Shown: positions 1 through 64,000 of the stretch, one piece after another
How the letters are laid out: every line of letters starts with the position of its first letter
Position numbering within the stretch: position 1 is the stretch's first letter
NCBI GenBank assembly: GCA_040220875.1
Contig: JAVJVX010000006.1
Span: forward strand, 248,001-312,000
Direction of reading: 5' to 3'
Length of the DNA: 64,000 bases
From: Alphaproteobacteria bacterium
GTDB taxonomy: Bacteria; Pseudomonadota; Alphaproteobacteria; JAVJVX01
The notes under the pieces: model-generated
The model's input: the letters and a program-made list of their open reading frames with translations, nothing else
Database searches by the model: none
Told to the model about the DNA's origin: nothing
Position numbers and translations under genes: made by a program

Positions 1-963
1 CGGGACGATCAGGGTCAGATCTTCGTGCTCGAGGACACCTGCCCGCACCGCCTGGCACCCCTGTCACTCGGCGAGATGGTGAATGGACACCTGCGTTGTG
101 GCTATCACGGCGCCATGTTCGATTCCTCGGGCGCCTGCATCAAGGCGCCCGGTGAGAAATCCGGCGCGCCCGAGGCGGGCGTGCGCAGTTACCCCGTTCA
201 GGAAAAATACGACTGCATCTGGGTCTGGCCAGGCGATCCGACGAAAAGCCATGACGAGAGCTCAATCCCCGAGTTCATGGAACGTTACGGGATGCCGCCC
301 AACGAATGCCGGAGCGGCCTTCTCCCGGTTAAGGCCGACCACACGCTCCTGATAGACAATCTCCTCGATCCGTCCCACGCCGAATTCGTTCATCGCAACA
401 GTTTTGGCGCGGCCGAATGGGAGTTCGGCGACGCGGATTGGGACGGAAAGCGCGAGGAAGACAAAGCCAGTTCGCATTTCTCCTCGAACGTGCACGAGAA
501 AAGCATCGATTTCGCCTTCGACCTGCGCAACACACCGGGTGGCCCCGCTTTTTCGCGCGCTTACGGCATGAAGATCGGGAACGAGAGTTTCAACGCGCGG
601 GTCGATCTCCGGATGGAGGTGGAATGGGCGCCGCCGGGGCTTTTCTCGTACGCGATTTTCCTCAAGAAGGCCGGGGCCAATGAAGAGCCGCTCCGAATCG
701 TGAACCTGCACATCGTCACGCCCGAGACCGAGACAACCACCCACTACCTCTACCGCTGTTCGAGCTACTTCACAGGCGGCAATTCCGAAATCGCTGATTT
801 CTGGTTCAATATCGGAGAGCGTGCCTTCGCCGAGGACAAGCGCGTGCTGGAAGCGCAACAGACGCGGATGGGCACCAGCGATCTCATGAACCTGCCGATC
901 AAGAGCTTCCAGTCTGATTATCTCAGCCTCAAGGGACGGGAGATACTCGCAACTATGAGCTGA
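1..963 (+). CDS. Rieske [2Fe-2S] aromatic oxygenase, VanA-like (5' truncated)
   Basis: The reading frame is open from the first base of the window, so the start lies outside it; the GTG at 25 is internal. The Rieske cluster ligands are visible as Cys14-x-His16 and Cys33-x2-His36, counting from the first visible codon. A mononuclear iron motif of the D-x2-H-x4-H kind follows (IDNLLDPSHAEFVH), encoded near 349-390. This order and the roughly 320 visible residues match the oxygenase component of vanillate O-demethylase-type enzymes, which hydroxylate or O-demethylate aromatic acids using electrons from a separate reductase. No reductase gene is visible here. EthD and a second Rieske gene follow on the same strand, suggesting one catabolic operon. 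The substrate cannot be told from sequence. Confidence 0.85.
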   Translation, partial: RDDQGQIFVLEDTCPHRLAPLSLGEMVNGHLRCGYHGAMFDSSGACIKAPGEKSGAPEAGVRSYPVQEKYDCIWVWPGDPTKSHDESSIPEFMERYGMPPNECRSGLLPVKADHTLLIDNLLDPSHAEFVHRNSFGAAEWEFGDADWDGKREEDKASSHFSSNVHEKSIDFAFDLRNTPGGPAFSRAYGMKIGNESFNARVDLRMEVEWAPPGLFSYAIFLKKAGANEEPLRIVNLHIVTPETETTTHYLYRCSSYFTGGNSEIADFWFNIGERAFAEDKRVLEAQQTRMGTSDLMNLPIKSFQSDYLSLKGREILATMS

Positions 964-1002
964 TTACAGCCGGGGACACACCGGTGGAGGGGGGAGCCAC
1001 GA

Positions 1003-1404
1003 ATGTATTGCGTTCACATCATGTACCCGCGAAAGCCCGGGTCGGATTTCGACTACGACCATTATTTCCGCACTCATCTGACCATGGGGCTCGGCCTGTT
1101 CAGAAAGCATATGGGCTTCCTGCCCAAGCAGGTCTTCGTGCAAAAGGCCTGTTACGGCCCGGACCGCACGGAGGCGAGCGCCGATTACCACGCAATCTGC
1201 ACGCTCATGTTCGAGAGCAAGGCGGATGCCGACAAGTTCATCGAACTTTTCGAGATTGATGAGGCCGCCAACCTGTTACGGGCCGACTGGCCCAAATACA
1301 CCGAAATGGACCCCAGGGTCGTGGTCGGCGAAGTCATCGAAACCGATGTCGAGAGGTTTGCCGAGAAGGGCCAGAGCGTGATCGAGGAGGCCCTCGCGGG
1401 CTGA
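1003..1404 (+). CDS. EthD domain protein
   Basis: A 133-residue protein beginning MYCVHIMYPRKPG and holding one EthD/dimeric alpha-beta barrel (ferredoxin-like) domain over about residues 3-100. Family hallmarks are the N-terminal beta strand, the F-D-Y-D-H-Y-x3-H segment near residues 17-25 and a later segment rich in aromatic and acidic residues. EthD proteins usually accompany oxygenases or degradation enzymes; their exact chemistry is generally unknown, though some are lyases or decarboxylases. It lies 39 bases after one Rieske oxygenase gene and 42 before another, so co-transcription is likely. The ATG at 1003 is preceded by a GGAGGGGGGAG-like purine run and is chosen as start. Confidence 0.8.
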   Translation: MYCVHIMYPRKPGSDFDYDHYFRTHLTMGLGLFRKHMGFLPKQVFVQKACYGPDRTEASADYHAICTLMFESKADADKFIELFEIDEAANLLRADWPKYTEMDPRVVVGEVIETDVERFAEKGQSVIEEALAG

Positions 1405-1446
1405 GCCGGCGCCTCGCCCGCCCGTCCGGCCCGAAAGGATAATGCC

Positions 1447-2700
1447 ATGACGGACACGACCAGGGAGCTCATTCGGTCCACGGCCAGCCACGCCACGCGC
1501 GCCAGAGCACCCGCCAAGAAGCCGTGGCAGGGCTGGCTCGACGCGGAACTGGGTTTCCGAAATCACTGGTACCCGGCTGCCCTGTCCAGCCATATCGCGG
1601 AAGGAGCGGCCCGGGGCGTGACGCTCCTGGGCGAGGAAATCCTGCTCACTCGCCAGGACGGCCGGCTTTTCGCCGTCGAGGACCGCTGCTGCCATCGTGG
1701 CGTCCGCTTCTCCGCCCGGCCGCTTTTCTATACCAGGGATACGGTGACCTGCTGGTACCACACCTGGACCTATGATCTGGAAACGGGCCGGCTTTTCACG
1801 ATCCTGACGGAGCCCCAAGCGCCAATCATCGGAAAATGCGGCCTGAAACCCTATCCCGTCACGGAAGCCCAGGGTGCCGTTTTCATCTTCGTCGGCGATA
1901 TCGAGCCGCCGGAGCTGTCTAGCGACGTACCGCCCGGATTTCTCGACGACAATATCGCGGTCGCCGCCGTCGAGCCCTATGACATCAAGGCGAACTGGCG
2001 GCTTGCCTGCGAGAACGGTTACGACCCGGGGCATCATTTCATTCATAACTGGTCGAAACTCTGCATCGATGCCGACGCGCCTGTGCCGTTCGGCTGGGTG
2101 ACGAGCCGCGAGGACATTGCGAAAACCACTCATTACGAGACACGCGAACCCGGCCCCAAGGGCTTCACGCGCACCATCGCACATACCGAGATGCCGTTTG
2201 AGGCGACCATCCCGGCGAAGGGCAACCGGGCCGAGGTGACCGTGCGTCCGCCGCTGGCGGAAGGCAAGTCGCCCGACGTGCTGGCGGCGGCCCAGGCGGA
2301 TGCGGAGCACGGCAAGGTGGGGCTCTGGCTGCCCTGCGGCCTCAAGGTGGAGGACTGGCCGTTCAAGGATGTGTGGCACGTGGAATTCTACGTACCCAAG
2401 GATGCGGGGACACACACTTACTTCCAGTTCGGCTGCAAGCGCGTCGCAGACGAGACGGCCCGCCGGCGCTGGCTCGAAAGCGAACATGCCGAGCTCTGGA
2501 AGGCGATCCCGGACGACTTCACGGGCGAGGATGCCTTCGCCCGCGAGAATATGGAAAAATTTTACGCCGAAGAGGATGGCTGGCATCGCGAGCGTCTGTT
2601 CCGGCCCGACATCGAATTGACGATGTGGCGACGGTTCGCGTCCGAGCACGCCCGCGGCATCCAGACTCGCGACCACGCCAAGGGCGTCGCGCGTCCCTGA
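1447..2700 (+). CDS. Rieske oxygenase alpha subunit, carbazole dioxygenase (CarAa)-like
   Basis: 417 residues. Rieske ligands are Cys81, His83, Cys102 and His105. The catalytic iron motif ENGYDPGHHFIH supplies His196 and His200, closely resembling the CarAa/2-oxoquinoline monooxygenase branch of homotrimeric ring hydroxylases. Such enzymes attack angular, N-heteroaromatic or other aromatic substrates and need a ferredoxin and a reductase, neither of which is seen nearby. It is the third gene of the left-hand + strand run, 42 bases after the EthD gene with an AAGGAT-type ribosome site ahead of ATG 1447. It ends 30 bases from the convergent hydratase-aldolase gene. The family assignment is solid; the substrate is unknown. 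Confidence 0.85.
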   Translation: MTDTTRELIRSTASHATRARAPAKKPWQGWLDAELGFRNHWYPAALSSHIAEGAARGVTLLGEEILLTRQDGRLFAVEDRCCHRGVRFSARPLFYTRDTVTCWYHTWTYDLETGRLFTILTEPQAPIIGKCGLKPYPVTEAQGAVFIFVGDIEPPELSSDVPPGFLDDNIAVAAVEPYDIKANWRLACENGYDPGHHFIHNWSKLCIDADAPVPFGWVTSREDIAKTTHYETREPGPKGFTRTIAHTEMPFEATIPAKGNRAEVTVRPPLAEGKSPDVLAAAQADAEHGKVGLWLPCGLKVEDWPFKDVWHVEFYVPKDAGTHTYFQFGCKRVADETARRRWLESEHAELWKAIPDDFTGEDAFARENMEKFYAEEDGWHRERLFRPDIELTMWRRFASEHARGIQTRDHAKGVARP

Positions 2701-2730
2701 TTTCCCGCTGTCCTCCGAGGGCCGGCGAAG

Positions 2731-3759
2731 TTATTGCGCCGCCGGTGCCCGGCGTGATGCGGCCAGTGACCCGCCCTCGAGACGCGCGCAGAGCGCTGCC
2801 CAGCGCCGGCCCGATTCGCGCGCGCCCTCGAGATAGGGCTCCGGCACCAGGTGGTAGGGCGGTCGCGGCGGCCCCGCCGTCATCCAGCCGGCCGCGTCCA
2901 TCCGCGCTTTTTCAAGGCCGATATTGTATTTGGAGAACTCCTCGAAACTGCCGCCGGGAAAGAGGGTCTCGAAACTGTGTGTGATGGCCCCGGAAATTTC
3001 CCGGGCCCGTGACCAGTCCCCGGTTGCCTTTGCCTCGGCGACGGTATCGCGCAGCCGCGTCACCACGCCGGGGCCGCACACCGCACCGCTGGTCCAGAAG
3101 GCCGTGCACTCCTCGGGCGCCATGCGGGCGGCAGCGTAATAATCGATATCGATCGGCAGAAAGCGGATTTGCCCCCTGGTCAGCGCGAGATCCATAAGCA
3201 GGCTCGCGACGCCGATATATTTGCACGTCACGACTTGCGGGATTTCGGCGACCTGCGCCCAGAACGGCCGCGGAAAATCAAACTTGAAGGCCTGGGGGTT
3301 CGCATAGACACAGATCGCTGTCCCGGGGCAGGCCTCGGCCAGGTCGCGATAGAACTGGACGGCGGTCGGCACGTCGGCCCGGCACCACATGGGCGGACCC
3401 ACCATCGTGCCATCCACGCCGATATCGGCCGCAACCCGGGTCTGGCGGACGGATTCGCGGGTGTTGAGGCTGGTGGTTCCGCCAAACACGGGGATTCGCC
3501 CGCGGGCCGTTTCGACCACGGTCGCGATGAAAGCCTGTTTCTCGTCCCAGGTCAGCGTGCTGCCTTCACCGAAGGTGCCGAGACTGAGAATGCCGTCGAC
3601 CCCGGCCGCGATCAGCCCGTCCACAACCCGCGCCGTCTCGTCGAGATCGATCGTATTGGCCTCGCGCCAATCCGATGCCCGGGCCGTCGCCGGCGTCGGG
3701 ATGATGGCCCAGGCGCCCTGGATGTCGTCCGGGGTGAGACGAGGTTTCGAGCGTGACAT
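2731..3759 (-). CDS. trans-o-hydroxybenzylidenepyruvate hydratase-aldolase (NahE/PhdJ-like)
   Basis: 342 residues of the DHDPS/NAL class I aldolase superfamily. The fit to NahE-type enzymes is close, as recalled: an N-terminal [17 protein letters not shown] segment, GTFGE near 61-65, Tyr152 in VYANP and the Schiff-base Lys180 in VVTCKYIG, plus a C-terminal [17 protein letters not shown] stretch. The family splits aryl-substituted 2-oxobut-3-enoates into an aryl aldehyde and pyruvate in naphthalene, phenanthrene and related pathways. The start at 3759 is chosen because GGAGAGGA lies just upstream; an upstream ATG at 3774 would overlap that site. It is convergent with the CarAa-like oxygenase and divergent from the DJ-1 gene, with repeat arrays in the shared upstream region. 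Confidence 0.85.
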
Positions 3760-3781
3760 GGCGGTCCTCTCCATTTTCCTC

Positions 3782-3835
3782 GGGCCAGTTTTTGGGGCCA
3801 GTTTTCTTTGGGGCCATTTTTCGGCGCCAGCTTTT
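3782..3835. repeat. Four imperfect GGCCA-T-rich direct repeats upstream of the aldolase gene
   Basis: Four copies of (g)ggcca(g/t) followed by a T-rich run begin near 3783, 3796, 3812 and 3824, the last degenerate (cgcca). Read on the - strand, two copies are ACTGGCCC, one is ATGGCCC and one is CTGGCGC. They sit 23-76 bases before the hydratase-aldolase start, where an operator or leader element would lie. Spacing is irregular (12, 13 and 16 bases), so simple slippage is less likely than diverged copies. Function is not known. Confidence 0.6.
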
Positions 3836-3955
3836 CTCGCGCCCGGCGCGCTGCCTTGCAGGCTAGAATTATTTCAGGTCTGGGGTCGGCCGGCAACTCC
3901 CGGACCGCCTGTCCCGACTGCGCCATGCCCGGCCGACGCCCCGGCAACGACAGGC

Positions 3956-3995
3956 GAAACACGGGGAAACACGGGGAAGCACAGGGAAACATAGG
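3956..3995. repeat. 10-bp tandem repeat, four units, in the aldolase/DJ-1 divergent gap
   Basis: Four head-to-tail 10-base units read gaaacacggg, gaaacacggg, gaagcacagg and gaaacatagg. The array occupies the centre of the 303-base gap between the divergent aldolase gene (start 3759) and DJ-1 gene (start 4063). A 10-base period places equivalent bases on the same face of the helix. The + strand carries regularly spaced G runs. Confidence 0.85.
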
Positions 3996-4062
3996 TGAAG
4001 GCGGCGCGCGCCCGCCTGCCCTAATCTGGGTTCAGCGCAACCGACAAGCGGGAGGCAGAACC

Positions 4063-4665
4063 ATGGCGACCCGATCCTTGGACCAATCAACGCGCACCGT
4101 GGCTTTTCTGGTCACCGACGGTTTCGAGGAAAGCGAGCTGACCGTCCCGCTGGCCCGCCTCAGGAGCGAACGGGCCGGGGTGAAGATCGTCTCGCCCAAG
4201 AAGGACACGGTCCGGGCCTGGGACCGCGGTACCTGGAGTGGTGACTATCCCGTCGATGTTCCCCTTTTGGAGGCGGATGTCGACAGCTTCGACGCCCTTG
4301 TCCTGCCGGGTGGCGTGATCAACGCGGATTTCTTGCGCATGGACCCGCCGGCGGTGGATTTCGTCCGGGCGTTTTTCGATGGCGGAAACCCGGCCCCCCT
4401 CGAGCCTGCCCGACGGCCCGTGGCAGCCATTTGCCACGCGCCCTGGATCCTGATCGAAGCGGGCGTCGTCTCGGGCCGCCGGCTCACCTCTTACCCGTCG
4501 CTCAGATCGGATCTCGAAAATGCCGGCGCCATCTGGATGGACGAGGAGGTGGTCGAGGATGGCGGGCTGATTACCAGCCGGCGTCCCGACGATCTGCCGG
4601 CCTTCAATGATGCCCTCGTGGCCGCCGTCCGGCGCCACCTCTCGGCAGCGCGCGGTCGCGCCTAG
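4063..4665 (+). CDS. DJ-1/PfpI family protein
   Basis: 200 residues forming one class I glutamine-amidotransferase-like domain. The N-terminal AFLVTDGFEESEL strand-turn supplies the conserved acidic residue, and Cys124 in AICHAPW is the nucleophile-elbow cysteine typical of PfpI/YhbO-like proteins. Members include proteases in name, glyoxalases, deglycase-like and stress-protection proteins. The ATG at 4063 follows GGGAGG at 4050-4055; the open frame runs much further upstream but without family similarity and through the tandem repeat. It is a single gene, divergent from the aldolase and convergent with the small ORF at 4743-4958. A role in detoxifying reactive aldehydes from the neighbouring pathway is only a guess. 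Confidence 0.85.
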   Translation: MATRSLDQSTRTVAFLVTDGFEESELTVPLARLRSERAGVKIVSPKKDTVRAWDRGTWSGDYPVDVPLLEADVDSFDALVLPGGVINADFLRMDPPAVDFVRAFFDGGNPAPLEPARRPVAAICHAPWILIEAGVVSGRRLTSYPSLRSDLENAGAIWMDEEVVEDGGLITSRRPDDLPAFNDALVAAVRRHLSAARGRA

Positions 4666-4687
4666 GCCGGGCACGTCGGACCAGCCG

Positions 4688-4742
4688 TTTCCCCGTCGTT
4701 TCCCCGTCGTTTCCCCGTCGTTACCCGGTCGTTACCCGGTCG
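4688..4742. repeat. 11-bp tandem repeat, five units, in a convergent gap
   Basis: Three copies of tttccccgtcg are followed by two of ttacccggtcg, perfectly phased at 11 bases, starting 22 bases after the DJ-1 stop and ending at the stop codon of the opposing small ORF (its TAA is read from the next tta). On the - strand the array gives five G runs of 3-4 separated by 7-8 bases, a pattern compatible with a G-quadruplex in the 3' end of a leftward transcript. Confidence 0.9.
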
Positions 4743-4958
4743 TTACATAGTATCGGAACTGCCGTTATCCGGCCGGCCTGCGCGACGTGCGGGCGCGCCG
4801 GGCCTTGCAGCGTAGCGGGCGATGGCGGCCTCGAGACGGGCCAGCTCCGCATTCCCGGTCGCCGAAGCTCCCGCCTCGCGCAAAGCACCGGCCCGGCGCA
4901 GGGCATCGCGGTATTCCTCCGGCGTGGAAATGACGATTTCGGGCGCACGCTCAACCAT
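4743..4958 (-). CDS. Small hypothetical protein, weakly HigA-antitoxin-like
   Basis: 71 residues. The segment from residue 6 to about 50 (STPEEYRDALRRAGALREAG, then ELARLEAAIARYAAR) has the spacing of the short helical N-terminal region seen in HigA-type antitoxins and related small proteins, but the DNA-binding helix-turn-helix that normally follows is absent. A GGAGAG lies 13-18 bases ahead of ATG 4958. It starts 33 bases after the stop of the TAXI-type gene on the same strand and could be the last gene of that long operon. No toxin gene accompanies it. It may also be a non-coding open frame in GC-rich DNA. Confidence 0.4.
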   Translation of the reverse strand: MVERAPEIVISTPEEYRDALRRAGALREAGASATGNAELARLEAAIARYAARPGAPARRAGRPDNGSSDTM

Positions 4959-4991
4959 GGAACACTCGATCTCTCCGGCAGCCCCGGCTCC

Positions 4992-5951
4992 CTACATATA
5001 GCCGTGTTCTCGATAATAGCGCTCGGCGGCCGGGTGCAACGGCAGATCGCCAGTATTTTTCCAGACCTCGCGCGGATCGATCGGATAAGTGAGGTCGCTT
5101 TCCTCGATCGGCAGCATGCGAAACGGCATCTCCATCATGTCACGGCTATGCTCGATGAAAATCCGCGTAATGGTGTAGGCAAGCTCATCCGGCATATCGT
5201 CACGCACGAACATGAGCCAGTCCGAGAAATCTATGCAAGGGACATCGGTCTCGACGCCGGGGTAGCTGCCACGCGGCAGCATTGCCCGGCGGTAACCATA
5301 GTCGTCCTCCAGCATCGTCAGCACGTCGTCGCGGATCGGCAGGAACCGCATGCTCCCCGATTGTGCGAGCTGGCGCCAATGGGGGGTCTTGCGCCCCTCG
5401 TGAATGACCGCGTCCGCGTCGCCGCGGATGACGTGCAGCGGGATGGTCAGGCACCGGCTATCCTCGATCAAGGTCCAGCCCGCCGCCTGCAATTCGTCGA
5501 GCGACGTGCCGTAAGCCTCGAGGATACGCTCGACAGCAAAACGAACCGGAAAATCAGGTCCGGGCAGCGCGAGGCGCATCGGGTGATCCTTCATTTCGCT
5601 GATATCGGTGATGGGCGAGGCAGCCGGCACGGCCCAGAGCATCCGGTCGTCGTGGGGAAAGGACCCGATGGCGCGGAGGTTGGTCATCTTTTCGGCGAAT
5701 GGCCCGATGCCCCGATAAGCCATGGTGGCGCAGGCCGCCGGCGTGGTGAAACCCATGTCCGCCTGGCCCTTCGACACGGCCGCCACGGTCGGGAATTCCT
5801 CGGTAATCATCTGGATGGTCGTCTTGCGCAACGTCGGCATTTCGTAATCGATCATCTGGGCGATGCTGGCGAAGAACCAGGCCCAGAAATAAACGACGTC
5901 CGATCGGAAGGTCAGCTCGAATTCCTGGTTGTCGAGGGGGCTGTCAGGCAT
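4992..5951 (-). CDS. TAXI-type TRAP solute receptor-like protein lacking a signal peptide
   Basis: 319 residues with the periplasmic-binding-protein fold of TAXI family receptors: an N-terminal strand, a helix with repeated polar residues (TIQMITEEFPTVAAVSKGQADMGF is the typical 'competes as G-x-A-D-x-G-F' region), and a second lobe ending with YPIDPREVW. The start at 5951 has AGGAGA six bases upstream. Neither this start nor the open frame above it encodes a signal peptide, although TAXI receptors are normally exported, and no TRAP membrane subunits are found in the window. It lies 128 bases after HyuB on the same strand. It may be a cytoplasmic ligand sensor or a partner of the hydantoinase-like enzyme; that is inference. 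Confidence 0.75.
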   Translation of the reverse strand: MPDSPLDNQEFELTFRSDVVYFWAWFFASIAQMIDYEMPTLRKTTIQMITEEFPTVAAVSKGQADMGFTTPAACATMAYRGIGPFAEKMTNLRAIGSFPHDDRMLWAVPAASPITDISEMKDHPMRLALPGPDFPVRFAVERILEAYGTSLDELQAAGWTLIEDSRCLTIPLHVIRGDADAVIHEGRKTPHWRQLAQSGSMRFLPIRDDVLTMLEDDYGYRRAMLPRGSYPGVETDVPCIDFSDWLMFVRDDMPDELAYTITRIFIEHSRDMMEMPFRMLPIEESDLTYPIDPREVWKNTGDLPLHPAAERYYREHGYM

Positions 5952-6079
5952 GTCCGTCTCCTGGGTTGCGGTGACCTGCAGGCCCAGCATGAAGTCGCGC
6001 GCACCCGGATGCAACGTCCGAATGTCCCCGCCCGGAAAGGCCGCCCGGAAAGGCCGCCTGGCAATCGCGGCCGACAGGC

Positions 6080-8386
6080 CTAATCGGCGAGCGCGAAGCC
6101 GTTGATCGAAAGCGCCTTTTCTTTTGGTGCGATCGAGGTATGCACCGCCGTCATGCAGCCCGGGCAAAGCAACTGATTGAACACCACGGGCGTGTCGAGG
6201 AAAAACTCCGGCGCAGTCCGCACCGACGGCCCGGCGAGGCTGGTCGCCCCCTCGATGCGGGCGAGATGGAGAGTTTTCTCCGCATCGCTCAATACCTGCC
6301 CGCAGTGGCGGCAGGCTACCCTGCTCTGTCCGTCACCCCCAGCGACCAGCGTCATATTGTCATCGATCGGCCGACCGGCTGACGTATCTGCCTTCCCGTC
6401 AAGCGGCTTCACGGGTGTGGCCTCCCGGCGGCGCTTTTCATGTAGCTCCTCGCGCCGCTTCGCTGTGGCGTCGGGATTGGCCGAGCCGTCATTGGAAAGC
6501 ACCACGCCGTAGATGTTTTCCACCGCCGTCATGGTGATGAGATCGTCCTGATAATCCCGGGCGACCGCTTCCGGATCGCGCAGCAGCGGGTCGCCATACC
6601 CCCCGCCCCCCTGGCAGTTGAGGTAGATCACGTCGCCCGGCGACAGCATGCTCTCGGCGAAACACTGGGTGATTTCGGCATTGCCCGGCAGTTCGTCGAG
6701 CGAGGCCGGGATCCGGCCGGCGGCCAGCATGCCGGTCACGCCGCCATCCTCGCCCCCGTGGACGATCACATCGTGGCCGAGCCCCCCCGCATAGCCGCCG
6801 GCAAGCCCCGGATTCTGGGCCGTCGCCTTGCCCGACGTGGCCAGCACGACCCCGGCCGGCAACGACGTGCCATGGGGCGTCAGCGCCACGGCGCAACTGG
6901 CCCCGCCGCGCTGGCGGCCGGCCCCGCCCGAATCGGGCTCCTCCCGGCGCCACAGGACGAGCAGCGGATACAGGAGTTCGGTAATCTCCGCATCGGGCAC
7001 CCGCCCCATCGGGATGCAGAAGGAGCCGCCCGTGTTGATGCCGTCGCGCTCGGGCCGGGCACCGTAGCCGCCGGCCATGGTTTCCATCACGACGTTGAGG
7101 AACGGCACCGGTTGTTCCGGACGCTCGTCCACCCCGGCGACGGCGACGAAATCATAGGTGCCGCAACAGGACGCCTGCACGTTGCGCCGGAAATCGATAC
7201 TGCTGTCCAGCATTTCCGACAGGCACTGGGCCACCAGATTGCCGATCATCCAGCCCGTTGCGAGCGGCGCACGGTTCACGGCTGTGGGAAAGGTACAGTT
7301 CACCAGCGAGCCCTCGGGCGCGATGATATCGAAGCACCGCATCAACCCGCTGGCAGACCACGGAATGTCTCCCGCCAGAATGGGCAGAAAAGCGTGCATC
7401 ACCCCGCCCCGACACCCGCCAAAAGTGCAACTGATGACCCCCGCTTGCGGGTCCGTCCCCGTAAAATCGAAAGTCAGATGACCGTCCTTCTTGGTCATGT
7501 TGAGAACGACCTTGTAGGCCTTGCGGTCCCGCGTGTGCGCCTGGTCCTGATAGCCGATGGCTTCCCATGTGCCGTCCGGCGCTGCGCGCAGCTTTTCGCG
7601 CAGGCGGAGTTCGGCGTCATCCATCATTCTCTTCATTACTGCCTTGACCACGTCGGGGCCATATTGCTCGATCACGGCAAGAAGTCGCTGGCGGCCGATA
7701 TTGTTGGCGCCAATCTTGGCCCGAAGGTCGAGATTGACCAGCATCGGCACGCGCGAGCGTCGGATCCACACATCGACCACGTCACTCTGAATCTGAAAAT
7801 TGCGCATCACCTTGATCGGAGGTGTCGGCACTGATTCCGAGAATACATCCACATTGTCGATCGGCGCCGAGCCAATGGCCGAGCCGCCAAGATCGGGCTC
7901 ATGGCAGACAGCGCTGGTCCAGCCGAACAACTGCCCCTCGTAGAAAATGGGTTGAAAGACCACCACATCGCTCTGATGCAGCCCGCCGCCGACCCAGGGA
8001 TCGTTGCAGAGGAACATGTCGCCCTCCTCAATACCCGGATTGACTGCGCGGTTCTGGAGCGTCCAGGTGATCGCAAGGTCGATCGCGCCAATCAGCATGG
8101 TGTTGTAAAGGCCAACCTGCGCCTGCTGGCCGACTTCGTCGTTGATGGTGAAATCGAAATCGTTGGCGTCCGTCACCACGGGTGAACCGGACATGCGCTT
8201 CAGCGTCTCACCCATCTCGTCCGTGACCGACCAGAGCCGATGGCGCACCACCTCGTAAGTGAGGGGATCGAGCCCGTCGATCTGTTCCTGGCTGACCGTG
8301 TGCACCTTGAGCTTGCTCGGTAACTGGCGCAGAAGGTCTTCGGGGGCGATGGCCTTGGTGGCGAATTGCTCTGATCCGGGGATCAT
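6080..8386 (-). CDS. Hydantoinase B/acetophenone carboxylase-type subunit with C-terminal zinc ribbon
   Basis: 768 residues. Most of the chain is a HyuB/oxoprolinase-beta domain, with typical segments LDPLTYEVVRHRLWSVTDEM (about 42-61), CNDPWVGGGLHQSDV and NCQGGGGYGDPL. After a charged linker the last 77 residues contain Cys692-x2-Cys695 and Cys741-x2-Cys744, a zinc-ribbon pattern like the separate small gamma subunit of acetone or acetophenone carboxylases. The start at 8386 has AAGGAG seven bases upstream. It follows HyuA by 43 bases. HyuAB proteins form ATP-dependent hydrolases or carboxylases acting on cyclic amides or ketones; lengths of 711 and 768 resemble the carboxylase branch. Substrate is unknown. 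Confidence 0.85.
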   Translation of the reverse strand: MIPGSEQFATKAIAPEDLLRQLPSKLKVHTVSQEQIDGLDPLTYEVVRHRLWSVTDEMGETLKRMSGSPVVTDANDFDFTINDEVGQQAQVGLYNTMLIGAIDLAITWTLQNRAVNPGIEEGDMFLCNDPWVGGGLHQSDVVVFQPIFYEGQLFGWTSAVCHEPDLGGSAIGSAPIDNVDVFSESVPTPPIKVMRNFQIQSDVVDVWIRRSRVPMLVNLDLRAKIGANNIGRQRLLAVIEQYGPDVVKAVMKRMMDDAELRLREKLRAAPDGTWEAIGYQDQAHTRDRKAYKVVLNMTKKDGHLTFDFTGTDPQAGVISCTFGGCRGGVMHAFLPILAGDIPWSASGLMRCFDIIAPEGSLVNCTFPTAVNRAPLATGWMIGNLVAQCLSEMLDSSIDFRRNVQASCCGTYDFVAVAGVDERPEQPVPFLNVVMETMAGGYGARPERDGINTGGSFCIPMGRVPDAEITELLYPLLVLWRREEPDSGGAGRQRGGASCAVALTPHGTSLPAGVVLATSGKATAQNPGLAGGYAGGLGHDVIVHGGEDGGVTGMLAAGRIPASLDELPGNAEITQCFAESMLSPGDVIYLNCQGGGGYGDPLLRDPEAVARDYQDDLITMTAVENIYGVVLSNDGSANPDATAKRREELHEKRRREATPVKPLDGKADTSAGRPIDDNMTLVAGGDGQSRVACRHCGQVLSDAEKTLHLARIEGATSLAGPSVRTAPEFFLDTPVVFNQLLCPGCMTAVHTSIAPKEKALSINGFALAD

Positions 8387-8429
8387 GGGAACGCTCCTTC
8401 GGGAATTGCCGGGCTTTCGGTCGGCCGGT

Positions 8430-10565
8430 TCAGGCCGGCACGACCTGGCTCCGGGTTTCAATCTTGAGAATGCCGATGCTGTCGATTTCGCCCCGTGTGC
8501 CGTCGGGGATCACGACTGAGGTGGTCGGCACCTGGATCACGGCGGGGCCGGTGATGACATGACCCGCGCAGAGCTTCTGATAATCGTAGACGGGCGTTTC
8601 GACGAAGCCTTTCCGCCCGTCGAGGCAGACGGGCCGGGTCGTCAGCAGGGCCGGGGCGGGGTCGGGACTGGCGGCGGCGGGAATTTTCGCGAAAGCGGGA
8701 TTGGCCTCGAGCACGCCGACACCACGGATGCGGAACGTGATGCCATGAATGCCGGCGCCCGCGAAGCCCGAGCCTTCACCGTAAAGTTTGGCATAGAGCC
8801 GCTCGAAATCATCTACACTTTTTTCAAGGACTTCCTTGGACAGCGGCCCCGGCGGCAGGGGGGTCGTCACCTCGCCCATTTGCAATCCGTAACGGATATC
8901 GATCTCGCGGTGCAGGATTATCCTGTCCAGCTTAAGCCCCTGGCGGGTCATGGCCTCGCGCACCTGGGTTTCGAGCAGCGCGAAATTCTCCCCCACGCGC
9001 GCGGGGTCGAATGGCGCCACCATGGGATCGGAATGTTCGCGCACCAATACGATATCGGATGAGGCCAGCCCGAAGGCGGAAAAGGCGGAAGCCACCGGGC
9101 CAAGGGGCACCACCACCTCGCTCACCCCGACCTGGGCGGCGTAGGCAGCGCAATGCGCAGGCCCGGCGCCGCCGAAGGCATAGACCGTAAAGCTGCGCGG
9201 GTCGTGCCCGCTTTCAACGACGATCTTGCGCAACAGATCACCCGTCTGAGCGTTCTGGACCGTGTGGATCGCCGCCGCCGCCTCCTCTACCGTGAGGCCG
9301 AGGGGTTCCGCGATTTTTTCCCGGATCGCCTTTTCGGCCAGGTCCTTGCGGATAGGCCGGAGGCCGCCCAGGAGGCCGGTTTCGGGCAGGATGCCGAGCA
9401 CCAGATTGGCGTCTGTGTTGGTGGGCTCGGTCCCGCCGGCGCCATAACAGGCGGGGCCCGGATCGGCCTGGGCGGAATAGGGCCCGACACGCAGGTTGCG
9501 GCCCGTGTCGATCCAGGCGATCGCACCGCCGCCAGATCCGATGGCCTCCACCTTCAATGTCGGCACGTTGACCGGATGCTGGTTGACCGTGGTCTGGGCG
9601 GCGCGCACGGGTTCGCCCTCCACCAGAAGGCCGGCCAGGAAGGTGGTGCCCCCCACATCGGTCGCGATGACGTTCTTGTGTCCAAGCCGTTCGGCCAGTT
9701 GCACGCAACCGACCACACCGCCCGTCAGCACGCCGCCGATTGTGGTGATCGCCGAAGCCGCGGCCTCGGCTGCCGCGATCGCACCGCCGGCACTCTGCAT
9801 AACCAGGAGCGCGCCACTCAGGCCGCGATCCTTGAGCCGCTCCTCCAAATCGGACAGGTACAAGTCGAGCCCGGGACCGATCTGCGTGCTCATGATGGTG
9901 GTCGAATTGCGCGCAAATTCCCGGATGCGCGGGCTGACCTCGGACGAAAGCGCCACGAACACGTCCGGGTCTTCCTCGTGGATCATTTCGCGCAGCCGTT
10001 TTTCGTGGGCGGAGTTGCGAAACGACCAGAGAAGGGAGACGGCAATCGCCCGCACGCCCTCCGCCAGAACTTCGCGGATCACCGTGCGTGCCTCATCCTC
10101 GTCAAGCGCCACGATGACATTGCCCTCCCGGTCCACGCGCTCGGTAATCTCCCGCGCGAGGCGGCGTTCCACCAGGCCACGCGGCTTGGATTGGGACATC
10201 AGATCCTGCAATTCGTGCTGCGGCCGTCCCAGGTACCGGCCCTCGACGTTCATGATGAAGATCGAGTCCCGGTGGCCACGGGTAGTCAGAAATCCGATGC
10301 GCGGGACTTTTCCCATGACCAGTGCGTTGAGCGACGATGTCGTGCCATGCGCGATATGGTCGGTGTTGGCCAATATCTCCTCGATTGGACAATCCAGCTC
10401 TTCTGCGACGAGTGCGATGGATTCGAGCACGCCATCGCCGTAATTGGGCGGTGTCGACGGTGTCTTGGACGATACCATGTGCCCGTCCGAGCGAATCGCA
10501 ACCGCGTCCGTGAACGTGCCACCCACATCGACACCGATGACGTATCTCAAATCCTGCGTTGCCAT
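8430..10565 (-). CDS. Hydantoinase A/oxoprolinase (HyuA)-type ATP-binding subunit
   Basis: 711 residues. The N-terminus (YVIGVDVGGTFTDAV, residues 8-22) is the phosphate-binding loop of the ASKHA fold, followed by HGTTSSLNALV and the central TDVGGTTF segment; the C-terminal domain has VYDYQKL and GPAVIQ motifs. HyuA subunits activate the substrate with ATP while HyuB completes hydrolysis or carboxylation. It starts 35 bases after the TetR stop and precedes hyuB by 43 bases on the same strand, so the pair should be co-translated. 5-oxoprolinase would usually be one fused chain, so a two-subunit hydantoinase or carboxylase is more likely. Confidence 0.9.
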   Translation of the reverse strand: MATQDLRYVIGVDVGGTFTDAVAIRSDGHMVSSKTPSTPPNYGDGVLESIALVAEELDCPIEEILANTDHIAHGTTSSLNALVMGKVPRIGFLTTRGHRDSIFIMNVEGRYLGRPQHELQDLMSQSKPRGLVERRLAREITERVDREGNVIVALDEDEARTVIREVLAEGVRAIAVSLLWSFRNSAHEKRLREMIHEEDPDVFVALSSEVSPRIREFARNSTTIMSTQIGPGLDLYLSDLEERLKDRGLSGALLVMQSAGGAIAAAEAAASAITTIGGVLTGGVVGCVQLAERLGHKNVIATDVGGTTFLAGLLVEGEPVRAAQTTVNQHPVNVPTLKVEAIGSGGGAIAWIDTGRNLRVGPYSAQADPGPACYGAGGTEPTNTDANLVLGILPETGLLGGLRPIRKDLAEKAIREKIAEPLGLTVEEAAAAIHTVQNAQTGDLLRKIVVESGHDPRSFTVYAFGGAGPAHCAAYAAQVGVSEVVVPLGPVASAFSAFGLASSDIVLVREHSDPMVAPFDPARVGENFALLETQVREAMTRQGLKLDRIILHREIDIRYGLQMGEVTTPLPPGPLSKEVLEKSVDDFERLYAKLYGEGSGFAGAGIHGITFRIRGVGVLEANPAFAKIPAAASPDPAPALLTTRPVCLDGRKGFVETPVYDYQKLCAGHVITGPAVIQVPTTSVVIPDGTRGEIDSIGILKIETRSQVVPA

Positions 10566-10600
10566 CCTGTTACCCGTCCCGTTGGAAAAACCGTAAGATG

Positions 10601-11296
10601 TCAGGCCCCCTGCCGTTTAGGAACCGAGGCGCGCCGGCCGTGAGTGACGGGCGAAGCGCCTTCTTCCGCTGCCATTCGGGCGTTCAGCGCGTCGAACAAA
10701 GTAAAAAGCTGTTCGAATACCCTTTGCAGATCGGGACCGTCGCCGAAATCCCAGGCGAAGAACGCTCCGTCGATCACCGATCGGGAAAACTCCGCATAGT
10801 CCCGGGCCACGGCACGGGCCGTCTCGGCTCCCCGTTCCGCGAATTGCGCCTCCAGCGCCGTCATCCACCAGTGGCGGGCGGTCTCGCGGATTTCGCGGAT
10901 TACCTCGCGCACCTCCGGCGGCATGTCCTGACGTTCCAGCCCCAGCAACATCAGAAACCGTAGAAACAGCGGGTCTTCCTGAAGCGCGCGCCCGACCATT
11001 TCGGCGATCTCTTCCATCGTGCCGATGGTCCGGGCGTCCGCACCCGTCCGCCGCGGGATGATGCTGAAAAACTGGTTCGACTTGGCCCGCACCACCTCGG
11101 CGAACAGGTTCTCCTTGCTCGAAAAATGCCAGTAGAGCGAGCTGGCAGGGTACCCCGCCGCCTTGCAGATGGCCGAGATCGACGTGCCCGAGAAGCCCCG
11201 CACGGCCATGATGCGGGCCGCCGCCTCGAGGATTGCGTCTCGGGAAGGGCTGTCGGACGCGTTCTCCTGTGCCAGCCTGATGCTCTTGCCCGCCAT
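10601..11296 (-). CDS. TetR/AcrR family transcriptional regulator
   Basis: 231 residues. The N-terminal helix-turn-helix is clear at about residues 18-66 (ILEAAARIMAVRGFSGTSISA then GYPASSLYWHFSSKENLF). The C-terminal ligand-binding region is helical and lacks recognisable subfamily marks. The gene starts six bases after the flavin monooxygenase stop and ends 35 bases before hyuA, so it is embedded in the operon and probably regulates it. A 16-base near-palindrome upstream of the monooxygenase start (13018-13033) is the obvious candidate operator. The inducing ligand would be expected to be a substrate or intermediate of the operon, which is inference. Confidence 0.9.
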   Translation of the reverse strand: MAGKSIRLAQENASDSPSRDAILEAAARIMAVRGFSGTSISAICKAAGYPASSLYWHFSSKENLFAEVVRAKSNQFFSIIPRRTGADARTIGTMEEIAEMVGRALQEDPLFLRFLMLLGLERQDMPPEVREVIREIRETARHWWMTALEAQFAERGAETARAVARDYAEFSRSVIDGAFFAWDFGDGPDLQRVFEQLFTLFDALNARMAAEEGASPVTHGRRASVPKRQGA

Positions 11297-11302
11297 CCCC
11301 GG

Positions 11303-12964
11303 TCAGGCCGCCGCCCCGCGGACCCGGTCGATCACATGGGCCGGATTGTCGGGCGCGGCGTTCGACCGCCAGGCGATCCTGTCGTCCGGCCGTACCAGGA
11401 TGAGCTTGTGTTCGTAGTGCGGCCGCGCCCGGGGTTCGTGGGCGATATCCACGATATCAAGCGGCAGGTCACATTTCTTCGCCGCCCCCGTGAGGCCCGA
11501 AATATCCACATCGTCATCGTTGACGAGCAGCGTGAAGCCAGCCCCCATGCGGTCGAGCAACGGTTCGCCTGTCTCGATAAAGGTGAAGTGAGGCGCCCGG
11601 CACCCGGGCACGGTGCTGGGCGTGTAGCGTGACACCTCGTAAGGCGGCGCTTCCTCGCCATCATAGATGATCAGGGGCGAGTCTTCATAATGCCAGCCGA
11701 AATTCATGCCTTCGGCATTGAACTGGCGGGAATCGATCTCGAGCAGCTCCGCCCGCACCTTCTTTCGGATGGCCGCGCCCTCGGGGCCGGGATCCTCGAT
11801 GCGGGCCCGCATATCCATGTCCTGTGTCACCTTGTGCTGGGCGCGGGCCATGCCGGACGCGGTGTGGGAGACCAGGTCATCGATCGGCAGCCGCTCGGCC
11901 TCGTAAGCGTCGAGAATGGATTCCGGCGCCCAGCCCCGGAGCACGCCTGCCAGCATCCAGGTCAGGCCGACGCCGTCCTCGATGCCGGTATTCATGCCAT
12001 GCCCCGCATAGGGCGGCCAGGAATGAGCTGCGTCGCCCGCCAGAAAGACATTGCCCTCGCGGAACTTCGTCGCCAGCACACGATTAAACTGCCAGGTCTC
12101 GACGCTGAGCACCTCGTAATCGATGTCGCAGCCCATGGTCTCGCGAATCTGGCGGTCGTATTGCTCTTCGCTGACACCCTCGGCCCCCTCCGGAATCATG
12201 CAATGGGTCAGCCAGAGATCATCGCCGTTAATCGAGATGATATTGCCGAAATTGTCCGAGTTGATGACCCAGTTCATCCAGCCGGGGGGCGCGTTGAAAT
12301 TGGCGAGCACGTCCCTGGAACGGAAGAAGATCGATTGGGTGCGCCCGCTGCCCGTGGCACCTCCCTCCATCTTGATGCCAAGCTGCCGGCGAACGGTGGA
12401 TTTGCCGCCATCGCACGCCATGACGTAACGCGCGCTGAGGGTGCCGGTGCTGTCATCCCGGGTATCGCGATAGCCGAGCGTCACCCCGCGATTGGACTGA
12501 TTGACGCTGGTCACCTCATGAAAATATCGGATTTCGATATTGGGCTGCTCGAGAGCATGGGCACGCAGTACGCGCTCAAGGAACATCTGGCTGCTGCGAT
12601 GGGGGCGCTCGACGGAATTCCAGTTGGCGTCAAAGGAAAACCGGTCTTCCTCGAACCGCGCGCCGGACCCCGCCAGCTTGAAACGGGTGATTTCGATCCC
12701 GTTGATCCGCGTCATATACAGGACGTCCGTCGGATAGTCGGGCGGCAGCCCCGCTTCGCGGTAGGGCATGTTGCAGCCGTAACGGCGCAGCAGCTCCATC
12801 GAGCGCGCGCTCGTCGTGTTGCACCTCGAATGCATCGGATCGACGTCGGTCCGCCGCTCCAGGACAAGGACCGGAATCCCGCGGTAGGAAAGGTCCAGCG
12901 CCGAAATCAGGCCCACCGGGCCTGCCCCCACGATGATGACATCGCGGTCCTGCCCACCACTCAT
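11303..12964 (-). CDS. Class A FAD-dependent aromatic monooxygenase (PheA/TfdB/MhpA-like)
   Basis: 553 residues. The FAD Rossmann motif is at residues 13-18 (GAGPVG), the DG motif appears as CDGGKSTVR near 170 and the second FAD motif as FLAGDAAHSWPPYAGHGMN near 300; a C-terminal thioredoxin-like region follows. These are marks of NAD(P)H-dependent phenol hydroxylases that add one oxygen to an aromatic ring. The start at 12964 has GGGAG six bases upstream; frames further upstream have no family match. It is the first gene of a leftward operon with TetR, HyuA, HyuB and the TAXI-type protein, behind a 183-base region with a palindromic site. Ring substrate is unknown. Confidence 0.9.
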   Translation of the reverse strand: MSGGQDRDVIIVGAGPVGLISALDLSYRGIPVLVLERRTDVDPMHSRCNTTSARSMELLRRYGCNMPYREAGLPPDYPTDVLYMTRINGIEITRFKLAGSGARFEEDRFSFDANWNSVERPHRSSQMFLERVLRAHALEQPNIEIRYFHEVTSVNQSNRGVTLGYRDTRDDSTGTLSARYVMACDGGKSTVRRQLGIKMEGGATGSGRTQSIFFRSRDVLANFNAPPGWMNWVINSDNFGNIISINGDDLWLTHCMIPEGAEGVSEEQYDRQIRETMGCDIDYEVLSVETWQFNRVLATKFREGNVFLAGDAAHSWPPYAGHGMNTGIEDGVGLTWMLAGVLRGWAPESILDAYEAERLPIDDLVSHTASGMARAQHKVTQDMDMRARIEDPGPEGAAIRKKVRAELLEIDSRQFNAEGMNFGWHYEDSPLIIYDGEEAPPYEVSRYTPSTVPGCRAPHFTFIETGEPLLDRMGAGFTLLVNDDDVDISGLTGAAKKCDLPLDIVDIAHEPRARPHYEHKLILVRPDDRIAWRSNAAPDNPAHVIDRVRGAAA

Positions 12965-13017
12965 GGCCGCTCCCTGCAGATGTGTATGGTGCCCTGTTGC
13001 GGGCATCCTTGTCGCTC

Positions 13018-13033
13018 TGTATCGATCGTTACA
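13018..13033. promoter_or_regulatory. Candidate TetR operator, 16-bp near-palindrome
   Basis: TGTATCGATCGTTACA reads as TGTA / CGATCG core / TACA, with one mismatched symmetric pair. It lies 54 bases upstream of the monooxygenase start codon, in the only sizeable gap before this operon, whose second gene is a TetR regulator. TetR proteins commonly autoregulate through palindromes of this size. Binding is inferred. Confidence 0.5.
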
Positions 13034-13147
13034 CACCCCGAGGGGCGGGCGCAAATGGATTCTGAGTGCCGGCGGCGCGCGACTTCAGTCTGGAAGTTAT
13101 CCGGGTTTTCACCGCGCCCGGGGGTGCCGGCGCGGGTCAGCGCCAGA

Positions 13148-13372
13148 TCAGGCGGAGACCGTACCTTCGTCGAGGCGACGGGCGGCAGCGAGCGCGATTG
13201 GTGAGAGTCCCTCACCCCCTGCCGCCAGGTGAAGGACCAGTTCGCGGCGCATGCGCCGCTCCCAGAACCGGCGGAAATGATTTTCCGTCGCGGCGATCGC
13301 TTCCTCTTCCGGATAGGCGTCGAAAAAATCCGCGATCTGGTTGGCCATGTGAACGAGGCGCGTGGCTTCCAT
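13148..13372 (-). CDS. fdsD: Formate dehydrogenase delta subunit
   Basis: 74 residues. The N-terminal LVHMANQIADFFDAYPEEEAI followed by a helical segment rich in Arg and Trp (HFRRFWERRMRREL) matches the small FdsD subunit found with soluble NAD-dependent formate dehydrogenases. FdsD is reported to be needed for maturation or assembly of the molybdenum enzyme. Its ATG is one base beyond the fdhD stop, so translation is probably coupled. It is the last gene of the fds operon. The following 183 bases before the monooxygenase gene hold the putative TetR operator. Confidence 0.85.
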   Translation of the reverse strand: MEATRLVHMANQIADFFDAYPEEEAIAATENHFRRFWERRMRRELVLHLAAGGEGLSPIALAAARRLDEGTVSA

Positions 13373-13373
13373 G

Positions 13374-14198
13374 TCAGATCACCCGCTCGCCATGGGTGTA
13401 AAGGTTGAAATGGTCGCCCCGTGCGAAGGCGGCAACCGTCAGATTGCTGGCCTCGGCCAGGTCAAGCGCCAGCGAGGTTGGCGCTGAAACCGCCACCAGG
13501 ACCGGACAGCCGAAGGTCACGGTCTTCTGTACCATTTCCATGGAGCACCGGCTGGTCACGACGATAAATCCATCCGCCGGATCGATGCCGCCTCGCGCGG
13601 CGGCGCCAATCAACTTGTCGAGCGCGTTGTGCCGGCCGACATCCTCTCGCACCACGAGAAGCTTGCCAGCCTGGTCCGCGAACCCGGCGGCGTGCACCGC
13701 GCCCGATTCGTGGTTGAGCGACTGCTGTTCGGGCAGCGCCGCAAGCGCGCGACGGATCGCCGCCGCCGGAACCGGCCGGCTCGGGCGCAGTGCCTCGAGC
13801 GGGCGCAGCGCCTGGCCGATATCGGCGATGCCGCACAGACCGCAGCCCGTCCGACCCTCCAGATTGCGCCGCCGCGAACCCAGCGCCACCGCCCGGTCTT
13901 CGGGAATGGTGACAAAAAGCAGCAGGCCGGATCCCTTGGGCGTGATATGCACCTCGCCGATCTCACCCACGTTGCCGACGATGCCTTCAGCGATGGTGAA
14001 ACCGTAGGCCAGATCTTCCAGATCGCGCGGCGTGCCCATCATCACAGCGTGGTTTTCGCAGTTATAGAGGAATGCGATGGGCGCCTCGACAGCGACACGA
14101 TCCCTCGTTTCCGCCCGGCTGGCCGGATCCACGCGAGAGACCGCCGTGGCCGCGAGGGCCGGAAGCTCGTCGGTCTTGATTGTCGTGCCGGCTGCCAT
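13374..14198 (-). CDS. fdhD: Formate dehydrogenase accessory sulfurtransferase FdhD
   Basis: 274 residues. FdhD (called FdsC in some fds operons) transfers sulfur from a cysteine desulfurase to the molybdenum cofactor so that formate dehydrogenase becomes active. The functional loop is the GRTGCGLCG segment, with two cysteines in a CxxC near residue 120; the VREDVGRHNALDKLIG and TSRCSMEMVQK stretches are family signatures for the cofactor-binding site. GAGGAAAG precedes the ATG at 14198. It sits 15 bases after fdsA and one base before fdsD, the usual fdsGBA-CD order. Confidence 0.95.
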   Translation of the reverse strand: MAAGTTIKTDELPALAATAVSRVDPASRAETRDRVAVEAPIAFLYNCENHAVMMGTPRDLEDLAYGFTIAEGIVGNVGEIGEVHITPKGSGLLLFVTIPEDRAVALGSRRRNLEGRTGCGLCGIADIGQALRPLEALRPSRPVPAAAIRRALAALPEQQSLNHESGAVHAAGFADQAGKLLVVREDVGRHNALDKLIGAAARGGIDPADGFIVVTSRCSMEMVQKTVTFGCPVLVAVSAPTSLALDLAEASNLTVAAFARGDHFNLYTHGERVI

Positions 14199-14213
14199 CT
14201 TTCCTCGCTCGCG

Positions 14214-17051
14214 CTATTCGGCTGCAGGCGCGACACGCGTGGTGCGGGCGATAAACGTCTCGTGCTCCTCCTGCCAGTCGGACCAGCGGTTGGTAGGTCG
14301 CACCTCGACCGCCGTGACCTTGTATTCGGGGCAATTCGTCGCCCAGTCGGAATATTCCGTCGTGACCACGTTGGCCCCGGTCTCCGGGTGGTGGAAGGTC
14401 GTATAGACCACGCCGGGCTGCACGCGTTCGGTGATCTGCGCCGTCAGGGTAATCTCGCCCGACCGGCTCTGCAGGGCCACTCGGTCACCATCTCGAATGC
14501 CGCGATTTTCCGCATCATGGGGATGGATTTCGAGGACATCCTCGTCATGCCAGATGGAATTCTGCGTCCGGCGCGACTGCGCGCCCACATTATATTGTGT
14601 GAGAATCCGGCCCGTCGTCAGCAGCAGCGGGAAACGCGGGCCGGTACGCTCATCCGTCGGAACGTATTCGGTGATCATGAGCCGGCCCTTGCCGCGCGCG
14701 AACCCGCCCTCGTGCATGACGGGCGTGCCAAGGGGTGCCTTGTCATTGCACGGCCATTGCACGCTGCCCTCCCGGTCCAGCAATTCGTAGCTGACGCCGG
14801 CGAAGGTCGGGGTCAGGCGCGCGATCTCGTCCATGATCTCCGAGGGATGCGTGTAATGCATGGGATAGCCGAGCGCGTTGGAGAGCGCGACCGTCACCTC
14901 CCAATCCGCCATCCCGGCGAGCGGGCGAATGGCGCGCCGCACGCGGCCGATGCGCCGCTCCGCATTGGTGAAGGTGCCATCCTTCTCGAGGAACGACGCG
15001 CCGGGCAGAAAGACATGGGCGTAAGCCGCGGTTTCGTTCAGGAACAGATCCTGAATGACGACGCACTCCATCGCGGCCAGGGCCGCGGTCACGTGTTTCG
15101 TGTTCGGGTCGGACTGGGCGATATCCTCGCCCTGGACGTAGAGTCCCCTGAAACTGCCGTCGAGCGCAGCATCCAGCATATTGGGGATGCGCAGGCCCGG
15201 TTCGGGATCGAGCGACACGCCCCAGGCGCCCTCGAAGGCCCCGCGCGTATCATCGTCCGACACGTGGCGGTAACCCGGCAACTCATGGGGGAAAGACCCC
15301 ATGTCGCACGAGCCCTGGACGTTGTTTTGCCCTCTGAGCGGGTTCACGCCGACACCCGGCCGACCCAGATTGCCGGTCACCATGGCAAGATTGGCCATCG
15401 CCATGACCATGGTGGTGCCCTGGCTGTGTTCCGTCACGCCGAGCCCGTAATAGATGGCCGCATTGCCGGCTTGGCCATAGAGCCGGGCGGCGGCCCGGAT
15501 TTCGTCGGCCGGGACGCCCGTGGTCTCCGCCACGACCTCGGGCGCGTTCTCGGGACGGGCGATAAAGTCGAGCCAGCGCCGATTGTCCTCGGCCTCGCAG
15601 CGCTCGGCCATGAAGGCTTCATCCATCAGTCCTTCGGTCGCGATCACATGGCTCATCGCGTTGACCAGGGCGACATTGGTCCCCGGCAACAGCGCCAGAT
15701 GATGGGCGGCTGCGACATGCGGCGAACGGACGAGATCGATACGCCGCGGGTCGAGGACGATCAGCTTCGCTCCCTGACGCAGACGCCGTTTCATCTGCGA
15801 GGCAAAAACCGGATGCGCATCGGTCGGGTTGGCGCCAATGACCATGATGACGTCGGCCTGCTCGACGGAATCGAAATTCTGTGTACCGGCCGAGGTTCCA
15901 AAGGCGGTCTTGAGTCCATAGCCCGTGGGCGAATGACAAACCCGCGCGCAGGTGTCCGTGTTGTTGTTGCCAAAGGCGGCCCGGACCATTTTCTGCACCA
16001 GATATGTTTCTTCATTGGTGCAGCGTGAACTTGTGATCCCGCCAACGGCGCCCTTGCCGTATTTCTCCTGGATGCGCCGGAATTCGCTGGCGGCATAGCC
16101 GATCGCCTCGTCCCAGCTCACCTCGCGCCAGGGCGCCTCGATCGACTGGCGGATCATCGGCCGGGTAATGCGGTCCTTGTGCGTGGCATACCCCCACGCG
16201 AAACGCCCCTTGACGCAGGAATGGCCGTGATTGGCCTTGCCGTCCTTGTTGGGAGTCATGCGGACGACCCTTTCGCCCTGCAGCTCGGCGACAAAGGAGC
16301 AGCCCACCCCGCAATAGGCGCAGGTAGTTTCCACCTGCCGCTCCGGCTGGCCGTGGGTCACGACACTCTTTTCCATCAGTGTCGCCGTCGGACAGGCGTT
16401 GACGCAGGCGCCGCACGATACGCATTCGGATTCGAGGAAAGCCTCGTCCATGCCGGCGGCTACCTTGGACAGGAAACCGCGGCCCTGAATGGTCAGCGCG
16501 AAAGTGCCCTGCTGCTCTTCACAGGCGCGCACACAGCGGGAGCAGACGATGCATTTGGACGGATCGAAGGTGAAATATGGATTTGACTCGTCCTTCTCCG
16601 CATCCAGATGGTTTTCGCCATCGAAGCCGTAGCGCACTTCACGCAGACCAACCGCGCCAGCCATATCCTGCAATTCGCAGTCGCCATTGGCCGAGCAGGT
16701 GAGACAATCCAGCGGATGGTCGCTGATATAGAGCTCCATCACCCCCCGGCGCAGCCGAGCCAGCCGGTCTGTCTGGGTTGACACCTTGATCCCGTCGGCG
16801 ACCGGGGTCGTGCAGGACGCGGGCGTGCCCCGCCGGCCCTCTATTTCGACCAGGCACAGCCGGCAGGACCCGAACGGTTCGAGCGAATCGGTGGCGCAAA
16901 GCTTCGGGATGCTGGAGCCGGCGAGCCGGGCTGCCCGCATCACCGAGGTACCCGCCGGAACCGAGACACGCGTGCCGTCGATTTCAAGCGTGACGGCTTC
17001 CGCATTCTGCGGCGCAGGCGTGCCGTAATCGGTCTCAAAATGCCTCGTCAT
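14214..17051 (-). CDS. fdsA: NAD-dependent formate dehydrogenase, catalytic alpha subunit
   Basis: 945 residues. Domains in order: a [2Fe-2S] ferredoxin domain (about 20-100, with CATDSLEPFGSCRLC), an NADH-dehydrogenase G-type cluster region (DCLTCSANGDCELQ), two [4Fe-4S] motifs (CIVCSRCVRAC and CVSCGACVNAC), then the bis-molybdopterin guanine dinucleotide catalytic module opened by another [4Fe-4S] site (CAYCGVGC). The metal ligand is Cys372 (ARVCHSP, codon TGT), not selenocysteine. The enzyme oxidises formate to CO2 and passes electrons to NAD through FdsB/FdsG. It follows fdsB by 24 bases. Length matches characterised FdsA/FdhF-type proteins. Confidence 0.95.
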   Translation of the reverse strand: MTRHFETDYGTPAPQNAEAVTLEIDGTRVSVPAGTSVMRAARLAGSSIPKLCATDSLEPFGSCRLCLVEIEGRRGTPASCTTPVADGIKVSTQTDRLARLRRGVMELYISDHPLDCLTCSANGDCELQDMAGAVGLREVRYGFDGENHLDAEKDESNPYFTFDPSKCIVCSRCVRACEEQQGTFALTIQGRGFLSKVAAGMDEAFLESECVSCGACVNACPTATLMEKSVVTHGQPERQVETTCAYCGVGCSFVAELQGERVVRMTPNKDGKANHGHSCVKGRFAWGYATHKDRITRPMIRQSIEAPWREVSWDEAIGYAASEFRRIQEKYGKGAVGGITSSRCTNEETYLVQKMVRAAFGNNNTDTCARVCHSPTGYGLKTAFGTSAGTQNFDSVEQADVIMVIGANPTDAHPVFASQMKRRLRQGAKLIVLDPRRIDLVRSPHVAAAHHLALLPGTNVALVNAMSHVIATEGLMDEAFMAERCEAEDNRRWLDFIARPENAPEVVAETTGVPADEIRAAARLYGQAGNAAIYYGLGVTEHSQGTTMVMAMANLAMVTGNLGRPGVGVNPLRGQNNVQGSCDMGSFPHELPGYRHVSDDDTRGAFEGAWGVSLDPEPGLRIPNMLDAALDGSFRGLYVQGEDIAQSDPNTKHVTAALAAMECVVIQDLFLNETAAYAHVFLPGASFLEKDGTFTNAERRIGRVRRAIRPLAGMADWEVTVALSNALGYPMHYTHPSEIMDEIARLTPTFAGVSYELLDREGSVQWPCNDKAPLGTPVMHEGGFARGKGRLMITEYVPTDERTGPRFPLLLTTGRILTQYNVGAQSRRTQNSIWHDEDVLEIHPHDAENRGIRDGDRVALQSRSGEITLTAQITERVQPGVVYTTFHHPETGANVVTTEYSDWATNCPEYKVTAVEVRPTNRWSDWQEEHETFIARTTRVAPAAE

Positions 17052-17075
17052 GACTGCCGTGTCCTATCCTGGGTT

Positions 17076-18617
17076 TTATTCCGCCGCGCGCCGGGCGTTT
17101 CTCGCGAAATCTTCCGGAAAATGATCGAGGGCGCTGAGCACCGGCATCGGCGTGAGCCCCCCCAGCGCGCAGAGCGACCCGTCGCGGAGCACTTCGCAAA
17201 GGTCGCGAACCAGATCGATCTGTCCTGCGACGTTCTCGCCGCGCAAAATCCTGTCCATCGTTTCCACGCCGCGCGTCGAGCCGATCCGGCAGGGCGTGCA
17301 CTTGCCACAGGATTCGATGGCGCAGAATTCCAGCGCGAACCGCGCCTGCCGGGCCAGATCCACCGAATCGTCGAATACTACCACACCCCCGTGGCCGATC
17401 ATCCCGCCCTTCTCGAGGAAGGATTCGTAGTCGAAGGGGGTATCGAAAAGCCGGGTAGGCCAGTACGCGCCCAGGGGTCCGCCCACCTGCGCCGCGCGCA
17501 CCGCGCGGCCCGACCGGGTGCCGGCGCCGTATTCCTCGATGATCTCGCCCAAAGTCAGGCCGAAGGCCCGCTCGATCAGTCCGCCCTGCTTCACGTTCCC
17601 GCCAAGCTGGATGGGCATCGTGCCCCGGGAGCGGCCCGTGCCGAAATCGCGATAGTAAGCCGCCCCTTCCGCCAGGATGGTAGGGACGGCCGCGAAGGAG
17701 AGCACATTATTGAGCGCGGTCGGCCGCGCGAACAGCCCCGATATGGCGGGCACCGGCGGCTTGGCCCGGACCTGGCCCCGCTTGCCCTCGAGACTGTCGA
17801 GGAGAGAGGTTTCCTCGCCACAGATATAGGCGCCCGCTCCCAGACGCAGTTCGAGATCAAAAGCATGCCTGCTGTCCAGTATATCGCCGCCCAGCAACCC
17901 GCCGCGATAAGCCGCGTCGATGGCGCGCCCCAGTTGAAGGCCGGCATGGGGATATTCGGAGCGCAGATAGATAAAACCCCGGTTCGCGCCCACCGCGAGG
18001 CCGGCGATCACCATCCCCTCGATCAGAAGAAACGGGTCGCCCTCCATGAGCATACGGTCGGCGAAAGTGCCGCTATCGCCTTCATCGGCATTGCAGACGA
18101 TATATTTCTGCGCGCTCTCCGTCTCCAGTACCGTGCGCCACTTGATCCCGGTAGGAAATCCCGCGCCACCACGACCGCGCAGACCCGATTCCGTCACCTC
18201 CGAAACGATTTCCGCCGGGCTCATCCCGAGTGCCCGCCGGAGCCCCTTGAGACCGCCATGGGCTTCATAATCGGCCAGCGAGAGCGGGTCGATCACACCG
18301 CACCGCGCGAAGGTCAGCCGCTGCTGGGTCTTGAGATAGGGTATCTCCTCGACCGGCCCGAGGCAGGCGGAGTGACGCGTATCGCCAGCTACAATCGCGG
18401 CCGCTTCCGCCGCCGTCGCCGGGCCGAAACCGATCCGCCCCGAATTGGTCTCCACCTCCACCAGGGGCTCGAGCCAGAAGAGTCCGCGCGAGCCGGTGCG
18501 CACAATAGTGGCGTCGCTCTGCTGCGCGGCGATCTCTGCCTCGACGGCGCGGGCGACATCGTCCGCCCCCACGGACAGGGCGGCCGCATCCATCGGAATG
18601 AAAATACGTGCGCTCAT
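17076..18617 (-). CDS. fdsB: NAD-dependent formate dehydrogenase beta subunit (FMN/NADH module)
   Basis: 513 residues. An N-terminal thioredoxin-like ferredoxin region (to about 120) precedes a NuoF-like module with the NADH/FMN-binding glycine-rich segment GLRGRGGAGFPTG, the FMN-site CNADEGDSGTF, and the C-terminal [4Fe-4S] ligands in ESCGKCTPCRIG. It takes electrons from FdsA and reduces NAD. The ATG at 18617 overlaps the fdsG stop in an ATGA, indicating coupled translation; the open frame extends upstream through fdsG DNA but without similarity. The gene order fdsG-fdsB-fdsA is standard. Confidence 0.95.
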   Translation of the reverse strand: MSARIFIPMDAAALSVGADDVARAVEAEIAAQQSDATIVRTGSRGLFWLEPLVEVETNSGRIGFGPATAAEAAAIVAGDTRHSACLGPVEEIPYLKTQQRLTFARCGVIDPLSLADYEAHGGLKGLRRALGMSPAEIVSEVTESGLRGRGGAGFPTGIKWRTVLETESAQKYIVCNADEGDSGTFADRMLMEGDPFLLIEGMVIAGLAVGANRGFIYLRSEYPHAGLQLGRAIDAAYRGGLLGGDILDSRHAFDLELRLGAGAYICGEETSLLDSLEGKRGQVRAKPPVPAISGLFARPTALNNVLSFAAVPTILAEGAAYYRDFGTGRSRGTMPIQLGGNVKQGGLIERAFGLTLGEIIEEYGAGTRSGRAVRAAQVGGPLGAYWPTRLFDTPFDYESFLEKGGMIGHGGVVVFDDSVDLARQARFALEFCAIESCGKCTPCRIGSTRGVETMDRILRGENVAGQIDLVRDLCEVLRDGSLCALGGLTPMPVLSALDHFPEDFARNARRAAE

Positions 18618-19087
18618 GCGCGAACTTTCTTCAGCGTGCCTTCGGTATCGAGTCGGCCATACAGTGTCCCGTCGATCAGCGCGGCGGGAGAGAGGGCGCA
18701 ATTGCCGAGGCAGAACACTTCGCGCACCTCGATATCCTCGTCCCCGGCGCAGGCTGCCGTCACCTCGTCGAACAACCGCGTCGCCCCCATGGACTGGCAG
18801 GCCTCGGCGCGGCAAATCTGCACCTGCCGGGCTGGGGCGGGGCGGCGACGGAAGTCATGGTAGAAGGAGATCACACCATGGACATCCGCCCGCGTCAGGT
18901 TGAGCGTCTCGGCGATTACCGGCACGGCCCCGTCGTCGATGTAGCCGAAGGCCGCCTGCACGGCGTGCAGCACGGGCAGGAGCGGGCCGTCCAGATGCAT
19001 CAGGCTCTCGGTCATCTGGCGCGTGAGTTCGGGACCGGTCGCAGGATCCCATGGCCCCGCCCGGCCGCTGCTGAATTTTTCTGTCAT
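18614..19087 (-). CDS. fdsG: NAD-dependent formate dehydrogenase gamma subunit
   Basis: 157 residues, NuoE-like thioredoxin fold with a [2Fe-2S] cluster whose ligands are visible in QICRAEACQSMG and, further on, EVFCLGNCALSP. FdsG relays electrons within the FdsGBA complex. The start at 19087 (MTEKF) is chosen because homologous proteins begin about here; its ribosome site is weak, and the frame is open for 71 more codons through the end of the upstream hydrolase gene without similarity. The stop overlaps the fdsB start (ATGA). The hydrolase gene ends 49 bases upstream, so the fds genes may be read from a promoter before it or inside it. Confidence 0.93.
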   Translation of the reverse strand: MTEKFSSGRAGPWDPATGPELTRQMTESLMHLDGPLLPVLHAVQAAFGYIDDGAVPVIAETLNLTRADVHGVISFYHDFRRRPAPARQVQICRAEACQSMGATRLFDEVTAACAGDEDIEVREVFCLGNCALSPAALIDGTLYGRLDTEGTLKKVRA

Positions 19088-19136
19088 GGGCTGGATTATC
19101 CCGCCGGACCCTTGGGAATCCAACAGCTTTTCGCGT

Positions 19137-20063
19137 TTACGCCGGCTCTTCCGGGTTGGCAGGACGGAAATCGAACCCGGCGTCCGCAACGCTGAGAAAG
19201 CCCGCACTTGGCAAAGGGAAATGGGCCGGCAGAAGAAGGCTGCCGTGCTCGACGCAGGATTCGAGCAGGGCGCGCCGCGTGCGGCGGGACGCCTCGGCAT
19301 CGGCGCAGAAATGTGACGTGATGTCGGGGTAGCGACATTGCAGGGGCGTGTGGATCACATCGCCCGAGAAGACTCCCCGCGCCCCCTGCGACCGGGCCTC
19401 CACGATCATGTTGCCCGCCGTATGCCCGGGCGCGAGCGCCACCGTCAGGCCGCTGTCGAGCGCGAACCCGTCATCGACGAATTCGGCCAGCCCCGCCTCC
19501 AGCACTGGCAGCACGCTATCCTCGAAATAGGGACCGGTGGGATCGGGCTCGGTGCGGGTCCGGGCAACTTCCTGCCAGAAATCGAATTCCAGCTTTCCGA
19601 ACAGGTATTTCGCGTTGGGAAAAGTCGGCACCCATTTGCCGTTTTCAAGCCGGGTGTTCCAGCCCACGTGATCCATGTGCAGATGGGTGCAGAAAACGAA
19701 ATCGACATCCTCGGGCGTGAAGCCGGCGGCGGCGAGATTGTCCAGCCAGGGCCAGGTCTTGTCGTGAAAGGGCGGCATGAGCCGCTCCTTGTGCTCGCCC
19801 ACGCAGGCGTCGATCAGAATGAGGTGCCTGGGTGTTTTAACGAGATAAGACTGCATGACCAGAACCAGCAGCCCCTGATCCAGATCGATGATGCCTGGAT
19901 GAAGCCAATCGCGATGCGCGGCGAATGCCTCCAGATCGATGTCGGGGAAAAGATCGGCGACGCCGAAACCCGGTGGTATGGATTCGACGATCTGCCAGAT
20001 TTCCAGGTTGCCGAGTCGGCGATGGATGACATGGTTTTCGGCGGGCGAGTGGGGCTGGGACAT
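19137..20063 (-). CDS. Metallo-beta-lactamase-fold hydrolase
   Basis: 308 residues. The metal-binding HxHxDH is His127-Leu-His129-Met-Asp131-His132 in CTHLHMDHVGW; later ligands are in APGHTAGN and SGDVIH, giving a dinuclear zinc site. The overall layout resembles the AHL-lactonase/quorum-quenching-like and related MBL-fold hydrolases. No signal peptide is seen, so it should act in the cytoplasm. It stands 74 bases after the Na/Pi cotransporter gene and 49 bases before fdsG on the same strand. Its presence upstream of fds raises the possibility of a thiol-ester or formyl-ester hydrolase that feeds formate, but nothing in the sequence shows this. Confidence 0.85.
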   Translation of the reverse strand: MSQPHSPAENHVIHRRLGNLEIWQIVESIPPGFGVADLFPDIDLEAFAAHRDWLHPGIIDLDQGLLVLVMQSYLVKTPRHLILIDACVGEHKERLMPPFHDKTWPWLDNLAAAGFTPEDVDFVFCTHLHMDHVGWNTRLENGKWVPTFPNAKYLFGKLEFDFWQEVARTRTEPDPTGPYFEDSVLPVLEAGLAEFVDDGFALDSGLTVALAPGHTAGNMIVEARSQGARGVFSGDVIHTPLQCRYPDITSHFCADAEASRRTRRALLESCVEHGSLLLPAHFPLPSAGFLSVADAGFDFRPANPEEPA

Positions 20064-20137
20064 GAGCGAAGTCTAGGGACAAGCTCCCTGCCCGTCAAAG
20101 CGGATCGGGCGAAAAAGCGCGGCCCGACCCTCGACGG

Positions 20138-21763
20138 TCAGTCATCCATAATATCAAGGGCACGATCCGTCCCCTCGAGCGGTCCCGGATGCTCTTCTCC
20201 CGCCCGGCCAAGATGATGATAGATCCGCCAGAGATGGTAGCTGACACGGTTGAGCCACCGCATGCTATCCAGCCGGTGGAGGGTCGTCTGCGCGCCAAAC
20301 TCGCGCCGCGCCGCGCCGGCCACCGCCCCTTCACGGAAGCGCTGGCGCTGCCGGCGAAAAACATCCCAGAGCCATTCCAGGCGATCCCTGACGGTATCGG
20401 GCGTCTCGGCCGCGAGGGCGCGCGCCACGGTCGCGTGCAACAACGACGAAAGGCGACGCAATCGCGGCTGGGTGTGAAGGATTTCCACCCGCCTTGTCTG
20501 GCGGCACCGGTTGGACAGACGAAACAAGTGATCCAGCGCATGCATGGCTGCCATGTGACGCGCATACAGGCTTTCCTCCTCGGGGCCGGTACGGATGCGC
20601 TCGAGAAAGCTTCGCGTCGCCTCGAGGCCTTCATCGACGATACGCAGTTTCGCCAGGTCCAGTCGGGCCGGTCGCCGAGGGTCGGTGAGACCGACCAGTA
20701 TCTCAAGCAGCAATCTCGTGATGTCGCGCACGGTCTCCACGGCTGCGGCCAGGGCCGCGTGCGGCTCGCGGAGGAGCCGCTCTTCAAGCCGGCGCAACAG
20801 CGGCGGTCCGCGCTCGGGCACGAGACGGATGATCAGGCGCGCGAAGGGACCGGCAAGCGGAACGGCCAGCGCCGTGCCCAACACATTGAAGGCCGTGTGG
20901 AAGGTGACCAGTGCGATCTCGGGCTCGGAGAGGCCGTCCCCGCCAAACCACGCCGATGCCACCGCGACATAGGGTCCCAGAAGAAAGAACGCCACCACAC
21001 CTGTCAGAACATTGTAGACGACATGGGCGTACCCCGTCTGACGCATGGCTGTGGAACCGCCGATGGTCGCCACCAGCGCGGTAATTGTTGTGCCGACGTT
21101 CATGCCGATGACCATGGCTGCGGCCTGGGCGAAGGAGATCGAGCCCGTGCTCAGGGCGACGAGGGCTGCGGCCACGCCGGCGCTGGAGGACTGGGTGAGG
21201 ACCGTGACCGCGATACCGATCGCGACCAGTTGCAACCGCCCCAGATAGGTATCTTCGGGAAAGCTGGCCGGCGTGACGACGTTCTGGAATTGCGACAGCC
21301 CCTGCTGCATGGCGTCGATTCCGACGAAGAGAAGGCCGAAGCCGGCGATCGCCCAGCCGACCTGCCGCGCCCGCCCCCGGCCGAAAAGGTGCAGCAGCGC
21401 GCCCGCCAGGACGAACATCAGCGCCACCGGCCCCAGCTTGAGCTTGAATCCGATAATGGCGACCATCCAGCCGGTGATCGTGGTGCCGACATTGGCGCCG
21501 AAAACGATGCCAAGCCCTTGCGAGAAGCTCAGTACGCCGGCGCCGACGAACCCCACGGCGAGCACAGTGGTCGCGCTGGAGGATTGCATGGCCGCTGTCG
21601 CGGCGGCGCCGGCCAGCGCCCCTCTGAGCGGCGTCGAGGTGAAGCGCACAAGGATCTGGCGCAGCCCGTCACCGGTAATGTCCCGCAGGCTGCTGGTGAG
21701 GATGGCCATCCCCAGCAGAAAGAGCCCCACGCCACCGAGGCCGAGCATGATGTCCGCAGTCAT
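20138..21763 (-). CDS. Na/Pi cotransporter family protein with PhoU-like C-terminus
   Basis: 541 residues from ATG 21763; an in-frame TTG at 21799, six bases after the upstream stop, would add 12. The N-terminal 300 residues hold about eight to nine membrane segments arranged as the inverted repeat of the family, each repeat with a QSSSA motif (AMQSSSATTV and LTQSSSAGVA) followed by GANVGTTIT and GMNVGTTIT. The remaining 230 residues form long helices like PhoU. Such proteins move phosphate with sodium; several bacterial ones act mainly as phosphate exporters. It is immediately downstream of the CYTH-CHAD gene, which suggests a shared role in phosphate or polyphosphate balance. Confidence 0.9.
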   Translation of the reverse strand: MTADIMLGLGGVGLFLLGMAILTSSLRDITGDGLRQILVRFTSTPLRGALAGAAATAAMQSSSATTVLAVGFVGAGVLSFSQGLGIVFGANVGTTITGWMVAIIGFKLKLGPVALMFVLAGALLHLFGRGRARQVGWAIAGFGLLFVGIDAMQQGLSQFQNVVTPASFPEDTYLGRLQLVAIGIAVTVLTQSSSAGVAAALVALSTGSISFAQAAAMVIGMNVGTTITALVATIGGSTAMRQTGYAHVVYNVLTGVVAFFLLGPYVAVASAWFGGDGLSEPEIALVTFHTAFNVLGTALAVPLAGPFARLIIRLVPERGPPLLRRLEERLLREPHAALAAAVETVRDITRLLLEILVGLTDPRRPARLDLAKLRIVDEGLEATRSFLERIRTGPEEESLYARHMAAMHALDHLFRLSNRCRQTRRVEILHTQPRLRRLSSLLHATVARALAAETPDTVRDRLEWLWDVFRRQRQRFREGAVAGAARREFGAQTTLHRLDSMRWLNRVSYHLWRIYHHLGRAGEEHPGPLEGTDRALDIMDD

Positions 21764-21805
21764 GGCGGCAGTATGGGCCTCGTGCGGCCCGGCGGGCAAT
21801 TCGCC

Positions 21806-23338
21806 TCAGCCCTGCCAGAAGGGCCGGATCCGCCGAAACTTCTTCCACCGCGCCCGGAGACGGGGTTCCAACTTCGCGCGCCGATATGTCGCCCAGGCCT
21901 CGACCTGCCCGAGTTCGGCCGCGATGGGCGTCCCGGCATCCCTGCCGGCGCCGTCCGGGGTCTGACCGGGCGGTGGAGGGGTGAACCCGGCCAGCCGGGC
22001 CGCAAGCTTGGGCGCCAAGCGCGCGTCATTCGCCCGGCCCAGATATTTCTGCATCTGCGACAGGCCCTTGATGTATCTCTGTGCCCGCTTCCGGGGAAAG
22101 AGGCTCTCGAAGAATGTCGCGGCGTAGTGAAGTTTCTTGAGTTTGAGACGCAGCTTGTGCCGTTCTTCCGGAGTCAGGTGCCGGAATTTTTTTCCGGCCC
22201 GGATCAGTTTCCGGTGTCGCTTCGCGAGGCGACGACGCGCGATCGGCAGAACCGGACCGCTCCCGTACAAGGTCGCATCATTCGCCCTGGCCGACGCCAG
22301 GCACAATTCGATCACCAAAAGGCTGAACACTGGATCCGTCACCAGGTGGCGCACCTCGGCATAGGCGATCGCCTGCTGCGCCCGTACATGCGCGGCGAGT
22401 TGACCCAATCCGCCAACGTCGCCCGCATTCCCGCCGGTCGCCGTCTTCTCGATCGCCGGCAGCGTCTCGTACAGGAAAACATCGAGATCGCGGGCCGGCC
22501 CCAGTATTTTCAGTGCCTGCTCGACTTCCTTGTCCAGGCTGCGCAAAGCGGGGGCCAGAAGCGGACGGAACAGGCCCAACCCCGCATGCAGGCGACGCAG
22601 CCCGAGGCGCAGTTGGTGCACGCCTTCGGGATCGCGGCCGTCCGCCGCGGCGGCGAGATTACCGACGATCTGGCGCACCGTCGCGCCGATGATCCGGCGG
22701 AGCGCCTGTTCGGCCGATGCTCGACCATCCAGCCTCGGCGCTGGCGCCGTGACCGTCCGTGGCGGGCCGTCATCGATGAGCGCGAGCGCGCGTTCGAATT
22801 TGGATCGGGCCTCGAGATGAAACGGATGATCGCGCAACAGGCGGCGGGCGAGATGAAAAAGGGCGGCGTCATCGCCTTCCAGCAGTTCGATTTCGATCTC
22901 GCAAACCGGCCACCGGTGAACACCGGCCTGAATTTCACCCTCGTCCAGCGACACCGCCAGGAGACCGTCTGCCTGGCGCAGCCGCATCGTTACACGTTCG
23001 ATATCGGTGACGATCCAGGGTCTCAGGGAGTCGGGTGGCGCCAGCGCGAGCACCGCCCGCGCGTCCGCCGGCAGGAGAGCCGGGTCCACCACGGGGCTGT
23101 CGAGGCAGGCCGTCCATTCTCCACGCCGGAACACGTCGCCGCCCGCCGATTTGAGAGTGAGCTCGTGGCCAGCCGGAGTCTCGCGAAGCCGCAAGGTGTG
23201 CCCGGCCCGCCACAGCCGCCCATCGGACGTATCGTAATATGTGCTGACAAGGCGCGCCGGCTCCCCGTCACCCGGCAGCCCGGCAAAGCCAGCGCGGACG
23301 CGTGTGGCGTCCCCTGTGAGTTTGAGTTCGATTTCCAA
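21806..23338 (-). CDS. CYTH and CHAD domain protein
   Basis: 510 residues if translation starts at TTG 23338, which yields the family's N-terminal EIELK motif and has AGGGAG 11 bases upstream. The open frame continues to 23593 but is unlike the family there. CYTH domain: residues 1 to about 200, with EIELKL, the STYYDT and TLRLRETPAG segments and EIEIELLEG, the acidic/basic lining of the triphosphate tunnel. CHAD domain: about 230-500, with conserved histidines and many Arg/Lys (GVHQLRLGLRRLHAGL, KLRLKLKKLHYAATFF). CYTH enzymes hydrolyse triphosphates and CHAD domains bind polyphosphate. It is followed by the Na/Pi cotransporter on the same strand. Confidence 0.9.
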   Translation of the reverse strand: MEIELKLTGDATRVRAGFAGLPGDGEPARLVSTYYDTSDGRLWRAGHTLRLRETPAGHELTLKSAGGDVFRRGEWTACLDSPVVDPALLPADARAVLALAPPDSLRPWIVTDIERVTMRLRQADGLLAVSLDEGEIQAGVHRWPVCEIEIELLEGDDAALFHLARRLLRDHPFHLEARSKFERALALIDDGPPRTVTAPAPRLDGRASAEQALRRIIGATVRQIVGNLAAAADGRDPEGVHQLRLGLRRLHAGLGLFRPLLAPALRSLDKEVEQALKILGPARDLDVFLYETLPAIEKTATGGNAGDVGGLGQLAAHVRAQQAIAYAEVRHLVTDPVFSLLVIELCLASARANDATLYGSGPVLPIARRRLAKRHRKLIRAGKKFRHLTPEERHKLRLKLKKLHYAATFFESLFPRKRAQRYIKGLSQMQKYLGRANDARLAPKLAARLAGFTPPPPGQTPDGAGRDAGTPIAAELGQVEAWATYRRAKLEPRLRARWKKFRRIRPFWQG

Positions 23339-23643
23339 CCGGTTTTTCGCTCCCTGACGCGGCCCGCCAATGCGGTGGACATCATCCCGGGCATATCCCG
23401 GGCACGTAAAGTATCCAAACTCGAGCGGGAATTCAGGCCCGACGCGGCCCGGCGATTCCCGCAATGGCCGATTACGGCGCCATCCAGGCGAAAGCCTTTC
23501 AATCAATCCAATATGAACATGATCCAAGTTACATACTGCATCGAATAAGAGTACGGATAACGAAAAATTAATAAGTAACCAGATGTCGAACACGGGACAA
23601 TTTTCCCAGTGCCGTTATCCAGGCGTCCATGTAGGAAAAGGCT
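23339..23643. other. Divergent intergenic region between CYTH-CHAD and the signalling cassette
   Basis: About 305 bases without a supported gene. The central part (about 23500-23600) is clearly AT-richer than the surroundings, as expected for the two divergent promoters, but no -35/-10 pair could be fixed with confidence. AGGAAAAGG at 23633-23641 is the ribosome site for the TTG start at 23644. Confidence 0.6.
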
Positions 23644-24474
23644 TTGAGTCTCCTGAACCCAGGCAAAAATTTATACCGAGAAACCGAGATCCTCGTGGTG
23701 GACGACGACGCGGGCAGCCGCGAGGAACTCAGCGACGTGATCAGCACGCTCGGCTTCGTTTGCCATCAGGCAGGTGATGGTGAGGCTGCGCTTTACAATT
23801 TTGCCCAGAATCCGGATGTCGGCGTTGTTGTCACCGACCTCTGCATGCCTGGCGAGAACGGCCTCGACCTTGTGCAGAAGATCTCGCTGCACGCCGAATC
23901 CCGGCGCCCGCCGGAAACACTGGTCGTGACCGGATTCGCCGACCTCGACAAAGCAATCGGCGCGCTCCGGCTATCCGTCACCGACTTCCTTAAGAAGCCG
24001 GTTTCCCGGGAGGCGCTGGTGATCGCCGTTCACCGAGCAGTCGGACGCTGGCAAAGCCGCGACCGGCGTGCCGATTTCGGCAGTCATCGTCGCTCAGCTG
24101 TCCAGGGTGAAGCGACAGGACGTTTTAGCGCCGCCGAGGCGGATACGCTCAAGCGTCTTATCGACAATCATGTATGTCGGGAGCGGTATTTCGATGCACA
24201 ACTTTTTTCGGACCCAATCTGGGCCATGCTTCTGGACCTGGCCCTCGCCGAAGCCCAGGGCCAAAGCGTATCAGTCACCAGCCTCTGCGCCGCCTCAGGC
24301 GCTCCTTACGCGACAGCGTTCCGGAAACTTGATCTGCTATTGACCCGGCGCATGATCTCGCGGCGGCGGGATCCGAAAGACAAACGCCGCGTGATTGTCG
24401 AATTGACAGCCGACACCCGGGAAAAGCTGAAGAACTTGGTTGGTGATATTCGCCAACAAGAAATGATGGCCTGA
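23644..24474 (+). CDS. Response regulator with REC and MarR-like winged-helix domains
   Basis: 276 residues from a TTG start with AGGA seven bases upstream. The receiver domain (about 14-130) has acidic residues Asp20-22, phospho-acceptor Asp65 in VVTDLCMPG and the switch Lys in DFLKKPV (near 117-118). The C-terminal part (about 170-270) looks like a MarR-type winged helix: DPIWAMLLDLALAEAQG, then a recognition helix APYATAFRKLDLL and a wing with DPKDKRRVIVELT. REC proteins usually carry OmpR, NarL, LytTR or NtrC-type outputs, so a MarR-like output is uncommon. It is the first gene of a + strand cassette with two more receivers and a histidine kinase. Confidence 0.8.
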   Translation: MSLLNPGKNLYRETEILVVDDDAGSREELSDVISTLGFVCHQAGDGEAALYNFAQNPDVGVVVTDLCMPGENGLDLVQKISLHAESRRPPETLVVTGFADLDKAIGALRLSVTDFLKKPVSREALVIAVHRAVGRWQSRDRRADFGSHRRSAVQGEATGRFSAAEADTLKRLIDNHVCRERYFDAQLFSDPIWAMLLDLALAEAQGQSVSVTSLCAASGAPYATAFRKLDLLLTRRMISRRRDPKDKRRVIVELTADTREKLKNLVGDIRQQEMMA

Positions 24475-24530
24475 GGAATCGTTCGATTGATTCAGGCCTA
24501 TACGGACCAGCGGCGGCGAAAGGGAACTTC

Positions 24531-24920
24531 ATGACTGCCATCGAAAAACGGAATCTGCCGGCCGAACCGATTGTCGTGGCCGACGATGATCCTGCGCAGC
24601 TTGAGGAAATCTCCGACTATTTGCGCCGGCGAGGTCACGATGTGGTGGAGGCGCGAGACGGTTTTTCAGCTCTAGCGGCGATCAAGAAATACCAGCCACG
24701 CATCGCGCTGATCGACGTGAACATGCCAAACTGGGATGGCGTCCGGGTGGCGGAGGTAGCGAGTAGCTTCAATCACAAGCTCGCCCTGATTCTGTTTTCC
24801 GGAGACAGCGAGGCAATCGTAAGGGCCAATCAGAGCCACACCCATGCCTTTGCCGTCATTGAGAAGCCCCTAGCCATGCGCCATGTCGAGCGCTTCGTCA
24901 ACGCCGCCCAGGCGCAATAG
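24531..24920 (+). CDS. Single-domain response regulator (CheY-like)
   Basis: 129 residues, one receiver domain. Acidic pocket Asp18-Asp20, phospho-acceptor Asp62 (ALIDVNMPN) and switch Lys in VIEKPLAM are all present. There is no output domain, so it is likely a phosphorelay intermediate or acts by protein contact. It lies 56 bases after the REC-MarR gene and 16 bases before another receiver. AAGGGAA precedes the ATG. Confidence 0.88.
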   Translation: MTAIEKRNLPAEPIVVADDDPAQLEEISDYLRRRGHDVVEARDGFSALAAIKKYQPRIALIDVNMPNWDGVRVAEVASSFNHKLALILFSGDSEAIVRANQSHTHAFAVIEKPLAMRHVERFVNAAQAQ

Positions 24921-24936
24921 ACGGCTGCGGATCCCC

Positions 24937-25359
24937 ATGGCCAATGCCGATCGGCCCGGGCCGGCCCTCCTGCTTGTCGACGATGATTCGGACACGCTGG
25001 ACGAATTGTTGGATTTTTTCGAGAATCGTGGAGTCCGGGCGCACGGCGCTTCAAATGTCGATGGTGCGATCGAGCTTCTCAGCCTTAATACCTACATCGA
25101 TGTCGTCATCACCGACATCCGTATGCCGGACCGGCCGGGACAGCACCTGCTGGCCGAAATCGCATCGCTCAGACGCGAGCGCGGTCGTGCCGTCGTGGCA
25201 ATCGTGATGACGGGACATGCAGGCCAAGCAGAGGCCAATGAGTCCGACGCGCTTGGGGCGGCTGCCTTCCTCACCAAGCCCGTCAGCCCGCGCCGTTTGA
25301 TCAAAGAGGTCATAAAGGCCCGCCAGTGCCTGGCCGGCGGCGCCGGAGATAGGCCGTGA
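24937..25359 (+). CDS. Single-domain response regulator
   Basis: 140 residues, one receiver domain: LLLVDDDSDT supplies the acidic pocket, Asp60 in VVITDIRMPD is the phospho-acceptor and the Lys in AFLTKPVSP the switch residue. The ATG at 24937 is chosen by alignment with the typical receiver start; its ribosome site is weak, which suggests coupling to the preceding gene. A start further upstream at 24883 would overlap that gene. The stop overlaps the GTG start of the histidine kinase (GTGA at 25356-25359), so kinase and receiver are probably made together. Confidence 0.85.
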   Translation: MANADRPGPALLLVDDDSDTLDELLDFFENRGVRAHGASNVDGAIELLSLNTYIDVVITDIRMPDRPGQHLLAEIASLRRERGRAVVAIVMTGHAGQAEANESDALGAAAFLTKPVSPRRLIKEVIKARQCLAGGAGDRP

Positions 25360-28154
25360 CGTTCGTCACCCGGAAAAACGGGGATATGAGAGGTCGCGCT
25401 GTGACGGCGCGGCCCCGCAACGATTTGACGGGCTGGCACTTGCTTGCCGGCGGCCTCGCTCTCGGGCTCGCGGGGCTCGGCCTCAATGCGCTGGCCATCC
25501 CCCTAGGCTTCAGCCTGCATTTCCTTCTGGGCAACATCGTTATTTATATTGCAATCCGGTTCTTCGGGCCCGGCGCCGGCGTGCTGGCCGGCGCACTGGC
25601 TGGCGCCTCCACCGTGGCTTTATGGGGCCATCCATGGGCGTGGATGATCTTCGCGATCGAGGCGGTCGCTGTCTCGCTGGCAGGAAGTCGCAACGTTCCC
25701 TTTGCCATCGCTGACGGCGTCTTCTGGGTCCTCGGCGGCATTCCACTGGTTTGGCTGACCTATGGTGGGATCATGGGCATGGACGCCTCCTCCGTCTGGC
25801 TCGTGGCCTTAAAGCAGTCCTGCAACGGGGTTCTGCTTGCATCGCTCGGCAGCCTGATTGGCCTTATCAGCGCCCGAACGGGCGGGCGACCCCATTCCCT
25901 GCGAGTGGTCACGGTCGACCTGTTGTTCATGTTCTCGCTATTGCCCGTTATCGCCTCGATGCTCTGGAATATCACCCATTTCGAGAATGAGGCGATTCGG
26001 GACATCAAACACCAAACCAGGTCTGAAATTACCCACCTCACGTTGGCGCTGGACACCTGGGTGGAAGGTCAAAGCACCCTCCTTTCAACCTTGGCCTTAC
26101 CGTCTCTTACCTCAACCCGAGATATCGAAATAACAAGGGAAGGCCGCATATCAGGCCTCGATAAACGCCACGTCGACGCCGTGGCCGTGGCCGTGTTTGA
26201 TCCATCGGGGCAGCGGCGCAGCCAATGGCCGGCCGCCTCGCCGGTGGCCCCTCTGGCCCTGAGTTCCGCACAAATCGATACCATTGTTCGCAAAGACGCG
26301 GAGTCTGGCGGCCCTGTCCTGCGCTATTTGCCCAATGGGGGCGGCATTATCGAACTTTGTCTCCCGCTGTTCCGAGACGGCAATCTGCTTGGCATGGTCC
26401 TCGCGTTTTATGACCGTGACCGGATCGGGGACCAGCTTGCCCTGACCGACCGGAAAATCCGGTACACCCTACTCGCGCCGGACGGGACGCCCATCCTCTG
26501 GTCGGAAAAGCGCCTGTCCGGCCCAGCGTCGTTTGCAACCAGAGAGTTCGTGTCCTGGGGCGGCCTGTCGCTGTCCTTGCCCGCCGCTATTCCCGGGCAA
26601 TCGACTATGCAGGGCTGGAATAACGCCTTCGTTATTGTCGAGAAGGACTTGGATGTCCCTGGCAGCGCATCAAGGGTCCGGTTCTACATTCCATTCTCCG
26701 AGACTGTTCTGCGCTTCCGCCAATCCCAGCGCGAGAACCTCGTAATCGCACTCCTGATATCGGTCGTGGCGGCGGGGCTGGCCTGGTTCGCCGGTGGGCG
26801 GACCACGACAACCTTCAATAATCTGAGTAGGGATATTAGGGAAATTTCGGGCCGCCATCAGGACGTGACAATGGTGAGGAACCATCCAATCACCGAAGTT
26901 ACCCTGATGACAGCCGCGATCTCGGATACGCACAATAAACTGGTCGCCCACAAAGACAACGTCAGCCGCTTGCAAGAACAACTGCGAACACTCTTGAGGT
27001 ATGCACCGATGGTCGTCTTTACACTGTCGCGCACCGCGACCGGCGACTGGCATATTCTTTATCGTAGCCCTCCCAACGAGCGACTGAACTGGCTCGACGA
27101 CAGCGCGCTCGATAATCGTCAGGAGTGGCTCGCCCTTATCCATCCTGACGACCGAGAAGCTGCTCTGAAGGCCTTTAACCAGCTTTCCGCAACCGGCCGC
27201 AAGGCCGTTGAATATCGCATCCGGACCCGGTCTGGAGACTGGCGCTGGGTGCTGGACGAGGCCTTTCCGATTACCGAATCGGACGACGGGACAAATGTCG
27301 AGGCCGTGGGAGCGATCATCGATATACAGGAAAGGCGGGATAACGCCGAGCGACTTTCCACCTCGGCGCGCCTAATTACGCTCGGTGAAATGGCAACCGG
27401 CTTGGCGCACGAGTTGAACCAGCCTCTTAACACCATCCGAATCGCCGCCGAGAACGCGGCGATAGCCATCGAAGATCTTTCTATCGACGAAGAATCCCGC
27501 GCGTATCTGTCTAAACGCCTGGCGCGCATTTGCGACCAAACTGACAGAGCTTCGCTGATCATTGATCATATGAGAATTTTTGGCCGGCGGCCCGAACACT
27601 TGCCCGAGCATTTCGAGATTTCAGAAGCGGTCGAGGGAGCCATGACAATTTTGCGCCCTGAACTCCGGGTTGCCGGGATCGACCTGCTCGTAGGTCATCA
27701 AGATTCGGAATGTCCGCCACTTCACGGCCATCGACAGCTTCTGGAACAGGTGATCGTCAACCTGGTGCTCAACGCCAGGGATGCGGTTTCGAGTGAACAG
27801 CAGCGCAGGCGGGCCGACAAGGGGTCATTCCGCGGCCGCATATCCATCGACTACGATTACCATAGACTCGACTGTCACGTATTGCTTCGCGTGTCGGATA
27901 ATGGCGGCGGCGTTCCACAAGAATACGAAAAACGCGTCTTCGACCCATTTTTCACAACCAAGCCTCCAGGGAAGGGGACAGGCCTGGGCCTTGCCCTAAG
28001 TTTTGGCATCGTCAACGAGATGAACGGCCGCATCGACTTCTTCAATAACGGCGCCGGTGCTGTCTTTACTGTCCGGTTGCCCATCGGCCGGCTGCGCAGA
28101 ATTTCCGAAATACCCCAGGATGCCGGGCCAGATGCACGGGATGATCGCGCCTGA
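25356..28154 (+). CDS. Membrane sensor histidine kinase with PAS domain
   Basis: 932 residues from GTG 25356, which has GGAGATAGG just upstream; ATG 25386 is an alternative. Residues about 30-210 contain six or more membrane segments resembling a MASE1-type integral sensor. About 215-440 is an extracytoplasmic, Cache-like region, followed by a further membrane helix (IALLISVVAAGLAWFAGG) and a linker. A PAS/PAC domain covers about 545-660 (IHPDDREAALKAF, RTRSGDWRWVLDEAF). His685 in GLAHELNQPLNTI is the phosphorylation site, and the ATPase domain has the N box NLVLNARDAV, DNGGGVP and GKGTGLGLALS. The three receivers upstream are the evident partners. Confidence 0.92.
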   Translation: MTFVTRKNGDMRGRAVTARPRNDLTGWHLLAGGLALGLAGLGLNALAIPLGFSLHFLLGNIVIYIAIRFFGPGAGVLAGALAGASTVALWGHPWAWMIFAIEAVAVSLAGSRNVPFAIADGVFWVLGGIPLVWLTYGGIMGMDASSVWLVALKQSCNGVLLASLGSLIGLISARTGGRPHSLRVVTVDLLFMFSLLPVIASMLWNITHFENEAIRDIKHQTRSEITHLTLALDTWVEGQSTLLSTLALPSLTSTRDIEITREGRISGLDKRHVDAVAVAVFDPSGQRRSQWPAASPVAPLALSSAQIDTIVRKDAESGGPVLRYLPNGGGIIELCLPLFRDGNLLGMVLAFYDRDRIGDQLALTDRKIRYTLLAPDGTPILWSEKRLSGPASFATREFVSWGGLSLSLPAAIPGQSTMQGWNNAFVIVEKDLDVPGSASRVRFYIPFSETVLRFRQSQRENLVIALLISVVAAGLAWFAGGRTTTTFNNLSRDIREISGRHQDVTMVRNHPITEVTLMTAAISDTHNKLVAHKDNVSRLQEQLRTLLRYAPMVVFTLSRTATGDWHILYRSPPNERLNWLDDSALDNRQEWLALIHPDDREAALKAFNQLSATGRKAVEYRIRTRSGDWRWVLDEAFPITESDDGTNVEAVGAIIDIQERRDNAERLSTSARLITLGEMATGLAHELNQPLNTIRIAAENAAIAIEDLSIDEESRAYLSKRLARICDQTDRASLIIDHMRIFGRRPEHLPEHFEISEAVEGAMTILRPELRVAGIDLLVGHQDSECPPLHGHRQLLEQVIVNLVLNARDAVSSEQQRRRADKGSFRGRISIDYDYHRLDCHVLLRVSDNGGGVPQEYEKRVFDPFFTTKPPGKGTGLGLALSFGIVNEMNGRIDFFNNGAGAVFTVRLPIGRLRRISEIPQDAGPDARDDRA

Positions 28155-28207
28155 AGTGACATGAGTGGGGCGTTCTGCTAGCCTTTGAAACCAGACTGGA
28201 GGTCACC

Positions 28208-29827
28208 GTGAGGCCCTTGATAAGTGCGGCCCTCGTCCTGGTCTGCCTCGTCACGGAGGCCAGTGCCGAGCCACTCGACCCGAAAGAGGTTTTTGCGCGG
28301 ATCCAGCCGGCCCTCGCGGCCGTGACGGTAGCCACCGTGCGCGGCAAGGCGGGCCGTGCGACCGGCTTCTTCATCAGCCCCACTGTCGTCGTTACAAACT
28401 ATCACGTCGTAAAAGATGCGCGACTCGTGACGGTGACGCGCCTGGGCAGCGGCAGGAGCAGTCCGGTCGTCGACATTCTGGCGGCCGATTGGGCCGGCGA
28501 TATCGCCATTCTGAAAATCAGGGAATCTCCCGGGCCGCATCTGGAGGTGCGCCGCCGCCCCATCCCCGCGGTCGGGCAGCGCGTTTACGTGATCGGCAAC
28601 CCCAAAGGACTTACGGGCTCGCTGTCCGACGGGCTCGTCAGCGGCATCCGCAGCGAGGGCGGGCGCAAGGTTATCCAGATATCTGCGCCCATCGCAGGTG
28701 GAAGCAGCGGCAGCCCGCTGGTCGACGACACGGGGGCGCTTATCGGCCTGGTCTACGCGCGCGAGACCGGGGAGCAGCAAATCGGCTTCGCGACCCCGGT
28801 CGACCGCCTGCACGCCCTCTTGAACGACGACGCGGTGACCCGCGGAACGCGCGAACTGACGAGGGAACAGTTCAGTTCGCGATCCATCCCTCCGCCCGCG
28901 GCCTCACCGATCGCGACATCACAAGGCGACGCCGCGGAGAAAATACGCACGATCCGCATCGGTGTCCCGCATTGGGACAGCGCCAACGCGGTCGCGCATA
29001 TCCTTCAGGCCGCCATTGAAAAGAGACTCCCCTATCAGGTGGACCTCGTTCGGGCGGAGAACGAGGAGATATTCGAGTCCCTTGAAAAACAGGACGGTAC
29101 TTACGATGTCCATCCCGACGTCTGGCTGCCCAACCACGAGCCATTCCTCTCTGAAAGCAAGAACATTGTCCTCAATGACGCTCCCTATCTGGGACGCCAG
29201 GGCATCTGCGTGCCGCGTTATGTGGCCCAGCAACTGGGTATCAAGCGGGTCCACGACCTGATGACACCCGGCGCCCACACGCTCTTCGACGTGGACGGCA
29301 GCGGCAAGCCCGATCTGTGGATCGGGGATGAGAGCTGGGAAGCAGCCCGGATCATGCGGCTCAAGGCGCGGGATTATGGATTTGAAAGAGTCTACCAACT
29401 CACGACCTGGGACGAGGCGCGGCTGTGGGACCACGTGGAAGCGGCCTTTCGTGACCATCGCGCCATCGCTTTTTATTGTTACGAGCCCCATTGGGGAATG
29501 GAAAAATACCAACTGACCATGCTGGAAGAACCGGCCTACAGCTCAGACTGTTTCGCGCTGGCGCCGGCGGTCCCGAGCCCGGCCGCAAACGATGACTCCA
29601 AGGCCGGCTGTGCCTTCCCGCCGGCCCGTATCCATGTGGGCTTCAGCCGGGAACTGGCAAAGACCGCGCCCGATCTGGCCGGGCTGCTGGGCGCGGCCCG
29701 GTTCACGTCCAAAGAGGTCAACCGCTGGATCGAAGGCATGGGCGACGCGCGCGCGCTGCCCGAAGTCGTCGCCCGCCGCTGGGCGACCGAAAACGCCCGC
29801 CTGATCGAGAACTGGACCGAATCGTAA
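28208..29827 (+). CDS. Secreted trypsin-like serine protease fused to an OpuAC/ProX substrate-binding domain
   Basis: 539 residues from GTG 28208, with GGAGG five bases upstream. Residues 1-20 form a signal peptide (cut after ASA). Residues about 25-215 are a DegP/S1C-like protease with His66 (NYHVV), Asp98 (GDIAIL) and Ser167 (GGSSGSP). No PDZ domain follows; instead, after a Ser/Pro/Ala linker (about 222-245), residues about 247-515 form a type II periplasmic-binding domain of the OpuAC/ProX class (IRIGVPHWDSANAV, DVHPDVWLPNHEPFL, YCYEPHW), which binds quaternary amines such as betaine or choline. It lies 53 bases after the histidine kinase. A ligand-controlled periplasmic protease or coreceptor is one reading. 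Confidence 0.88.
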   Translation: MRPLISAALVLVCLVTEASAEPLDPKEVFARIQPALAAVTVATVRGKAGRATGFFISPTVVVTNYHVVKDARLVTVTRLGSGRSSPVVDILAADWAGDIAILKIRESPGPHLEVRRRPIPAVGQRVYVIGNPKGLTGSLSDGLVSGIRSEGGRKVIQISAPIAGGSSGSPLVDDTGALIGLVYARETGEQQIGFATPVDRLHALLNDDAVTRGTRELTREQFSSRSIPPPAASPIATSQGDAAEKIRTIRIGVPHWDSANAVAHILQAAIEKRLPYQVDLVRAENEEIFESLEKQDGTYDVHPDVWLPNHEPFLSESKNIVLNDAPYLGRQGICVPRYVAQQLGIKRVHDLMTPGAHTLFDVDGSGKPDLWIGDESWEAARIMRLKARDYGFERVYQLTTWDEARLWDHVEAAFRDHRAIAFYCYEPHWGMEKYQLTMLEEPAYSSDCFALAPAVPSPAANDDSKAGCAFPPARIHVGFSRELAKTAPDLAGLLGAARFTSKEVNRWIEGMGDARALPEVVARRWATENARLIENWTES

Positions 29828-30053
29828 AGGACGGCGAAGAGGTATTGCCTGGCTGGCCCGGGGCACAGGGCTTGATTCCGCTGTCTTCACGCCTATGTCG
29901 ATATTACAAGGGCGCACCCCAAGCCAAGAATTCCCGTACACCCCTGGTCAGGCGATGATGCCGGACGGGCGACAGGCCCGGGAAACCGCCCGACTGCGGT
30001 TCAGGCCGGCGGCGTGGTGACAGACAATAATCAGGCACCGGACCCGGTAAGCG

Positions 30054-31919
30054 ATGATCCGATTTGCGGAAGCCCGATGGGCAATCGTTACGTTCTGTAT
30101 ATCCCTCGTCACCTCCCTCGCCCTGCTCGCCATTGCGCCGGGATGGGCGCCGGGATGGGCGGCGGGATGGGCGGCGGGGCCGGCGGGCGCGGAACCCGCC
30201 GGGACGTCCGATGCCCTGACTTACCGGATGACCATTGAGGGCATCACGGACGAGGCGTTGCTCGAGCGACTGCGAGAGACCTCGCGGCTCGTCGCCTTTC
30301 AGGACACGCCGCCGCTGACTTCGGGCGGCCTCCGGCGACGGGCGCGCGAGGACCAGGAGCTGTTCGAGGCCGTCCTGCGCGCCGACGGGTATTACGCGAG
30401 CCGGATCGACTTCTCGATCCGCGAGGACAGACAACCCGTCGACGTCATTTTCCGGATCGAGCCCGGGCCGGTCTACCGGCTCGAGGATTACACGGTCGCC
30501 TTTTCGCCGCCGCTCGCCGAGGACATCCAGGCCACCCTCGATCTGGACACGGTCATCCCCGCTCTCGACACGCCCGCCCGGGCCGCCCCCATCGCCGACG
30601 CGCGCCGCCGGTTACCGCGCCGCCTGGCCGGAAAAGGCTACCCGTTCGCCGAAATCACGGACCACAAGGTCGTTGTCGACCACACGCAGGAAGCCATGTC
30701 GGTCGAGGTCGAGGTTTCGACGGGAGCGCGCGCGCGTTTCGGGCCCCTGACGATCACCGGCCTGGCCGATGTCTCGGAAGACTATATCCGCCGTCTCACC
30801 CCCTGGCAGGCGGGTGACATCTATGACCAGGACAAAGTGGACAATTTCCGCCAGACCCTGGCCGAGACGAACCTCTTTCAGGGTGTGAGCATCGAGGCGG
30901 CAGAGGCGCTATCGGCCGATGGCATGCTGCCCTTGCAAATGCGGGTCGTGGAGCGCGCGCGGCGCTCGGTCGGTTTCGGCGCCAAATTCTCGACCGATGT
31001 CGGGGCCAGCGTCAGCGCCTCCTGGAAACACCGCAACCTTTTTGGTGCGGCCGAGAGAAGCACGGCGGCGGCCGAGATCGGCGAAATTACGCAAAGCCTG
31101 TCGCTCGATTTCACCAAACCCCATTTCCGGATGCAGGGGCAGGACCTGTTTGCCAGTCTGGCGCTCAACCGGGAAGATGACGACGCTTTCGACGAGAGAA
31201 GCCTGGCCGCCGCCATCGGACTCGATCGGGCGCTTGCCTGGGGCTGGCGCCTGCGCGCGGGACCGACTTTCGAAATTCTGGAACTGACCGACACAGCGGG
31301 CGAGAAAGAGACCTTCCTGACCGGGTTTCCACTTTCTTTCAGCCGAGACGACACCGACAATCTTCTCGACCCTACGCAGGGCAACCGCCTCGGGTTCCGG
31401 GTGTCCCCGTTTTTTGGCACACTCGACGAGACGACATCCTTTCTCGTGACCGAAGCCAACGGGTCGCACTATCTGTCGCTGGACCCGGAAGATGGCGTGG
31501 TGCTTGCCAGCCGCCTGCGTCTCGGAACCATTGTCGGCGAAAGCCGGGCCGCAGTGCCGGCCAACAAGCGTTTTTACGCGGGCGGCGGCGGTTCGGTGCG
31601 CGGGTTCGAGTTTCGCCGGGTCGGCCCGCTTGATGCGACCAACGACCCGCTGGGCGGCCGCTCAGTCATCGAGCTGGGGCTGGAGACACGGATCCGCATT
31701 ACCGAATCCATCGGTGCCGTGCCGTTTCTCGATGGCGGCAATGTTTTTCGGGACCCGATCCCGGACGATCCGGCGAGGTTACGCTGGGCAGCCGGTCTGG
31801 GCCTGCGCTATTTCACGCCGTTCGGGCCGCTGCGCTTCGACCTCGCCTTTCCCATCGACCGGCGGGACGGGGTGGACGACCTCTTCCAGTTCTATCTGAG
31901 CGTCGGGCAATCCTTTTGA
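30054..31919 (+). CDS. tamA: TamA-like outer-membrane assembly protein (Omp85 family)
   Basis: 621 residues. A hydrophobic signal (about 8-30) runs into a Gly-Trp-Ala repeat segment, then three POTRA domains (about 55-310, e.g. EDQELFEAVLRADGYYASRIDFSI and ARARFGPLTITG), then a 16-strand beta barrel (about 320-621) ending in a C-terminal aromatic residue (SVGQSF). The barrel contains the Omp85 loop signature VRGF (GGGGSVRGFEF). TamA works with the inner-membrane-anchored TamB to insert or deliver envelope components. tamB starts 22 bases downstream. The 226 bases before the start hold no other gene. Confidence 0.9.
   Translation: MIRFAEARWAIVTFCISLVTSLALLAIAPGWAPGWAAGWAAGPAGAEPAGTSDALTYRMTIEGITDEALLERLRETSRLVAFQDTPPLTSGGLRRRAREDQELFEAVLRADGYYASRIDFSIREDRQPVDVIFRIEPGPVYRLEDYTVAFSPPLAEDIQATLDLDTVIPALDTPARAAPIADARRRLPRRLAGKGYPFAEITDHKVVVDHTQEAMSVEVEVSTGARARFGPLTITGLADVSEDYIRRLTPWQAGDIYDQDKVDNFRQTLAETNLFQGVSIEAAEALSADGMLPLQMRVVERARRSVGFGAKFSTDVGASVSASWKHRNLFGAAERSTAAAEIGEITQSLSLDFTKPHFRMQGQDLFASLALNREDDDAFDERSLAAAIGLDRALAWGWRLRAGPTFEILELTDTAGEKETFLTGFPLSFSRDDTDNLLDPTQGNRLGFRVSPFFGTLDETTSFLVTEANGSHYLSLDPEDGVVLASRLRLGTIVGESRAAVPANKRFYAGGGGSVRGFEFRRVGPLDATNDPLGGRSVIELGLETRIRITESIGAVPFLDGGNVFRDPIPDDPARLRWAAGLGLRYFTPFGPLRFDLAFPIDRRDGVDDLFQFYLSVGQSF
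30137..30172 (+). repeat. 12-bp in-frame repeat in the tamA signal region
   Basis: Three copies of a 12-base unit (gccgggatgggc, gccgggatgggc, ggcgggatgggc) lie inside tamA. They encode the four-residue repeat P/A-G-W-A just after the signal peptide's hydrophobic core, so gain or loss of one unit keeps the frame. Confidence 0.85.
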
Positions 31920-31941
31920 GACGTCTTGAAGCAGCCGGAAT

Positions 31942-34900
31942 ATGAAGCTGATACGAAGAAGCCTGATCGTGATCGCGGGGATGCTGTTCCTCGCAGCCGG
32001 GACACTCGTTGCCGCGCTCGAAACGCGGGTCGGCGGGGAAATCACTGTCTCGGTCCTCGGGCAGATGCTCAGCGCGCCGAACCGCCGGGTCAGCCTCTCG
32101 GGATTCGAAGGCAGGCTGCGGGACTCTTTCAGGATCGGCCGCGCGACAATCGCCGACGACGCGGGGCAGTGGGTCGAAATGACCAGCCTTCGAGTCGACT
32201 GGTCTCCGGCCTCGCTCCTGCGGGGCCAGGCGCGGATTCACCAGCTGTCCGCCGGGCACATAAAGATCAGCCGCCCGGAAAGGACGGTATCCGAGCCGGG
32301 CTGGCCCGATCCGGCGGATTTCATGTTGCCGGTGGATCTCAGCCTCGCGCGCCTCGATCTCGCGCTGATCGAGTTCGGCCCCGCCTTTACCGGAAGGACG
32401 GCGCGGATGAGCGCCCGCGGATCGTTGAAGGCCGACCTGGAAGGAGAAATTGTCTCGCGCCTGACCGTCGCCTCGCTGGAGAGCCCTGAAGATCGGATCG
32501 TCGTGGCCGCAACCTATCGCCGGCGGGACGATTTTCTCGACCTGTCGGCGCGGCTGACATGGACTCGCGAAAGCATCTTCGGTGTGCTGACGGGGCTGGA
32601 CCGGCTGGGTAGCCCCGATCTGCGGCTTGCCGGGGCGGGACAGCTTGCCGATTGGCGAGGTCATCTCACCGGACACCTCAACGGCGCCTCCTTGATCGAG
32701 GCGGAGATTGCGATCGCGCGGGCGGCGGACATCTCCCTCACCGCCCGGGGCACGCTCCATGCGGAACAGATGATGCCGCCCCTGCTGCGCGCGTCTTTCG
32801 CCGATCCCCTCGATTTCTCCCTCACCGGCACCTGGCTTCCGGCAAGGGACCGCGCGCGGCTGGACACGCTGACGCTCACTCTTCCGAAAATCCGGCTCGC
32901 CGCTTCGGGCGAGTTCGATTTCGCGACCAGCGAGATCAGGGGAGAAGCACAACTTGCGTCGGATGACGTGAGCAAACTGACCTTCTGGCCGGCCTCCCTT
33001 GCGGGCCGTTCCGTCTCGCTGACGGCACTTGTCGGCGGCCGGCTGACAGCCCCGCGCGTTACCCTGACCGCGACCCTGGCCGAGCCGGCCGCGACCGGGC
33101 TCACCGCCGACGCGCTCGATGTCTCCCTCGACCTGCGGCCGCGAGGAGGCGCGGAGGCGGCTTTTTCGGGCGAGGTCCGGCTGCGCGGTTTGGCCGGCCC
33201 GGACAGCCCATGGCAGACTCTCGCAGGCCCGGCGCCGCGTCTCGATTTCAACGGACAAGCCGACTGGCGCGAGCGCCGCCTCGTCCTCGAGCGACTGCAT
33301 CTTTCCGCCGCCGGCGGCGAAGCGGTGGGTGACGGAGCGCTTCACCAGCAAGGTGACGGCGCCAGCGGCCGTCTGCGTATGACTGTCAGCAACCATGCGA
33401 TGGGAACGGGCGCGCTCGGGCGTATTCTGGGACCCGACATCGAGGCGGCGGCGACGTTCCGGTTTGATCCGGCCAGGGAGCTTGTTTTCGACGAGCTCAC
33501 GCTCGACGCCCGGCATGTGCGACTCGGCGCCAATGGGCGATGGCACGATGATTTCGGGAAGATCGAGGCGCGCTACACAATTTCACTGCCCGATCTGGCG
33601 CCCCTGTCGGAGGCCGCCGGCATCGCGCTGCGAGGGCAGGTGACGGGCGAAGGCTCGATCGCGGGAGATCTGGACGGGCCGGGCGCGGACCTGGTGCTCG
33701 AGCTTGGCGAACTCTCGATCGGGCCCGAGGATATTGGTGAAACCCGCATCAGTCTCCAAACCCCCGCGCTCACTCGCTTGATGGCGGGCCGGGTCTCGGT
33801 GACGAGTGTCCTTCGTGGCGCCACCGTCACGGGTGGCGCGACCCTGGCGCGGGCCGACAGCGCGGTACGGCTTACCGACGCCAGGATCGTCATGCCGGGC
33901 GCAACCCTTTCAGGCGACGCTGCGGTTTCGCCCGACGGGCGACCGGTCGCGGTCAATCTGCACGCCGACGCCACGGATCTTTCCTCGCTGGCACGCTGGC
34001 TGGACTTGCCGGATATCAGTGGCGCGGCCAGGGTCAGCCTCACCCTGGATGGCGACAATGGAGGCAATGGCGACAATGGCGAAGAGGCGCGGCTTCAGGT
34101 TTCGTCGGACGGGCTTCGGGCCGGCGGCGCGGGCGGGCTCGATCCCGTCACGCTGGCGGGGACCATTCGGGCGCGCCGGCCCTTCGATCAAGGGTCTTTC
34201 GAGGTGACGCTGGGCGGACGTCCGGCACTGGAGACGCGGATTTCTGTGGCGGGCGGGTATTCGCGGCGCGCTGCGGGCATCGCGCTCGAGATCGACAGAC
34301 TCTCGGGCCGGCTGGGAGGTGAAATCATCGAGACCCGCGCGCCTTTCGTCCTTGCCCTCGAGGAAGGCACAGCCCGGATGACGCCCCTCGAGGCGGATCT
34401 CGGCGACGGGCGGATTTCGATTACGGCCAGGCTCGGCCCCGGCACCCTGTCGCTCGACGCGACGGCCAAGCGCCTGCCCCTGGCCGCAATCACCCGCTTT
34501 CGCCCCGCGATCGGCGTGGCCGGCGCGGCCGATCTTTCCCTCTCCCTGGCAGGCACGCCCGACGAGCCGACCGGCACGCTGGAGGTAACTGCACCCGCCC
34601 TGTCGCTGGCTGGGGTTCGCGGGTTCGAGGGCACATCCTTTTCCCTCGAGTCGCGGGGAACCCTTCGGGCGGGGCGCCTCGACATGACTCTCGCCGCCGG
34701 CCAGTCGGATACCGGCGGGGAAATCCTTACCGCGACAGCGAGTCTGCCGGTATCGACTTCACTTCAGCCATGGAACGTGACTATCGAACGTGACACGGCG
34801 ATCCGGGGCAATGCCCGGATTGATCTGCCGCTCGAGCTTGCGGGGCGCGTAATGGCGCTGGACCTGCACCGCCTCGCCGGTCGGCTCGCAGGCGAAGCCG

Positions 34901-36108
34901 GCCTGTCCGGCACCCTCGACGATCCGGAAATAACCGGCCGGCTGGTCAGCACGGACGCACAATACGAATATCTCGCCTCCGGCACTCTGGTGACCCGGAT
35001 CGAAACCGAAATCGTCTTTCAGGAGGATACCGCCCGAATCAGCGGGACAGCCAGGGACGGGAACGCCGGCCGGCTGACCATCGGGGGCCGGCTGGAATTT
35101 GACCGCGCCCCGCGCGCCGCGCTCGAGTTTAGTTTCACCGATGCAACCCTGGTGCGCCAGGACCTGCTGACAGCGACGGCGGATGGTTCGGTGCGGGTGA
35201 GCGGCCGGCTGGAGGCGCTCGCAATTTCAGGCGAAATCCGAACCCAAGAAGTGGAGGCCCGCCTCGTCAGCGATCTGCCGGCCGATATCATCCGGCTTAA
35301 CGTGGTCGAGATCGGCGGTGGCGCGGGAGTGGGTGCCGAGGATGCGCCGGCTCCTTCCGGACCGGCGCCCCAGACTGCGGAACTTGTTGCAATCTCATCG
35401 CTTGACCTCACCCTCGACGTACCCAACCGGCTTTTCGTGCGCGGCCGGGGCCTCGATTCCGAATGGGGCGGGCGCGTTTATATCGCCGGCACACCCGGCG
35501 AGCCGGAATTCCGCGGTCAGCTCGAAATTATCCGAGGCCGTTTCACCTTCGCGGGCAAGGTTTTCCAGATCGGCCAGGGGACGATCAGCCTTGCGACGCG
35601 CGATGAAGAGATCATGCCATCGCTTGACGTCGAGGCGATTTATGCCGAAGGGGATTTCCGCGCCACCATCGGCATAACGGGCGAGGCAGATAATCCGCAA
35701 TTCGATATTTCGGCCCAGCCCGTCATGCCGCGCGATGAAATTTTCTCCCAGATCCTGTTCGGGCGGGGGACGGCCCGGCTGACGCCGATCGAAATGGCGC
35801 AGGTCGCCGAGGCTGCCCTTCTCCTTTCGGGGAAGACGGCCGGGACCGGCGATTTCCTCGGCCGGATCCGCGATGCGCTCAATGTGGATGTCCTCAGCGT
35901 GGGCGCTGGCGGCAATGGCGGCGGGCCCAGTGTGAAGGCGGGGAAATACATCAGCGACGGCGTCTATCTCGGTGTCGATCAGGGCGCCTCGCCGAACAGT
36001 ACGGCGGCGACGATTGAGGTGGAGATAACACCCAACATCACGGTCGAGAGCGAAACCACCGGCAGCGGCCGCAGCGGTGTCGGGGTCGAGTGGGAATTCG
36101 ACTACTGA
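31942..36108 (+). CDS. tamB: Translocation and assembly module protein TamB
   Basis: 1388 residues. An uncleaved N-terminal membrane anchor (about 6-25) is followed by a very long series of short amphipathic beta strands with no cysteine-rich or catalytic motifs, the beta-groove (AsmA/TamB-like) structure, and by the conserved C-terminal TamB domain (about 1050-1388: SLATRDEEIMPSLDVEA, PRDEIFSQILFGRGTARL, VEITPNITVESETT). TamB spans the periplasm with TamA and is also thought to carry phospholipids to the outer membrane. It starts 22 bases after tamA. Length is typical. Confidence 0.92.
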   Translation: MKLIRRSLIVIAGMLFLAAGTLVAALETRVGGEITVSVLGQMLSAPNRRVSLSGFEGRLRDSFRIGRATIADDAGQWVEMTSLRVDWSPASLLRGQARIHQLSAGHIKISRPERTVSEPGWPDPADFMLPVDLSLARLDLALIEFGPAFTGRTARMSARGSLKADLEGEIVSRLTVASLESPEDRIVVAATYRRRDDFLDLSARLTWTRESIFGVLTGLDRLGSPDLRLAGAGQLADWRGHLTGHLNGASLIEAEIAIARAADISLTARGTLHAEQMMPPLLRASFADPLDFSLTGTWLPARDRARLDTLTLTLPKIRLAASGEFDFATSEIRGEAQLASDDVSKLTFWPASLAGRSVSLTALVGGRLTAPRVTLTATLAEPAATGLTADALDVSLDLRPRGGAEAAFSGEVRLRGLAGPDSPWQTLAGPAPRLDFNGQADWRERRLVLERLHLSAAGGEAVGDGALHQQGDGASGRLRMTVSNHAMGTGALGRILGPDIEAAATFRFDPARELVFDELTLDARHVRLGANGRWHDDFGKIEARYTISLPDLAPLSEAAGIALRGQVTGEGSIAGDLDGPGADLVLELGELSIGPEDIGETRISLQTPALTRLMAGRVSVTSVLRGATVTGGATLARADSAVRLTDARIVMPGATLSGDAAVSPDGRPVAVNLHADATDLSSLARWLDLPDISGAARVSLTLDGDNGGNGDNGEEARLQVSSDGLRAGGAGGLDPVTLAGTIRARRPFDQGSFEVTLGGRPALETRISVAGGYSRRAAGIALEIDRLSGRLGGEIIETRAPFVLALEEGTARMTPLEADLGDGRISITARLGPGTLSLDATAKRLPLAAITRFRPAIGVAGAADLSLSLAGTPDEPTGTLEVTAPALSLAGVRGFEGTSFSLESRGTLRAGRLDMTLAAGQSDTGGEILTATASLPVSTSLQPWNVTIERDTAIRGNARIDLPLELAGRVMALDLHRLAGRLAGEAGLSGTLDDPEITGRLVSTDAQYEYLASGTLVTRIETEIVFQEDTARISGTARDGNAGRLTIGGRLEFDRAPRAALEFSFTDATLVRQDLLTATADGSVRVSGRLEALAISGEIRTQEVEARLVSDLPADIIRLNVVEIGGGAGVGAEDAPAPSGPAPQTAELVAISSLDLTLDVPNRLFVRGRGLDSEWGGRVYIAGTPGEPEFRGQLEIIRGRFTFAGKVFQIGQGTISLATRDEEIMPSLDVEAIYAEGDFRATIGITGEADNPQFDISAQPVMPRDEIFSQILFGRGTARLTPIEMAQVAEAALLLSGKTAGTGDFLGRIRDALNVDVLSVGAGGNGGGPSVKAGKYISDGVYLGVDQGASPNSTAATIEVEITPNITVESETTGSGRSGVGVEWEFDY

Positions 36109-36247
36109 TCCGGCAGCCCGCGAGCGCCGGCTCTCTTTCCGGCACGGGGCGGCTGGCCAGGCGGGGGCGAAACTGTATGATGGCGGGAATCACCGGGTCC
36201 GGACGGCCGGGCCACGCAACGCGATCACAGCAAAGGGGGGTAGCCCG

Positions 36248-36538
36248 ATGAGCGCCTATTTCATCATGATGCACGAAGTCGCCGACGTGGAACGCTACAA
36301 GAGCGAGTACATCCCGGCCGCCATCGAGTTCCTTGAAAAGCACAAGGGCGAGCTGGTGGCGACTGATCTTGCGGCCGAAGCGGTTCAGGGGAACCCGCCC
36401 AACGCCGTTGTGGTGCTGCGCTTCCCGTCAAAGGAGGCGGTCCATGATTTCCTCAATGACCCCGGCTATCAGGCGGCCAAGGCCGTGCGCATGGAACTTT
36501 CGCGCAACGCCAACGCGGTGATCATACCCGGGCCCTGA
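36248..36538 (+). CDS. DUF1330 domain protein
   Basis: 96 residues, almost all one DUF1330 (dimeric alpha-beta barrel, ferredoxin-like) domain: AYFIMMHEVADVERYKSEY at the start, VVLRFPSKEAVHDFLNDPGY in the middle and an Asn-Ala rich end. Family function is unknown. A strong AAGGGGGG ribosome site lies before ATG 36248; the frame extends upstream across the tamB end but without similarity. It stands 139 bases after tamB, so it may be a separate unit, and is convergent with the DUF1329 gene. Confidence 0.85.
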   Translation: MSAYFIMMHEVADVERYKSEYIPAAIEFLEKHKGELVATDLAAEAVQGNPPNAVVVLRFPSKEAVHDFLNDPGYQAAKAVRMELSRNANAVIIPGP

Positions 36539-36602
36539 GGTCCGGGCCATTTCCCGCCCCGGGGCCGCGGCTATCGGGAGGCCAACGAGGGCAGCAGGTC
36601 CT

Positions 36603-36637
36603 GACCCCCTTGGCCTCCCTGGCCCCCTTGGCCTCGC
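36603..36637. repeat. G/C-skewed tandem repeat in a convergent gap
   Basis: The 13-base word cccccttggcctc occurs at 36605-36617 and 36623-36635, inside a longer pattern of about 9-base units. Read on the - strand it gives AGGCCAAGG/GGGCCAGGG alternation. It fills the gap between the DUF1330 stop (36538) and the opposing DUF1329 stop (36638), at the 3' end of the leftward transcript. Confidence 0.75.
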
Positions 36638-37987
36638 TCAGGATCCCCCGGCTTCCAGCTCGGCCAGGCTGACGGATTCCTGATCGACATTCGGGGGGTT
36701 GATCGCGCAGCCGGCGCCGACGTTGAACATCGTTGCATGGCGGCGCTGCCAATCACTCGCCACTCCCCAGGCGCTGAACATATAGATGGCGGGCCGCCCG
36801 GTTGCCGGATTTACCCAGCCATCCTGGGACTCGTACGCCTTGCTTGCGAAGTGGAGCCATTTCCAGAACTCGCCCTTCTTGTCATATCCCTCGCCGTAGT
36901 AAGGGCGCCAGTTGTTCGCATCGAACCAGTTGGTTCGCTTCGAGTACGGGTGAAATTCGGGCGGAATCGCCTCCGTAAGATATACTTCCCGAACTTCATA
37001 TACGTCCTTCGGATTCCAATGGGGCGCTGTCTCCCACTGCAGCCGCGGGAACTGCGCGTCCAGGCCTTCGGCACCGGGTCGCCAGGCCCACCGGTCGTTC
37101 AGGTCCGGCAGATGTCCCTGGCTATTGGCCGGGGCCAGAACGAATTTCTTGCCCAGGAGCTTGTAGCGCGAATACCAGGCGGGATGGGCATTCCAGGTTT
37201 CCACGTCGTCCTGAAGCAGATCCGTGCTGCCGATCGGATCGATCCACGCTCCGCCTGAAAGGCGGCGAACGCGGCGTACGGTGCGAATATACGCCCACGT
37301 GTCTTCCAGCCTGGGGCCATTGTAATGAATGGCGTAGAACCCCAGCCCCTTGATGTCGTGCGGGGCAGTCGCCTGAAAGATGCTCCTGTGAAAAACCTCC
37401 CCGTCCCCCATGACCGGCGGGCCGCCGGTCACGCGGCCTGTCATGTAATACCGGTTGAAACGCCATTCCTGTATGCGGTTGACCCCGGACTCACCATCGA
37501 TCAGCACGTAGGTGAAGGGGCATATGAAATGATCACCACGCGGCTGCGCATACTGGTAGTTGTAGATGACCTTGACCGGCGCAAGGGGATCGTTCATGTC
37601 CACGTCGGGAAACGGGATCCCCGCCTTGTAGCCGCTCATCTCGTAAGTTTCCGGATCGAGGCTGACAGCGCCGGAATATTTCGCCGTCGCTTCCAGAATC
37701 CTCGGATCGTACGGTAGACCTCCGGGTTCCGATTTCTTGACCGTTATCTTCAGACCATGGTCTTTGATCTGCCATGCCAGCCGCTCCGGAATCAGGTCCG
37801 CGACCTTGTGGCCCTCGAAGGTCCTCTCCCTGAGGGAGTCGAAATTCTCGGCGCTTATGACCGTGAATTCCTCAAGTTCCCCGCCCGCCTCATTCGCGCC
37901 CGCCGCGTTCAGGTTGGCGGTCAACGCGAACGAGATGAGGAGAGACCCTACCAGCAAGAGTGGTTTTGGTGTTGTGCCCTCGTACAT
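36638..37987 (-). CDS. DUF1329 domain exported protein
   Basis: 449 residues. An N-terminal signal peptide (LLLVGSLLISFALTANLNAAGA) precedes a DUF1329 domain that takes up nearly the whole mature chain. DUF1329 proteins adopt an outer-membrane lipoprotein-sorting-like (LolA/LolB-like) fold and are often encoded near genes for catabolism of hydrophobic compounds. Many aromatic residues (e.g. WRPYYGEGY, GEFWKWLHF) are typical. AAGGGAG lies ahead of ATG 37987. A GST gene ends 91 bases upstream on the same strand, and a Rieske oxygenase lies further up, so it likely belongs to that catabolic group, perhaps in envelope handling of the substrate. Confidence 0.85.
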   Translation of the reverse strand: MYEGTTPKPLLLVGSLLISFALTANLNAAGANEAGGELEEFTVISAENFDSLRERTFEGHKVADLIPERLAWQIKDHGLKITVKKSEPGGLPYDPRILEATAKYSGAVSLDPETYEMSGYKAGIPFPDVDMNDPLAPVKVIYNYQYAQPRGDHFICPFTYVLIDGESGVNRIQEWRFNRYYMTGRVTGGPPVMGDGEVFHRSIFQATAPHDIKGLGFYAIHYNGPRLEDTWAYIRTVRRVRRLSGGAWIDPIGSTDLLQDDVETWNAHPAWYSRYKLLGKKFVLAPANSQGHLPDLNDRWAWRPGAEGLDAQFPRLQWETAPHWNPKDVYEVREVYLTEAIPPEFHPYSKRTNWFDANNWRPYYGEGYDKKGEFWKWLHFASKAYESQDGWVNPATGRPAIYMFSAWGVASDWQRRHATMFNVGAGCAINPPNVDQESVSLAELEAGGS

Positions 37988-38078
37988 AACAGCTCCCTTC
38001 CCTATCTGTTTTGCCTGCGGCGGATTGGCCCGCCGTTATTTTTTCGGATCCCGTGTCCCGGGCCACGGCAGTGATGGA

Positions 38079-38783
38079 TCATAAAAGCCCAGTTTTCCTG
38101 CCGGCCTGGAAGTCGTTGGAGAAAATCCGATCAGCCTGGAAACTCCGCCTTTCCGACAGGCGATGCAGCCAGTCCCTGACATGTGCGTATGGGCGAAGAT
38201 CGAAATCCATGAGCGGCGAAAGGACGACATGACAGGCGAGAGCGATATCCGCGGCCGAGAATTCGCCCGCGATAAAGGGATTCTCGGTTAATTCGCGCTC
38301 CAGCATCTCCATCCTGTACGCGTACTTTTGCCGCGCTGCTTTCTGCGCTTCAGGACTGTCTTTTGTGCCAACGATGACGGTCGGAAAGGCGGTTGGATCA
38401 GTCGCAGCCTCTGTCGCATTCAGATAAAAGAGGTTGATCATGTCCGAGTTGTAATCTTCTGCCTCCCAACTGAGCCATTGCTGGACCAGCGCCTTTTCCC
38501 TGGGATCCTCCGGAAATATTTTTCCCCGTGTGTCGCCGAGATACCGGAGAATCGCGACCGAGTCCCAAAGGACGAAGCCATCGTCGTCAATCGCCGGGAC
38601 AAGCCCATTTGGATTTATGGTTTTCCTGTACCACGAGTCCTTGGGCCGCAGATCTTTCTCTCTATCAAGATCAACCCGTTCGCGCTGTTCGCCCAGTTCC
38701 GACAGCGCGATTTCGATTTTCGCTGCGTTTCTGGCGCCGCCGACCGGATCGGTCTCGGCCGGGACGTAATAGAGCTTCAACAT
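38079..38783 (-). CDS. Glutathione S-transferase family protein
   Basis: 234 residues. N-terminal thioredoxin-like domain (MLKLYYVPAETDPVGGARNAAKI to about 80, with the cis-Pro NGLVPAI and glutathione-gamma-glutamyl contact WDSVAIL), C-terminal helical domain with NPFIAGEFSAADIALA. The start at 38783 matches the usual GST beginning; an ATG nine codons upstream is possible. It lies 41 bases after a small coiled-coil protein gene and downstream of the Rieske oxygenase and SnoaL genes on the same strand. GSTs in such operons often handle epoxides, quinones or ether bonds; here that is inference. Confidence 0.88.
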   Translation of the reverse strand: MLKLYYVPAETDPVGGARNAAKIEIALSELGEQRERVDLDREKDLRPKDSWYRKTINPNGLVPAIDDDGFVLWDSVAILRYLGDTRGKIFPEDPREKALVQQWLSWEAEDYNSDMINLFYLNATEAATDPTAFPTVIVGTKDSPEAQKAARQKYAYRMEMLERELTENPFIAGEFSAADIALACHVVLSPLMDFDLRPYAHVRDWLHRLSERRSFQADRIFSNDFQAGRKTGLL

Positions 38784-38823
38784 TTCTCGGTATCCCTCAG
38801 CAACCAGCATCTCTCCCGTGACA

Positions 38824-39201
38824 TCAGTCTATGCCGGATGATTTGGGCCGGTTGTCGTAGAACGACCTCTTGCTTATGAAGCGCCGTGGGTCCCCGGCCT
38901 CGGGGAGCGTGACCGTGCGCCATTTCGAAACGGGGTCATCGACCTCACACATGGCGAGCGCCGCATTCGCCAGCTTCTCGTACCGGGCGGGAATTTCGTC
39001 GAGCCTGTACTGGTTGAGGAACTGAATTATCTCCTCGAGCCGGGGCATCATGGCCGCATGAAAACTCTCCAGCTCCTCGAACGTGCTGTTGAGGCGCTTG
39101 CGCATGCGGTCTTCCGTAGTCGGCAGGCCCCATTCCTCGACGAACGGTGCAAGATCTGAAAAATCCGGGTCGCCCGTTCTTTTGGCAGATTGCCGTTTCA
39201 T
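38824..39201 (-). CDS. Small coiled-coil protein translationally coupled to a Rieske oxygenase
   Basis: 125 residues, not recognised as a named family. Residues about 28-80 (TTEDRMRKRLNSTFEELESF then MMPRLEEIIQFLNQYRLDEI) should form amphipathic helices or a coiled coil; the C-terminal part (VSKWRTVTLPEAGDPRRFI) is basic. There is no signal peptide, membrane segment or cysteine cluster. Its ATG overlaps the Rieske oxygenase stop as ATGA (39198-39201), a sign that the two proteins are made in fixed ratio and may form a complex. It does not resemble the SnoaL-like beta subunit of ring hydroxylases. Confidence 0.75.
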   Translation of the reverse strand: MKRQSAKRTGDPDFSDLAPFVEEWGLPTTEDRMRKRLNSTFEELESFHAAMMPRLEEIIQFLNQYRLDEIPARYEKLANAALAMCEVDDPVSKWRTVTLPEAGDPRRFISKRSFYDNRPKSSGID

Positions 39202-40502
39202 TCGGTTGCCCCCGTGCCCGGTGCCGCGCCGGTCAAGCCGGAGCGCTGCTTGTAGCTCTCCACCGCCTCGAAAACACGGTTCTGGAACCCGCGGACCGAG
39301 GTTTCGACCGCCGAAAGGATCTGGCCGTCCACGGCGCCCGAAAGATAGGTGCGCTGCATGCCCTCGACGGTGCTTACGTCCTCGGTCGTGATGTTTCGCA
39401 GGGTCAGATAGGCCTGCTCCCATGAAAACCTTTCACCGAAATTTTCCGGTGGCTTGGAGCAGAACCACCAGTCCCACTCCCAGGCGGTTTCATGAGCGGA
39501 TAAAGGCCAGACCCGCTGGATCCACATATGGTCGCGCTGCGGGAATATGACCGTGTTGGGAAAGAGAGACCAATCGTCGAAGATCCAGTCGGAACGACCC
39601 TTGCGATTGAGTGCGCCAGGATACTTGTCGGCCGCCACTTTGTGACTGCTGGCCTTGTCTTTATCCGTGTATGGCGCGTCCTTGCCGTATTTCACCGCCA
39701 GTTCGGCGACGGGGGTTTGCTTGATGCGGCCCGCCTCATCAGAGGGCATGCACCATTCCAGCTTCCCGCCAACGCCAAGACTGTTCGGGAAAGCCAGGGT
39801 TTGCATGTCGCCCGGCGAAAATACCCCCGTAATGGTCGGGCGGTGCAGGGAGTTCACGTGATAGCCTTCGATCTGGTTATCGACCAGAATTTTCCAGTTG
39901 CACTTGAAGATCTCTTTGTACCCGGCGCGCCAGTACCAGGTTTCGTTCGCGAAATATTCCCGCAGGGCGGCCGGCAACGGTTCCAGCCATTCATCCAGCG
40001 AGTATTCGGGGGACGGGTTGAAATTGATGAAAACCCATCCGCCCCAGATACCCAGCCGGACCTCCTTCAGGCCAAGGCAGGACTTGTCCAGATTCTCGAA
40101 CTGTTCCTCGAGAGGCACGTTTACGAGCGTGCCATCCAGGTCATAGACCCAGCCGTGGAAGGAGCACCGCAGATATTTGCGAGATCCCTCATTTTCGAAG
40201 AGAACGGGCGAGCCCCGGTGCCGGCAGGAGTTATGAAAGGCGCGGACCTGACCATCCTTGCCCCGGATGACGATGACAGCGCTATGCAGAAGGTCGAATT
40301 CGAAGACAAAGAAGTTGCCTGGTTCCGGTATGTCGCTGGCGCGCCCGACCCAGAGCCATGAGTCTTTCCAGATCGCCTCCTTCTCCAGCTCGAAGAAGTT
40401 TTCAGAGACGTAATGGTCCACCGGGATCGTTTGCGATCCGAGATCATGTCCCGTCACGAATTGAGATCTGTCTTTGGAAACCAGTTTCATTGCTTCAGAC
40501 AT
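39198..40502 (-). CDS. Rieske [2Fe-2S] ring-hydroxylating oxygenase alpha subunit
   Basis: 434 residues from ATG 40502 (a GTG three codons earlier is possible). Rieske ligands are Cys93-x-His95 and Cys113-x2-His116 (CSFHGW). The catalytic iron motif is DNQIEGYHVNSLH, giving His215 and His220; Glu212 replaces the Asp that usually bridges the Rieske and mononuclear sites in dioxygenases, as seen in carnitine/betaine-type Rieske oxygenases. The alpha-subunit layout is complete. The small coiled-coil gene overlaps its stop; a SnoaL-like gene precedes it by 30 bases. No ferredoxin or reductase gene is in the window. Substrate unknown. Confidence 0.88.
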   Translation of the reverse strand: MSEAMKLVSKDRSQFVTGHDLGSQTIPVDHYVSENFFELEKEAIWKDSWLWVGRASDIPEPGNFFVFEFDLLHSAVIVIRGKDGQVRAFHNSCRHRGSPVLFENEGSRKYLRCSFHGWVYDLDGTLVNVPLEEQFENLDKSCLGLKEVRLGIWGGWVFINFNPSPEYSLDEWLEPLPAALREYFANETWYWRAGYKEIFKCNWKILVDNQIEGYHVNSLHRPTITGVFSPGDMQTLAFPNSLGVGGKLEWCMPSDEAGRIKQTPVAELAVKYGKDAPYTDKDKASSHKVAADKYPGALNRKGRSDWIFDDWSLFPNTVIFPQRDHMWIQRVWPLSAHETAWEWDWWFCSKPPENFGERFSWEQAYLTLRNITTEDVSTVEGMQRTYLSGAVDGQILSAVETSVRGFQNRVFEAVESYKQRSGLTGAAPGTGATE

Positions 40503-40532
40503 TTCTGCCACCCGGGTTCAGAATTTGGGTTG

Positions 40533-40991
40533 TCAGGAGGCCGCCGCCGAAGTTGATGTTTTCCCCGCCCGGCCGTCGACCCCTTCCAGGGGGAGCCCCA
40601 GTTGCCGGTACTGCCCGGCGATATCCATATAGATGGATTCGCTCTCGATTTTTTCCGATACGAAACGGAAGACAACGACGATCCGGCATTTGAATTTCCG
40701 GTTTGTCGGTGCGTGTCCATTGAGCGGCCCCTTGTGGGTCCCCGTATAATCCGCCTCGATCATCACGGTATTGTCACCCTCGATCATCAGGGTTGGACTG
40801 ACGTTGAAATCGGGGAAGGCAGTCCATAACTCGGCGTAGCGCGCGGCGACTTCGTTCTGTCCACGATAGACCTTGCCGCTGATCTCGTCACGGACCGGGT
40901 TTTCGTCGGCCAACGTCGCAAGCATGGCTTCCATGTCGTGATGATTTTCGACGGTCAGGTGTTCTTTGACCATTTCTAGGCGTGGTGACAT
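40533..40991 (-). CDS. SnoaL-like/NTF2-fold protein
   Basis: 152 residues. The cone-shaped NTF2/SnoaL fold is suggested by the N-terminal helix MVKEHLTVENHHDMEAMLATL, then ARYAELWTAFPDFNVSP and the strand IEADYTGTHKGPLNGHAPTNRKF, the latter typical of SnoaL polyketide-cyclase-like proteins. Such domains also serve as the beta subunit of ring hydroxylases, but this sequence is more SnoaL-like. It is the first gene of the leftward Rieske-GST-DUF1329 group and lies opposite the MocR regulator gene, with GAGAGCGGG ahead of its ATG. Confidence 0.8.
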   Translation of the reverse strand: MSPRLEMVKEHLTVENHHDMEAMLATLADENPVRDEISGKVYRGQNEVAARYAELWTAFPDFNVSPTLMIEGDNTVMIEADYTGTHKGPLNGHAPTNRKFKCRIVVVFRFVSEKIESESIYMDIAGQYRQLGLPLEGVDGRAGKTSTSAAAS

Positions 40992-41057
40992 TCGCCCGCT
41001 CTCTTTCGATTCTCATGGGGTTTGCCAAGGGGACTGTCCGTGCCCCCGTCTCGAGGT

Positions 41058-41110
41058 ACTGGCCCGGAGGGACCATAGAAAGGGCCATTTTTTTGTCACA
41101 TAACTGGTCC
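41058..41110. promoter_or_regulatory. Four TGGYCC boxes in the SnoaL/MocR divergent promoter region
   Basis: The word TGGYCC occurs four times: ACTGGCCC at 41058-41065 (+), ggaccat at 41070-41076 (TGGTCC on -), gggccat at 41082-41088 (TGGCCC on -) and ACTGGTCC at 41103-41110 (+). The arrangement is + - - +. The region lies 67-119 bases before the SnoaL-operon start and 150-202 bases before mocR. MocR regulators commonly control a divergent neighbour through repeated short boxes. Binding is not shown. Confidence 0.4.
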
Positions 41111-41259
41111 GCTCTATTTTTCTTTGTATTCCCAATAGGTTAATTCGTGTTTTCGCGCCTCTTTACTTCAGCCACTTCGAAGTCGACGGGTTCTCTTCTA
41201 AGATCGTCCGGGACGGCGATCGACACCGCACCGGGCCGGCCGAGAACTGAGAGGTTTTG

Positions 41260-42792
41260 ATGGGCGAAAGCGCCAGAAAGATCGGGTCTGCCGGACAGCA
41301 GGCGGCCCATTACGGCGCCCCGGAGGCGGCGGATGGCCTGCCCCGGTACCAGCAGATTTTCCGGGCCCTGCAGAAACAGATCCTCAACGGAGAGTTGAAG
41401 GCCGGCGCACGCTTGCCGTCGACCCGGGCGCTGGCCGAACAACTCGGCGTCGCGCGCAATACTGTCGTGGTGGCGTATGACCGCCTTCTGGCCGAGGGGT
41501 ATCTCGAGACGCGGACGGGCTCCGGGACCTATGTTGCAGAGCAGTTCCTGTCCCTTACCGAACACGGCTTTTCACGGTCCGGCGAGAAGGATGGGGGCGA
41601 GAATTTTCAGCCCCGGCTTTCGGCATATATCCGCCGGGCCTTGTCTATTTCCCTTCACCCGCCCCCCATACCCGGAAAATCGCACCCGCAGCGAAAGATC
41701 GATTTCCGTTACGGTCATCCAGATATCGATCATTTTCCGAGGGAGATCTGGAGGCGGCTGACTTCGAGACACTTGCGCTACGATGCGCGCGCCAGCTTCG
41801 TTTATGGAGAGCCCGAAGGCCTGCCGGAGCTGCGTGAAGCGATTTCGGCATACATCTACCGCAATCGGGCCGTTTCCTGCGACCCAAGCCAGGTCATCAT
41901 CGTGAACGGGTCGCAGCAGGGAATCGATCTGACCTTGCGGACCCTGATCGATCCCGGTGACCGGGTCGCCATCGAGGAACCTCATTACCCCGGGACGCGC
42001 CTGCCGATCGAGGCCCTGGGCGCCCGGGTTTTCGGCGTTCCGGTGGACGATGACGGCTTGCAGGTGGAATCTCTCCCCTCCTTTGCGGACGCGCCCCGGC
42101 TGGTCTGCGTCACGCCATCCCACCAGTACCCGACGGGTGTGGTGATGTCCCTGGCGCGGCGGCTGGGGCTGATTTCATGGGCTGACAAGAACGATGCCTT
42201 CATTCTCGAGGACGATTATGACGGCGAATTCAATTATCAGGCGCGGCCCATGGAGGCGCTGCAGGCGCTCGATCATCGCGACCGGGTGATCTATCTGGGA
42301 ACTTTCTCGAAGGTTCTGGCACCGGCGCTGCGAATTGGCTATGTGGTCGTGCCGCGGAGCCTTGCCCTGCCGACGGCCACCGCGAAGTGGCTTGCGGACC
42401 GGCATTCTCCCACGCTTGAACAGGCGGTGCTCGCGGATTTCATCCGCGAGGGGCATTTTGAACGGCATCTGAGGCGCAGCCGGGTCAGGAACGCTCGCAA
42501 GCGCAAGATACTGATCCAGGCCCTGAAGAAGGCCTTTGGCACCACCGCCGAGATTCAGGGAATCAGCGCCGGTGTCCACCTTCTGCTGAAACTGAAGGAC
42601 CTGACCTGGGGCAATGTGCAGGAGCTTCTGTCGCTGGCGGCGGCGGAGAATATATCTCTTTACACCACGGAGGGCTGCTATCTGAGGCGCCCGGACCAGC
42701 CCCATCTCGTGATGGGGTATGCGGGCCTGTCGGAAGAGGCGATCAGGACGGGCGTGAGATCGCTGAGGAGAATCTACGGGCGGATCGCCTGA
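41260..42792 (+). CDS. MocR-type PLP-dependent transcriptional regulator
   Basis: 510 residues. GntR-type winged helix at about residues 28-95 (PRYQQIFRALQKQILNGELK, ARNTVVVAYDRLLAEGYLET), then a class I aminotransferase-like domain from about 145 to the end. The PLP-binding lysine is Lys351 in TFSKVLAPALRIGYV, with the upstream phosphate-contact NGSQQGIDL and DDYDGEFNYQ region. GAGAGG precedes ATG 41260; a TTG one codon earlier is less likely. MocR proteins sense amino compounds or PLP and usually act on the divergent gene, here the SnoaL-Rieske group. The effector could be an amine. Confidence 0.92.
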   Translation: MGESARKIGSAGQQAAHYGAPEAADGLPRYQQIFRALQKQILNGELKAGARLPSTRALAEQLGVARNTVVVAYDRLLAEGYLETRTGSGTYVAEQFLSLTEHGFSRSGEKDGGENFQPRLSAYIRRALSISLHPPPIPGKSHPQRKIDFRYGHPDIDHFPREIWRRLTSRHLRYDARASFVYGEPEGLPELREAISAYIYRNRAVSCDPSQVIIVNGSQQGIDLTLRTLIDPGDRVAIEEPHYPGTRLPIEALGARVFGVPVDDDGLQVESLPSFADAPRLVCVTPSHQYPTGVVMSLARRLGLISWADKNDAFILEDDYDGEFNYQARPMEALQALDHRDRVIYLGTFSKVLAPALRIGYVVVPRSLALPTATAKWLADRHSPTLEQAVLADFIREGHFERHLRRSRVRNARKRKILIQALKKAFGTTAEIQGISAGVHLLLKLKDLTWGNVQELLSLAAAENISLYTTEGCYLRRPDQPHLVMGYAGLSEEAIRTGVRSLRRIYGRIA

Positions 42793-43097
42793 ACGCCCCG
42801 GGCGACGATCGGGCCGGACACCCACCCTTGGCCAGCCCGCGAGGAACTCGTTCTCGAGATATCGGGACGCCCCCGCATCCGGCCCCCTTGTCGCGGCCAG
42901 GGCAGCGATTTACGCTTCTGCCTCCCCCGCTCCCATTGTCGCCTGTAAACCAGAGGGCGGCCGTGCGTAGGCCGGGTTAGGGTTAACCCCTTCCCGTCCA
43001 CCGGGGGAACCTTCCCCGGACTTGGGGAACTTCCTGCCGCCGGTGATCACCCGGGTTGCTCGCTCGCTGCCCACCGGGGAGGGCGCGGGCAGCCGGG
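42793..43097. other. Gene-free stretch between mocR and tRNA-Ser
   Basis: About 305 bases without a supported gene. It contains the perfect palindrome gggttaaccc near 42980-42989 and the GC-rich inverted repeat at 43001-43019. This is where transcription from mocR (+) and tRNA-Ser (-) would both end. Confidence 0.55.
43001..43019. terminator. GC-rich inverted repeat, possible two-way transcription end
   Basis: ccgggggaaccttccccgg can fold as CCGGGG + bulged G + AA paired with TT + CCCCGG around a two-base centre (or a shorter stem with a four-base loop). It has no U tract on either strand, so an intrinsic terminator is uncertain; its place between convergent transcripts is the main argument. 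Confidence 0.3.
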
Positions 43098-43185
43098 TGG
43101 CGGAGGGAGGGGGATTCGAACCCCCGACACCTTTCGGTGAACACGCTTTCCAGGCGTGCGCCTTAAGCCGCTCGGCCATCCCTCC
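43098..43185 (-). tRNA. tRNA-Ser (anticodon GGA)
   Basis: Read on the - strand, the 88 bases begin GGAGGGATGGCCGAGCGG, have an acceptor stem GGAGGGA/TCCCTCC, a D arm, an anticodon arm CACGC-CTGGAAA-GCGTG with anticodon GGA, a long variable arm as expected for serine, a T arm with GGTTCGAATCC and an encoded CCA end. It decodes UCC/UCU serine codons. Its neighbours are unrelated protein genes. Confidence 0.95.
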
Positions 43186-43333
43186 ACGGCGGCCGACCTT
43201 ACTCAACCGGCCCCGGCCGGGCAACCTGCCAGCACAGCGGTAAACCAATGGTTTCCCCGGCCCGGTGAGCCGGACCCCCTGCCCTAATTTTGCCCCACCA
43301 AAGCCTAGGATCGGGAGAGAGGGAGGCGCCGCC

Positions 43334-43651
43334 ATGAAGATCATCCGCTTTCTCGGCTGGCTCGTTCTCGTCCTGGGCATGAGCCTTCTCGTCTACCAGG
43401 CGACGCTTTACCTCGGGAGCGGTGTCTGGCGGCCCATCGCCATCGGCCAGCTCTGGTACGATCTCTCGCCCGCCAGCCTCAACCTCAGCCAGGCCGTCGT
43501 GCAACGCCACCTGCATCCCGATCTGTGGACCGACTGGCTCGCTCCGGTGCTGCGCTGGAACGCGGTCCGCGCCACGCTGATCCTGGGCGCGCTTCTGGTG
43601 ATCGTCTCGTATTTTTCGGGCCGCCGGAAGCCGCGCCCGCCCGCGGGCTGA
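43334..43651 (+). CDS. Small two-helix membrane protein
   Basis: 105 residues with one membrane helix near the N-terminus (IIRFLGWLVLVLGMSLLVYQ) and a second near the C-terminus (ATLILGALLVIVSYF), a hydrophilic loop of about 50 residues between them and a basic tail (RRKPRP). No family is recognised. GGGAGG precedes ATG 43334; the frame is open further upstream without similarity. It is followed by a GST gene 60 bases downstream on the same strand. Confidence 0.7.
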   Translation: MKIIRFLGWLVLVLGMSLLVYQATLYLGSGVWRPIAIGQLWYDLSPASLNLSQAVVQRHLHPDLWTDWLAPVLRWNAVRATLILGALLVIVSYFSGRRKPRPPAG

Positions 43652-43711
43652 CCCGCCGGAGGCGATGCGCTAGTCTCGCAGGCGGGGCGAAAGAAGACGG
43701 GAGGACAGGAC

Positions 43712-44329
43712 ATGCTGACGCTGTATGGCAAGGCGGGCTCGCGCGCGCTGCGCTGCCTGTGGGCCCTGGACGAGGTCGGGGCGGCCTATCGACACGTACC
43801 GACGGATTATGCCGATGGCGGCACGAAGACGGCCGAGTTCCTTGCCCTCAACCCGACCGGCACCATCCCCACCCTGACCGATGGCGATGTCACGGTCTGG
43901 GAAGCGTCGGCCATCACCTTCTATATCGCGGCCAAATTCGGAGACGCCGATTTCTGGCCGCGCGAGACGGGCCGGCAGGCGCGCATCCTGCAATGGACGT
44001 CCTGGGCGCAATGGTCGATCGAGCGTCCGATCGACCCCCTCATCGTCGAAGCGTTTTTCGGCCCGGATCACCCGATGACCAGTGCCGATCTCCGCGCCCG
44101 CGGGCGCGACGAATTGCGCCGGGCCTGCGCGATCCTCGATGGCGAGTTGCGCAAGAATCCTTGGCTCGCGGGCGAGAAGTTTTCCCTGGCCGACCTCAAT
44201 GTCGGCTTCAACGTCCTCTTCGGCCGGAATTACGGACTCGACGTCGCGGGCTGGCCCGCGCTCGAGGACTGGACGGCCCGGCTCGAGGCGCGCCCCCACT
44301 GGCAGGCGCAGCTCACCCGGCTGGGGTGA
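43712..44329 (+). CDS. Glutathione S-transferase family protein
   Basis: 205 residues. N-terminal thioredoxin-like domain (MLTLYGKAGSRALRCLWALDEVG, cis-Pro in TGTIPTL, WEASAITFYIA) and C-terminal helical domain with NPWLAGEKFSLADLNVGF. The short insertion after the first strand and the serine near the start suggest a beta/theta-like class. GGGAGGACAGGA lies ahead of ATG 43712. It is convergent with lepA, ten bases apart. Substrate unknown. Confidence 0.9.
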   Translation: MLTLYGKAGSRALRCLWALDEVGAAYRHVPTDYADGGTKTAEFLALNPTGTIPTLTDGDVTVWEASAITFYIAAKFGDADFWPRETGRQARILQWTSWAQWSIERPIDPLIVEAFFGPDHPMTSADLRARGRDELRRACAILDGELRKNPWLAGEKFSLADLNVGFNVLFGRNYGLDVAGWPALEDWTARLEARPHWQAQLTRLG

Positions 44330-44339
44330 GGCACGCGGC

Positions 44340-46142
<1,803 letters not shown>

Positions 46143-46158
46143 GATGCGCGGCCGCGGC

Positions 46159-48576
46159 CTATCCTCGCAACACGCCACCCGTCGCCTTGGCGACGGCGGC
46201 GGTAATCCGGGCGGAAATCTCCTCGATCTCCTCGTCGCGGAACGTACGGCTTTCGGGCTGCAACGTCACGGCAATCGCCAGCGATTTCTTGCCCTCCGGC
46301 ACGTGCTCGCCCTCGTAGACGTCGAAGACCTCGACCTGGCGGACCAGCCTCTTCTCGGCACTTGTCGCCGCGCGCACGACATCGGCCGCGGCCACCTCGC
46401 GATCGACCACGAAGGCGAAGTCGCGCCCAACCGCCTGCAGGTTGGACGGGTGAAAGGGCGGACGCGCCTTGCCCGATTTTGCTTTGGGCGCCGGGATGGC
46501 ATCGAGATGGATCTCGAAAGCCACGACCGGTCCCGCGACGTCAAGCCGTAGCAGAACACCCGGATGCAGTTCGCCAAAGCTGGCCAGAACCTGTTTCGGA
46601 CCACGACGCAACAGGCCCGAGCGGCCAGGATGGTAATAGGGCGGCGCGTCGCGCGTCGCCTGGACGCTGTCCGCCGGAATCCCTGCGGCCTCCAGCGCCG
46701 CCAGCGCGTCGGCCTTGGCATCAAAACAATCCACTTGCCGCCGCGCCTCGCTCCAGTGGCGCGGGACGGCCGCACCCGCGCGCAGCCCCGCCGCCGCCAG
46801 CGACTGGCCTGTCGGCGTGTCATCGGCATAGACGGGGCCGACCTCGAAAAGCCCGAACCCGTCGGCACCGCGCGCCAGGTTGCGTCCGGCTGCGAGGATC
46901 AGGTTAGGCAAGATCGAGGGCCGCATCTGATCGAGATCGGCGCTGATGGGATTGGCGAGCGTCAGGGTCGCTGGCGCATCGGCGAACAGCCGGGCCGCGC
47001 CTTTTTCCATGAAGGACCAGGTGACGGCTTCCATCAGGCCGCGCGTCGCAAGAAGCCGGCGCACGAGATCGGCCCTGAGATGCCCGGCCGACCAGGCCGC
47101 GGCAGGCAGACTCGATTCGCGCCTGAGTGGCGTTTCGGGTATCGCGTCATAGCCGACGACGCGCACCACCTCCTCCACGAGATCCGCCTCGCCCGCCACG
47201 TCGTGACGCCAGCTTGGCACAGATACCCGCCAGGCCTCGCCCGCTTCCTCGATGGCGAAACCGAGATCAGCCAGAATCCGGCGCTGGTCCGCCGGCGGTA
47301 CGGTGACGCCCGCCAGGCTCTCGACGCGTTGGCAGTGGAAGACGATGGTCCGCTCCGCCAGTGGCGGCGCGCCCGCGACGGTCACCGGCCCCGCCTCGCC
47401 GCCGCAAAGTTCGAGGATCAGCCGGGTTGCAAGCTCCATGCCCGGCCGCGCAAAGGCAGGATCGACGCCGCGCTCGAAGCGGTAGCGGGCGTCGCTGTCG
47501 ATCCCAAGCCGCCGGCCGGTCTCGGCCGTGCGCACGGGATCGAACAGTGCGACCTCGAGAACGACGTCCACCGTCGCCATTCCGCAGCCGCTGGCCTCAC
47601 CCCCCATGATGCCGGCGAGGCTTAGCGGTCCTGTATCGTCGGCGATCACCGTCATGCCGTCGGCCAGGGTGTATTCGCGCCCGTCGAGCGCCTGCAGCGT
47701 TTCGCCCGGCCGGGCGAACCGCACTGTCAATCCGCCGCCGTTTTCCGCGCGGATCTTCGCCAGATCGAAAACATGCAGCGGCCGGGCGCGGTCGAGCGTG
47801 AGGAAATTTGTGATGTCCACCAGCGCCGAAATCGGACGGAGCCCCACGGCCCTGAGCCGGTTCTGCAGCCAGGCCGGACTTTCGGCATTACGCACCCCCC
47901 TGATCACCCGAGCGAGGAAAAGAGGGCAGGCGTCTTCATTCTCTGCCGGAAAGTCGAGCGCGATCCCAATGGCTGCATCCGTTGTCGGCGCGACTTCGGT
48001 AATTTCGCGGTGCATGTGCCGGCCAAGTCCGGCGGCCGCCAGATCGCGCGCGATGCCGTCGACCCCAAGACAATCCGCGCGATCGGGTGTGATTCCAATA
48101 TCGATCACCGGATCGTCGAGCCCCATCAGGGCGGCAAAGGGGGTCCCTGTCGGCGCGTCCGGCGCGAGTTCGATGATGCCCTCATGATCGTCGGAAAGCC
48201 CCATCTCCCGTTCGGAGCAAAGCATTCCCGCACTCTCGACGCCCCGGATCACGCCCTTGCGCAATTCGTCACCCGTGCCGGGAATGATGCTGCCCGCCGG
48301 CGCGAAAACACCCTTCATGCCCTCGTGCGCATTGGGCGCGCCGCAGACCACCTGAACCCGCTCGTCCCCCGTATCGACAACACAGACCTTGAGCCGGTCG
48401 GCGTCCGGATGTTTCTTGCAACTCACCACGTGACCCACGATGAAATCGCGAAACGTGTCGGCCGGCGCACGCACGCTTTCCACCTCGAGGCCAAGCATGG
48501 TCAGTCGATGGGAAATCTGCTCGAGAGAGGCGTCGGTCTCGAGATGCTCCTTGAGCCAGGACAGCGTGAACTTCAT
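46159..48576 (-). CDS. pheT: Phenylalanyl-tRNA synthetase beta subunit
   Basis: 805 residues. Domains in order: N-terminal tRNA-binding (EMAP-like, about 40-150, [19 protein letters not shown]), B3/B4 editing module (about 210-400), B5 (about 405-475), the catalytic-like core (about 480-690) and the C-terminal FDX-ACB anticodon-binding domain (from about 710, [18 protein letters not shown]). With PheS it forms the heterotetramer that charges tRNA-Phe and edits mis-charged Tyr. Its start overlaps the pheS stop (ATGA at 48573-48576); lepA follows. Confidence 0.97.
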
Positions 48577-49658
48577 GGCGTGCCCCGGACGAGGGACGGC
48601 ACGTCGAGCGCGACAAAACCGTAATGACGCAACCAGCGCAGATCAGCCTCGAAAAAGGTGCGCAGGTCGGGGATACCGTATTTCAGCATCGCGATGCGCT
48701 CGATTCCCATGCCGAAGGCGAAGCCCTGGTATTGATCACCGTCGATACCGCACGCCGCGAGCACCTTGGGATGCACCATGCCGCAGCCGAGAATCTCGAG
48801 CCAGTCGGCGCCGGCACCGATCCTGAGCCCGTCCGCGTCGCGCGCGCAGCCGATATCCATTTCGGCCGAGGGTTCGGTGAACGGAAAGAAACTGGGCCGG
48901 AACCGGGTCGGCAAGTCATCCACCTCGAAATATGTGCGGCAGAATTCCACCAGGCACCCCTTGAGGTGCCCCATATGGGTCGTCCGGTCGACGATCAAGC
49001 CTTCCACCTGATGAAACATCGGCGTGTGGGTGATGTCGGAGTCCGAGCGATAGGTGCGCCCGGGCGCGATGATCCTGAGCGGCGGCTTGCGGGTCTGCAT
49101 CGCCCGGATCTGAACCGGTGAGGTATGAGTGCGCAGGACCGGCCGCGAGCCATCGGGTTTTTCCGGCAGGTAGAAAGTGTCGTGCATCTGCCGGGCCGGA
49201 TGCTCGGGCGGGATGTTGAGCGCCTCGAAATTGTGGAAATCGTCCTCGATATCGGGGCCCTCGGCGACCTCGAAGCCCATCTCGCCGAAGATTGCGAGGA
49301 TTTCCGACAGGGTCTGGCTGATCGGGTGAAGCCGCCCCCCTGTCGCAGGGCTGCCGGGGCGAACCGGCAGGGTGATGTCCACCGTCTCGTGCGCAAGGCG
49401 GGCATCGAGCTCTGCTGCCTCGAGCGTCTGGCGGGCCTCGTCAAGCATCCGGGCCAGGCGATCCCTGACCTGGTTGAGGGCCGCGCCCGCCGCCTTGCGT
49501 TCCTCGGCCGGCAGCGCACCGATCCCCTTCATGCGTTCGGTGATCAGCCCTTTCCGGCCGAGCGCCGCGACGCGGATTTCCTCGAGCTCGGCAAGGGTTG
49601 TGGCCTCCGACACGCGGGCCAGGAGGTCTTGCTCCAGTGTTTCCGGACTTTCTGCCAT
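48573..49658 (-). CDS. pheS: Phenylalanyl-tRNA synthetase alpha subunit
   Basis: 361 residues. N-terminal coiled-coil arm ([23 protein letters not shown], to about 100) contacts tRNA; the class II core follows, with [33 protein letters not shown] (motif 2) and [14 protein letters not shown] (motif 3). Start ATG 49658 gives the normal short N-terminus. The stop overlaps the pheT start. rplT ends 88 bases upstream; no pheM-like leader peptide or clear attenuator could be made out in that gap. Confidence 0.97.
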
Positions 49659-49746
49659 CTCACGCCCAAAGCCGGGCCGGCCGGACCCTCGCGGCACCCG
49701 GCTGGCGGCCCCTTTTTGCAAACGGGCCCATCCGTCCGCCGGTGCT

Positions 49747-50103
49747 CTAGGACAGCGCCGACTGGGCCTTGGTCACGATATCCTTGAACGCGGCCGGTTC
49801 GCGGACGGCGATATCGGCCAGCACCTTGCGGTCCACTTCCAGCCCGGCCAGTTGCAGGCCGTTGATCAACTGGGAGTAGGTCATGCCATGCTCGCGGGCG
49901 GCGGCATTGATCCGCTGTATCCACAGACTGCGGAAATTACGCTTGCGAACCCGACGGTCGCGATAGGCGTATTCCATCGCCCGCTCGGTCCGCTCCACGG
50001 CGATCCGGTAGACGTTCTTGGCGCGGCCCCGGTAGCCCTTGGCACGGTCGGTCACCTTTTGGTGCCGGGCGCGGGCGGTGACCCCTCGCTTGATTCTTGC
50101 CAT
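49747..50103 (-). CDS. rplT: 50S ribosomal protein L20
   Basis: 118 residues: the basic N-terminal arm ([22 protein letters not shown]) and the globular domain ([44 protein letters not shown]) are complete and of normal length. L20 is an early 50S assembly protein and in some bacteria represses its own operon by binding the leader RNA. It lies 12 bases after rpmI. Confidence 0.97.
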
Positions 50104-50115
50104 CTCAGATCCCTC

Positions 50116-50313
50116 CTACAAATACGGCAGGAAACGCCGCACGATCGCCTGATCGCTCGGGTCCATGACCTTGCTGCCACGGGCGCTCCGCTTCATTTTC
50201 TGCGGGCGTTTTCTGAGATTGTGACGCTTGAAGGCGTAGTTGTGGCGAAGCTTGCCACTGCCGGTCACGCGGAAGCGCTTCTTCGCTCCGCTCTTGGTCT
50301 TCATCTTGGGCAT
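50116..50313 (-). CDS. rpmI: 50S ribosomal protein L35
   Basis: 65 residues, beginning MPKMKTKSGAKKRFRVTGSGK and rich in Lys and Arg, the normal size and sequence of L35. An AAAGGA ribosome site lies seven bases before ATG 50313. It sits between infC (177 bases upstream) and rplT (12 bases downstream), the conserved infC-rpmI-rplT order. A possible own promoter is present at 50403-50431. Confidence 0.97.
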   Translation of the reverse strand: MPKMKTKSGAKKRFRVTGSGKLRHNYAFKRHNLRKRPQKMKRSARGSKVMDPSDQAIVRRFLPYL

Positions 50314-50402
50314 TTTCCATCCTTTCAGTCGGAATTTTCGGAGTCTGGCGGGTCGGCATGCCCTCGGACCTGGTCCGGCCTGGCCACCACGAAGTTGGCG
50401 GA

Positions 50403-50431
50403 GTTATACCGGGGGCCTCGCCCGCCCGCAA
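50403..50431 (-). promoter_or_regulatory. Possible promoter for rpmI-rplT
   Basis: On the - strand, TTGCGG (50426-50431) and TATAAC (50403-50408) are separated by 17 bases. The -10 box matches the consensus at five of six positions, the -35 box at three. It lies 90 bases before the rpmI start and overlaps the hairpin at 50421-50439. Support is modest. Confidence 0.3.
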
Positions 50432-50439
50432 GGGGCGGG
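50421..50439. other. GC-rich hairpin between infC and rpmI
   Basis: cccgccc-gcaag-gggcggg forms a perfect seven-pair stem with a five-base loop. In the leftward transcript it lies in the infC-rpmI gap (51 bases after the infC stop). With no following U run it is not a canonical terminator; it may be a stability, processing or L20-regulatory element. Confidence 0.5.
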
Positions 50440-50490
50440 GTGCCAACGGTTTATCCGGTTATTTCAACAGCTTGTTACGAGCGCGCCGCG

Positions 50491-51147
50491 CTAATCGGTG
50501 CCCTCCGCCCGGGCCTCGGCCGCTGGCGTCTCCGGTGCGACCGTTTGCTGCTCCGAATCCGGTTGCTTGGCCTGGGTCTTTTTCCCGCCGGATTTCTGCT
50601 GCGTCACGGATTTGGCGGGGATCACCACCATCATCAACTGGCGCCCTTCCATCTTGGGCAGCTGCTGGATCTTGGCGGTCTCGCCGAGATCGTCCCGGAC
50701 CCGGTCGAGCACATCCATGCCCTTTTCCCGGTGCATCATTTCACGGCCCCTGAAACGCAGGGTGACTTTCACCCAGTCCCCCTCCTCCAGGAACTCCCGC
50801 ACGCGGCGCATCTTGATGTCGTAGTCATTGGTATCGATGCCGGGTCGCATCTTGATTTCCTTGACCTCGACGGTTTTTTGTTTCTTGCGCGCGTCGGCCT
50901 TCTTTTTCTGCTCGATATACTTGTACTTGCCGTAATCGAGGATTTTGCAGACCGGCGGATCCGCATTGGGCGAGACCTCCACGAGGTCGAGCCCCGCGTC
51001 CTCGGCACGCCGGATCGCGTCTCCGGTTGCAGTGATTCCGATCATGTTCCCTTCCTCGTCCACCAGGCGGACTGAGGGAACGCGGATCATGTCGTTAACA
51101 CGCGGGCCCTCTTTCCCGGGCGGCGCGGTATTCTGATTTCTGGCTAT
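50491..51147 (-). CDS. infC: Translation initiation factor IF-3, apparent AUA start
   Basis: 218 residues if translation begins at ATA 51147. The in-frame codon just before it is TAG, and the only ATG is at 51090, which would remove the conserved N-terminal segment (GPRVND before [14 protein letters not shown]). AAGGAG at 51155-51160 is seven bases from the ATA. N-terminal domain: about 15-90 ([22 protein letters not shown]); C-terminal domain: about 100-190 ([29 protein letters not shown]), with an extended Ala/Glu-rich tail. infC is known for rare start codons (AUU in E. coli) that let IF-3 repress its own translation. Confidence 0.93.
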
Positions 51148-51154
51148 CTATTCA

Positions 51155-51160
51155 CTCCTT
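51155..51160 (-). promoter_or_regulatory. Ribosome binding site that fixes the infC start
   Basis: On the - strand AAGGAG is placed seven bases before the ATA at 51147-51145, an ideal distance. No comparable site stands before the ATG at 51090, whose upstream bases are GTTAACGAC within the conserved coding segment. Confidence 0.75.
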
Positions 51161-51405
51161 CTGTCTGGTTTGGACGACGCCTCGGTCCGGTCTTCCGGCT
51201 CCGGCCCGCCCCTCGAACGGATGACCCCGGGTCGACCTCGGTCGACCCCGCATCCCGGCACCCGCAGCATTCACGGCTTTGGCCATGCGCCGCGTGGCAC
51301 ATCTAATCCTGTATCTTGGCGCAAATCGCGCCCGTTTTGGACTCCTTCACCACAAATTTGGGTATTTTTCCCCGGATTTCCATCCCGGAACGCACGGCCG
51401 GCCGG

Positions 51406-53319
51406 CTAGGCCGGCGGCGCGGCCTCGGCGGCGAGGCTCCGGAGCCCCTCCTCAAGCGTCACGAGCTCCTGTGTCTCGCCGCCAAGACGGCGCAGCGCCA
51501 GGGTCTCTTCCGCCGCTTCGCGCTTACCAACCACGGCGATGACCGGGATCTTGGCGTGGCTGTGCTCGCGCACCTTGTAGTTGATTTTTTCGTTGCGTGT
51601 ATCAGTCTCTGCCCTGAGCCCGACGGCGCGCAATCGGGCCGCGACCTCCGCGGCATAGGCATCGGCGTCGCTGGTGATGGTCGCCACCACGACCTGGAGT
51701 GGTGCCAGCCAGAGCGGAAAGCGCCCCGCATAATGCTCGATCAGGACACCAATAAACCGCTCGAGCGAACCCAGGATCGCGCGGTGGAGCATGACCGGGC
51801 GATGGCGCTCGCCATCCTCGCCCACATACTGGGCATCCAGTCGCTCGGGCAGAACGAAGTCCACCTGCAGTGTACCGCATTGCCAGTCGCGGCCGATGGC
51901 ATCGCGCAGAACGAATTCCAGCTTGGGCCCATAAAAGGCGCCCTCGCCAGGATTGAGCGCGTAATCCAGGCCGGCCGCATCGACGGCCGCCTTGAGCGCC
52001 TCTTCCGCCTGGTCCCAGACCGCGTTCGAGCCGGCGCGCAACTCGGGCCGGTCCGAGAACTTGACCGCCACCTCCTCGAACCCGAAATCCTTATAGACCG
52101 CCAGCAGCAGATCGCAGAACGCCCTGGTCTCTGCCGTGATCTGGTCCTCGGTACAAAAGATATGGGCGTCGTCCTGCGTGAAGGCGCGCACGCGCATGAG
52201 ACCGTGCAACGCGCCCGAAGGCTCGTAACGATGACAGGAGCCGAATTCAGCCATGCGCAGCGGCAGGTCGCGGTAGCTTTTCATTCCCTGACGGAAAATC
52301 TGCACGTGGCAGGGGCAGTTCATCGGCTTGAGAGCAAGAACGCGCTCGTCCTCCGTACGGGCCGTGAACATGTGCTCGCGGAACTTTTCCCAATGGCCCG
52401 ATTTCTCCCAGAGCTCGCGATCCACGAGCTGGGGGGTGCGGACCTCGAAATAGCCGGCCTGATCCAGCCGGTTGCGGATATAGGTTTCGAGCGTGCGGTA
52501 AAGCGTCCATCCCTTGGCGTGCCAGAACACACTGCCGACCGCCTCTTCCTGCATGTGAAACAGGTCCATCTCTCGCCCGAGGCGGCGATGGTCACGCTTT
52601 TCAGCCTCTTCCAGGCGATGAAGGTAGGCCTTGAGCTCTTTTTCCGTTGCCCAGGCGGTGCCGTAAACGCGCTGCAGCATGGCGTTCTTCGCGTCGCCCC
52701 GCCAGTAGGCGCCCGCCACCTTCATCAACTTGAAGGCCTCGCCCAGCTTGCCCGTGGACGGCAGATGCGGCCCGCGGCAGAGATCGACGAAATCTCCCTG
52801 GCGATAGAGGCTGATCTGCTCTTGGCCCGGGATCGCCTCGATGATCTCGGCCTTGTAGTGCTCTCCCAGATCGTGGAAGAACTGGATCGCCTTCTGTCTG
52901 TCCCACACTTCGCGCGCCACCGGCTCGTCGCGCTTGACGATCTCGCGCATCCGCGCCTCGAGCTTTTCGAGATCGTCGGGCGTGAACGGCTCGTCGCGGG
53001 CGAAGTCGTAGTAAAACCCGTCCTCGATGGTGGGGCCGATCGTGACCTGGGTCTCGGGGAAGAGTTCCTTCACGGCTTCAGCCAGCACATGGGCCGCATC
53101 GTGGCGCAGGATTTCGATCCCGTCGGGGCTGTCGCGGGTGATGATCTCGACCCGGGCATCGCGCTCGATCTCGCGCGAAAGATCGCGCAATTCGTCGTCC
53201 ACCCGTACGGCCACGGCGGCCTTTGCGAGGCCCTTGCCGATATCGGCTGCCAACGCGGCCCCGGATACGGGGCCGTCAAACTCACGCCGGGAGCCGTCTG
53301 GAAGGGTCAGAGAAATCAT
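51406..53319 (-). CDS. thrS: Threonyl-tRNA synthetase
   Basis: 637 residues. TGS domain (1-60), editing domain with the HxxxH zinc-like site HDAAH (near 73-77) and its CRGPH partner, class II catalytic core (about 240-530; motif 2 [20 protein letters not shown], zinc Cys in MNCPCH) and the C-terminal anticodon-binding domain (from about 540). ATG 53319 is chosen because it yields MISLTLPDG, the normal TGS start. infC lies 258 bases downstream on the same strand; that gap holds no gene and only a weak imperfect hairpin. Confidence 0.97.
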
Positions 53320-53368
53320 GAAAACGCGCCTTTCGGCGGCAGAATGGAGCCAAATTGGAAAGCGAGAC

Positions 53369-54337
53369 TTAAGAAGCTGGCGGGGTGCTGTCAAGCGAGG
53401 GCGCAAGGCCGTCAAGCGCGGACACCACCTTGTCGAGCGGCAGATGGCCGAGATCGGCTACTCGGCAAATGCGCGTTTCAGCCCCCCGGGGCGCGCAAAG
53501 GGCCGGGTCCGATTCATGGGAATACAGGATCACCGCCGGGCAGCCCGACGCCGTGATCAGGTGCATGGGGCCGGTGTCGTTGCCACAGGCGAGGACGGCC
53601 CGGCGGGCGAGAGCGGCGATAGCGCCCAGGGTGGTTTCCCCCGTCAGATCGTGAAGACCTGGCGCGGCGGCCGCGATTTCCCGCCCGAGCGCTTTTTCCG
53701 CCGGGCCGCCAATAACCGCGACGGCATAGCCCCGGCCCAGGAGCCGGGCCGCCAGCGCGCCATACCGCCCGGCCGGCCAGCGCTTCTGCGGCCGGTGCGC
53801 GGCGCCGCCCGGCACCAGAAGGACGAGCGGCCGGTCCTTATCCAATTCGAAGGTCGACAAGTCGCCATCAAGCCAGGAAAGGTCCGGGCCGGGCACGTCC
53901 GCGATCCCCGCCAGGGCAAGCTGGGCACGCTGGCGCTCCACCGTATGCAGGCGAACGCGATCCGGCCCCGTATGACGATGGGACGCGCCGCGGGCGATGC
54001 CCGACCATTCGGGCCGGGGCCCCGGCCCCATCAGGCGGAAATACCAGCCCGAGCGATCCGAGGTCTGCAGATCATAGACCCGCGCGAAATTTCCCCGGCG
54101 CAACCGTCGTCGCAGCGCCAGCACGCGGCCGGGCTGCCAAAGGCGCGGGCGCGAATCGACCCACACCTCGTCGAAGAATGGCGCCGTGCGCGCCATTTCA
54201 GCGTAGGGCGCGGTGGTGAGCAGGACGATACGGGCACCCGGATGGGCCTGGCGGATGGCCTTGAAGGGGCCGGTGGCGAGAACGAAATCGCCCAACGCGC
54301 CCAGCTTGATGACGAGAATACGCTCAACCGCTGCCAT
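53369..54337 (-). CDS. Glycosyltransferase family 9 (heptosyltransferase-like)
   Basis: 322 residues, GT-B fold. N-terminal [23 protein letters not shown] is the acceptor-side motif of ADP-heptose:LPS heptosyltransferases; [27 protein letters not shown] and [11 protein letters not shown] are the donor-binding motifs. It probably adds a heptose or similar sugar to the LPS core at the inner membrane. The start at 54337 lies inside the end of the upstream GT4 gene (14-base overlap), implying coupled translation; its ribosome site is weak. It ends 49 bases before thrS. Confidence 0.9.
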
Positions 54338-55571
54338 AACGGCGGACCATAAGTTCGTCATAGACGGACAGGGTGGCCGTCCGCATCCGCGCCAGGCTGA
54401 ACGTCTCGCGAATGAACTGCATCGCGGCCCCGGCAATACGGCCGCGCGCGGCCTCATCGAGGGAGAGCGCCGTTTCGAGCGCGGCAGCAAGCGCGTCACT
54501 GTCGCCCGGCCGGACGAGCCAGCCCGTCCTGTCGGGCAGCACGGTTTCGCGGGCGCCCCCATGGTCGGTCGCGATCACCGGCCGGCCCATGGCCTGGGCC
54601 TCGGCCGCAACGCGGCCAAAGGCTTCAGGATCGGTCGAGGCCGAAACCACAACGTCACTAAGCATGTAGGCTGCCGCCATGTCCCGGCAATGCCCGGCAA
54701 TCTGCACCTGCGCCGCGACGCCGAGCCGCCGGGCGGTTTCTTCCAATTCACGCCTGTAGGCATGCCGTCCCTGATCGGACCCGACCAGCACGCAGCGCAC
54801 ATCGCCGCGCCCAAGCTTGGCGAGGGCCTCGATCAGGACAAGCTGGCCCTTCCAGCGCGTGAGCCGGCCGGGCAGCATTACCACCGGCACATCGTCCGGC
54901 AATCGCCAGGCGCGGGAAAGCTGGATCACGCGCTCTGCCGAGACATGCGCCGGATCGAACACCTCGAGGTCCACCCCGCGCGGAACAACGCGAATGCGAG
55001 CCGGATCGACGGCGTAGACCTGATACATGTGGCCGGCGATGAAGTTGGAAATTGCGATGATCAGCTCGCCCCTTGTCATCACCGAATTATAGGTGCGTTT
55101 GACCCGGTTGCCGGCGCCGTAAGTGCCATGAAACGTGGTCAGGAAAGCGCAGCCGGTCTGTCGCGCCGCGCCCAGGGCGCTCCAGGCCGGCGCGCGTGAG
55201 CGGGCATGGATGATGTCCGCGCCGCATTCCTGTATGACCTGCGCCAGTCGCGTCACATTACGATAGATGGTTGCGGGATTCTTGCTGTCGACGGGCAGCG
55301 TGATGTGCCGGGCGCCGGCACGCTCGACATCGCGGACCAGGAGGCCGCCGGCGGACACCACGACCGGCCGCGCCCCGGCCGCAGACAGGGCGGCGGCGAT
55401 CTCGACCGTCCCGCGCTCCACCCCGCCCGTTTCCAGCGCAGGCAGCACCTGAAGCACCACGGGCGGGCGCACGGTCCAGGCGATGCCGGTTTTTTCGGCG
55501 GGCGCGGCGGCGGAAGGTTCCACGATGCGAGACAATCCGGTAAGGCTAAGCGGGTCAGGTGGATAGCACAT
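54324..55571 (-). CDS. Glycosyltransferase family 4
   Basis: 415 residues, GT-B fold. The N-terminal domain opens with VVLQVLPALETGGVERGTVEIAAAL (GGVERG loop); the C-terminal domain has LPGRLTRWKGQLVLIEAL and the E-x7-E donor motif in DPEAFGRVAAEAQAMGRPVIATD. AGGGGG stands six bases before ATG 55571, which is preferred to more distant starts. It is the first of a two-gene unit with the GT9 gene and probably builds surface polysaccharide or LPS core. Divergent from the hydrolase gene. Confidence 0.9.
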   Translation of the reverse strand: MCYPPDPLSLTGLSRIVEPSAAAPAEKTGIAWTVRPPVVLQVLPALETGGVERGTVEIAAALSAAGARPVVVSAGGLLVRDVERAGARHITLPVDSKNPATIYRNVTRLAQVIQECGADIIHARSRAPAWSALGAARQTGCAFLTTFHGTYGAGNRVKRTYNSVMTRGELIIAISNFIAGHMYQVYAVDPARIRVVPRGVDLEVFDPAHVSAERVIQLSRAWRLPDDVPVVMLPGRLTRWKGQLVLIEALAKLGRGDVRCVLVGSDQGRHAYRRELEETARRLGVAAQVQIAGHCRDMAAAYMLSDVVVSASTDPEAFGRVAAEAQAMGRPVIATDHGGARETVLPDRTGWLVRPGDSDALAAALETALSLDEAARGRIAGAAMQFIRETFSLARMRTATLSVYDELMVRRYGSG

Positions 55572-55665
55572 ATCATGCCCCCTGAAACCCATATTGCGAA
55601 CCGTTTGCGGACCGGCCTGCCGGCCGGTCCCGTCATTCTTCCCGCCCCGCCTCGAGGTGAGTTTC

Positions 55666-56427
55666 ATGGCCGATGACAATCTCCGTTTTCTGAAACGCGA
55701 CGGCGGGCCGGACATCGCCTATCACCGGCATGCCGGCGACGGCGCTCGGCCGGGGGTGGTATTTCTTGGCGGCTACGCGTCCGACATGACCGGCACCAAG
55801 GCGATGGCGCTCGAAGCATTCTGCCGCGCGCGCGGGCAGGGTTTCCTGCGCTTCGACTATCAGGCGCACGGCGCGACGGGCGGCAGTTTCGAGGCCTGCA
55901 CGATCGGCACCTGGCTGGACGATGCGCTGGCCGCCTTCGATGCGCTGACCGAGGGACCGCAGGTGGTTGTGGGCTCGAGCATGGGGGGCTGGATCATGGT
56001 GCTGCTCGCCCTCGCCCGGCGCGCCCGCATCCGGGGGCTGGTCGGGATTGCGGCTGCGCCGGATTTCACGGAAGACCTGATCTGGGAGACCCTGCCGGCC
56101 CCGGCGCGCGAAACCCTTGAACGGACCGGACGAATAAGCCGGCCCAACCAGTACAGCGACGAGCCCTACATCATTACCCGCAAGCTGATCGAGGACGGAC
56201 GCAAGCGCCTGGTCCTGCGCGAGACGATCGACCTCGACTGTCCCGTCAGACTGATCCACGGCGTCCGGGACGCGGACGTGCCCTGGCAGGTATCGCTGAA
56301 ACTGGCAGGCAAGCTCGCAGGCGACGATGTGCGGCTGACGCTGATCAAGGATGGCGAGCACCGTCTGTCGCGCGAGGGCGACCTTGCGCTCATTCAGGAC
56401 TCCATCGCGGAACTTTGCGCCAACTGA
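55666..56427 (+). CDS. Alpha/beta hydrolase (ABHD10-like)
   Basis: 253 residues. Alpha/beta-hydrolase core with oxyanion region VVFLGGYASDM, nucleophile elbow VVGSSMGGW (Ser near residue 106), acid in LIHGVRDADVP and catalytic His in KDGEHRLS. The short chain and the GYASDMTGTKA segment recall the ABHD10/acyl-protein thioesterase-like group; a serine carboxylesterase is the safe call. GAGGTGA precedes ATG 55666. It stands alone, divergent from GT4 and convergent with DUF488. Confidence 0.88.
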   Translation: MADDNLRFLKRDGGPDIAYHRHAGDGARPGVVFLGGYASDMTGTKAMALEAFCRARGQGFLRFDYQAHGATGGSFEACTIGTWLDDALAAFDALTEGPQVVVGSSMGGWIMVLLALARRARIRGLVGIAAAPDFTEDLIWETLPAPARETLERTGRISRPNQYSDEPYIITRKLIEDGRKRLVLRETIDLDCPVRLIHGVRDADVPWQVSLKLAGKLAGDDVRLTLIKDGEHRLSREGDLALIQDSIAELCAN

Positions 56428-56452
56428 TATCTCCGCACCCGGCCTCGGCGTC

Positions 56453-56914
56453 TCAGATGAGCGAGGCCGGAAAGAGCGGCTCGATCGCCTGTCCGGTCCG
56501 GGCCGTCACGTGGCGCGCGACGAGCCGCCGGTGACATTGGGCGGGATCGCGCTCGAGACACATGAGCGCAGCCGGGCGGGCCGTCGCCAGCGCCGCCACC
56601 CGGTCGAGCGCGGCGCGCCCGGCGGGTGTGGCCATGTGCGCGTCGAAAATCTCGAGGAACTTTTCCGGTGCCCCCGCCCGGGCCGCGCCCCGGCCCGCCT
56701 CGGGGTTGCCGAGCGCCCGTTCCCACCGGTACTCGATCCCTGCCTCAGAGAGGCTCGCAGCAAGGCGCTGGCCGATAAATTCGGGGCGACGCGAATAGGG
56801 ATTGGTCCGCACATCGATCAGATCGGCCACGCCGGCGCGGCGGAGCGTGGCGATCAGATCATCCATGACGGCCCCCTCATAACCGATCGTGTAAAGCGGG
56901 TGGCGCTTCGTCAT
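56453..56914 (-). CDS. DUF488 domain protein
   Basis: 153 residues, a complete DUF488 domain: LYTIGYEGAVMDDLIATLRRAGVADLIDVRTNPYSRRPEF at the N-terminus and the cysteine motif MCLERDPAQCHRRLVA near residue 118-133. Function is unknown; the conserved Cys and His suggest an enzymatic or metal role. Its ATG overlaps the stop of the upstream epimerase-like gene (ATGA at 56911-56914). Confidence 0.9.
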   Translation of the reverse strand: MTKRHPLYTIGYEGAVMDDLIATLRRAGVADLIDVRTNPYSRRPEFIGQRLAASLSEAGIEYRWERALGNPEAGRGAARAGAPEKFLEIFDAHMATPAGRAALDRVAALATARPAALMCLERDPAQCHRRLVARHVTARTGQAIEPLFPASLI

Positions 56915-57813
56915 CGTGCACCCCCCGCCTCACCCGCCTCACCCGCGTCAAACAGCGCTTTCAGCCCCGTGCGATAGTCGGGATAGGCCAGCGCGATCCC
57001 GAGCTCGGCCTTGATTCGCGCGTTCGAGACGCGCTTGCTGTCCTGGTAGAAACTCCGCGCCATGTGGGAGAGATCGGCCTCCTCGAACGGCACCTCGGGC
57101 GGCGGGTCGATGCCCATGAGCTCTGCCGCGTAAGTGATCACGTCGCTTTGCGGCGCCGGGGCGTCATCGGCCAGATTATAGACCCGCCCGGGATGGGGAC
57201 GCGCCATCGAGGCGATCAGAACCGTCACGATATCCGCGACGTGAATACGCGAAAATATCTGCCCCGGCTTGCGGATGCGCTGGGCCTCGCCCGCGCGCAG
57301 CCGGGTGAACGCGTTCCGACCGGGGCCGTAAATCCCGGCGAGGCGAAAAACATGAACCGCCAGCCCTGCCTGCCGATGAAGGCGCAGCCAGCCAGCCTCC
57401 GCATCGAGGCGGCGGCGGCCGCGTTCGCCCGTCGGGTTAAGCGGCGAGTCCTCGTCCACCAGCGCGCCATCCCGATCGCCATAGACGCCGGTCGTCGAGA
57501 GATAGCCGATCCAGCGCAGCGGCCCGGCTTTGGCGAGCTCGGCCCCATGGCAGTCGAGGACCGGGTCGCCCGCCTCGTCGGGCGGCACGGAGGACAGGAC
57601 ATGGGTCACGCCGTCAAGGGCGGCGGCGAGATTGGCGAGCGGATGCGCGCGGTCGAAGACATGGGCGCTCGCACCCGCCTCGCCAATGCGCGCGAGCGAA
57701 CGGGCGGACCGGCCGGTCCCGCTCACCCGCCAGCCCTGGGCCAGAAGCCGGGGGGCGAGGGCGCGGGCGGTAAAGCCGAAGCCAAAGCAGAAGAGATGTG
57801 GCGCTGCTGTCAT
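56911..57813 (-). CDS. NAD(P)-dependent epimerase/atypical SDR (YeeZ-like)
   Basis: 300 residues. Rossmann fold with the cofactor loop CFGFGFTARALAPRLL near residue 9-24 instead of the usual TGxxGxxG, and active-site segment GYLSTTGVYGDRDGALVDED (Ser/Thr and Tyr). This matches the atypical extended SDR group related to YeeZ, whose substrates are mostly unknown. It starts with a weak ribosome site at 57813 and is translationally coupled to DUF488. The TPR protein gene is divergent. Confidence 0.85.
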   Translation of the reverse strand: MTAAPHLFCFGFGFTARALAPRLLAQGWRVSGTGRSARSLARIGEAGASAHVFDRAHPLANLAAALDGVTHVLSSVPPDEAGDPVLDCHGAELAKAGPLRWIGYLSTTGVYGDRDGALVDEDSPLNPTGERGRRRLDAEAGWLRLHRQAGLAVHVFRLAGIYGPGRNAFTRLRAGEAQRIRKPGQIFSRIHVADIVTVLIASMARPHPGRVYNLADDAPAPQSDVITYAAELMGIDPPPEVPFEEADLSHMARSFYQDSKRVSNARIKAELGIALAYPDYRTGLKALFDAGEAGEAGGAR

Positions 57814-57891
57814 ATTCGGGGGTCGGATATTCGCTTCCTTGCACCGCGGGGCCGGTTACCTCGACCGCGCCCCACATGGTAGAACGCTCCC

Positions 57892-58677
57892 ATGAAACGG
57901 CGATTGAATCCAGTTTTCGCGATGTTCGTTTCGATCCTCGCCCTCGGCGCGACCTCGCCGGCGGTGATGGGCCAGACGGGCGAGGACGCGAGCCCGAGCT
58001 ACGCGCGCTGTATCGATCTCGTGAAAACGGCACCGGGCGCGGCCATGGATATGGGGCTTGCCCTTGACCGGAGCGGGGCCAAACTGGGATCGCGACATTG
58101 CCAGGCCATGGCGTTGATCCGGTTGCAGCAATACGCGACGGCCGCCGGCCTGCTGGAATCCCTGGCGCGCTCTGACGATCCGGCGATTGGAGACAGGCGC
58201 GCCGGCCTCTGGGCGCAAACGGGCCAGGCACTGTCCCTGGCGGGGCAGCCGGGCCGCGCCATCGCTGCCTTCAGCGAGGCCCTGCGCCTCAATCCGGCAG
58301 ACCGGGAGCTTTTCATCGATCGCGCCATTGCCCGGTTCGATGCCGGCCAGTACCAGGCCTCTGCCGATGATCTGGGTCAGGCGATCGCCGCCTTTCCGAC
58401 CCGGAGTCAGCCCTATCTTCTGCGCGCCCGGGCGCTGCGCAAGCTTGGCGAGATGGCGGCGGCCCTCGTTGATGTGGAGGAGGTTCTCGTCATGGAGCCG
58501 ATGAACGCCCAGGCGTTTTTCGAGCGCGGCCTGATCCGCGAATTATCGGACGCCCACGAGGCCTCGCGCCTGGACTGGCAGCACGTGATCGAAATCGCAC
58601 CGGCAAGCCGCTGGGCCGAGCTGGCGCGCGAGAACCTTCGCCGGAGCGACGCCGCAGAGATCACTCCGGTGGAATAG
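57892..58677 (+). CDS. Exported tetratricopeptide repeat protein
   Basis: 261 residues. A signal peptide (about 1-27, VSILALGATSPAVMG) is followed by at least four TPR units, the clearest being AGLWAQTGQALSLAGQPGRAIAAFSEALRLNPA, DRAIARFDAGQYQASADDLGQAIAAFP and a third with RARALRKLGEMAAALVDVEEVLVMEP. It should be a periplasmic protein-interaction scaffold. Its stop (TAG at 58675-58677) falls inside a 14-base tandem repeat. Convergent with fzlA. Confidence 0.85.
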   Translation: MKRRLNPVFAMFVSILALGATSPAVMGQTGEDASPSYARCIDLVKTAPGAAMDMGLALDRSGAKLGSRHCQAMALIRLQQYATAAGLLESLARSDDPAIGDRRAGLWAQTGQALSLAGQPGRAIAAFSEALRLNPADRELFIDRAIARFDAGQYQASADDLGQAIAAFPTRSQPYLLRARALRKLGEMAAALVDVEEVLVMEPMNAQAFFERGLIRELSDAHEASRLDWQHVIEIAPASRWAELARENLRRSDAAEITPVE

Positions 58678-58711
58678 GGCCGGTGGATTAGGGCCGGTGG
58701 ATTAGGGCCGG
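58666..58711. repeat. 14-bp tandem repeat in the TPR/fzlA convergent gap
   Basis: tagggccggtggat is present at 58675-58688 and 58689-58702, with a partial third copy to about 58711 and a partial one (ccggtgga) before it at 58666-58673. It contains the TPR gene stop codon and fills the gap to fzlA. The + strand (3' end of the TPR transcript) is G-rich, with GGG/GG runs at short spacing. Confidence 0.85.
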
Positions 58712-58721
58712 GCGCGAGGAG

Positions 58722-59420
58722 TCAAAAATCCAGGTCGGCGTAATGCTTGGGCGGTGGCGCGCCCGGAATGTGATCCGAGAGAAGGCTGCGAAAGCTCCGC
58801 CGCGACTTGATCCGGGTGTACCAGTCGCGCGCCTCGGGATGGTCGTCCCAGGGCACGTCGCCGATATAATCGACGCAGGACAGATGAGCCGCCGCCGCCA
58901 TGTCCGCCACGGAGAACTCGGGCCCCGCCAGCCAGTTCCGCCGCTCGGCCAGATAGCCGATATAGTCGAGGTGATAGTGAATGTTGGCGAGGCCGGCGCG
59001 GATCGCGTCCGAGCTGGGCTGGCCCAGACCGAGGAAGCGCTTGTCGATCTTTTCACCCACCAGGTTGCTCGTGACCTCGGTGCGGAACTTATGATCAAAC
59101 CAGGCACAAAGCCGGCGGATTTCCGCCCGCGCCGCGGGGCCGCCCGACAAGAGGGGCGGATCCGGCCTGGTCTCCTCTAGAAATTCGATGATGGCGCCAC
59201 TATCGGCGATGACGAGTCCGTCGGGCTCGATCAAAACCGGCACATCCCCGGCGGGATTGAGCGCGAGGAAGTCGGTCCGCCGCTCCCAGATCTTTTCGAC
59301 GCGCATCTCGAAATCGAGGCCCTTTTCGCTGAGCGCGAGACGCACCTTCCGGCTCTCGGGAGACAGCCAAAGGTGGTAGAGTACGCGCGGCGGCTGGGGT
59401 TCGGTCGAATCCATCGGCAT
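58722..59420 (-). CDS. fzlA: FtsZ-binding GST-fold protein FzlA
   Basis: 232 residues. Sequence recognised as FzlA of alphaproteobacteria: N-terminal YHLWLSPESRKVRLALSEKG, LALNPAGDVPVLIEPDGLVIADSGAI, the C-terminal helical domain LANIHYHLDYIGYLAERRNWLAG, and the conserved C-terminal end KSRRSFRSLLSDHIPG then HYADLDF. In Caulobacter FzlA binds FtsZ, bends its filaments and is needed for constriction; it lacks normal GST activity. Start ATG 59420 (another ATG two codons later). It is divergent from a second GST-fold gene. Confidence 0.88.
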   Translation of the reverse strand: MPMDSTEPQPPRVLYHLWLSPESRKVRLALSEKGLDFEMRVEKIWERRTDFLALNPAGDVPVLIEPDGLVIADSGAIIEFLEETRPDPPLLSGGPAARAEIRRLCAWFDHKFRTEVTSNLVGEKIDKRFLGLGQPSSDAIRAGLANIHYHLDYIGYLAERRNWLAGPEFSVADMAAAAHLSCVDYIGDVPWDDHPEARDWYTRIKSRRSFRSLLSDHIPGAPPPKHYADLDF

Positions 59421-59534
59421 TCCGCGACAACCGGTCGGAGGGTGGGATTATCTCCGATACGCGCCTATATTGCACCCGGTTTCCCCGCACCCGGAAAGAC
59501 CGGAGAAAACGCCGGGGCGCCGCGCGGACAGATC

Positions 59535-60262
59535 ATGGAGGTAGCCTTGCTGACCCTGCACCAGTTTCCCTACGCCAACGGCGTGCAGCCCTCGCCGCCC
59601 TGCGGAAAGGTCGCCGCCTATCTCGGCTTCGCCGGCATACCCTTCGAGGAAAATCTGAGCTGGGACCTCAAGAAGGCGCCCAAGGGCAAACTGCCCTGGA
59701 TCGACGATAACGGGACCGTCGTCGCCGATAGCTGGTTTATCCTGCGTCACCTGCAGAACACCTATGGCCACCGGCTCAACGGCGATTTGACGCCCGCCCA
59801 GCAGGGGCTGGCCCATTTCATCGAGCGCACGCTTGATGAAAGCCTGTATTTTTCCGCGACCTATTCGCGCTGGATCGACCCCGAGGGTTTCGCGATCGCA
59901 GGCCGGCTGATGTTCGGCGCCATGCCGGCCGCGAAGGGCTGGATCCTGCAACGGATGCTCCGTCGCTACGTGCGCAAAATGCTCTACTTTCAAGGTATCG
60001 GCCGGCACAACGACGGCGAGATCTACGAACTGGCGGCGGCCGACTTCAAGGCGCTGGCTGATGTCCTCGGCGACAAACCCTTCCTGCTGGGCGACAGCCC
60101 GTCGACCGCCGACGCCACGGCCTATGGCCATCTGGCCGCGATCTACAAGGGGCCCGTCTCGACCCGCATGAAGGGGCTGATGACCGGACACGACAATCTG
60201 GTTGCATATACCGAGCGCATGCACGAGATGATCCGGCAGGACAGCGGCCCCGCCGGCCAGGC

Positions 60263-60266
<4 letters not shown>
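59535..60266 (+). CDS. Fax/metaxin-like GST-fold protein
   Basis: 243 residues. N-terminal thioredoxin-like domain with the LTLHQFPYANGVQPSPPCGKVAAYL start, KGKLPWIDDNGTVVADSWFI, and a C-terminal helical domain (PFLLGDSPSTADATAYGHLA). This is the FAXC/metaxin-type GST branch, whose bacterial members are poorly characterised. ATG 59535 gives the family N-terminus; the frame is open further upstream without similarity. Its TAA lies in the palindrome TTAA at 60263-60266, shared with the opposing gltB stop. Confidence 0.85.

Positions 60267-64000
<3,734 letters not shown>

Follow-up and report, generated by a model that had tools for sequence, protein, structure and literature searches.

The locus described here raises a question about control. 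In the usual view, HtrA proteases sense protein quality, with peptide binding to their PDZ domains as the gate. What, then, might govern an HtrA-like protease that carries, in the position of the PDZ domain, a substrate-binding domain of the OpuAC type? The gene encoding this protein lies in the window, by which we mean the whole 64,000-nucleotide stretch of alphaproteobacterial DNA that was analysed. Its parts, the genes beside it, and three related proteins are listed in Table 1.

Table 1. Features of the locus and of related fusions. Positions are those of the window, except for the last three rows, which are loci of genome G078. G375 is a further genome used for comparison.
Feature	Position	Strand	Basis
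First response regulator (RR): receiver and MarR-like winged helix (wHTH)	23644..24474	+	wHTH just below Pfam cut-off
Second RR: single-domain receiver	24531..24920	+	Pfam; 68% identical in G375
Third RR: response-regulator receiver	24883..25359	+	Pfam; homologue in same order in G375
Membrane histidine kinase: N-terminal TM helices, PAS_3, HisKA, HATPase_c	25356..28154	+	Pfam, hydropathy
Fusion gene: signal peptide, HtrA-like trypsin domain, linker and OpuAC, 539 aa	28208..29827	+	ORF, translation, Pfam
Predicted Sec signal peptide, residues ~1-20, MRPLISAALVLVCLVTEASA/EP, no lipobox	28208..28267	+	Hydropathy, motif reading
Trypsin_2 (S1C, HtrA-type) core, residues 51-181, H66/D98/S167, Ser169 for Gly	28358..28750	+	Pfam, conservation, model
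Interdomain linker, residues ~207-247, Pro/Ala-rich from ~228, disorder predicted from 214	28826..28948	+	pLDDT, sequence
OpuAC (PF04069) substrate-binding domain, residues 248-527, cage W256/W306/Y425	28949..29788	+	Pfam, alignment, PDB profile
Trypsin module and FGE-sulfatase	G078 L126:1402-2955	+	
Trypsin module and Peripla_BP_6	G078 L132:343-2163	-	
Trypsin module and FGE-sulfatase	G078 L168:5188-6795	+	

Protease and binding-protein domains share one reading frame

The fusion gene runs in one frame, without interruption, for 539 codons, from a GTG at position 28208 to a stop codon at 29825-29827. A Shine-Dalgarno-like GGAGGT is found a few nucleotides upstream of the GTG. Hydropathy analysis identified residues 1-19, ending ASA/EP, as the sole hydrophobic segment of the protein. 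Pfam recognises Trypsin_2 in the first half (100.3 bits against a cut-off of 27.6, E 2.1e-28). In the second half, OpuAC scores above its gathering threshold across the full model (145.3 bits against a cut-off of 21.2, E 3.3e-42, profile positions 2-256 of 257). No Pfam match to a PDZ domain was detected at E<=0.01. The NCBIfam models agree on both halves, with no curated cut-off reached. The earlier note had described one chain with a signal peptide, an intact H66/D98/S167 triad, and OpuAC in place of PDZ; coordinates, strand, length and Pfam matches all agree with this. The product is predicted to be an exported, soluble, HtrA-like protein.

The fusion is present in one genome only, and an assembly or sequencing artefact might have fused two genes. 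We consider this extremely improbable. Against it stand the single open frame and a coding signal that is uniform over the junction of the two domains, where third-position GC stays between 0.69 and 0.86 throughout. In addition, there is no second signal peptide, and the domains are separated by a disordered linker (pLDDT below 50 at residues 214-247 of the structure model). The locus also lies well inside a long contig, in a genome of 9 contigs that is an estimated 99% complete. The open frame, even coding signal and missing second signal peptide likewise led us to reject a sequencing frameshift joining two genes. Note that, in all of the 19 stand-alone OpuAC relatives examined, the protein seems to begin with a signal-like sequence of its own, and that the fused domain lacks one. 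Hence, the fusion is not explained by mere loss of the stop codon that would have separated two genes with exported products.

The protease half is predicted to have an HtrA fold

Modelling of the protease half, as the earlier note had suggested, produced an HtrA fold with high confidence. Values of pLDDT were mostly above 90, and the best fold matches were DegQ, DegS, Deg1 and DegP. The H-D-S triad occupies HtrA-type motifs of the trypsin fold. Across 99 aligned relatives, H66 and S167 never vary, and conservation of D98 is at least 90%. The oxyanion-hole residue, Gly165, is also present. We infer that the domain is catalytic. One substitution stands out: in the fusion motif GSSGSP, residue 169 is serine (SGSP), a position held by glycine (SGGP) in at least 90% of relatives. 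This replacement could result in lower protease activity. The Ser169 codon is at window positions 28712-28714.

Proteins of the HtrA/Deg type usually have at least one C-terminal PDZ domain. Here, residues 248-527 are OpuAC instead. Curated Deg models were not passed: TIGR02037 gave 83.6 bits against a cut-off of 416.2, and all NCBIfam Deg models were far below their thresholds. The genome encodes a DegP-like protease of its own. In a tree with long branches and weak deep forks, this groups with other DegP-type proteins, apart from the fusion, and we rejected a recent origin from it.

The binding half retains an aromatic cage

Two modelling attempts, made without a usable alignment, gave pLDDT values mostly below 60 over the OpuAC half. 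The identity of this half rests on profiles, namely the Pfam match and a profile of 17 sequences compared with the PDB. The latter finds Bacillus subtilis OpuAC, Borrelia and E. coli ProX, Lactococcus lactis OpuA, ChoX and TmoX. Entries 2reg and 4xz6 are, we assume, ChoX and TmoX, respectively. A different fold for the C-terminal part was rejected by the Pfam, NCBIfam and PDB profile matches.

In L. lactis OpuA, the ligand site comprises a Trp-prism that includes W484 (PMC2861598). Residues W256, W306 and Y425 of the fusion align with the prism positions in a profile, rather than structural, alignment; W484 is named in the cited work, and the other two OpuA positions, W330 and W377, were counted from the alignment. 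Hence, the aromatic betaine-binding box, which the earlier note had recommended looking for, is present by alignment. The third cage position is tyrosine in the fusion (Y425), and is a near-invariant tyrosine in stand-alone relatives. Nearly all of the columns invariant among those relatives are kept. Since these columns and the three cage aromatics are retained, conservation suggests that the fused OpuAC still binds ligand. Given the cage, glycine betaine, or a similar quaternary amine, would be the natural ligand class. Choline and TMAO are among the further ligands of relatives with the OpuAC fold.

Gene content argues against transport

One alternative is that osmolyte uptake remains the job of the OpuAC domain, with the protease as a passenger. 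The annotation of the closest OpuAC relatives, as glycine betaine ABC binding proteins, is in favour of this. The gene content is not. One other PF04069 protein is encoded in the genome, on a different contig; it joins an OsmF-like domain to a permease of its own. This protein is also the sole strong match to a ProW-like permease; no other convincing ProW homologue was found in the genome. Hence, the only ProW-type protein found is already fused to its own substrate-binding protein. A ProV/ProW-type ATPase and permease partner for the fusion was not identified, no stand-alone OpuAC protein is encoded in the source genome, and no ABC genes flank the fusion gene. Because a stand-alone OpuAC, a clear ProW-type partner and flanking ABC genes are all missing, delivery to a transporter is unlikely, and sensing or targeting would be the more likely role. 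We therefore rate continued osmolyte uptake as very doubtful. Separately, the genome's own OpuAC paralogue, being OsmF-like and remote, was rejected as a recent source of the fused domain.

The upstream two-component genes are conserved without the protease

As had been noticed earlier, the fusion gene follows genes for three receiver proteins and a membrane histidine kinase. The kinase gene, on the same strand, ends 53 bp upstream. The first response regulator, with its receiver-wHTH arrangement, is the probable transcriptional output. By hydropathy, the kinase has a periplasmic region of ~260 amino acids, which matches no Pfam family; a search of the PDB with this sensor region gave no match. 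The fusion gene is probably co-transcribed with the four upstream genes. A promoter and terminator scan of the locus gave no informative signal. Genes resembling tamA and tamB begin 226 bp downstream of the fusion gene.

Homologues of the kinase were found in two genomes, G375 and G389, and a search of plasmids found none. Genome G375, which belongs to a different family, has the four genes in the same RR-wHTH/RR/RR/HK order. These are 38%, 68%, 36% and 36% identical to their counterparts (36-37% for the kinase homologue), and are followed by unrelated genes. In G389, a receiver gene precedes the kinase homologue (L167:3520-6319:-), which is split over two frames. This split, in a draft genome, is a frameshift or an assembly error. 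No OpuAC or trypsin match was seen near either homologue, within ~20 kb in G375 or on the 6.6-kb contig of G389. The earlier note had asked whether the fusion keeps company with the kinase; in both relatives found, it does not. Since these operons lack the protease, the RR-RR-RR-kinase genes form a conserved signalling unit, and the protease was either added to it in this lineage or is just its neighbour here. By the same two comparisons, the kinase does not need the protease-OpuAC gene.

The fusion is rare and its parts are shuffled elsewhere

No second Trypsin_2 and OpuAC fusion was found in 385 genomes of the same class, or 399 of the same phylum (overlapping samples), with the best three candidates scored per genome, so that distant fusions could be missed. 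Other matches in these samples are confined to one half, the protease or OpuAC. Among 72,556 plasmids, 403 records match partly and none covers 80%. The organisms that carry the nearest OpuAC relatives point to Alphaproteobacteria as the class. A pattern scan of about 85,000 GTDB species, sensitive mainly to close relatives and leaving out the source genome, gave no match to both domains among its best 80. Note that the source genome is the sole member of its order among the genomes searched. Viral contigs yielded no OpuAC relatives. Likewise, the papers searched did not describe such a fusion. To this extent, the suggestion that it is not a described system stands, with neither a second copy nor a description found. 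What must be added is that a parallel fusion, of Trypsin_2 to Peripla_BP_6, exists.

The parallel occurs in genome G078, which encodes one exported trypsin module three times, the copies being 89-93% identical over the module. One is fused to Peripla_BP_6 and two are fused to FGE-sulfatase. This is recent domain shuffling, and the Peripla_BP_6 protein is a second, separately formed, fusion of protease and binding protein. No further copy of it was found in the class sample. The Peripla_BP_6 part has an 89% identical copy, without the trypsin module, elsewhere in G078. Among other relatives, Trypsin_2 modules have WD40, TPR, PG_binding or MORN repeats as partners, and also PDZ. A 973-codon frame of another genome (G742 L169:3787-6705:-) encodes a multi-TM protein that matches EamA below the threshold and ends in a fused OpuAC domain. 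This is another use of OpuAC outside ABC importers. Hence, with parts that are known separately and shuffled, the new element would be the pairing of Trypsin_2 with OpuAC. Judged by sequence comparison, the architecture is unusual; it rests on one genome, and is without a conserved functional partner.

Discussion

Tentatively, and with slightly less than even confidence, we propose that the fusion is an HtrA-like periplasmic protease, the activity or targeting of which is set by a quaternary-amine ligand, and that it is co-expressed with the two-component system. OpuAC, of the betaine/choline type, would stand in for PDZ as the sensor of an S1C protease. Binding of the ligand would close the OpuAC clamshell. 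Closure might then, via the linker or direct contact, alter access to the protease, its activity, or a docking site. Hence, the protease would cut envelope proteins upon encountering a quaternary-amine osmolyte or nutrient, not misfolded protein. The periplasmic part of the neighbouring kinase, of ~260 residues, is a plausible candidate substrate. In the fullest form of the idea, a quaternary amine would switch an HtrA-type protease that clips the kinase sensor, creating an osmolyte-proteolysis-two-component relay in one operon. This stronger claim we consider unlikely.

Ligand binding might be used differently. Substrate-binding proteins that act as co-receptors are known, as in the LuxP-LuxQ and TorT-TorS pairs, and the kinase encoded 53 bp upstream offers a periplasmic region to dock with. 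Ligand-loaded OpuAC could bind this region, and the protease could then clip the kinase or serve as a scaffold. A co-receptor of the LuxP/TorT type would be expected to keep a conserved pairing with its kinase gene; in our two comparisons, with G375 and G389, no such pairing was found, and these homologous kinase operons manage without a protease-OpuAC gene. A docking or co-receptor function is thus improbable. Much the same doubt attaches to a plain envelope quality-control protease, in a stress two-component operon, with OpuAC as a tether and no gating. Two-component control of HtrA-type proteases is common, CssRS-HtrA in Bacillus being an example, and the attachment of trypsin modules to partners as unrelated as WD40, TPR, FGE-sulfatase and PG_binding is compatible with such a role. 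The flexible linker, in a fusion known from a single genome, also fits tethering without allostery. However, the ligand-cage residues are conserved, and a mere tether would not need them.

If control by a quaternary amine is correct, the exchange of PDZ for a clamshell puts the same protease under the control of a small metabolite. The fusion would then be a compact, natural, chemical-responsive protease.

Comparison with known systems places each half in a familiar family. Like OpuAC, ProX, ChoX and TmoX (PF04069), the fusion has a full-length domain with a conserved aromatic cage. Unlike them, its OpuAC has no signal peptide of its own, sits behind a protease, and has no permease or ATPase gene nearby. 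Members of the HtrA/Deg family (DegS, DegP, DegQ and Deg1; MEROPS S1C), which give the best matches in sequence as well as in fold, are, like the fusion, exported trypsin-fold proteases with an H-D-S triad, but usually have C-terminal PDZ where the fusion has OpuAC. The L132 protein of G078 likewise begins with an exported trypsin module, followed by a domain of the periplasmic binding-protein kind. However, its binding domain is from another family, and the protease modules are only 33-37% identical. With respect to gating, the PDZ domain of DegS reads the C-termini of unfolded outer-membrane proteins. Autoinhibition of DegS is relieved when a peptide binds this domain (PMC7593790). With respect to output, the periplasmic protease Prc cleaves the sensor of the VgrS kinase under osmostress in Xanthomonas campestris (PMC6237974). 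The parallel is functional only: a periplasmic protease cuts a kinase sensor, but Prc belongs to the S41 PDZ proteases and has no sequence relationship to the fusion, and the Prc-VgrS system has no substrate-binding protein. By analogy, the proposed logic has natural precedents for both of its halves, in the PDZ gating of DegS and in the cleavage of VgrS by Prc.
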